Origin: an uncultured Erysipelotrichaceae bacterium
GTDB taxonomy: Bacteria > Bacillota_I > Bacilli_A > RFN20 > CAG-826
Direction of reading: 5' to 3'
Assembly: GCA_902791935.1 (NCBI GenBank)
Contig: CADAXQ010000001.1
Location: forward strand, 1-32,954
DNA length: 32,954 nucleotides
Below are positions 1-32,954 of this stretch, one piece after another. Position 1 is the first letter of the stretch; every line of letters begins with the position of its first letter. The position numbers and the translations under genes were made by a program. The notes beneath the pieces are model-generated. The model did not search any database and had not been told where the DNA came from. It was given only the letters and a program-made list of their open reading frames with translations.

Positions 1-31
1 GTGACATCATTCTATAACGAATGTTAGTCGC

Positions 32-49
32 GAACACCCTAGGGTGTTC
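32..49. other. 18-bp perfect palindrome
   Basis: GAACACCCTAGGGTGTTC reads the same on both strands. No T-run follows on either side, so it is not an obvious terminator. A dyad of this kind could be a repressor operator for a gene to the left of the window, but no promoter can be assigned. Positions 1-93 otherwise show no gene. Confidence 0.45.
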
Positions 50-93
50 CTCATGGTATGGATCCAGATAGAAATATCCTGATCTAAGTATAG

Positions 94-123
94 AAAAAAA
101 GAATCCCGCACAAGGCGAGGTTC
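94..123 (-). terminator. intrinsic terminator of the aquaporin gene
   Basis: Read on the minus strand, GAACCTCGC and GCGGGATTC form an imperfect stem (one mismatch, one G-U pair) followed by seven T. It lies about 20 bases past the ancestral stop codon of the aquaporin pseudogene. Confidence 0.65.
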
Positions 124-142
124 CTGCATCTAAACGATAAGA

Positions 143-827
143 TTAAGCGGCTTTGACTGCTTTTTTGTCTTGGAATATTTTCCAAACGAGCGCCGCTAAT
201 GCACCACCACGAGCGGGGCCAAAATGAAGATTCAGATCTCTTCGAGACCATCCATATGGCCATCAATGGCAGAGAAGATGGCGGCAGAAAGCGAATGAGC
301 CGGGTTCACCGAAGTATTGGTGATGCCGTCACCGACCAAGTGTGCGCGGTTAACGCCATACCGATCACCAAACCACCGACTTGGCTGAATTTGTCGTCTG
401 CCGTGACGCCAAGAACCGCCAACACAAAGAGGAACGTCAACACGAGTTCCTTCACAAAGGCGCAAGTGTAAGCAACACCTTTGTTGTCTAGCGTGGCAAG
501 GTAACCGGCTTCCACAATGTTTGCACCCGTGACAGCATAACCGCCACGAATGGCACCGATGGTCGCAGAACCACAGATGGCACCAAGGATTTGCGCAATG
601 ACATAGAAGCAGAAATCCTTTCAAGAAATATCGCCCCGAATCGCCATGGCAAGCGAAACTGCTGGGTTAACGCGACCGCCTGAGATACGGCCTACGGAAT
701 AGGCTAAGATGATGATGGCGGCGCCGAAGGCGAGAGCCGTGCCCACATAGCCAGCGCCAACACCGATGACCATGAGCACGAAGGCGCCGATGAACTCGGC
801 AAGATACTTTTTCCAAGAATCAGACAT
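143..827 (-). pseudogene. broken MIP-family aquaporin/glycerol facilitator
   Basis: This is the remnant of a channel of about 228 residues for water or small solutes in the cytoplasmic membrane. The ATG at 827 follows AGGAGG by 12 bases. The first NPA box lies in SGGRVNPAVSL (about residues 49-59) and the second in TSVNPAHSL, which is now in another frame. Four lesions are visible. A TGA at 623-621 stands where the family has Trp (GDIS-W-KDF). A frameshift lies near 340-346, before the second NPA box. A second TGA at 234-232 again stands at a Trp position (LEEI-W-IFILAP). A last 1-base shift lies near 203-212, after which the frame reads ALVWKIFQDKKAVKAA to a TAA at 145-143. Neighbouring genes use TGA as a stop, so a TGA=Trp code is unlikely. 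Decay is the simplest reading; base-calling error could explain some lesions. Confidence 0.85.
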
Positions 828-956
828 GATGACTTGATTCCTCCTATGCGATTAGTTCAGTGCAAACGGAAAACGGCGGAATATTTTTTTGAACGTATTT
901 TCAAAATTTTTATCCGATTTGGTTTCGGACGTTGACAAAGGAGAACGAATCATTCC

Positions 957-1862
957 GTGCTATCCTATTTCTATATGATTCTGTTTGCGAGTGGACGTAC
1001 CGATATTCCTGCCTTCTATGCAAAATGGTTCGATGCCCGTTATGAAGCCGGTTATTTTGACGTGCGGAATCCGTTCTTTCCGACCCAAGTGTCGCGGATC
1101 TTGGTTTCCAATATCGATGCCTTGGTGTTTTGCTCGAAGAATCCAACGCCGATATTGCCTTATCTATCACATTATCATGTGCCGATTCTTTTTCAAGTTA
1201 CCATCACCCCCTATCATGAGGAAATCGAGCCGGGAGTAGGGGACAAGAAGAAAGTCATTGAAGCGATGCGTACCTTAGCGAATCTGTTAGGCAAAGATCA
1301 TGTCGACGTCCGTTACGATCCAATATTTCTATCGCCTCGTTATTCCGTTGCATACCATTTAAAAGCATTTGATCATTTGGTTTCGGCGCTGGACGGTGCC
1401 ACAGAACGCATCATTGTTTCGTTTCTTGATTCGTACCAAAACACAAGGCGTCACACGAAGGAATTACAGGCAAGAGCGTGGACGGAAGAAGACTACAAAG
1501 CCGTTGGGCAAGGGTTTTCTAGTAGTGCAAAAGCCCATGGCATGCAAGTGCAAACCTGTTATGAGAAACGAAATCTCGTTGAATACGGTTTTGTCGCGGG
1601 CGATTGTATTCCTTATGACCGGATGAAAGCCTGGACGGGAAAAAGCTTTCCATTTTCTCAAATCCGACCTGGCAAAGGCTGCCATTGCGTCCAGACAGTC
1701 GATATCGGCGCCTATAATTCTTGCCCGCATCGTTGCGTGTATTGCTATGCCAATTATGACGAAAAAGAAATCGCCAATAACATTGCTTCTCATCATGATG
1801 ATAGTTCGTTTCTGATTGGAGAAGCACGTGCTGATGATAATATAACAATAAGAAAAAGGTAA
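957..1862 (+). CDS. DUF1848 family protein, probable Fe-S cluster protein
   Basis: The 301-residue product matches the DUF1848 family from its start (ASGRTDIPAFYAKWF, then VRNPFFPTQVSR and RYDPIFLSP). Family function is not established. Near the C-terminus C256, C260 and C263 form a CX3CX2C pattern like the radical-SAM cluster motif, in YNSCPHRCVYCYAN, with C242 and C244 just before. I infer a [4Fe-4S] cluster; the terminal position is atypical for classical radical SAM enzymes. I chose GTG 957 because AAAGGAGA lies 12 bases upstream. ATG 975 (MILFASGRTDIP) matches the usual family start better but is about 30 bases from that ribosome site. The stop codon lies inside the 43-bp palindrome at 1857. 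The gene stands alone, divergent from the aquaporin pseudogene. Confidence 0.85.
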   Translation: MLSYFYMILFASGRTDIPAFYAKWFDARYEAGYFDVRNPFFPTQVSRILVSNIDALVFCSKNPTPILPYLSHYHVPILFQVTITPYHEEIEPGVGDKKKVIEAMRTLANLLGKDHVDVRYDPIFLSPRYSVAYHLKAFDHLVSALDGATERIIVSFLDSYQNTRRHTKELQARAWTEEDYKAVGQGFSSSAKAHGMQVQTCYEKRNLVEYGFVAGDCIPYDRMKAWTGKSFPFSQIRPGKGCHCVQTVDIGAYNSCPHRCVYCYANYDEKEIANNIASHHDDSSFLIGEARADDNITIRKR

Positions 1863-1899
1863 CAAAATAATTCAATAATAACTAATATATTTGTTACCT
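1857..1899. repeat. 43-bp palindromic repeat, copy 1
   Basis: Perfect 10-base arms AGGTAACAAA and TTTGTTACCT enclose a 23-base A/T-rich centre. The left arm contains the TAA stop of the DUF1848 gene. AAAAA precedes the left arm and ATTTTATATT follows the right arm, so it could terminate transcription in both directions. The same 43-base architecture recurs at 29037 and 31502, and a variant starts at 9947. A decayed right half may follow at about 1952-1964 (TTTGTACCTAATT). Confidence 0.8.
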
Positions 1900-2334
1900 A
1901 TTTTATATTAAAACTATCGCAATATTAATTTTAAAAAGAATTAATCGTATTTTATTTGTACCTAATTGCAATAAAAAGGAGCCATGTAGAAGGGGGTAAA
2001 CATGGCTCCCGGACGGAGGAAATTGACAAATCTATGGAACGCTATGAAACAAAGAATCAGAGTAACTGTATCTTTATTCAATATTAGGGATAGATAGGCA
2101 ATATTCCGAAATCCGAGGTTAGCATAAAGCAGGTCATCGATATGTCAATCAAAATCAACGCATTTTACTTTGTATTTTTCTTAGCGGGTCCAAGAAGGGC
2201 AATCTTGCGCCTCTTTCTTACTGATCCTTTGTGACAATCATGAATGCTGCCATTTTCTACAGCTTTAATTTTTAATGAATTTCGTCCGTTAAATTCGTTG
2301 TTTTTACTATTTTCTCACACTATGAGATTTTTCA
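1900..2334. other. intergenic region without a confirmed protein gene
   Basis: This gap separates the DUF1848 gene from the MarR operon. It holds a strong minus-strand terminator-like hairpin (1978-2009), a minus-strand promoter-like pair (2121-2148), and a plus-strand 31-codon frame at 2002-2097 with a good ribosome site. A minus-strand open stretch at about 2169-2321, rich in Lys and Arg, has no usable start codon and I do not call it a gene. Confidence 0.5.
1971..2114 (-). ncRNA. candidate small RNA with C-rich loops
   Basis: On the minus strand a TTGACA (2148-2143) and TATGCT (2126-2121), 16 bases apart, would start a transcript near 2114. It would end at a 9-bp perfect hairpin, GGAGCCATG/CATGGCTCC (2009-1978), followed by TTTTTATT. 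The hairpin loop contains ACCCCC, and a TTTCCTCCG stretch lies just before the stem. Such unpaired C-rich motifs occur in Gram-positive sRNAs that pair with Shine-Dalgarno sequences. No homologue is recognised. Confidence 0.3.
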
Positions 2335-2371
2335 TTGAATTCTCTTTTCTCTCGTCCTATAGTATCGGACG
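2335..2371 (+). promoter_or_regulatory. promoter and candidate MarR operator
   Basis: TTGAAT (2335-2340) and TATAGT (2358-2363) are 17 bases apart, a good sigma-A-type promoter about 30 bases upstream of the marR start. A 19-base imperfect dyad, CGTCCTAT-AGT-ATCGGACG (2353-2371), covers the -10 box and likely start site. Binding there would block polymerase, which fits MarR autorepression of the whole operon. Confidence 0.6.
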
Positions 2372-2390
2372 TGCGATTGGAGGTATGGCC

Positions 2391-2828
2391 ATGGATGAAG
2401 AACAACTCTGTGACGAAATCGATGATCTCATGTTTCGACTTCGTCACGTTCCGCCCCGTCACGAAGAACACTTAACGGCCGGTGAGCATGCCATCGTATA
2501 TTTTCTTGACCGTAGCCCCGAAGGAATTTATTCCGGGGAACTCGCGGTATTAATTCACGTGGGGACGGGTCGTATTGGCAATGCCTTAAAGAATTTAGAA
2601 AAGAAGGGCTTAGTCGTTCGTAAGACGGATCCTAACGATCGAAGGAAAGTGCGGGTTTTCTTAACGGAAGAAGGGAAAAACCGTGTCAATGCCTTGCATC
2701 AACGGTTACGGGCAAGGCAAAAACGCCTGATCGAGGCTTTCGGCGAAGAAAGAATGTCACAGTACATCCAAGAATCTAATGCTTTGTTAGACACTTGGAA
2801 AGAGCTCGTGGCGGAAGAGGAGAACTAG
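2391..2828 (+). CDS. MarR-family transcriptional regulator
   Basis: A 145-residue winged-helix repressor. The core is visible from HLTAGEHAIVYFL through GELAVLIHVGTGRIGNALKNLEKKGLVVRKTDPNDRRKVRVFLTEEG (about residues 25-100); KTDPNDRRKVRV is the typical wing of the family. ATG 2391 is chosen because GGAGG at 2379-2383 lies 7 bases upstream; the in-frame ATG at 2385 is too close. The stop is followed after one base by the first ABC gene, so the three genes are one operon. MarR directly upstream of two half-ABC exporters is a common arrangement in which the repressor responds to a toxic ligand and relieves expression of efflux. The candidate operator lies over the promoter just upstream. The ligand is unknown. 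Confidence 0.9.
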   Translation: MDEEQLCDEIDDLMFRLRHVPPRHEEHLTAGEHAIVYFLDRSPEGIYSGELAVLIHVGTGRIGNALKNLEKKGLVVRKTDPNDRRKVRVFLTEEGKNRVNALHQRLRARQKRLIEAFGEERMSQYIQESNALLDTWKELVAEEEN

Positions 2829-2829
2829 C

Positions 2830-4725
2830 ATGGGAAAACTAACTCGTTATTTGTCCTGGAAAGACTGGCTATTTGTGGCCTTTATCCTGGGATTCACGGT
2901 GCTTCAAGTCTATTGCACCATGCTTTTGATGGACTATATTTCTGGTATTACCTCGGCCATTCAATATTTGAATTACCATAATGATCCGGAATCGTTCTTT
3001 AACACGCTGGGATTAGCGGCACTATATGAACCATACCGTAATGTCTCTCCTTTTCCTTGGAATGAGATTGTCGCTTTGGCAAAGTCTATGGGTTTAAGCG
3101 GAACGGCTTTGTCTTCGTTAGAAAGCGTTGCGAACGCTTCGACAGGCGACATTTGGTATCAAGGTGGCATGATGGTTGCCACGGCGACAGGGATGGTTGG
3201 CTGCCAAGTCGTGATTTCTTTGCTGGCATCGTATGTTTCGGCGGATACTTCCACCAAAGTGCGGCAGGCGTTAAACGATAAAGTCACCGATTTCTCTTTG
3301 GCCGAAATTAACAAATACTCGACTGCCTCTTTGATTACCCGCACCACGAACGATGTTCAAATGTATCAAATGACCGTCTTGGTGATATTTCGTATGTTCT
3401 TTGCCGCTCCGGTCACGGTGATTTGGGCCATTTGCAAGGTGCAATCCGTTTCTTGGACTTTGATGTGGCCGATGGTTGTCGGGGTTGTGGTACTCGTTTT
3501 GGTATTGGTGCTAACCATGGTGTTTGCCATGCCAAAATTCACCCGTGCGCAAAAACTCTTAGACCGTGTGAACGGTATCACAAGAGAAAACATCGTCGGC
3601 ATCCGCGTGGTTCATGCCTATAATGCCGAAGATTATCAAGAAAAGAAATTCAAAAAGACCAATGATGCCTTAACGAAAGATCAGCTCTTTACTTCGGAAG
3701 CGATGGCGTTACTTTCGCCGGTCATCACTTTAATCATGAACGGCGTCTCTTTGGCGGTGTATTGGATTGGTGCCTATTTAATTAAGGATAAAACCACCGA
3801 CTATGCGCAAATCTTATCGACCATGATGTTATCCACCCAAATCATCATGTCATTCATGATGTTACTCATGATGTTCTTCTTGCTTCCCCGAGCGCAAGTC
3901 AGCGCAAAACGAATTAACACCGTGCTGGACTCTTCTTCGAGCATTACCGATCCCAAAGAAGAAGCGCTGCAATCTGAAACAGGCAGTGTGGAATTCCGTC
4001 ATGTTTCCTTTGCTTATCCGCAAGGGGATGGCAACGTGATTCAAGACATTTCGTTTTCTGCAAAGCAAGGAGAAACCATCGCGTTTATCGGCGAAACGGG
4101 TTCTGGGAAAACCACGATCTTGAATTTGATTGAACGGCTTTTTGACTGCACGGAAGGCGAAGTGCTCGTCAATGGCGTGAACGTCAAATACTTAAAACAA
4201 AAGACATTACATTCTTTGATTGGCTACGTGCCGCAGAAAGGGTTGTTATTCTCTGGCACCGTCAAATCCAACATTGCCTTTGGTGACCTTTCTTTAAGCG
4301 AAGAAGAGATTGTGGATGCCGCTAAAATCGCGGAAGCGGATTCCTTTATTCAAGAAATGCCTGAAAAATACGATGCGCCGATTGCCCAAGGTGGCACGAA
4401 CGTATCGGGTGGGCAAAGACAACGGCTTTGCATTGCGCGTGCCGTCGCGATGAAACCGCAAATCCTATTGTTCGACGATTCGTTCTCTACCTTGGATTTC
4501 AAAACGGATCATGCCGTTAGAGAGAATTTAAAAAGCGCCGAAAAGAATGCCACAAAACTGATTGTTGCCCAACGAATCGGCACCATCATGGATGCCGATA
4601 AGATCGTGGTGTTAAGCGAAGGCAAGATGGTAGGATACGGCACGCACCATGAATTGTTAGAAAATTGCCCCACCTACCGCGATATTGCTTTATCGCAACT
4701 TTCGAAGGAGGAACTTGGTTTATGA
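2830..4725 (+). CDS. ABC exporter half-transporter, degenerate ATP site
   Basis: A 631-residue fusion of a six-helix membrane domain (about residues 10-350) and an ATPase domain. Walker A is GETGSGKTT (421-429) and the signature is VSGGQ (525-529). Two catalytic positions are altered: Walker B reads ILLFDD (545-550), with Asp for the catalytic Glu, and the H-loop reads VAQR, with Gln at 581 instead of His. These changes mark the non-hydrolysing site of heterodimeric exporters such as BmrCD-type or TM287/288. The partner is the next gene, which has canonical residues. A loop of about 90 residues between the first two helices (about 40-115) is longer than usual. The start overlaps no gene but follows marR by one base. 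Likely role: drug or lipid-like substrate export across the cytoplasmic membrane. Confidence 0.92.
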   Translation: MGKLTRYLSWKDWLFVAFILGFTVLQVYCTMLLMDYISGITSAIQYLNYHNDPESFFNTLGLAALYEPYRNVSPFPWNEIVALAKSMGLSGTALSSLESVANASTGDIWYQGGMMVATATGMVGCQVVISLLASYVSADTSTKVRQALNDKVTDFSLAEINKYSTASLITRTTNDVQMYQMTVLVIFRMFFAAPVTVIWAICKVQSVSWTLMWPMVVGVVVLVLVLVLTMVFAMPKFTRAQKLLDRVNGITRENIVGIRVVHAYNAEDYQEKKFKKTNDALTKDQLFTSEAMALLSPVITLIMNGVSLAVYWIGAYLIKDKTTDYAQILSTMMLSTQIIMSFMMLLMMFFLLPRAQVSAKRINTVLDSSSSITDPKEEALQSETGSVEFRHVSFAYPQGDGNVIQDISFSAKQGETIAFIGETGSGKTTILNLIERLFDCTEGEVLVNGVNVKYLKQKTLHSLIGYVPQKGLLFSGTVKSNIAFGDLSLSEEEIVDAAKIAEADSFIQEMPEKYDAPIAQGGTNVSGGQRQRLCIARAVAMKPQILLFDDSFSTLDFKTDHAVRENLKSAEKNATKLIVAQRIGTIMDADKIVVLSEGKMVGYGTHHELLENCPTYRDIALSQLSKEELGL

Positions 4726-6590
4726 GCGCAGCCATGAGAAGAGGACCCCGTCGTGGGCCGATGGCCGGAGAAAAGCTTCCGGATATGAAAAGCACAGTCA
4801 AGAGTTGGAAAGCCCTTGGCAAAGCCATGAAGAAATATTTGCCGATTTTTATTGTGGCTGCCGTGTTCATTGTCATCTCGGTCGTGCTATCCGTTTATAG
4901 CCCACAGGTTTTAAAAGATTTGACGAATCAATTAACGAACCTGGCCGTGGCCAAGGACGATACGACCGCGAACGATATCCTGCAAGACATTACCAAACTC
5001 GGCATTATCTTGGCGATTTTCTATGTTGCACAAGCCATTTGCGCCTATGTCTCTTCGAGGGTTATGGCCGTCATTTCGCAACGTTACTCGCAAGAACTCC
5101 GCGAACAAATTGAGAAGAAGATTAATGTTGTTCCGTTACGTTATTTCGACAGCAATTCCATCGGCGATATCTTGTCTCGTCTCACGAATGACGTCGACCA
5201 AATCGCCCAATCGTTGCAACAATCCGTTTCGATGTTAGTCAGTTCTTTGCTCACCATCATCGCCGCGATTATCGCGATGTTCTGCACTTGTTGGCAAATG
5301 ACGTTAGTCGCTTTGGCGTTGCTTCCGATCATCGTGGTTGTCCTGGTTGTTATTTTAAAGATTGCTGGCCCACAGTTTATGCGACGTCAAACCTTAGTTG
5401 GCGACGTCGACGGCATGGTCGAAGAAAACTATAACGGCCAAATGGTTATTAAAGTCTTCAACACCGAAGACCGGGAAAAACAAGAATTCAACAAGAAGAA
5501 TCGCGACTTAAAAGACGCGATGTTCAAGTCAGAAATCTTTGGTGGCTTAATGCAACCCTTGATGTCGTTTCTAAGTTATCTTTCCTATGCGGCGGTTTGC
5601 ATTGCGGGCGGGCTTTTGATGAATGCGAAGGCACCTGGTGTCACCATGGGCACAATCGCGGCTTTCTTGATGTACGTGAACCTTTATCAATCGCCGTTAA
5701 GCCAGATTGCCCAAGCGATGAACTCGTTGCAATCGGCAGCCGCTTCTTCTGAACGTGTCTTTGCTTTCTTAAACGAAGGCGAACTTCCGAACGAAGACGG
5801 AAAACCGTTATTGCTCACTGGTGAAGGCCACGCCCCGTTAAAAGGAGAGGTTGTCTTTGATCATGTTTCGTTCTCCTATGACGGAAAACGGGAAATCGTC
5901 CACGATTTCTCTGCCCATGTCAAAGCAGGAAGCAAGGTGGCAATCGTAGGTCCGACAGGTGCGGGCAAGACCACGATGGTGAATCTTTTGATGCGATTCT
6001 ACGAAACTGGCAGCGGGAACATTACGATCGATGGAGTTAATCTCCGCGTTTTGTCTCGCGCGGAATTACATTCACTCTTTGCGATGGTATTGCAAGATAC
6101 TTGGATTTTTGACGGCACGTTACGGGAGAATCTTGCTTACAACACGCCGAACGTCACCGAGGAAGACTTCAAGAACGTCATTCATGATGCCCATTTGACA
6201 CACTTTGTGCGTTCTTTGCCAGGGGGATTGGACTATCAAATTCAACAAGATTCCACCATTTCGGGCGGCCAAAAGCAGCTCATTACCATCGGTCGTGCCA
6301 TGCTAAAGAAAGCGCCGATGCTGATTCTTGATGAAGCAACCTCTAACGTTGATACCCGCACCGAAGAAAAGATTCAGGAAGCGATGGACCGTTTAAGCAA
6401 AGGCAAAACTTCCTTTGTCATCGCGCATCGTCTCTCCACCATTCGTAATGCCGATTTGATCTTGGTCATGAAGGATGGGAACATCATTGAGCAGGGGAAC
6501 CATGATAGCTTAATGGCGCAAAATGGTTTCTATGCATCGTTGTATAACTCTCAATTCTCTATGAGTGGGAATGGCGGATTGATTGATTGA
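4722..6590 (+). CDS. ABC exporter half-transporter, canonical ATP site
   Basis: The 622-residue partner of the preceding gene. ATG 4722 overlaps the upstream stop (ATGA) and has AGGAGG at 4706-4711; an earlier in-frame ATG at 4665 lies inside the upstream gene and has no such site. The N-terminus (MSAAMRRGPRRGPMAGEK) is the basic Gly/Pro/Arg-rich tail often seen in this subgroup. The membrane domain is followed by an ATPase domain with Walker A GPTGAGKTT, signature ISGGQ, Walker B MLILDE and H-loop VIAHR, all catalytically competent. With the degenerate first subunit this gives one active and one structural ATP site. Translational coupling through the ATGA overlap should keep the two subunits in equal amounts. 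The operon ends at the terminator just downstream. Confidence 0.93.
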   Translation: MSAAMRRGPRRGPMAGEKLPDMKSTVKSWKALGKAMKKYLPIFIVAAVFIVISVVLSVYSPQVLKDLTNQLTNLAVAKDDTTANDILQDITKLGIILAIFYVAQAICAYVSSRVMAVISQRYSQELREQIEKKINVVPLRYFDSNSIGDILSRLTNDVDQIAQSLQQSVSMLVSSLLTIIAAIIAMFCTCWQMTLVALALLPIIVVVLVVILKIAGPQFMRRQTLVGDVDGMVEENYNGQMVIKVFNTEDREKQEFNKKNRDLKDAMFKSEIFGGLMQPLMSFLSYLSYAAVCIAGGLLMNAKAPGVTMGTIAAFLMYVNLYQSPLSQIAQAMNSLQSAAASSERVFAFLNEGELPNEDGKPLLLTGEGHAPLKGEVVFDHVSFSYDGKREIVHDFSAHVKAGSKVAIVGPTGAGKTTMVNLLMRFYETGSGNITIDGVNLRVLSRAELHSLFAMVLQDTWIFDGTLRENLAYNTPNVTEEDFKNVIHDAHLTHFVRSLPGGLDYQIQQDSTISGGQKQLITIGRAMLKKAPMLILDEATSNVDTRTEEKIQEAMDRLSKGKTSFVIAHRLSTIRNADLILVMKDGNIIEQGNHDSLMAQNGFYASLYNSQFSMSGNGGLID

Positions 6591-6596
6591 TGCTTT

Positions 6597-6632
6597 GAAA
6601 AAAACGGAGTTTGAAATGACTCCGTTTTTTCT
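6597..6632 (+). terminator. terminator of the marR-ABC operon
   Basis: AAAACGGAGT and ACTCCGTTTT form a 10-bp perfect stem with an 8-base loop, followed by further T residues. It starts about 7 bases after the TGA of the second exporter gene. Confidence 0.9.
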
Positions 6633-6782
6633 TCTCCATCATGACACCTTAAGCCATTCATCGTACAGAAACGAGTAATAAACCATAGGTTTTGAGAGGA
6701 CAAAACTTTTACTGTTTTATTTATTATCTCTTATTAAACGTAATTTTTATAAAAAAGCAAAGAAAACAAAATCCAGAGGAAT
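6633..6782. other. spacer with no recognised feature
   Basis: A/T-rich sequence between two converging terminators. I see no open frame, repeat or convincing promoter in it. Confidence 0.5.
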
Positions 6783-6812
6783 AAAAAAGCACCTCCCAAA
6801 AGGAGATGCCTT
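6783..6812 (-). terminator. terminator of the LRR transcription unit
   Basis: On the minus strand AAGGCATCTCC pairs with GGAGGTGCTTT (11 bp, two G-U pairs) around a 5-base loop, and TTTTTT follows. The 249-bp element lies between it and the LRR stop codon, so the element is probably carried in the 3' UTR of the LRR mRNA. Confidence 0.8.
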
Positions 6813-6824
6813 CTAAGTTTAACG

Positions 6825-7073
6825 GGCTCTGTAACTTCTAAGGTGGTTGGCTTTTTGACTAACCACCTTGTTTGTTACGGCTTTCGACGGTTTGCCGCGG
6901 GGGCGCTTTCGCGAAAAGCCCGCGCCTGAGAGCCTCTTCCGAGACAGGTAGCCGGTGCCGGGTCTTACGGCAAGGAAAAGGCCGCCCTCGCGGACGGCCT
7001 TGGGCCAAACCACCTCATGGTTACAGCTTCGAGCGGTCGGTTTCGCTCCAACCACCTTAAAAGTTACAGAGCC
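6825..7073. mobile_element. MITE-like element with 26-bp terminal inverted repeats
   Basis: The ends (6825-6850 and 7048-7073) are inverted copies matching at 25 of 26 bases, both beginning GGCTCTGTAACTT. The GGCTCT tip and length resemble ISL3-family insertion sequence ends (from memory, not checked). Two more copies of the GTAAC...AAGGTGGTT core lie inside, at 6859-6880 and 7005-7026. No transposase is encoded. The interior is far richer in G+C than its surroundings and forms several strong hairpins, for example GGCCGTCC/GGGCGGCC near 6980-7000, a Gly/Cys-type GC stem near 6895-6925, and an inner TTGCCG/CGGCAA stem. Flanking octamers (gtttaacg and gttattct) are not a clean target duplication. 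It could instead be a structured RNA closed by a 26-bp helix. Confidence 0.5.
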
Positions 7074-7074
7074 G

Positions 7075-9552
7075 TTATTCTTCGGCCCAAACCACGTCGT
7101 TATTCGTGTTGCCGTCATAGAAGACACCATCATCCGTCGTGTAATGCTCATCGGCGTAGCCTTGGGTGAACTCGCAAGAAACGGTGCCATCAAAGTCAGC
7201 AAACGCATCATATTGGATGTAAGCTAAAGTATTCGGAACCGTTAAGGTTTCAAGCGAATCGCAACTCGCCCAAATGCTGCCACCTTCTAGGCGGACGGCG
7301 CCTGAACCAAATGAGAATTCGCTTAATTCCGTGTCGGAGTCAAAGGCACTGCCGCCGATTGTGACGGCCGCATCATCAATCGTTACGCTCGTGAGACTTT
7401 CACAATAAGCAAATGAAGAGTCGCCGATGGAAGTCACGTTGGAAGGTAACGTCAATGCGGTTAACTTTGTGCCATAGAATGCTTCATAACCAATCGTAGT
7501 CACATGGCTTAAATCGATAGATGTGATCTTTCGTCCATTAAAGGCGCTCACGGCAATTGAAGTCACACCGCTAGGAAGCGCGGGAGTCGCCACGTCCCCA
7601 GCATAAGACAAAACCGAGGTTCCATCGCTAGAAAGATAGTAATCACCGGATGTTTTGACCTGAGATTCCGTGTAATAACCAAGTTGGGTGAATGAAGAAT
7701 ATGCTTTCTTTAAGGAAGCAAGCGCAGTGTCGTTATCGGCAATGAGGATGCGTTCTTGACTGTCATAAAAGAGACTCGACAAGTTTTGTGAGCTTGTAAC
7801 GGCATTGCCATTGGCGTCAAGATAGGAGATAGAAGAGAAGTCATCCCCATGAAATCTTACCGCAGCCAAGGAAGTGAGTTTGCTAAAGCAACGATAGCCA
7901 AACGTCTTTACGCTGGAAGGAATGATGAGTTCTTTGATTTCACTATGATTGGCGAAAGCATTCGGCGCAATCGTGGTGATGGAAGAAGGAATTTCCACGA
8001 TGGCGTCTTCTGTTCCGGTATAAGACGTTAAAGTCTTCCCATCGCTAGAGACGACAAACATATCGGGGATTCCTACGATGATGCTGTCAGCGTGGCTAGC
8101 CCAAGCGGCTTTTAACGCGGTTTGTGTTTCCGCATCATCGACGGCAATTAACGGCATATATTGCTGTTCTCCTAAGGTTGGGTACGTCGTGACACCCTCA
8201 TCAAAATGTACTTTCATGGTCGTCAAGGCATCACAATTATGGAATGCGTTGTCCCCGATTGAGGCGGCATCTTGGAATGTCAATTCAAGGCCGGTTAAAA
8301 CCTCGTCGCCGTTAAAGGCTTGCTTCCCAACGGATTTTAACGAAGAAGAGAAGGTAATGGTCGTCAAAACAGGGTTATAGGCCAACATGCGGTCCGAAAC
8401 GGCCGTCACTCGTTTTGGCAAGGCGATTGAAGTTAGTTTAGATAAAGAAGAGAAGGCTAAAGTATCGATGGTAAGAGGAGAATCGCTTTCTTCAAATGTC
8501 ACAGAAGTAAGCGCGGCACTTTGGAAGGCATTCGTTTCGATGTGAATGATTTTGCGAGAAATGGTGATTCCTTTAAGCGCGCTATGCATAAAGGCATAAT
8601 CGCCAATATCCGTCACGTTCGCTAAATCGGCGGAAGTAAGAGAGGTATAGGCAAATGCGCCTGTGCCAATCTTGGTTACGCTTTCGGGCAAGGTGAAACT
8701 GGTTCCTTCTTTAGCGCGTGGATAAGAAACAATCTCTGTTTTACCCGCATTATAGAGAACGCCATCAACAACGGTGAACGACTTGTTCCCTTGCGTCACC
8801 GAATACGAAGCAAGTTGAGGGATATCGCCATAAGAAACGTAAGATTCCAAACTTGCGGGGAATGTCAAAGTGGTCAATGCCGTATTGCGGAAGGCAAACT
8901 CATCAATGGTCTTTAAACCTTCAGGTAAGGTGATGGAAGCAAGCGCTGCATCATCAGAGAAAGCATACATCTCGATATTCTCGACTTTTCCAAGTTCAAC
9001 CGACCTTAACAAAGGAAGATTGGAACAGGCATAGTGGCCCAGTGTCTTTGTTTCGACAAACGTCAGTTTTTCTAATGTTGAGACATCGGATAACGCATAG
9101 TCTGGGACCGTTTCTTGATTCGTGATGGTGACAGATTTCAATGTCTTCGGGAGGAAGTCTTTTTGCACCTGACGCATTGCGATACCGAAAGCTTCACCTA
9201 AATAGCCGCTTTCTTCCTCGGCAGAAAGACCGACAAATGGGATTGTCAGATTTTCGATTGCCGTCAAGGGAAGGAAAGCGGTCGAGCCAATGCTCGTCAC
9301 CGACGAAGGAATCGTGAGTTTCGTGATTTCTGCACCGTATTTGACGAAGGCGTCCGCTCCGATCGCAATGACGGGAAGATTCCGATACGTCGAAGGAATC
9401 GAAACTTCAGCGCCTTGCGATTGATGGAGAGCAACCAAGGTGTAGCCCGTCGCATCTTCATTGATTTTGTATTCGAATTGATAAGCTTTCCAATGCCCTT
9501 TTAAAATCATGGACTTGGTCACCGTCGTAGCGCCCGACGCATAATAAACCAC
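7075..9552 (-). CDS. BspA-type leucine-rich repeat surface protein, main part
   Basis: A run of LRR_5 (BspA-like) repeats of about 23 residues fills this frame, with recurring elements such as SSVTSIGSTAF, LPESVTKIGTGAF, LPSNVTSIGDSSF and IPSSITTIAPNAF. Such proteins are secreted or surface-bound and mediate adhesion or binding in gut and oral bacteria. The GTG at 9552 is only the first start in this frame. The frame is open further upstream (reading GDIIRLGQYSIVGDEETEYWTDESG) and joins the lipoprotein signal part if one base is removed from the A7 run at 9634-9628, giving about 920 residues in total. The C-terminus ends DVVWAEE without a sortase or membrane anchor, so anchoring depends on the N-terminal lipid. 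The stop is 1 base from the 249-bp inverted-repeat element. Confidence 0.85.
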   Translation of the reverse strand: MVYYASGATTVTKSMILKGHWKAYQFEYKINEDATGYTLVALHQSQGAEVSIPSTYRNLPVIAIGADAFVKYGAEITKLTIPSSVTSIGSTAFLPLTAIENLTIPFVGLSAEEESGYLGEAFGIAMRQVQKDFLPKTLKSVTITNQETVPDYALSDVSTLEKLTFVETKTLGHYACSNLPLLRSVELGKVENIEMYAFSDDAALASITLPEGLKTIDEFAFRNTALTTLTFPASLESYVSYGDIPQLASYSVTQGNKSFTVVDGVLYNAGKTEIVSYPRAKEGTSFTLPESVTKIGTGAFAYTSLTSADLANVTDIGDYAFMHSALKGITISRKIIHIETNAFQSAALTSVTFEESDSPLTIDTLAFSSLSKLTSIALPKRVTAVSDRMLAYNPVLTTITFSSSLKSVGKQAFNGDEVLTGLELTFQDAASIGDNAFHNCDALTTMKVHFDEGVTTYPTLGEQQYMPLIAVDDAETQTALKAAWASHADSIIVGIPDMFVVSSDGKTLTSYTGTEDAIVEIPSSITTIAPNAFANHSEIKELIIPSSVKTFGYRCFSKLTSLAAVRFHGDDFSSISYLDANGNAVTSSQNLSSLFYDSQERILIADNDTALASLKKAYSSFTQLGYYTESQVKTSGDYYLSSDGTSVLSYAGDVATPALPSGVTSIAVSAFNGRKITSIDLSHVTTIGYEAFYGTKLTALTLPSNVTSIGDSSFAYCESLTSVTIDDAAVTIGGSAFDSDTELSEFSFGSGAVRLEGGSIWASCDSLETLTVPNTLAYIQYDAFADFDGTVSCEFTQGYADEHYTTDDGVFYDGNTNNDVVWAEE

Positions 9553-9583
9553 TCCGGATTCATCCGTCCAATATTCCGTTTCT

Positions 9584-9838
9584 TCATCCCCGACGATAGA
9601 ATATTGCCCTAAACGGATAATATCTCCTTTTTTTCACTTCTAAGATGACATTGTCTTGCCGTCCTTCGTAATCCAAAGTCACAATGACTTGATTGTTTTC
9701 TTCCGTTGAAGCGGGAAGAGAGCTGGACGGATTCGTTTCGGAAGAGGTAGAAGAAGTAGAAATCGTACTTTGGCAACCAGTCAATAAGGCAGCGCCAAAA
9801 AGAACAAATAACGCGGCACTTCTCGTTTTATTTTTCGT
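9584..9838 (-). pseudogene. lipoprotein signal part of the LRR gene, frameshifted, ACG start
   Basis: This frame encodes KNKTRSAALFVLFGAALLTGCQ: a basic tip, a hydrophobic core and the lipobox LTGC, followed by a Ser/Thr-rich linker (STISTSSTSSETNPSSSL). No ATG, GTG or TTG starts it at the right place. The codon correctly spaced (5 bases) after GAGGTG (9849-9844) is ACG at 9838-9836, one base from ATG. After EVKK the frame runs through seven A (gtg-aaaaaaa-ggagat) and out of register. Six A would continue directly into the LRR part. The gene is therefore either silenced by two lesions, rescued by slippage plus a weak start, or mis-sequenced. Confidence 0.7.
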
Positions 9839-9867
9839 AAATGCACCTCGATTTTGATACGGTTACA

Positions 9868-9895
9868 ACACTAAAACGATTTCGGGATATGTCAA
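9868..9895 (-). promoter_or_regulatory. possible promoter of the LRR lipoprotein gene
   Basis: A perfect TTGACA (9895-9890) is followed after 16 bases by TAGTGT (9873-9868). The -10 match is weak, but the position, 30-50 bases upstream of the GAGGTG ribosome site, is right. Confidence 0.4.
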
Positions 9896-9946
9896 TTTAT
9901 TTTTTCGGCGAATGTTAAAAATTATCCATTGATTTTTATGAATAAA

Positions 9947-10010
9947 AGGTAACAAATTCATTCGATGATAAAATAAAAATAGCCATTTTTTGAAAATGGC
10001 TATTGTTACA
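9947..10010. repeat. variant of the palindromic repeat family, copy 4
   Basis: AAAAGGTAACAAA at the left matches the left end of the 43-bp repeats, and TTGTTAC (10003-10009) supplies an inverted right end, but a separate terminator hairpin (9979-10004) occupies the centre. It again sits at a gene 3' end (GDPD). Confidence 0.5.
9970..10004 (-). terminator. terminator after the GDPD gene
   Basis: On the minus strand AATAGCCATTTT and AAAATGGCTATT form an 11-12 bp stem with a tiny loop, followed by TTTATTTTA. It closes the HAD-ZIP-HAD-MFS-GDPD run. Confidence 0.88.
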
Positions 10011-10018
10011 CATTCCTT

Positions 10019-10747
10019 TTAACGATGTAAGGCGTTTCTGACTTGCTCAGGAGAAATGTTTTGAAACGTGACCGTATCGCAATAGGGCACGACTTTTTGT
10101 AGTTGTTCCTCCGTTTCGATGGTCCAAACGTTCACCAAATGTTTCTTTTGATAACGTTGTACCCGTTTTTCTTCTAACATCTTGTCCTCTAAGTCCAAGC
10201 TTTCGACGGTGTGGCGAAGGCCATACGTCCATTCGTGGGTGGTGGTGACTAACAATTGACGGATAAATCCCTGTTTTTTCATTTTCCACAGAGCACGCGG
10301 ATCAAAAGAAATAATCAGATAGTTCTTTTTGTCTTTGATCCCTTGGAGTTCGATTTTTAAACGCTTTGCTAACGGGGTGTAGTTCTTTTCGTAGACTTTC
10401 ATCTCAATCACCATCGGGACTTGTTCATGGACGAGCGACAAAACCTCTTGGAATGTCGGGATTTGCTCACCATCTAAAAGCCGATAGTTTGTTTTGATTT
10501 CGTCTAACGTCAAATGTTCGATGACGCCTTCTTTCCCCGTCACGCGTTTTAATTCGGAATCATGGCATACGACTAAGACGCCATCTTTGGTCAAATGGAC
10601 ATCTAATTCAATCGCGACACGATGATCCACCGCGTTTTGGAATGCGTTTAATCCATTCTCGGTTCGGGTTTCATCGTGTAATCCCCGATGGGCGATACCT
10701 TCGAGAAATAGGGGGTTTAATTGGGCAATGCAGTTTGCTTTTTTCAT
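10019..10747 (-). CDS. glycerophosphodiester phosphodiesterase
   Basis: A 242-residue cytoplasmic GDPD-family TIM barrel that hydrolyses glycerophosphodiesters to glycerol 3-phosphate and an alcohol. Visible catalytic and metal residues are H20-R21-G22 in GIAHRGLHD, E47 and D49 in AIELDVHLTKDG, and H62 in VVCHD; PMVIEMK supplies a further acidic ligand. There is no signal peptide, so deacylated lipid products must be taken up or come from inside. The ATG follows the MFS stop by 3 bases, with GAGGA inside the end of the MFS gene, so the two are co-translated. The link with that transporter may mean that it imports the substrate, but this is inference from position only. Confidence 0.92.
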   Translation of the reverse strand: MKKANCIAQLNPLFLEGIAHRGLHDETRTENGLNAFQNAVDHRVAIELDVHLTKDGVLVVCHDSELKRVTGKEGVIEHLTLDEIKTNYRLLDGEQIPTFQEVLSLVHEQVPMVIEMKVYEKNYTPLAKRLKIELQGIKDKKNYLIISFDPRALWKMKKQGFIRQLLVTTTHEWTYGLRHTVESLDLEDKMLEEKRVQRYQKKHLVNVWTIETEEQLQKVVPYCDTVTFQNISPEQVRNALHR

Positions 10748-10750
10748 GGC

Positions 10751-12214
10751 TTAGTCCTCGGCATCCATTGATTCTAATCCTTTTTTGAACGATGTCTTCG
10801 TGCTTCTTACATTTTTCACAAATAAGAACACCACAAACGATACCGTAAGACAAGCCAAGGCGTAAACCGGAAGATAACCGAAGTTAAACTTGGGATGGAG
10901 CAAGAGAAGTCCTAATAAGCAAGGCGTAATCGTTTGGGCTGCCATAGAAGCGGCATAGTAATAGCCCGTGAAACGACCGATTTTATGGTTGCTGCAAAGT
11001 TCAACCACCATCGGATAGGAGTTCACATGAACTAAACTCATGCCGAAACCTTTGATAAACCAAATGAGATAGAGCACAAAGGGGAAAGAGCCGCTTCCGG
11101 CTGCCCCTTTTAAAACGGTAAAGTTCAAAATCGTCCAAAGCAAATAGCCGGCCAGCGTTAAGCTTAAGCCGGAAACGAGTGTCCATTTCCGTCCGATTTT
11201 CGAAGCGATGATACCGCCTAAAGCAAAGCCGATCACGGAACCCACACCGCCCACAATCGTATTCATCATATTCGAACGGCTAGAGGCAGCAAGATAATAA
11301 ATCGTGTAGTTCCCCATGAATGTGCCGATTCCGTTATCAGCCATGAACCAGAAGAACTCCGCGATTAAAATCAGCCAAAGCATGATGCGGTTTGATTTGC
11401 TTAGTGGGGCATCTTCTGTGATTTTGGTCGCGGCTTCGCTATATCTCTCGCCACGCGCCATCTCCGGAGCCATCTCTTCTTCGATTTTGTTTTCTTTAAT
11501 GTTAAAGAAAAGCACTAAGGCGGAAATTAACATCAAAACCGAAGCGATTAAGAATGGCGCTTCAATCGCCCAGATGTTGTGGTACTGCCAAGTATGGGCA
11601 GCCAAGGTGCCATCGGCGTTTTTCTTGGTGCCTAAATACTCGGATAATACGAAGACGATACCAACGACTGTTGCAAACGCACCGCCGATATAGCCCATGA
11701 TATTGATGATGCCGTTTGCTTTCGATCGTAATGGTTTTGGCGTCATGTCTGGCATCAAAGAAACGGCAGGATTGCGGTACATCATGGCAAAGAAGACAAC
11801 GATGGCCATCATCGCGATGGTGCCCGCAAGGTTATTGAAGTAGAAAAAGAGAGGAATAAACGGGAACGCGACCACACAAACGAAAGTGCCGACTAAGATA
11901 TAAGGCATTCGTTTTCCGATCTTTGTATGCGTTTTATCAGATAAATGCCCGAAAATCGGAAGCATGATTAACGCCGCTAAATTGTCTAACGCCATCATGA
12001 CGCCGACTAAATACTGCACATCCTCTTGATGGCCTTCTTCGCCATGATAAATGGCTTTCGTGAAGAGATCCGTCAAAAATGTCGGACACCAAGAATCATA
12101 GACTTGCCACAACAGCAAAATTCCAAAGAAAGCGAAACCAATTAAAAAGGTACGCTTATAATTCAGCCGAAAAGGCTGCTCTTGCGGTGCGTTGACCGCG
12201 GTTTTCTGGCTCAT
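10751..12214 (-). CDS. MFS transporter, SLC45/GPH-like sugar symporter
   Basis: A 487-residue major-facilitator permease with about 12 hydrophobic segments. The loop GHLSDKTHTKIGKRMPYILVG after the second helix is the conserved MFS motif A region of the GPH/SLC45-like group, and RNPAVSLMPDMTPKPLRSKANG is the characteristic cytoplasmic loop shared with SLC45-type sugar transporters. These carry sugars or glycosides with a cation. ATG 12214 is chosen over a TTG at 12235, because AAGGA lies 10 bases upstream of it. A possible -10 (TATACAAT) in the 58-base gap before it suggests a secondary promoter. The substrate cannot be fixed from sequence; coupling to GDPD could point to a glycerophospho compound. 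Confidence 0.85.
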   Translation of the reverse strand: MSQKTAVNAPQEQPFRLNYKRTFLIGFAFFGILLLWQVYDSWCPTFLTDLFTKAIYHGEEGHQEDVQYLVGVMMALDNLAALIMLPIFGHLSDKTHTKIGKRMPYILVGTFVCVVAFPFIPLFFYFNNLAGTIAMMAIVVFFAMMYRNPAVSLMPDMTPKPLRSKANGIINIMGYIGGAFATVVGIVFVLSEYLGTKKNADGTLAAHTWQYHNIWAIEAPFLIASVLMLISALVLFFNIKENKIEEEMAPEMARGERYSEAATKITEDAPLSKSNRIMLWLILIAEFFWFMADNGIGTFMGNYTIYYLAASSRSNMMNTIVGGVGSVIGFALGGIIASKIGRKWTLVSGLSLTLAGYLLWTILNFTVLKGAAGSGSFPFVLYLIWFIKGFGMSLVHVNSYPMVVELCSNHKIGRFTGYYYAASMAAQTITPCLLGLLLLHPKFNFGYLPVYALACLTVSFVVFLFVKNVRSTKTSFKKGLESMDAED

Positions 12215-12272
12215 ATTTTCACCATCCTTAGCCAAATTGTATAACGGTCAAGGACGAAGAAAAAGCAAAGAT

Positions 12273-12908
12273 TTAGTCAATCCAATGTTTCTGAATGGCA
12301 AACGGTAAGTCGCTTAAGCGATCAATTTTCGCTGGTTCAGGGTCAATATTGCCAAAGCCATACGCAGCATGAATAAAGAAGACACCGGCTTTTCTTGCCT
12401 CGTCTTGGTCTTTCTTGGTATCGCCGACATAAATGACTTCATCGATCGCTTCTTTATGCTTCAGATAGACGATGTTATCGGCTTTTCCTAGCCCCGTATC
12501 ACCGACACAGACATGGCCTTGAAAATAAGAAGAAGTGCCGCACGCTTTCAAATAGTCTTCGATATAGCCTTTATCACAATTGGATACGATATATAACGGA
12601 TAAAGTTTGGATAAGGTCTCTAAAGTCGCCTTTTCTTCTGGGTATAATGTGCCGGGATGAATGGCAAGTTCGGCAATCTCTTCTTGAAGCGCAAGCTTGA
12701 AATAAGTCATGCCAGTTGCTAAGTCAGCATCCGGGAATGCCAAAGGGCACGTCTCTTCCGGTGTTAACCCCATAAAGGATTGTATTTTTACTAAATCAAA
12801 GCGATAAGGCAAACCAGCTTTCTTCATCGCCTCATTCCAGGCATGGCAAATCGTGCCTAGCGCGTTCCACAATGTGCCATCCAAATCAAAGAATATCGCA
12901 CGTTTCAT
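12273..12908 (-). CDS. HAD-superfamily phosphatase (Gph-like)
   Basis: A 211-residue HAD hydrolase with a four-helix cap inserted after motif I. Motif I is FFDLDGT, with nucleophile D8 and acid/base D10; motif II is YIVSNCDKGY (Ser or Asn position); the last motif is VGDTKKDQDEA with the Mg-binding Asp pair. The subgroup includes phosphoglycolate and sugar-phosphate phosphatases; substrate is not predictable here. ATG 12908 (MKRAIFFD) is used instead of an upstream in-frame start at 12938, because the family begins directly before motif I and GGAAGGG lies 10 bases upstream. It begins 16 bases after the ZIP gene, in the same operon. Confidence 0.88.
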   Translation of the reverse strand: MKRAIFFDLDGTLWNALGTICHAWNEAMKKAGLPYRFDLVKIQSFMGLTPEETCPLAFPDADLATGMTYFKLALQEEIAELAIHPGTLYPEEKATLETLSKLYPLYIVSNCDKGYIEDYLKACGTSSYFQGHVCVGDTGLGKADNIVYLKHKEAIDEVIYVGDTKKDQDEARKAGVFFIHAAYGFGNIDPEPAKIDRLSDLPFAIQKHWID

Positions 12909-12924
12909 CGGCTTTTTGCCCTTC

Positions 12925-13752
12925 CTAGTCCAACACAATTTCTAACACCATCATGAGCGTGAATCCAATGACAAAGCTCCACATCGCAAAATGATCGAAA
13001 TGATCTTCTCTTGCTTCGGGTAAGATTTCGTCTAACGTGACATAAATCATGGCCCCTGCCGCAAAGGCGAGTAACCAAGGCGTGACTACGCTTAACTGGG
13101 CTAAAAATAAAGCAATGATGCCAAATATCGGTTCGACAATGCCAGAAGCAGCGCCAAATAAGAATGCCTTGCTTTTCTTCATGCCGTCGCTATACATCGG
13201 CAAAGAAACTGCCGCGCCTTCGGGCACGTTTTGAATCGCGATGCCAAGTGCCAAAGAGAAAGCGGCAAAGCAAAGGGAAGCGATGTCGGCTTGACCATGG
13301 TGGTTTAACGCTAAGCCACAAGCAAAGCCTACGGCTAAACCTTCGGGGATGTTATGCATCGTGACCGCTAAAAAGAATCGTAAATTCTGTGATAAGGCGC
13401 GCCGATTTGACGGGCCTTCTTCCACGTTTTGTAGCTTATGGAAGTGCGGCACAATTTTGTCAAGCCCGAATAACATGGCAGCACCCAGCAAAAACCCAAT
13501 GGTAGGGGGCAAATAGGCGATATTCGAATAAATATCGCTGGCTTTGGACTGATTCACGGAAGGAATCAATAAGCCAAAGAACGAAGCTGCAATCATGATG
13601 CCGCCCGCAAAGCCAAGTACCATCGCCTTGACTTTAGGGCCCATCGCTTTCTTAAAAAAGAAAACGAAAGAAGAACCTAACATTGTGGCTAGAAAAATGA
13701 GACTCAAAGAGAGAATCGAGACAAAGAGAGGATCGGACAAAGAGAATTTCAT
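12925..13752 (-). CDS. ZIP-family divalent metal transporter
   Basis: A 275-residue membrane protein with about eight hydrophobic segments. The two metal-site helices carry HNIPEG (133-138) and QNVPEG (174-179), the hallmark of ZIP permeases that move zinc, iron or manganese into the cytoplasm. The loop DKIVPHFHKLQNVEEG between the third and fourth helices contains the expected histidines (PHFHK). ATG 13752 is preceded by GGAG at 8 bases; an in-frame TTG at 13758 has poorer spacing. It lies 64 bases after one HAD gene and 16 before another, all on the same strand. Mg- or metal-dependent phosphatases next to a metal importer could be coincidental. Confidence 0.9.
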   Translation of the reverse strand: MKFSLSDPLFVSILSLSLIFLATMLGSSFVFFFKKAMGPKVKAMVLGFAGGIMIAASFFGLLIPSVNQSKASDIYSNIAYLPPTIGFLLGAAMLFGLDKIVPHFHKLQNVEEGPSNRRALSQNLRFFLAVTMHNIPEGLAVGFACGLALNHHGQADIASLCFAAFSLALGIAIQNVPEGAAVSLPMYSDGMKKSKAFLFGAASGIVEPIFGIIALFLAQLSVVTPWLLAFAAGAMIYVTLDEILPEAREDHFDHFAMWSFVIGFTLMMVLEIVLD

Positions 13753-13816
13753 AAACAAATCTCCGCAAATAAGATAAACAAAAAACGAGCGAAGGGCAAA
13801 GCGATATGCGATGAAA

Positions 13817-14476
13817 TCAATCGTTTTTGTTCCAGGACAAGATTGCTTTTTCTAATTCCGCTACGGAAGAAAGAAGCGTCGTCGCGCCTTCTTGCCGCAT
13901 TTGTTTCGTGTCGCCATAACCCCATTCGACACCGAAAAAGGGAAGATGATTGGCTTTCGCTCCTCTTAAATCCAAGACGGTATCGCCAACCATCAACGCA
14001 TTGGTGTCGAGTTTCTCTTCGACTAAGCAATGACGGATAATTTCAGGCTTCGTGGCTAAAGAACCATCCAACGTAGCGCCATAAACGCCATCAAAAAGAG
14101 AAGATAAGCCAAAGGATTGCAAAATCATTTCAGCCAAAGGCTTTCCTTTGGAAGTGCAAACGTAGGTTTTAAGACCTTGGGAGCGTAAATGTTGAAGTAT
14201 CTCCACGATTCCCGGATACGGGGTGGCTTCTAAATAGCCATCGCCTTTTCCTTCGTAAGCATCGCGATAAATGCGGACGGCTTCTTCGATTCGTTCCTCG
14301 GGAACATGGCAAAGACGGAAACAATCACGTAGTGGAGGCCCAATAAAGAAATCGAGGTCTTCATAAGGAATCAATGGAAGATGCATCGTTTGCAAGGTTA
14401 AAATCGCGCAATGTTTGATGCCAGCACCAGAATCCAACAAGGTACCATCTTGATCGAAAAGAACTGCTTTTTGCAT
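13817..14476 (-). CDS. HAD-superfamily hydrolase (PGPase/GPH-like)
   Basis: A 219-residue phosphatase. Motif I is LFDQDGTLLDSG (D8, D10); the cap includes FIGPPLRDCF, typical of the Gph/YfnB-like group; VCTSKGKP gives the motif II Thr/Ser and the Lys; MVGDTVLDLRGAKAN is the metal motif. It is the first gene of the five-gene minus-strand run. The ATG at 14476 lacks any Shine-Dalgarno sequence; instead an extended -10 box ends 6 bases upstream, so the mRNA is probably leaderless. Longer in-frame starts upstream (to 14530) would run through the promoter and terminator and are rejected. It and the second HAD gene share fold but are not obvious recent duplicates. Confidence 0.9.
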   Translation of the reverse strand: MQKAVLFDQDGTLLDSGAGIKHCAILTLQTMHLPLIPYEDLDFFIGPPLRDCFRLCHVPEERIEEAVRIYRDAYEGKGDGYLEATPYPGIVEILQHLRSQGLKTYVCTSKGKPLAEMILQSFGLSSLFDGVYGATLDGSLATKPEIIRHCLVEEKLDTNALMVGDTVLDLRGAKANHLPFFGVEWGYGDTKQMRQEGATTLLSSVAELEKAILSWNKND

Positions 14477-14482
14477 AAGGGG

Positions 14483-14512
14483 ATTATAACATAAGGGTTT
14501 TTGCGACAAAAA
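14483..14512 (-). promoter_or_regulatory. extended -10 promoter for a leaderless HAD mRNA
   Basis: TGTTATAAT (14491-14483) is a consensus TG-N-TATAAT extended -10 element, with only a weak T-rich -35 region. The -10 box ends 6 bases before ATG 14476, which places the expected transcription start on or next to the A of the start codon. Confidence 0.65.
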
Positions 14513-14542
14513 GAAAAAGCCCAATGTCACAAAGATTGGGCT
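14513..14542 (-). terminator. terminator of the lipoprotein operon
   Basis: On the minus strand AGCCCAAT and ATTGGGCT form an 8-bp perfect stem with a 9-base loop, followed by TTTTTCTTTTT. It separates the lipoprotein pair from the downstream HAD gene. Confidence 0.92.
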
Positions 14543-14550
14543 AAAAGAGA

Positions 14551-15504
14551 TTATTTCCCGGTCGTCGATGCGATTTTCCCGAAGAACAAATAAGTGGAGA
14601 GATCCTGATTTTCACTGGATATACCCCAACGAATCTTCACGGATCCTTTGACATAATACATGAAGTTATCGATGCCTTGTTCTACGAAACCTTGTTCTTT
14701 GAGATAAGCGTTAAAGCGATTGCGATAATCGGCAGTTACGGACATGTTATAAACGCAGAAATCGCCGGTATTATCGTAATAGTTCGTGCCTAATTCCCAA
14801 TGATTCGAGATGACGGCATCCGCCAAATAGGGGATAGTAGTGGCATCATCGCCATAGAACTGCTTGAATTTTGTAACAACATTTGCGTTAGATTCCTTTG
14901 TCCAATCGGCGGGCAAAGTTCCATCCATCGCATCAAAGCTTTCTTGCGTTACGATATCGCTAGGGAACGGCATTTTATCCGCTTCGTAATAAGTGAACGC
15001 CAATTCTTCTTGGCCAACCAAAATTCCGCCATGGACATAACGATAAGAAAGCTTGGATAAGCGCCCTTGTTCGTCTAAGGTGACCACCAAGGAAGTGTCA
15101 ACCAGTTCATCTTTCGTCGGACCGCCAAGCAAATTGGCTGCCACCGTCTTCACTTGATCTTTAAGAACGTATTCGCCATCTTTGCTCCCTGCTTTAAAGA
15201 TCATGCCGCTGGCATTGAAATGTAAGAAAGAGAAAAGGCTGTTTTCTTTGTCGAAATCAGAAGAAGCAACCGCGGCACCAGGATTCCATTTGCCGCTGCT
15301 ATCCATTCCGGTTCGGGTGACATTAAAGGGTAAGACACCTTGTTCTAATACCTTGTAGCCATGACGTTTTCGAACGGAAGTGAGGCGCGACATCTCGTCG
15401 GCAACGAAATAAGATCCCGCTTTGTAATAATACGTGTTGTTATAAACGCTAGAAAGCACAGAGCCATCGGATTTTAACGGGTGACCTGCAGCAACGAAAT
15501 TCAC
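14551..15504 (-). CDS. C-terminal part of a large lipoprotein, frameshifted
   Basis: This 317-residue frame continues the lipoprotein gene that starts at 16940. The frame is open upstream of its GTG (reading FNIKNGVTLALPAPFTVEDDATKAVQNAFSSLETV when split across codons) back to about 15620, where the upstream frame should join. I recognise no domain. It contains mixed alpha/beta-looking sequence with many Tyr, Asp and Thr residues, e.g. FYGDDATTIPYLADAV and FNAYLKEQGF, and ends STYLFFGKIASTTGK. On its own it has no signal peptide and no ribosome site of note, so as a separate gene it would be cytoplasmic, which is improbable for this composition. Confidence 0.6.
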   Translation of the reverse strand: MNFVAAGHPLKSDGSVLSSVYNNTYYYKAGSYFVADEMSRLTSVRKRHGYKVLEQGVLPFNVTRTGMDSSGKWNPGAAVASSDFDKENSLFSFLHFNASGMIFKAGSKDGEYVLKDQVKTVAANLLGGPTKDELVDTSLVVTLDEQGRLSKLSYRYVHGGILVGQEELAFTYYEADKMPFPSDIVTQESFDAMDGTLPADWTKESNANVVTKFKQFYGDDATTIPYLADAVISNHWELGTNYYDNTGDFCVYNMSVTADYRNRFNAYLKEQGFVEQGIDNFMYYVKGSVKIRWGISSENQDLSTYLFFGKIASTTGK

Positions 15505-15509
15505 CGTCT

Positions 15510-16940
15510 CTAAAGAAGAGAATGCGTTTTGGACGGCTTTGGTGGCATCATCCTCGACCGTAAAGGGTGCTGGAAGCGCAAGCGTAACGCCGTTTTTAAT
15601 GTTGAAATCGTTTGCAAGGATAAGGCTGTCTCATTTCCGGAGGCATCGGCATAATAAGCGTCGATATTCGCGACGAAAGAGACTGTGCTATCTTGGATTT
15701 GGCAAGTCAAAGAAAGAACATCACGGATTTGAATATCCGTCAAAACGTTGATGGCCGTTATGGATTCGTAAAGGCGGTCGAAATTGAACCCGTAATATTG
15801 GTAAATGCCATTTTCGCCCAAGAAGGCGGTTCCGTCGAGTTCTTTTTGGATGGAGAAGATGCCATTGTCCCAAGCGTAATAATTCGACTTGAAACGTTTT
15901 TCGGCCGTTTGATTAAGACCATTGATGTAGTGGTCGACGGCGTAACCATCCTCGTCTTTCGTCAAGAGGTAAGAATAACGTTCTTGATTGACTAAGTCAT
16001 TCAATGTGTATGCCATCTTGCAATCATCCGGATGGGCTGGATCGTATTCCGAAGCAACGCTGGTGGTACCATAATTCACCCATCCTTTGGTGCTGGCATA
16101 ACGAATGGTAGTATCAAAAGCAACGGTTTTTGAAGACAATGCCGTTAATGTGGCCTCATCCAAACGACCGCTTGGCAATTGATAATTGGCAACAAACGCA
16201 GCCAAATCTTCTTTTTGGCTCGTGCCATAGTCTTTGAACGAACCATAAAGCAACGCTTCTTCGTTCTCTGTATATTCATCAGTTTGGTGATACAAGGTGA
16301 AATAGAGCGTCCCGTCATCGCCAATCACGAAACGGACCGAAGTCATACGGATGTCGCTGTCGCCATATTGATAACCCATCATCGAGCAGAATATGGTCAT
16401 AATCTTCTCATCTTCTGAAGAGACGTATTCGCCGTTTTCCACGAATTGCGAGCTTTTTAAACCATAATCGGCAGTGTTAAAAAGTTTTAAATAATTCATG
16501 TCGTCGCAGGAATTAACGCCGACAAGTTGATTATCGTTGTTGTAATAGGTAGTCGCCTTCCCTAGAACCACATTGCCTTTTCCGTCATATTGGAACGAAT
16601 AGACCAATTTGTCACCTAATGTGGCGTCATAGCTTGGTAACAAAACATAGCCAGACTTGCTCCAGCCGATCGAAACATAATCGGAAGTGTAGATGTCTTC
16701 CATGTCCACCCATTCGTTGTTGGAATCTTGTTCTTGATAATGAACAGTGATCGAAGAAGCGCTGGCAGCTTGCTTTAACGCGTTGATGACTTCTGCGGTG
16801 CTGACAGTCTTTGTGCTGACGGAGGAATTGCTTCCGCTAGAAGAAACATCGGAAGAAGAGGACGAACTGCTGATCACAGTAGGCCCTCCGCATGAAGCAA
16901 GTAAGAATAACGAACTTAAAAGAACGACTGATTTTTTCAT
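15510..16940 (-). CDS. large Ser-rich lipoprotein, N-terminal part, frameshifted
   Basis: The protein starts MKKSVVLLSSLFLLASCGG: a signal peptide with lipobox LASC, then a Ser-rich linker (SSSSSSDVSSSGSNSSVS), so it is exported and lipid-anchored. The rest has no family I recognise. The frame ends with an unnatural Arg/Pro-rich tail (LRLRFQHPLRSRMMPPKP) typical of out-of-frame reading. Adding one base to the CC at 15619-15618 continues smoothly into the frame of 14551-15504, giving about 796 residues in total. It lies 34 bases after the Big_2 lipoprotein gene, and the pair shares one terminator, so they are an operon. Possible role: surface binding or extracellular sensing; not determined. 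Confidence 0.75.
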   Translation of the reverse strand: MKKSVVLLSSLFLLASCGGPTVISSSSSSSDVSSSGSNSSVSTKTVSTAEVINALKQAASASSITVHYQEQDSNNEWVDMEDIYTSDYVSIGWSKSGYVLLPSYDATLGDKLVYSFQYDGKGNVVLGKATTYYNNDNQLVGVNSCDDMNYLKLFNTADYGLKSSQFVENGEYVSSEDEKIMTIFCSMMGYQYGDSDIRMTSVRFVIGDDGTLYFTLYHQTDEYTENEEALLYGSFKDYGTSQKEDLAAFVANYQLPSGRLDEATLTALSSKTVAFDTTIRYASTKGWVNYGTTSVASEYDPAHPDDCKMAYTLNDLVNQERYSYLLTKDEDGYAVDHYINGLNQTAEKRFKSNYYAWDNGIFSIQKELDGTAFLGENGIYQYYGFNFDRLYESITAINVLTDIQIRDVLSLTCQIQDSTVSFVANIDAYYADASGNETALSLQTISTLKTALRLRFQHPLRSRMMPPKPSKTHSLL

Positions 16941-16974
16941 AAGAATTAAAGTTTCCTTTCACTAGGGTTGGGAA

Positions 16975-19287
16975 TTATTCGCTGACGACGGTAAGGGTGG
17001 TGTAGTTGCTGCCATACGAACCTGTTGTGGTCTTGTTTTTGATATTCAACATGACTTTCTTGGCATCGTTCGTGATGGCATTGCGTTTGCTCGAATTATA
17101 GTCACTTCCATCAAAAATCTTGTTTGTCGCAACGTCTGCTATTGGTTTCACATTAGAAAAATTAACCCGTGTTTTACCAGTAGAGGTACCATATGTTCCA
17201 AGCGTATAGGCAAATGAATATTTGTTTCCGTTGCCTAGTGTTACGGTTCCGCTTGCCTCAGCAAATGTGATTGAAACCGAAGTACTTCCGTAAGCGCCGT
17301 TATAGGTCTTCCCAATCATCGCTTGGTGTAAGGCATCGATTGGCTCAACAGTGGCTTTAGGAGTGATCGCGACGGTAATAGAGTCGGTCAAAGTTGGGTC
17401 GGCAACAGAGGTGACGACAACGGTGACGCTTCCTTCTTTTAATGCGGTTAAAGAGAAAGAAGAATTGGCGGCATTGGGGGTCAGGGTTGCAAATTCTTTC
17501 ATGGCGCTATCTTGGAAAGCAGCCTTGAAACTAAGGTCGGTAAATACAGAAGACTGTACTTTGACGGCATAAGAGGCGCTGGATCCGACTTCAATGGAAG
17601 TTGTTTTCTTATCGATCACAATCGAAGAAGCTTCAGGAATCGCAACGGTGATTTCATCGGTAATTGATGGGTCTAAATGGGCAGCAACGCGAACCGTGAC
17701 GGTTCCAGCTTTTAAGGCCTTCAATTGGAAATAGGAATTTTCCTGGTTCAAAGTCAATTCAGCAAGTTCTGCCATGCTGCTATCGGTAAAGGAAGCGGTA
17801 AACGTAGAATCGGATAAGCCGGCAGGAGTGATGGTCACTTTGTAGGTGGAAGTTTGACCAATTTCTAGCGTCTTTAAAGCGTTTGGATTGATTTCGATCC
17901 TTTCGGGTGGTACTTCGCTGACGGTGACGGTCAGTTGTTTCGTTTTTCCATAATATGTCGTCGTGGTAATCGTGGCAGTGCCAGCTTTTAAGGCCGTCAA
18001 ATAAGTGACATCGCCACTCTTTTCGGAAGCCACGATGGAAGGATTCGAAATGCCGCCATCGGGCACAGAAAGAACGTCCGCTAAGTGAAGGGCAGGAGAA
18101 ACATTAGTCATCGCAAGCGGTACTTTATCGCCGACATAGAGCTTTGCTTCTCCCTTTCGCCAGGCGCTAGTATCAATATCGTAAGATTGAATCAAATAAT
18201 CCGAACGATTCAAACGGGTATCATCGCTTTCGACCCGTTCGCCATATTGCAAGGTCGCTTCAAAGATTTCTTGTGAAGCGGGCGTGGCGCCTTCTTGCAA
18301 AGCAAACGTCGTTTTATCAAATCCTTCAAGATAAGAAAGATAACGATATTCGCCTCTTGCTAGTGTGCCATTTTCTTCAACAAAAGTGATGACATTGACT
18401 TGCAAAGCATCCGCATTGGTTTGGCTTGGATAATAGGTCTTAGCAACGTAAGTGGTTTTGCCATTTTCTTCCGTCACTGTGAAAGTCAAGTTTTCTTTGG
18501 CAAGATCGCCAGTGGCAAAAGAAGTAGAGGTCAAGGCGTCTAGCAAGACCCCGCTAACGCCATAAAAAGAACCCCAAGGGCAAAGGTGAATCGCATTGTC
18601 AACGATTTCGGCAGTGGTATCGTTTCCGATGGTTCCCAGTACATTTTCCGCTACGGAAGTCGAAGTTAACGTCAATGCGGTCAAATCATTTCCAACTTTG
18701 GTATATAACGTTGTTGCTCCGGTAGAATCCACAGTTTGTAAGGAATCTTTATAAGCGGTGAAATCACGAGTCTGCGAAAGATTTTTCGCTTGATAAGCAA
18801 TTTTTCCTGAAATTGCGGATGTCTTCTCCTTTTCTCGCAAAGAAGTAAGCTTGGCTTGAAAATCTTTTACCGTCAACGGAGCGGGGACTACCTCTAAGGT
18901 GAGGGAGTCATTCACTGTTGGATCATCGGCGAAAGCAATCGTGATGGTGGCGTTTCCTTTTGCAATGGCGGTTACCAATCCTTTCGCGGAAACGGTTAAA
19001 ACATCTTCGTTTGAGGATGAGAAGACGACTTCTTTTTCGGCAGCCGGTTCAATTTGGTAAGAAAGTTGCAACGTTGCCCCGACGGCTAACGAGGTGACAT
19101 TCTTTTCTAAATGGATCAAATAGGTCGTAGTTGAAGAAGATGAAGTGCTAGAGGTAGAAGAAGGAAGGCTGCTTTCACTAGAAACAACGTCAGAAGAAAA
19201 TGTGCCTTTTGAAGCGGAAGGCAACTGACTTTGGCAAGCAGCTAAAAGAAAAGCGAGCGATAATGGCAATCCGATTTTGTGTCGCAT
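16975..19287 (-). CDS. lipoprotein with Ig-like Big_2-type domains
   Basis: A 770-residue exported protein. The signal peptide ends in lipobox LLAACQ, followed by a Ser/Thr linker to about residue 55. At about 58-131 a Big_2-like domain is visible (TSLAVGATLQLSYQIEP ... LVTAIAKGNATITIAF). Three further related modules follow from about residue 375, with repeated elements LKAGTATITT, LKAGTVTVRVA and LKEGSVTVVVT; the last two are close copies, each with 'SIxxDExTVAI'-like ends. The central 130-370 region and the C-terminal 110 residues have no recognised family. AGGGGG lies 8 bases before the ATG. Such domain strings space a binding module away from the membrane; the ligand is unknown. Confidence 0.85.
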   Translation of the reverse strand: MRHKIGLPLSLAFLLAACQSQLPSASKGTFSSDVVSSESSLPSSTSSTSSSSTTTYLIHLEKNVTSLAVGATLQLSYQIEPAAEKEVVFSSSNEDVLTVSAKGLVTAIAKGNATITIAFADDPTVNDSLTLEVVPAPLTVKDFQAKLTSLREKEKTSAISGKIAYQAKNLSQTRDFTAYKDSLQTVDSTGATTLYTKVGNDLTALTLTSTSVAENVLGTIGNDTTAEIVDNAIHLCPWGSFYGVSGVLLDALTSTSFATGDLAKENLTFTVTEENGKTTYVAKTYYPSQTNADALQVNVITFVEENGTLARGEYRYLSYLEGFDKTTFALQEGATPASQEIFEATLQYGERVESDDTRLNRSDYLIQSYDIDTSAWRKGEAKLYVGDKVPLAMTNVSPALHLADVLSVPDGGISNPSIVASEKSGDVTYLTALKAGTATITTTTYYGKTKQLTVTVSEVPPERIEINPNALKTLEIGQTSTYKVTITPAGLSDSTFTASFTDSSMAELAELTLNQENSYFQLKALKAGTVTVRVAAHLDPSITDEITVAIPEASSIVIDKKTTSIEVGSSASYAVKVQSSVFTDLSFKAAFQDSAMKEFATLTPNAANSSFSLTALKEGSVTVVVTSVADPTLTDSITVAITPKATVEPIDALHQAMIGKTYNGAYGSTSVSITFAEASGTVTLGNGNKYSFAYTLGTYGTSTGKTRVNFSNVKPIADVATNKIFDGSDYNSSKRNAITNDAKKVMLNIKNKTTTGSYGSNYTTLTVVSE

Positions 19288-19313
19288 AATTGGTACCCCC
19301 TAAAAATCGGTTG

Positions 19314-19342
19314 AATTTATTTTTGCACTCGTTCATCTTCAA
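19314..19342 (-). promoter_or_regulatory. possible promoter of the lipoprotein operon
   Basis: TTGAAG (19342-19337) and TAAATT (19319-19314) are separated by 17 bases, just upstream of the AGGGGG ribosome site of the Big_2 lipoprotein. Confidence 0.45.
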
Positions 19343-19378
19343 TGATTTTTTTCACAAATTTTCATTTTTGTTGAATAT

Positions 19379-19447
19379 CAAAAAGTGCGCCTATGGTCGA
19401 AGAAATCAATCAAATAGGCGTAAAAAAGCAAGCAACAAAAATGCTTA
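19379..19447 (-). terminator. tandem terminators after the PhoH gene
   Basis: On the minus strand a first stem AAGCA/TGCTT is followed by GCTTTTTT (19447-19422). A second, ACGCCTAT/ATAGGCGC (19421-19387) with a 19-base loop, is followed by ACTTTTTGA. Either could end the PhoH transcript. Confidence 0.6.
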
Positions 19448-19467
19448 CATTTTTTAAAAATGATGCG

Positions 19468-20241
19468 TTATTTCTTTAAAAGTGTCGCTTTGTATGCGCT
19501 AAAGCGGCAGTCAAAATCAACGACAAAATCCGACCGCATTGGCGTTTTTAGCTCTACAAAGCGAACCAGTCCAGTTGGTTTGAGAATTTCATAAGCCGTC
19601 AAAAAGTCGTTCTTATCTTCGCTTTGCCCAGGGACATCGATTTGATTCGGCGAACCCAAAATCACCATCTTGGTGAAGCGGCCGATGCGCGTCACTAAAG
19701 TCTGCAGTTCATCCAGGGTCAAATTCTGCGCTTCATCGACCAAGATAATGCAATCTTCAAACGAGCGACCACGTAAAAATTCTGGTGCCAAAGGAACGAT
19801 ATCCGATGGCAAATGCGAATAAATCGGATTTTCTTCTTCATCACCATGCGTTAAACGCTTTTTGGCTTTTGGAGCAGAAATGGTCAAACCCGCTTCTCTA
19901 GCGGCATTCATCAAATGGTTGTAATTGTCTAGCAACGGTCCCAAATAAGGGCCGTATTTATCTTCTTCTGTGCCTTTTAAATAGCCAAGGCGATGCCCAA
20001 TTTCCACTGGCTCGCGAACATAATATATGTTTTTGTATTTTTTCTTGGCACCATGAGAACGAACCAAATCCAAAGAGGCTGCTAATGCCGTAAAGGTTTT
20101 GCCTGTCCCAGCAGCGCCACGGCAAAACACCACTGGAGCGCGATTCATGTCTTCGCGAATTGCCCGAATCAATTCTTTCTCTTCTTTGTTGGTTCCAAAA
20201 TCAATGCCAAAAATCTGGTAAGATGGCCTTTCATCGTTCAT
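19468..20241 (-). CDS. PhoH-family ATPase
   Basis: A 257-residue P-loop protein of the PhoH type. Walker A is GAAGTGKT (42-49), Walker B CIILVDE (164-170) followed by AQN, and VILGSPNQID holds the sensor region; YVREPVEIGHRLGYLKG is the characteristic family segment. PhoH proteins are cytoplasmic ATPases linked to RNA metabolism and, in some lineages, phosphate or stress responses; the exact role of this subgroup is not known. It lacks an N-terminal PIN domain, so it is the short form. The ATG is 6 bases after GAGGGG. It is transcribed alone, divergent from ldh, with tandem terminators downstream. Confidence 0.9.
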   Translation of the reverse strand: MNDERPSYQIFGIDFGTNKEEKELIRAIREDMNRAPVVFCRGAAGTGKTFTALAASLDLVRSHGAKKKYKNIYYVREPVEIGHRLGYLKGTEEDKYGPYLGPLLDNYNHLMNAAREAGLTISAPKAKKRLTHGDEEENPIYSHLPSDIVPLAPEFLRGRSFEDCIILVDEAQNLTLDELQTLVTRIGRFTKMVILGSPNQIDVPGQSEDKNDFLTAYEILKPTGLVRFVELKTPMRSDFVVDFDCRFSAYKATLLKK

Positions 20242-20365
20242 CGGAATCCCCTCATCTTCATCATGAATATCGATATTTTATCATGATGAAAGAAAAGAAT
20301 AGGGCATATCGCTTTTCTTTTGGCTTCTCTCTCTCTTATGATTAAAGAGGAAAAGGAGAATTTTT

Positions 20366-21319
20366 ATGATTAACGATAAAAAAGTTGCCATCATCGGCTG
20401 CGGGTTTGTGGGAAGTTCGATCGCCTTCTCATTGATGGAGGGTGGCAAAATCAATGAGCTGGTATTAATCGATGCCAATCAAAACAAAGCGGAAGGGGAG
20501 GCAATGGATATCAGCCACGGCATTCCTTATGCCACCCCGATGGATATTCATGCCGGCACCTACGACGAATTAAAAGATGCGGCCTTGATTATCATCACTG
20601 CAGGCGCTGCCCAAAAGCCCGGGGAGACCCGTTTGGATTTGACGAAAAAGAATGCTGCGATTTTGCATTCTGTGTTAACAGAAATCAAACGGATCCAGCC
20701 GGAAGGATACCTTTTGATTGTCTCTAACCCAGTCGATGTTTTGACGGCCTACGCCGTTCACGAAACGGGGTTGCCACGGAATCGTGTCTTTGGCAGTGGC
20801 ACCGTTTTAGACACCGCCCGCTTCAAATATTTGATCTCACGTCATCTTTCGGTCGATGCAAGAAATGTCCATGGCGTCATCATTGGGGAACATGGCGACA
20901 GCGAGTTGCCCGTTTGGTCTATCACAAACGTTGCCGGTATCCCAATTTCTTCGTTCTGCGAATTACGCGGCTTCCATGATCACCAAAAAGGCATGGACGA
21001 GATCTATCGCGATGTTCGTGATTCTGCCTATCAAATCATCGAGAAGAAGGGGGCGACCTATTATGGGGTCGCCATGGCGGTGCGTCATATCGTCCATTGC
21101 CTCTTAAGCGACGCCAAAACAATGTTGCCAGTCAGTGTCTTACTCGAAGGAGAATACGGGGTCCGTGGCGTGGCTTTATCCGTTCCTACAATCGTTGGGA
21201 AGAACGGAGCGGAGCAAGTGTTGGAGTTGCCTCTTTCCATGGAAGAAAGAGACGCCTTCACGAAATCGGCATTAGAACTCCGCAATGTGCTAAAGGAATT
21301 AGACGTTACTTTCGACTGA
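20366..21319 (+). CDS. ldh: L-lactate dehydrogenase
   Basis: A 317-residue NAD-dependent enzyme that reduces pyruvate to L-lactate to regenerate NAD+ in fermentation. The Rossmann motif is GCGFVG (11-16). Q83 before KPGETR distinguishes lactate from malate dehydrogenases, which have Arg there. Other active-site residues are R89, R152 (LDTARF) and the catalytic H176 in GEHGDSE. Length and order match the LDH family throughout. AAAAGGAGA lies 7 bases before the ATG. The gene is monocistronic, with a strong terminator after the TGA stop; this TGA is evidence that the organism uses the standard bacterial code. Confidence 0.95.
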   Translation: MINDKKVAIIGCGFVGSSIAFSLMEGGKINELVLIDANQNKAEGEAMDISHGIPYATPMDIHAGTYDELKDAALIIITAGAAQKPGETRLDLTKKNAAILHSVLTEIKRIQPEGYLLIVSNPVDVLTAYAVHETGLPRNRVFGSGTVLDTARFKYLISRHLSVDARNVHGVIIGEHGDSELPVWSITNVAGIPISSFCELRGFHDHQKGMDEIYRDVRDSAYQIIEKKGATYYGVAMAVRHIVHCLLSDAKTMLPVSVLLEGEYGVRGVALSVPTIVGKNGAEQVLELPLSMEERDAFTKSALELRNVLKELDVTFD

Positions 21320-21332
21320 TTTAACACTTTCA

Positions 21333-21368
21333 AAAGACGGATTGACTAAAACCAATCCGTCTTTTTCT
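21333..21368 (+). terminator. terminator of ldh
   Basis: AAGACGGATTG and CAATCCGTCTT form an 11-bp perfect stem with an 8-base loop, followed by TTTCTTTT. Confidence 0.93.
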
Positions 21369-21403
21369 TTTGCTAAATTGTTAAACTATCGATAGATGCT
21401 TTA

Positions 21404-21435
21404 TTTTTAAATTAAAGGCAGACCGAAGTCTGCCT
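21404..21435 (-). terminator. terminator of the M13 peptidase gene
   Basis: On the minus strand AGGCAGAC and GTCTGCCT pair perfectly around a stable TTCG tetraloop, followed by TTAATTTAAAAA. It lies about 95 bases after the peptidase stop; the space between holds nothing I recognise. Confidence 0.8.
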
Positions 21436-21527
21436 GATGGAACGAAATCTATCCCAGGAGCAATCGTTAAGGGTGATGGTCGAATTGCCATCAAAACGAC
21501 TTTGATCTCCTCATTCATTTTTGCACT

Positions 21528-23441
21528 TTACCAAATGACGACGCGTTTTTCAGGTGCAAGATACATTTTGTCGCCTTCTTTCACATCAAAGGCTTCATAC
21601 CATTGAGGGAAGTTCCGCGGTTGCATATTCGCCCGTAATTCCGCTGGAGAGTGCACATCGATGGAAAGCAATAACTTAATGAATTCTTCCCGTGATTTGT
21701 TGCGCCAGATTTTACCCCAATTTAAGAAATAGGCTTGGTAGTCTTTTTCAGGCATCTCGTCCATGATTTCGAGCGTGACGGCCATCCCGCCATTATCGGC
21801 GATGTTCTCACTCACGACCAATTCGCCGTTGACTTTGCCACCATGATATTCGATGCCATCGAATTCTTCGATCATCTGTTTCGTCTTAGTTTGGAAGGCT
21901 TGATAGTCTTTCTTCGTCCACCAGTTATGGATAGCCCCTGTTTCATCGCATTGGGCACCATTATTATCGAACGCATGGCTGATTTCATGACCGATGACGG
22001 CACCGATGCCGCCTAAGTTTTCCGAACGCGATTGATGGATGCTATAAAACGGCGCTTGTAAGATGGCGGCTGGGAATGTAATGGAGTTCGAAGACGGATC
22101 ATAGCAGGCGTTTACCATATGACCTGGCATCGGCCAACGGTTGCGGTCAACTGGCGTATAAAGACGCGAGAAGTCATAACGGGTCAAAACTTGGCTTAAT
22201 GCCCCGACGGCATGGTACAAGCTGTCACGCGAAGAAACGTGGAGTAATGCATATTTTTCTTCCACGCGGTCAGGATAACCCATTCGGATGGTCATCTTTT
22301 CTAATTTCACGATGGCCTTTTTCTTCGTCTCTTCCGCTAAGAAAGTATTGGCTTCAATCCGTTTTTCGTAAGTCTTGATGATTTCGTGAACGATTGCCGT
22401 GATGTCTTTCTTTGCTTCTTCACCGAAATAAGTTTGTCCGTAATAAAGGCCGATGGGTTCAGAGAAATACGAACTGGCGAGCCGATAGGCCTGTTTCTCA
22501 ATGTCCGGATTCTTTTGGACGCCGCTTAACGCATTGCGATACATCGAGCCGATATCCCGTAATTCTTCGGAAAGGCAAGACGTGGCATCGACCAAAGTCA
22601 TCACATAAGCCCAATGTTGATATAACGGATAGGTGGTTTCATTGAAAATGGCTTTGAAATTCTCAAAGTAACGTGGCTCTGCCACCATGATGGTCTCGGG
22701 GAGTTTATCTTCATAGATCTTGGTGAGTAACCGTCTGAACTTCACCGGGGCAATGGAGCGACATACCGAAGTGAGGCTCTTGGGGTTAAAACACTTGACG
22801 TATTCACTCCATTCGACCTGAGATTTGACGTACTTGGCCAAGAGTTCATCAAAGGCCAAAGTGTCTTTGAGATATTGTTCTTGTGCTTCGCTCGTCAAAT
22901 CCGTTTTGGCAAGTAGTTGCTTCGCCATCGTCGCGTATAAGCCAAGCAAAGAGTCATGGTCTTGCTTTTGCGCAGGTTGATAATAAGTGGTATCGGGCAA
23001 TAAGATGCTTGCACCTGTTAATATCAAGCAATACTCGGTTGGTTTATGCATGTTTTCCGTGACACCGAGTGAGAAAGGAAGGGGGAAGCCGCCCATCAAG
23101 AGCTTTTCTAGCTGGCGATTAAAGGCTTGGATCTTGCCTAAGGATTGAAGGAAAGCCAAGTCTTTCTTCACTGGCGTTAAGCCTTCTTCGTTCCGCCTTT
23201 TGATGTTACGGGCTTTTCGATAGAGTTTGATGGCTTCTTCCATATAAGTAGAAGGAATTGGCTTGCTTCCAGCATTCATGGCCCGGAAGTCTTTCATCAG
23301 GATTTTTTCGACGCCGGTATCAAGGTCAGAAAAGCCTCCGACCCGTGGTTTGTCGTCAGGAATAACCGCTTTCGCGATCCATTGTCCATTCACATATTGA
23401 TATAAATCGTCTTGGACACGTACCTTTTTGCTTTGCGACAT
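21528..23441 (-). CDS. pepO: M13-family zinc endopeptidase (PepO-like)
   Basis: A 637-residue neprilysin-type metallopeptidase. The zinc motif is HEISH at 485-489 (VIGHEISHAFDNNGAQ), with the third ligand E545 in ENIADNGG and D549 stabilising the site. DDLYQYVNGQWI at the N-terminus is the usual M13_N start. There is no signal peptide or membrane segment, so it resembles the cytoplasmic PepO oligopeptidases of lactic bacteria, which cut peptides taken up from outside. AGAAGG lies 7 bases before the ATG. It is flanked by its own terminator and by that of the ABC operon, so it is monocistronic. Two Arg/Lys-rich stretches are of normal family type. Confidence 0.93.
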   Translation of the reverse strand: MSQSKKVRVQDDLYQYVNGQWIAKAVIPDDKPRVGGFSDLDTGVEKILMKDFRAMNAGSKPIPSTYMEEAIKLYRKARNIKRRNEEGLTPVKKDLAFLQSLGKIQAFNRQLEKLLMGGFPLPFSLGVTENMHKPTEYCLILTGASILLPDTTYYQPAQKQDHDSLLGLYATMAKQLLAKTDLTSEAQEQYLKDTLAFDELLAKYVKSQVEWSEYVKCFNPKSLTSVCRSIAPVKFRRLLTKIYEDKLPETIMVAEPRYFENFKAIFNETTYPLYQHWAYVMTLVDATSCLSEELRDIGSMYRNALSGVQKNPDIEKQAYRLASSYFSEPIGLYYGQTYFGEEAKKDITAIVHEIIKTYEKRIEANTFLAEETKKKAIVKLEKMTIRMGYPDRVEEKYALLHVSSRDSLYHAVGALSQVLTRYDFSRLYTPVDRNRWPMPGHMVNACYDPSSNSITFPAAILQAPFYSIHQSRSENLGGIGAVIGHEISHAFDNNGAQCDETGAIHNWWTKKDYQAFQTKTKQMIEEFDGIEYHGGKVNGELVVSENIADNGGMAVTLEIMDEMPEKDYQAYFLNWGKIWRNKSREEFIKLLLSIDVHSPAELRANMQPRNFPQWYEAFDVKEGDKMYLAPEKRVVIW

Positions 23442-23511
23442 AAAAATACCTTCTTTCGCCTAATAATATACCTGATTAAACAAGAATTTCCTTTCTTTTC
23501 GATCAGCGAAC

Positions 23512-23540
23512 GAAAAAAGCATCCTTTTGAGGGGATGCTT
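23512..23540 (-). terminator. terminator of the ABC importer operon
   Basis: On the minus strand AAGCATCC and GGATGCTT form an 8-bp perfect stem with an 8-base loop, followed by TTTTCG. It ends the binding protein-permease-ATPase operon. Confidence 0.9.
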
Positions 23541-23559
23541 TCTTGGGGGACGAAAGAAA

Positions 23560-25215
23560 TTACAGCACTTCGAGTGATCCTAACGTCATAAACTGTTGAT
23601 GCTTCCGGTCAAATAACATGATGGACTCGCCAACGGCTTTGATTTTGACGTCTTCATCGAGCGTGAAGGAAGAAGCGCCGAAAATGACACCGGTTAGCAA
23701 GAAACCATTGATGCTGACCCGAATGGTCGTTTCCATCCCGGTAGGCATGGCGGAATAGATCTTTCCATCTAAGGAATTCGTATTGTCTGCCCCTTCATGA
23801 ATCGTGATGGCTTCTGGACGGATCCCAAGGATGAAGTCTTGATCGTCCGGGGTATATTCTTCTTCCACGGCGTCTTCATCGACTTTATTGATGTGGTAAT
23901 GGAATAAGCCGTCTTTGTTGGCTTTTTCCACATAATCTTTCGCGGCGACTTTCTTCGCTTCGATTTCGGACATTTTCTCTTCCTTCTCTGCCAATTGTTT
24001 CTTCCAATCTTCGTAAGAGAAGGGCGCTTTCGGCACGAACTTAAGCTTTTTACCGCCTAAGCCTGTCAAAACAAAGCTGCCATCGCTTTCTTGCTTGCCC
24101 CGTGCTTCCACAAAGTTGATGGAGGGGTTGCCAACAAAGTCTGCCACAAAGACATTCGCCGGGGTTTTATAAACGGCTAACGGCGCTTCATATTGTTGCA
24201 AAACGCCATTGTTAATTAAGCAAATCTTAGTGGCTAACGTCATGGCTTCAAGCTGATCGTGGGTGACGTAGACAAATGTTGAACCCAAGTCACGATGAAG
24301 ACGCTGGAGTTCTGCCCGCATTTCTAGCCGAAGCTTGGCGTCCAAGTTCGAAAGCGGCTCGTCCATGAACAAGACCGAGGGATTCGGGGCTAACGTTCTT
24401 GCAATGGCAACCCGCTGTTGCTGGCCACCGGAAAGTTCGGAAGGATAACGGTCCATAAAGTCACCGATTTTGACCACACGGGAAGAACGGCGTACCGCCA
24501 AATCGATTTCTTCATGGGTCAAATGGCGTTTCTTCATGATGACTTCGCCGTTTTTCGTCAGTTCGCCGTTTGGCCCTAACGGATTTCCTTCCGCCTCATG
24601 TTTCGCTTTGATTGCGTCGGCCTTCGCCAGTTCTTGGCTCGCTAATGTATTCGCGGCACCGACAGGGTCTTCTTCCTTTTCCAAATGATAGGCAAAGATG
24701 ACCTTCGTTTCGCTTTCAGTGAGATCAAGTAAGTCAATCAAGTGAGAAATGGCGCGTTTTTCGTTGATTTTCTCGTCTTTTTCAATCGTGTCATTCACAC
24801 ATTTCACGATGTCTTTTGGACGCGATAAGGCGTGGCCGATATGGAGATGAAAAAGATAATCTTCATCGTATAACGGCATATCGTCTTTGACATTCTTTAA
24901 GCCAAAGGAGATGTTGTCATAAACTTTCATGTTCGGCCAAAGGGCGTAGTTCTGGAATAAGAATCCGACTCTCCGCTTACTGGCAGGAACGTTGATGCCG
25001 GCTGCGCTATCGAAAACCACGCGGTCTCCAATCGTGATTTTGCCGCTCGTTGGGGTTTCTAGCCCCGCAATCATACGAAGCGTCGTGGTTTTGCCACAAC
25101 CCGAGGGACCTAATAGCGTGACGAACGAGGCATCGTCCATGACCAAATTCAAATCATCGACGCCATAGAAATTGCCCCAGCGTTTTGTCACATGTTCTAA
25201 TACAATTTTCGGCAT
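23560..25215 (-). CDS. ABC importer ATPase with large helical-domain insertion
   Basis: A 551-residue ATPase of the FbpC/PotA/MalK-like class. Walker A is GPSGCGKTT (36-44), Q-loop Q88, signature LSGGQ (261-265), Walker B VLFMDE (281-286) and H319. A C-terminal TOBE-type region includes DFILGIRPEAI. The distance from Q-loop to signature is about 173 residues, against about 50 in typical relatives, so about 120 extra residues (about 110-245), rich in Lys/Glu, sit in the helical subdomain that contacts the permease. A second charged insertion (about 398-460) lies in the TOBE region. ATG 25215 is preceded by GGAGG at 8 bases; the TTG at 25230 is rejected. It starts 1 base after the permease stop. 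Confidence 0.9.
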   Translation of the reverse strand: MPKIVLEHVTKRWGNFYGVDDLNLVMDDASFVTLLGPSGCGKTTTLRMIAGLETPTSGKITIGDRVVFDSAAGINVPASKRRVGFLFQNYALWPNMKVYDNISFGLKNVKDDMPLYDEDYLFHLHIGHALSRPKDIVKCVNDTIEKDEKINEKRAISHLIDLLDLTESETKVIFAYHLEKEEDPVGAANTLASQELAKADAIKAKHEAEGNPLGPNGELTKNGEVIMKKRHLTHEEIDLAVRRSSRVVKIGDFMDRYPSELSGGQQQRVAIARTLAPNPSVLFMDEPLSNLDAKLRLEMRAELQRLHRDLGSTFVYVTHDQLEAMTLATKICLINNGVLQQYEAPLAVYKTPANVFVADFVGNPSINFVEARGKQESDGSFVLTGLGGKKLKFVPKAPFSYEDWKKQLAEKEEKMSEIEAKKVAAKDYVEKANKDGLFHYHINKVDEDAVEEEYTPDDQDFILGIRPEAITIHEGADNTNSLDGKIYSAMPTGMETTIRVSINGFLLTGVIFGASSFTLDEDVKIKAVGESIMLFDRKHQQFMTLGSLEVL

Positions 25216-25216
25216 A

Positions 25217-27076
25217 TTATTTTCCTCCAATGCCTTTGTCTAAGCTTGCGCCGGTAAGACGGTTGACAAGACCGTTCACGAGTAAGATGGTAACGACCAA
25301 GATTAAGTTAATGGCGCTTGAGAAGGCGTATAAGCCCATTTCATCGAAATAGTCGAGTTGCAACGTGGCAAGTTTGTCCGAGCTTGCTAACATCATAAAC
25401 AACGTCAATTCCCGCATGCCCGTAATGAAGGGGAGCAAATAACCCGATAGAATCGATGACTTCTGAATCGGGATGATGATCCGAAGCATGCGTTTGTACC
25501 ACGGAATATTTTGAATGATGGCAGCCTCTTCGATTTCACCAGACAATTGAATCATGGAGTTAAACGAAGCACGAGAAGCGAACGGGATATATTTGATCAT
25601 CCCAACCAAAATCAAGAGACGATACGTGTTAAACCAACCGATGTTGTTCCCGAAGACGAAGTAGGCGGCGCCGACGGAAAGCGAAGGAAGAAGATAAGGT
25701 AAGAAGGCGACGCCACTCACGTAGTTCGCAAACTTGCTCTTCCGGTTTTTCGCGGCACAATAACCCACCAACGTACCGACGGTACCAGCCAACAAAGCGG
25801 CAAAAGTAGCCGTGAATAAAGAACCACCAAACGCCCGCCAGAATGCAGTGTTATGCCAAATTCCTAACTGGCCATACATGCCGTTTTCTTCCCCAACGGC
25901 GTTGTTATTCCACCATTTTAACGTCCAAGCGCTGTAGTCGCCTGGGTTTTCATAGAATGTTTCTAACGCGAAGGAAATCATTGGGAAGATCGAAGTGAAG
26001 AATGTCGTAATCAAAAGGATGATCGTGCAAACCCAAGCACCGACTTTGCCAAGATTCACTTTGCTCGCTTGACCAGATTTGCCCGTGACGGTCGTGTATT
26101 GCTTCCGTCCTGAGGTCATTTTCATGTTGATTAAAAGGATCGTGACACCGATGACCATCATGACGACTGAAATAATTGATGCCATGGCAGGGCTATCACT
26201 CTGTAATTCCATATATTTTGTGGCCAATACCGGGAAGTCTGTGCTTTTCGTGCTACCGATATAGTGCGGAACCGGGTAAGAACCCATCGCGCTTGAGAAG
26301 ACAAGCAAAATTGTTGAAACAACCGCCGGCATGACCATCGGCAAAGTAACGCGGAAGAATATTTTCCATTTTGGGGTATTCAAAATGGTGGCTGCTTCTT
26401 CGAGGTTCGCGTCCATGTTCCGGAATACGCCGCCAATTAATATATAGGCAAAAGGGGCGTAGTGCATGCCAAGCACCATGGCGCAGGGGAATAGGCCGCC
26501 ACACCACCAAGCCGGCATATTAATATGGAAGAATGCGGCAAATATGCCTTGTTTTGTTCCGGTGACTTCTATGCTGTCAAATAGGTTTTTCCATACCATG
26601 GCCAATGTCCATTGGGGCATGATGTACGGAAAAATAAAGACGGAACTGATGTACTTTTTAAATTTTAAATTCGTTCGGGTTACCAAGTAAGCGACGATGC
26701 CGCCGAATAAAATGGCAAAGACGCAACTTAGCGCCGCTAACGCTAGTGTGTTTCCGAGCGGAACCCAGAAGTTCTTCCGCACAATCGCGGCTTGGAATTT
26801 GTTCTGCGTAAAGAGCAACGACCAGCTATAAGTCGACCATTGATCGCTCTCTAACGTCATGCCACGGTCTTCTCTTGCGGCGCCTTTATGCAGTTTGAAT
26901 GTGTCTAAAAAGACATCAACCATTGGAATAAAGACCAGCGCCGTAAGAATGATACCAAGTATAATCAGGATGGCATTTTGCGGTTTGGAAATATAGGTGA
27001 CAAAAGAACGCCATTTCTTCTTAAAAGAAGAAGTCTTTGGCGTTGGCGTCACCGTTAGATTTGATGCATTCCCCAT
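25217..27076 (-). CDS. ABC importer permease, two membrane domains fused
   Basis: A 619-residue protein carrying two BPD_transp_1 permease domains in tandem. Each has an EAA loop that docks to the ATPase: EEAATILNTPKWKIFFRVTL (from residue 226) and EEAAIIQNIPWYKRMLRIII (around residue 530). Such fusion is typical of FbpB/AfuB-type systems, which import ferric ions, hexose phosphates, phosphonates or thiamine. A small periplasm-type loop joins the halves (about 345-400). AAGGGG lies 7 bases before the ATG. A stem-loop between it and the binding protein gene probably lowers its expression relative to the binding protein. Substrate cannot be read from the permease; the cre-controlled promoter favours a carbon source over iron. 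Confidence 0.92.
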   Translation of the reverse strand: MGNASNLTVTPTPKTSSFKKKWRSFVTYISKPQNAILIILGIILTALVFIPMVDVFLDTFKLHKGAAREDRGMTLESDQWSTYSWSLLFTQNKFQAAIVRKNFWVPLGNTLALAALSCVFAILFGGIVAYLVTRTNLKFKKYISSVFIFPYIMPQWTLAMVWKNLFDSIEVTGTKQGIFAAFFHINMPAWWCGGLFPCAMVLGMHYAPFAYILIGGVFRNMDANLEEAATILNTPKWKIFFRVTLPMVMPAVVSTILLVFSSAMGSYPVPHYIGSTKSTDFPVLATKYMELQSDSPAMASIISVVMMVIGVTILLINMKMTSGRKQYTTVTGKSGQASKVNLGKVGAWVCTIILLITTFFTSIFPMISFALETFYENPGDYSAWTLKWWNNNAVGEENGMYGQLGIWHNTAFWRAFGGSLFTATFAALLAGTVGTLVGYCAAKNRKSKFANYVSGVAFLPYLLPSLSVGAAYFVFGNNIGWFNTYRLLILVGMIKYIPFASRASFNSMIQLSGEIEEAAIIQNIPWYKRMLRIIIPIQKSSILSGYLLPFITGMRELTLFMMLASSDKLATLQLDYFDEMGLYAFSSAINLILVVTILLVNGLVNRLTGASLDKGIGGK

Positions 27077-27098
27077 AGGTTATCCCCTTGATAAAGGA

Positions 27099-27134
27099 GA
27101 AAGAGGGCAACAACACGTAGCCGCCCTCTTTCTG
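27099..27134 (-). terminator. intra-operon stem-loop after the binding protein gene
   Basis: AGAAAGAGGGC and GCCCTCTTTCT form an 11-bp perfect stem with a 14-base loop, in the 70 bases between the binding protein and permease genes. The T-tract is poor (CCTTTA), so it is more likely a partial terminator or an mRNA 3'-end stabiliser than a full stop. Confidence 0.6.
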
Positions 27135-27146
27135 AGTCAGAATCGA

Positions 27147-28625
27147 TTAACGAAGATACGAGATCCAGTCGGACATCGCTGTAGCGACACTCGAGCAATA
27201 GGCACCATCTTCGAGAACGAGGCGGCCTTTGCCGGCTTCGTTTTTCGTCCACCAGTCGTAGCCTTTATCGTTCTTGATCGGATAGTCAATCGTCGTACCA
27301 TCCTCGTTATAGCCATCTCTGCTATGATCGAATTTGGCTTGCACTTGCGGGTTGGCGCTATAGCCGCCCATATCTTTGCCCCATGGTTTGAAGCCTTCGG
27401 CGTGGCAGGTCATGAATTGAATGATCGCGCAAGAAGTCCATGGATAAGGAGAAGTGGAAAGGACTTGGAGATAGTGTTTATACATATATCCGCCAAAGCC
27501 GCTGTAACCATTATCATAGGCAGCGACACGCATATCCTTTAAAGTGACGGTGTCCGATTCCGTGATGGAACGGAACTTCGAATAAACGAGTAAGCCACCG
27601 GCACCTGCGGCTGATTTTTGCGTTAAGTTCGTGCAAATTGGGCCGTCATCGGTAACCACTTGGTAATTCTTTAAGAAGAGGAATTCCCAAGCCAAAGCAT
27701 ATTTCGCGTTCGGATCGGCATTTAAACCGGCGTTTTCGATTTGTGCCTTGATACCAGAGGCACCATAAGCGGCTACAACTGTCTTTGGTTTATCGCCGAA
27801 GCAATTGAAGGTCGTTTTGTTGTCTTCTTCGATAATCGCATCAATGATTTTCTTCTGCGTATCCGTGGCGTTGTCATAGGCTTCTTTGACGACTTTGGTA
27901 TAGGTCGGGTTCGTCAACATGTAGAGCATGTTTGCACCGACCGGTTCAGAAGCGGGCGACATGAATTGCGTGGAGAACGGCGTGCCATCGTCTTTCATCG
28001 TGAAGTCAAAGACGTTATTGAAGGCGCCTTCCGCCGTGCCGATGCTGTTATAGGCAAAGACTTTCGAAAGCGATTGCAGTGCTAACGGATGGCCATCGGC
28101 TGCTTCGCTGGCGCCACTGGCTTTCCATTCTTTCGGGATGTAATTCAGAAGATAGCCCGTCTTAATCATCTTCGTGGAGATTTGAGAGCCATCTTGAATT
28201 AACGTCATGGAGATGGAGTGGTTCGCGCCCGTGACATCGCCTTTGATGGTGTTAAAGATTTGGTTGTTCTTCGGCTGTGTGGTCGAGAATCCGGCTTGGA
28301 AGTCACTCGTCAAGCCAAGTTTGGTTTTGTAGTTTTTGTTGATGTAGTCGACCCAGGCTGGGAAGGCATCCTTCATACGCGAAGAATTCGCGACGACCGT
28401 GAACGATTTGCCGTTGATTTCATCGACTGCCTTCTTGTAAAGATCGGCTTCGTCCATTTCTTGGGCTTCGTTGATGACCTTTTGAACCGCCGAGACTTCA
28501 ACGGAATCGACTTTTTCGTCAGAGCCATCTCCTTTGGAATTCTTGCTCGTGTCGTTGCATCCTGCCAGCACGCCGCCAGCGAAAGCGACGACGCTCAGCA
28601 AAACTAATTTGTTTCCGTGCTTCAT
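27147..28625 (-). CDS. extracellular solute-binding lipoprotein
   Basis: A 492-residue binding protein. The signal peptide (KLVLLSVVAFAGGVLAGC) has lipobox LAGC, followed by a Ser/Asp/Lys linker. The mature part has the two-lobe type content of a family 1/6-like binding protein, with FTVVANSSRMKDAFPAWVDYINKNY near the N-terminus and many aromatic residues (SPYPWTSCAIIQF, GYDWWTKNEAG) of the kind that line sugar or organophosphate pockets. I do not recognise the exact ligand class. AGGAGG lies 13 bases before the ATG, rather far. First gene of the importer operon. The mature protein has four Cys besides the lipidated one. Confidence 0.88.
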   Translation of the reverse strand: MKHGNKLVLLSVVAFAGGVLAGCNDTSKNSKGDGSDEKVDSVEVSAVQKVINEAQEMDEADLYKKAVDEINGKSFTVVANSSRMKDAFPAWVDYINKNYKTKLGLTSDFQAGFSTTQPKNNQIFNTIKGDVTGANHSISMTLIQDGSQISTKMIKTGYLLNYIPKEWKASGASEAADGHPLALQSLSKVFAYNSIGTAEGAFNNVFDFTMKDDGTPFSTQFMSPASEPVGANMLYMLTNPTYTKVVKEAYDNATDTQKKIIDAIIEEDNKTTFNCFGDKPKTVVAAYGASGIKAQIENAGLNADPNAKYALAWEFLFLKNYQVVTDDGPICTNLTQKSAAGAGGLLVYSKFRSITESDTVTLKDMRVAAYDNGYSGFGGYMYKHYLQVLSTSPYPWTSCAIIQFMTCHAEGFKPWGKDMGGYSANPQVQAKFDHSRDGYNEDGTTIDYPIKNDKGYDWWTKNEAGKGRLVLEDGAYCSSVATAMSDWISYLR

Positions 28626-28717
28626 GTTGTTTAATAAACCTCCTTACATGACACGTAAGAGCAAACGAAAAACTACGATAAGTATGGCTTTTCCCTTGCT
28701 CTTTTTTGACTGCCACA

Positions 28718-28746
28718 AGTATAGATGAAAGCGTTTTCATTGTCAA
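28718..28746 (-). promoter_or_regulatory. importer promoter with CcpA cre site in the spacer
   Basis: On the minus strand TTGACA (28746-28741) and TATACT (28723-28718) are exactly 17 bases apart. The spacer holds TGAAAACGCTTTCA (28739-28726), a full match to the cre consensus TGWNANCGNTNWCA and nearly a perfect palindrome. A CcpA (or LacI-family) dimer bound there would exclude polymerase. The operon is therefore expected to be repressed when preferred sugars are available. Confidence 0.88.
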
Positions 28747-29036
28747 TAAAACGCATTTTTTATGTAAATAAAATGTAAATCATGCAAAAGACGTCAATGG
28801 AAAAGCTAGATGTAATCGAATCATTACGTCACAAAACGTCTTTATATTTTTAACGGTATTTTTTAACCGTCCGTAAGAAAATTTAAAAAAATAGTGGTGT
28901 TTAAGAAAAGGATTCGCCGTGTCTGATCGACTGCACCGACAAGGAATCTGATTCACTTTAGAAACGGCTCTTTTGTATCCGGTGAATCACCTGAAGGAAG
29001 AAAGAAAGGGCTTTTATATCATATATGAAATAAAAA
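28747..29036. other. structured intergenic region without a protein gene
   Basis: The gap holds nested inverted repeats: AAAAGACGT (28786-28794) with ACGTCTTT (28836-28843), enclosing GATGTAAT/ATTACGTC (28808-28829), then ATATTTTT on the plus strand. A further hairpin ACGGT/ACCGT follows at about 28853-28870. At about 28910-28993 GATTCGCCG and CGGTGAATC could close a stem around about 65 bases. No promoter or family is recognised; an RNA on the plus strand is possible. Confidence 0.4.
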
Positions 29037-29079
29037 AGGTAACAAAATATTAACATGCATATTAATAAATTTGTTACCT
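29037..29079 (-). repeat. 43-bp palindromic repeat, copy 2, acting as terminator
   Basis: Arms AGGTAACAAA and TTTGTTACCT with a 23-base centre that is itself nearly palindromic (TTAACATGCATATTAA), so most of the 43 bases can pair. On the minus strand TTTTTTATTT follows directly, making a good intrinsic terminator for the alpha-galactosidase gene, whose stop is 45 bases upstream. Confidence 0.8.
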
Positions 29080-29123
29080 AATTAATGTCGATAATTCCGG
29101 AATAACTATCTTTTGAAGAAATA

Positions 29124-30746
29124 TTACTCTTTTTGTTGAACGAAATAGAGCCGTCCCGAGAAATCCGACAAGTAGGCTTCTTTGCCCGTCGCACTGTCGG
29201 CATTCCATTGTTTGGCAAGAGGGATACCAAGCGAAGCAAAGGTAACGCCATAGGCATCACCTTCATCGATTTCTGAGAAAGGCGCTTCGTTTTCCTTGCC
29301 TGGTTCCGTCAGCCGTTCTTGCCGGTCATGGTAAGTATAAAGCGTATCGTCTTTTAACCCTTTGAGGCTGAGGCGACGTTCTACCGGGGTAGGATTAATC
29401 AGTTTGATAAGTTTTGAAGCAATGGCTTCTTTGCCATCGGTGTTTTCAAAGGTGGCGTCATTAGAAGTGTAGAAGTCTTCCACCAAGTAGAAGTCGCCCT
29501 CCCGAATTAAATGACGATACTTCTTGTAAGTCTGAATCTGATCTTGAATCGTTTGATATTCCTGCAGCGTCAGCTTATCGAGGTCAAGCTCGTATCCGAG
29601 TAAGCCAAAGAAGGCAACATCGTAACGCGAATCAAGACTCCCATAACGGTGCATGACGTTGCTACGGCGTAACGTGACGTGGTTCGAGAACATAGAAACT
29701 GGATAGCCAAGTGACAAAGACGCCTGAATCAAAGAACGTTCATAGAAATCCGTGTCATCGCTGAGCCAACAAGAAGTGAAATAGGATAAGGCACCTAAAT
29801 CAAAACGGTTGCCACCGGAAGCGCACGCTTCCATCCAAAGATTCGGATGGTTTTGCCGGATATGGTCTAAGACGCGATATAAGCCCACGATATAGTCGTA
29901 ATAGAATGAGCCGTTCTTTGTGGTTAAAGGAACATCGCTTAACGCGCGGTTGCAATCCCATTTTAAGAAGGTGGCATTGAATTCGGAAAGCACACGTTCC
30001 ACCGCGTTTATCACATAGTCCTGAACTTCTTTCTTCCGTAAATCTAACGTCCATTCTCCATGGGCTTTATAAGGTGCGATCGAAGGATCGTGAATGACCC
30101 AATCGGAATGCGCTTGATAGAGATGGCTGTCGTCGCAGACCATTTCGGGTTCCATCCAGATGCCAAAGTTCATGCCTAAAGAAGCACTATAATCAGCTAA
30201 ACCACGAAGACCATGCGGAAGACGTTTCTTGCCTTCCATCCAATCGCCCAAGGCATGGCAATCATCGAATCGTCCTTCAAACCAGCCATCGTCAAGTACA
30301 AAGGTCTCGATCCCTAAATCCGCCGCCTTTTTCATTAAGGAATGAATCTTGTCTTCATTGAAAGCAAAGCCAGTGGCATCGAAGTTGTTATAGACAATCG
30401 GCTGTGTTTTCGTACGCGCTAAGGGGGGAAGGATATTTTGTTTCACGAAATGCTGGAAGAGCAATGAAAGCCCTTGTTCTCCTTTGGGAGAGTAGGCCAA
30501 AATGCCCCAAGGAGTTTCAAAGGATTCATGGCATTTCAAGGCTTTGTCGAATAACGTTGAATCCAAGCCGCCTTGCACGCGGAGCATGTCGAACGAGTCG
30601 CGTTCGATGGAAACTTCATAGTTGCCGCTCCAAAGGAGATGGAAACCATAGATGCTACCATCGGTTTTTGTCGTGTTTTTTTCTTTGATGGCAAAGAAGG
30701 AGTTATGACGGTTGGAAGTCCAGCCATTGATGCTTCCAAAGCTCAC
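29124..30746 (-). CDS. GH36 alpha-galactosidase, catalytic part (split gene)
   Basis: This 540-residue frame holds the TIM barrel and C-terminal domain of a GH36 alpha-galactosidase, which removes terminal alpha-1,6-galactose from melibiose, raffinose-type sugars or galactomannan. FVLDDGWFEGR, GIWMEPEMV and the nucleophile D264 in FLKWDCNRALSD are visible, as is the acid/base region SCWLSDDTDFYE (D330/D331). CASGGNRFD binds substrate. There is no signal peptide, so the enzyme is cytoplasmic and needs imported substrate. The apparent GTG start (GTGAGC) overlaps the stop of the N-terminal part; in intact relatives this point lies inside the protein (...SFGS...SNRHNSFFAI), so a frameshift divides one gene of about 740 residues. 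Confidence 0.85.
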   Translation of the reverse strand: MSFGSINGWTSNRHNSFFAIKEKNTTKTDGSIYGFHLLWSGNYEVSIERDSFDMLRVQGGLDSTLFDKALKCHESFETPWGILAYSPKGEQGLSLLFQHFVKQNILPPLARTKTQPIVYNNFDATGFAFNEDKIHSLMKKAADLGIETFVLDDGWFEGRFDDCHALGDWMEGKKRLPHGLRGLADYSASLGMNFGIWMEPEMVCDDSHLYQAHSDWVIHDPSIAPYKAHGEWTLDLRKKEVQDYVINAVERVLSEFNATFLKWDCNRALSDVPLTTKNGSFYYDYIVGLYRVLDHIRQNHPNLWMEACASGGNRFDLGALSYFTSCWLSDDTDFYERSLIQASLSLGYPVSMFSNHVTLRRSNVMHRYGSLDSRYDVAFFGLLGYELDLDKLTLQEYQTIQDQIQTYKKYRHLIREGDFYLVEDFYTSNDATFENTDGKEAIASKLIKLINPTPVERRLSLKGLKDDTLYTYHDRQERLTEPGKENEAPFSEIDEGDAYGVTFASLGIPLAKQWNADSATGKEAYLSDFSGRLYFVQQKE

Positions 30747-31351
30747 TCGCGCATGGGCAAAGGAATTTCTTCACGCATGGCTTCATGAGACCAAGAACCA
30801 TAATTAGATAACAAAATATCTTCATGGTTCGTAATGGCGAGCTGATAAGACATGGCTCTTTGCACATGGAGTTCTTTTTCGGCATCATTCCGAATCACAA
30901 CATTTCTTGCAATGACGTCATTTTCTTCGAAAACAAGATAATGAAGTTCCATCGTGATGCCAGGGAACTGACAAGTGAAAGTAAGAACCAATTCTTCCGT
31001 GGCACCATGAGGGGTCGGAAGATTTTGAAGTGCCTTGGGGGCACGAATTTCGCCTTTTTGGAAGCGGAAGTCAAAGACCGAAGAATCTTCAGTTTGCAAA
31101 AGAATCGAGGGAATGTGGTAATCGCCACGAAGCGGAAGAGAAAATTCGCTGGGAATTCTTGCTTCCGAGCAGAAACTTCCCGGGGCCACCGGTCCGACGT
31201 TTGAAGGACAAGCGGCTAATAATGAAGGAAGCGGAGTCGGAATTTTAGGACCATAATAAGCCAAAACGGCTTTGCCATTCTCCGCGATAAAAACCGCATA
31301 AGAGGTGGACTTGGTAGAAAGCATGTATCCGTCAGAAAATGCTTGAATCAT
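30743..31351 (-). CDS. GH36 alpha-galactosidase, N-terminal part (split gene)
   Basis: A 202-residue frame with the N-terminal beta-sandwich domain of GH36 enzymes (SYAVFIAENGKAVLAYYGPKI, PLRGDYHIPSI, RAMSYQLAI and NYGSWSHEAMREEIPL). It ends at a TGA just where relatives continue into the catalytic domain: ATG-CGC-GAG-TGA against GTG-AGC in the next frame. One base added near 30745-30755 would restore continuity. The ATG at 31351 has no Shine-Dalgarno sequence; a TAAAAT lies 9 bases upstream, so a very short or absent leader is possible. Its promoter region is otherwise unclear. The strand order is N-part then C-part with a 4-base overlap. Confidence 0.8.
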   Translation of the reverse strand: MIQAFSDGYMLSTKSTSYAVFIAENGKAVLAYYGPKIPTPLPSLLAACPSNVGPVAPGSFCSEARIPSEFSLPLRGDYHIPSILLQTEDSSVFDFRFQKGEIRAPKALQNLPTPHGATEELVLTFTCQFPGITMELHYLVFEENDVIARNVVIRNDAEKELHVQRAMSYQLAITNHEDILLSNYGSWSHEAMREEIPLPMRE

Positions 31352-31501
31352 AGTGTCATTATTTTAAAAGTAAGGCCTATAAAAAGATAGAGAGAACGAT
31401 GGCAAAGAAAAAGAGACGTGATTTTTGCAAGCCCTCGGAGTGAAAAAAGAAATGGAGGTGATGCCTATAGGAGGAAACAAAGCGAAAATTTCAATATAAA
31501 A

Positions 31502-31544
31502 AGGTAACAAAAATTATTGTTATTAACTAATTTATTTATTACCT
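31502..31544 (-). repeat. 43-bp palindromic repeat, copy 3
   Basis: Arms AGGTAACAAA and TTTATTACCT (one mismatch) around 23 bases; the centre shares TAACTAAT with copy 1. The right arm overlaps the last codons of the Nudix gene (GGT AAT AAA TAA). On the minus strand TTTTTATATT follows, so it probably terminates the helicase-Nudix transcript. The gap 31352-31501 holds no gene; a 12-codon plus-strand frame with a good ribosome site is not convincing. Confidence 0.78.
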
Positions 31545-31927
31545 AATTTTTCTAATATTTTTGGCAATATCATGCGATCAGGCGGCAAGAAATCGATGGT
31601 CGATAGGGCATCTACATCCACCCATTTGGCGTCTTCAGCTTCGTTTAACGTCAAGGAACCATTTTCGAGGTGGACCAAAAATACCTGCATGGTCAACGAG
31701 AAATTTGGATACATGTAAGAAACGCTTCCAAGGGAGCATTCGATGTCAAGCGTGGAAGAGAGCTCTTCTTGGATTTCACGTTGAATCGCTTGTTCAGCGC
31801 TTTCTCCAGGTTCAATTTTGCCACCAGGGAATTCCCATCTTCCTTGGAATTCGCCATAACCGCGCTGCGTGACGAATACCTTTCGTCCGTCGTGAAATAC
31901 GGCTGCCACAACCTCAAGATGCTTCAT
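31532..31927 (-). CDS. Nudix hydrolase (MutT/CTP-pyrophosphohydrolase-like)
   Basis: A 131-residue enzyme that hydrolyses a nucleoside triphosphate or similar pyrophosphate. The Nudix box is complete: G36-x5-E42-x7-R50-E51-x2-E54-E55 in GGKIEPGESAEQAIQREIQEEL. RWEFPGG and AKWVDVDAL at the end are typical of the (deoxy)nucleotide-sanitising MutT group, which includes 8-oxo-dGTPases and YfaO/NudG-type CTP pyrophosphohydrolases. The ATG overlaps the stop of the helicase gene (ATGA), so translation is coupled and the two products probably act together. The last codons lie inside a 43-bp palindrome. Confidence 0.92.
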   Translation of the reverse strand: MKHLEVVAAVFHDGRKVFVTQRGYGEFQGRWEFPGGKIEPGESAEQAIQREIQEELSSTLDIECSLGSVSYMYPNFSLTMQVFLVHLENGSLTLNEAEDAKWVDVDALSTIDFLPPDRMILPKILEKLGNK

Positions 31928-32954
31928 GCGTCATGTCCTTTCTTCTCTACGGGAACGAGTAAGTCCGCTTGATACGGAATTTCAACGGGACGATCAAGTT
32001 TCACGTCAAATAACAAGGTTTGACCGACGTTGGAGGATAGCCGCGGATTCGTTAAAACGCCATCGCCGACGTATAAGAAGGGAAGCGTAATGCCATCTTC
32101 TTCTTTGACTTTGCGAACGAATAAGGAAACTTTCTTTAAGCCTAAAACGCGCTTTCCTTTTGTACTATCAAAAGTGCATCCTGTCTCGGATTCCCATTGA
32201 AAAACGGCAGGGGACAAAAACTTATCCTTATATTGAAGTCTTTCATCGCGGCTTGCGTCTTTCTTAAGCCCAACGAAGAGAACACCATAATTCCCTTGGA
32301 TCCACGTTCCTTTCATATAGGTATTCGAACGGGCATGGAGCTGTAATAACACTTGCATTGTGGAGTAAGGATGATAGAGCAAGAACGGTGCGGTATTATC
32401 GGCAAATTCAGCGCGGTAACGTTCTAATCCGTATTCCAATAAATCTTCTAAATGATGGATAAACTCTAATGAGTATGACTGGGTATCAAAGTGATAGTAG
32501 TCACCATGTTTTTGAATATTCCAAGGGCCTTCTGAAAACGTGAAACCTCCACTTAAAAGGAGCAAGGCGTGTCGAAAGGACGCTGAATCAAACGGCTCAT
32601 AAGAAGAGACAAAATGTTTTAATTCCGCTTCTGTTTTGTCGCCCGACAATAAAGCCATCAAGATGGCGAAATCATCCGCGCGAGGAAGTGGCAAGAAACT
32701 GCTTAAGAACGTTAAAAGCGTAACCTCGTTCTCACTAAAATGCGGCACATGGTCTTTCTCAGCGATGGTTAAGAATCGATAGTAGCAGCCATTCTTCCTT
32801 CCCAACATACGTGCATTGATAAAACGAAGTAAATCCGGCGCACATTCTTGATTCAAATAATCCATATGGTTTGGATAGGGCGTAATCCGCGCATATTCTT
32901 TGAATTTTTGATAATCGTTCAGCAAGAAGTCAGCTCGATTGAAATTCGTTTTCT
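31924..32954 (-). CDS. C-terminal part of a DUF3427-type helicase (runs off window)
   Basis: The frame stays open to the end of the window, so only the last 343 or so codons are present; the TTG at 32925 is not a real start. The conserved DUF3427-like block is LLQLHARSNTYMKGTWIQGNYGVLFVGLKKD with FLSPAVFQWESETGCTFDSTKG and GKRVLGLKKVSLFVRK. In known proteins this domain follows a superfamily 2 helicase core, often with an N-terminal phospholipase-D-like nuclease. NHMDYLNQECAPDLLRFI and the sequence before it fit the linker that follows the helicase. Helicase motifs themselves are outside the window. The Nudix gene overlaps by 4 bases. I infer a role in DNA repair or defence. Confidence 0.75.
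   Translation of the reverse strand, partial: KTNFNRADFLLNDYQKFKEYARITPYPNHMDYLNQECAPDLLRFINARMLGRKNGCYYRFLTIAEKDHVPHFSENEVTLLTFLSSFLPLPRADDFAILMALLSGDKTEAELKHFVSSYEPFDSASFRHALLLLSGGFTFSEGPWNIQKHGDYYHFDTQSYSLEFIHHLEDLLEYGLERYRAEFADNTAPFLLYHPYSTMQVLLQLHARSNTYMKGTWIQGNYGVLFVGLKKDASRDERLQYKDKFLSPAVFQWESETGCTFDSTKGKRVLGLKKVSLFVRKVKEEDGITLPFLYVGDGVLTNPRLSSNVGQTLLFDVKLDRPVEIPYQADLLVPVEKKGHDA

Follow-up and report, generated by a model that had tools for sequence, protein, structure and literature searches.

A 249-bp element behind a leucine-rich-repeat gene of an uncultured Erysipelotrichaceae bacterium, very probably a miniature derivative of an ISL3-family insertion sequence

The stretch of DNA analysed here (the window; 32,954 nucleotides) comes from a rumen-type bacterium and carries a 249-bp element that follows the stop codon, and precedes the terminator, of a surface-protein gene, which encodes a BspA-type leucine-rich-repeat (LRR) protein. 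Comparison of its sequence with insertion sequences of related bacteria makes it very probable that this is a miniature, non-autonomous derivative of an insertion sequence of the ISL3 family, in which both ends survive and the transposase is lost. The window element is a decaying mobile-DNA remnant of an ordinary kind. Its parts, its surroundings and the ISL3-type ends found directly behind terminators elsewhere are located in Table 1.

Table 1. Features of the element and its surroundings (window coordinates unless a locus is given)
Feature	Position	Strand	Basis
Whole non-autonomous ISL3-derived element (very probable)	6825..7073	-	Inverted ends, copies, end alignments
Left end, transposase-upstream end of ISL3 insertion sequence, ~69 bp	6825..6893	+	Local alignment, alignment A2
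Left terminal inverted repeat GGCTCTGTAACTTCTAAGGTGGTTGG	6825..6850	+	End comparison; order-wide pattern search
Left-end hairpin, terminal repeat plus inverted copy; terminator-like reading inwards	6839..6870	+	Terminator scan; conserved in alignment A2
Central GC-rich (70%) stretch, single copy	6894..6974	.	Genome, ISL3 DNA and transposase comparisons
Right end, transposase-downstream end of ISL3 insertion sequence, ~99 bp	6975..7073	-	Local alignment, alignment A1
GC hairpin AAGGCCGTCCGCGAGGGCGGCCTT then TTTT, intrinsic-terminator-like in LRR sense	6976..7001	-	Sequence; kept in relatives
Subterminal core copy (GCTGTAACCATGAGGTGGTT), direct relative to right end, conserved in all right ends	~7008..7027	-	Sequence, alignment A1
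Right terminal inverted repeat GGCTCTGTAACTTTTAAGGTGGTTGG	7048..7073	-	End comparison; order-wide pattern search
Host gene, BspA-type leucine-rich-repeat protein, 825 aa	7075..9552	-	PF13306 E 2e-85; ORF
Presumed original intrinsic terminator of LRR gene, now beyond element	6788..6817	-	Terminator scan (site 6817-6795), sequence
ISL3-type ends directly behind terminator T-tract	L009 1883, L045 1676, L035 2975, L039 1996, L033 1196, L066 3435		

The 26-bp ends match at 25 of 26 positions in inverted orientation; by our own arithmetic, a 250-bp stretch would contain such an end pair by chance with a probability of the order of 1e-9. Two further copies of the GTAAC...AGGTGGTT core lie inside the element, one at 6861–6878, inverted relative to the left end, and the other in the right end. 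This conserved second core at each end, inverted on the left and direct on the right, suggests that each end may offer several binding sites. An earlier note, made from the letters of this DNA alone, had described the inverted ends, the two inner cores and strong GC hairpins in the interior, and all were borne out by end comparison, by the positions of the cores and by folding: minus-strand RNA of the element folds at -132 kcal/mol, with z = -5.8 relative to shuffles.

The same note had likened the GGCTCT tips to ISL3 ends and considered a MITE. The likeness was found to reach well past the 26-bp repeats on both sides, over about 70–100 bp, and to involve ISL3 elements from the same bacterial family. 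In local alignments, the left end scored 91 against the left end in genome G108 (shuffle maximum, 26) and 79 against that in G104 (maximum, 28); the right end scored 82 against G108 and 65 against G033 (maximum, 26 in both cases), and 141 against a copy in the bacterium's own genome (C15). In G108 (locus L069), the terminal pattern stands 137 bp upstream of a 424-aa transposase that scores 196 bits with NF033550 transpos_ISL3 (NCBIfam cut-off, 180 bits) and E 1e-38 with PF01610, and 3' of this transposase gene stand a GC hairpin and a right-end sequence shared with the window. In G104 (L045) the left end likewise precedes another ISL3 transposase, and in G033 (L028) the right end comes after what is left of a transposase. 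The two ends in the window are thus distinct, asymmetric ISL3 ends. With up to two mismatches allowed, the pattern GGCTCTGTAACNTNTANGGTGGTT was present in 8 of 279 genomes from the order, whereas the reversed control gave no match, and the terminal pattern was found several times beside PF01610 transposases, which were above cut-off in 10 of the 61 genomes searched. In a scan of public genomes, exact matches came from two records: RUG13633, an uncultured Erysipelotrichaceae MAG, and RUI057, a Bacilli MAG.

The earlier note had held the nested stems to be equally compatible with a structured RNA. The very stable fold would agree with this, as would the changes that relatives show in both arms of the hairpins, both in the left-end hairpin (five sequences, alignment A2) and in the right-end GC hairpin, where pairing is kept (six sequences, alignment A1). 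The same ends, however, flank ISL3 transposase genes, the element is missing from nearly all relatives, no Rfam family reached its gathering score (the best matches were sub-threshold), and the pairing is accounted for by terminator hairpins and inverted repeats alone. Paired changes occur in the ends of insertion sequences, where they fit terminators and end palindromes, and a separate RNA function is not required. A dedicated structured RNA is unlikely, and a conserved regulatory 3'-UTR or sRNA, under selection as RNA and like a mobile element in appearance only, is very unlikely.

The stop codon of the LRR gene (TAA, 7077–7075) is separated from the element by one base (C, 7074); the earlier placement of the element, one base after the stop and before a terminator, agrees with the coordinates and with the terminator scan. 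In transposase sense the element would read on the plus strand, left end first, and the right end is the side on which LRR transcription enters. The GC content of the element is 58% (left end 45%, middle 70%, right end 59%). A/T-rich flanks had been described around it; the contrast is real on the left, where the flank has 32%, but uneven, the right flank of LRR coding DNA having 50%. The LRR C-terminus (codons for DVVW) had also been said to resemble the repeat core, and 7084–7098 does match 7002–7016 at 13 of 15 positions. This likeness is best taken as chance, because it is a single short match and C-termini vary among LRR relatives. A 130-aa ORF (6819–7211, minus strand) runs through the entire element; it is likely spurious, and comparable false ORFs are to be expected at the other copies.

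As its GC hairpin and TTTT read in the LRR sense, the present effect of the right end is likely to be transcription termination or folding of the 3'-UTR, and termination of the LRR transcript at this hairpin, ~75–100 nt past the stop codon, would be plausible. It could be supposed, compatibly with an ISL3 origin, that the host adopted the element as terminator of the LRR gene and kept it for that role. The orientation of the hairpin would suit this, and the solo right end C15 and the right end on contig C32 of G108 also follow genes in the same orientation. Adoption nevertheless appears doubtful: the original LRR terminator is still there, the copies are few and decaying, and just 4 T follow the GC stem, which is absent from the list of the terminator scan. 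The hairpins of both ends face inwards, and the left-end one is listed by the scan.

In 6 of the 18 distinct ISL3-type insertions examined, an end lies 3–14 nt past a terminator-like stem that has a T-tract. In the same loci such spots account, per strand, for 0.8% of positions overall and for 1.5% of those that are AT-rich; because the set is small and hand-picked and the background includes coding DNA, the comparison is a lead only. Terminators are a possible target preference of these insertion sequences. Unlike those six, the window insertion lies in front of the LRR terminator and not behind it. A broader proposal would be that the ISL3 elements of this family prefer to insert at intrinsic terminators and the 3' ends of genes, and that each of their own two ends has a terminator facing inwards, their derivatives spreading portable terminators. 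We give this little credence; if true, solo right ends and miniature derivatives would replace or reinforce the terminators of host genes, for example that of the LRR gene. The wider interest of the element goes no further than this hint of a bias of the insertion sequences towards terminators.

Against an ISL3 derivative speak the lack of a target-site duplication in the window, a middle without ISL3 match, a copy number of three and the failure to find an empty site. ISL3 transposases work on terminal inverted repeats and leave 8-bp duplications; such a duplication is expected for an ISL3-derived MITE and is often lost in old copies. Two contigs of G108, one with a left end and one with a right end, share the 8-mer TTAAAAGA; we infer that they flank a single insertion, in which the element would stand between the copies of an 8-bp duplication. 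An ISL3 element in G005 has TTCTTTTG on both sides (8/8). No duplication was seen at the window element, where GTTTAACG and GTTATTCT agree at 4 of 8 positions; the insertion is therefore likely to be old or rearranged. The missing duplication makes a recent, intact insertion less likely, without doing so for an ISL3 origin.

The middle ~81 bp matched neither ISL3 DNA nor, in six frames, the transposase, nor any other part of the bacterium's own genome, and a simple internal deletion therefore does not account for the whole element. Since no intact DDE transposase gene lies between the ends and the middle is not transposase, the element is not an autonomous ISL3 insertion sequence. A composite could be envisaged instead, in which solo left and solo right ISL3 relics happen to enclose an unrelated GC-rich stretch of ~81 bp and never moved as a unit. 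The unrelated middle and the absent duplication are consistent with such an assembly, and solo ends are known (C15, G108 C32). The two ends, however, stand in the right order and inverted, with near-identical tips (25/26), and the copy C34, ~200 bp long, has the same right-end/left-end architecture, which makes a composite rather unlikely.

The bacterium's own genome (1.93 Mb in 54 contigs, 92% complete) holds three related copies, all different, two of them partial or degraded. The copy at C15:26316–26434 consists of a right end alone and closely follows the stop codon of a hydrolase-like ORF; that at C34:16884–17086 is degraded but has both ends in the same arrangement as in the window, and lies behind rpoC and the rpoC terminator. 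The earlier note would have given up its reading for a single copy in all genomes with neither covariation nor likeness to any insertion sequence end; what was found is three copies and ISL3 ends. The whole element was found in none of 60 relatives, phage, plasmid and viral collections gave no match, and no empty site could be found among LRR relatives, which are themselves only ~30–50% identical. A 27-bp match in G025 was rejected, as it covers a terminator-like hairpin only, without ISL3 tips, and covariance-model matches of 20–43 bits in other genera were weak, were taken as chance hairpins and were not used.

No ISL3 transposase was detectable in the bacterium's own genome by PF01610 search, although the gene could be missing from an assembly that is ~92% complete. 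Because of this, and because the target duplication decayed or never formed, the window element is probably immobile now.

Other short forms were observed among relatives. In G036, of the same genus as the window genome, a 291-bp both-ended element (L039 1706–1996) keeps a fragment of an ISL3 transposase C-terminus and derives, by an independent deletion, from another branch of ISL3. Still smaller miniature elements, of 69–71 bp, in G106 (L065 3272–3342 and L066 3435–3503) have ISL3-like tips facing each other and no clear duplications. At L071 4066–4100 of G108, a truncated tip (GGCTCTGTAACTTCT) lies directly against another that differs slightly from it (GGCTCTCTAAACTC), which suggests that one ISL3 element inserted beside the end of another.

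For the preferred reading, a miniature ISL3 derivative, the following course may be proposed. An ISL3 transposase would have bound the repeated cores in both ends and moved the element in trans, and the insertion would have fallen between the LRR stop codon and the LRR terminator. The target duplication would then have decayed, or would never have formed, and the element would have been left immobile. The right-end hairpin with its TTTT would now terminate or fold the LRR messenger upstream of the original terminator.

What is gained is an ISL3-derived miniature element, from an uncultured lineage of Bacilli, and the anatomy of the two ends in this branch of ISL3, with terminal and subterminal cores and one hairpin per end. 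This aids annotation, as with the probably spurious 130-aa ORF. With ISL3-family insertion sequences (NF033550, PF01610) the element has in common the GGCTCT tips and the end structure; in those of relatives the transposase adjoins the same ends and 8-bp duplications are present, whereas the window element is without both and has, within its 249 bp, a middle of ~81 bp with no ISL3 counterpart. Like bacterial MITEs, it is short, non-coding, intergenic, bounded by terminal inverted repeats, very stably folded and derived from an insertion sequence, but here there are only three diverged copies and no visible recent amplification; a review of bacterial MITEs (PMC10969869) does not mention ISL3. 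The SPRITE, BOX and RUP repeats of pneumococcus, named in the same review (PMC10969869), are also small interspersed elements, some with terminator-like hairpins; this likeness is one of description, with no sequence relation claimed, and the element described here is traceable to ISL3 ends.
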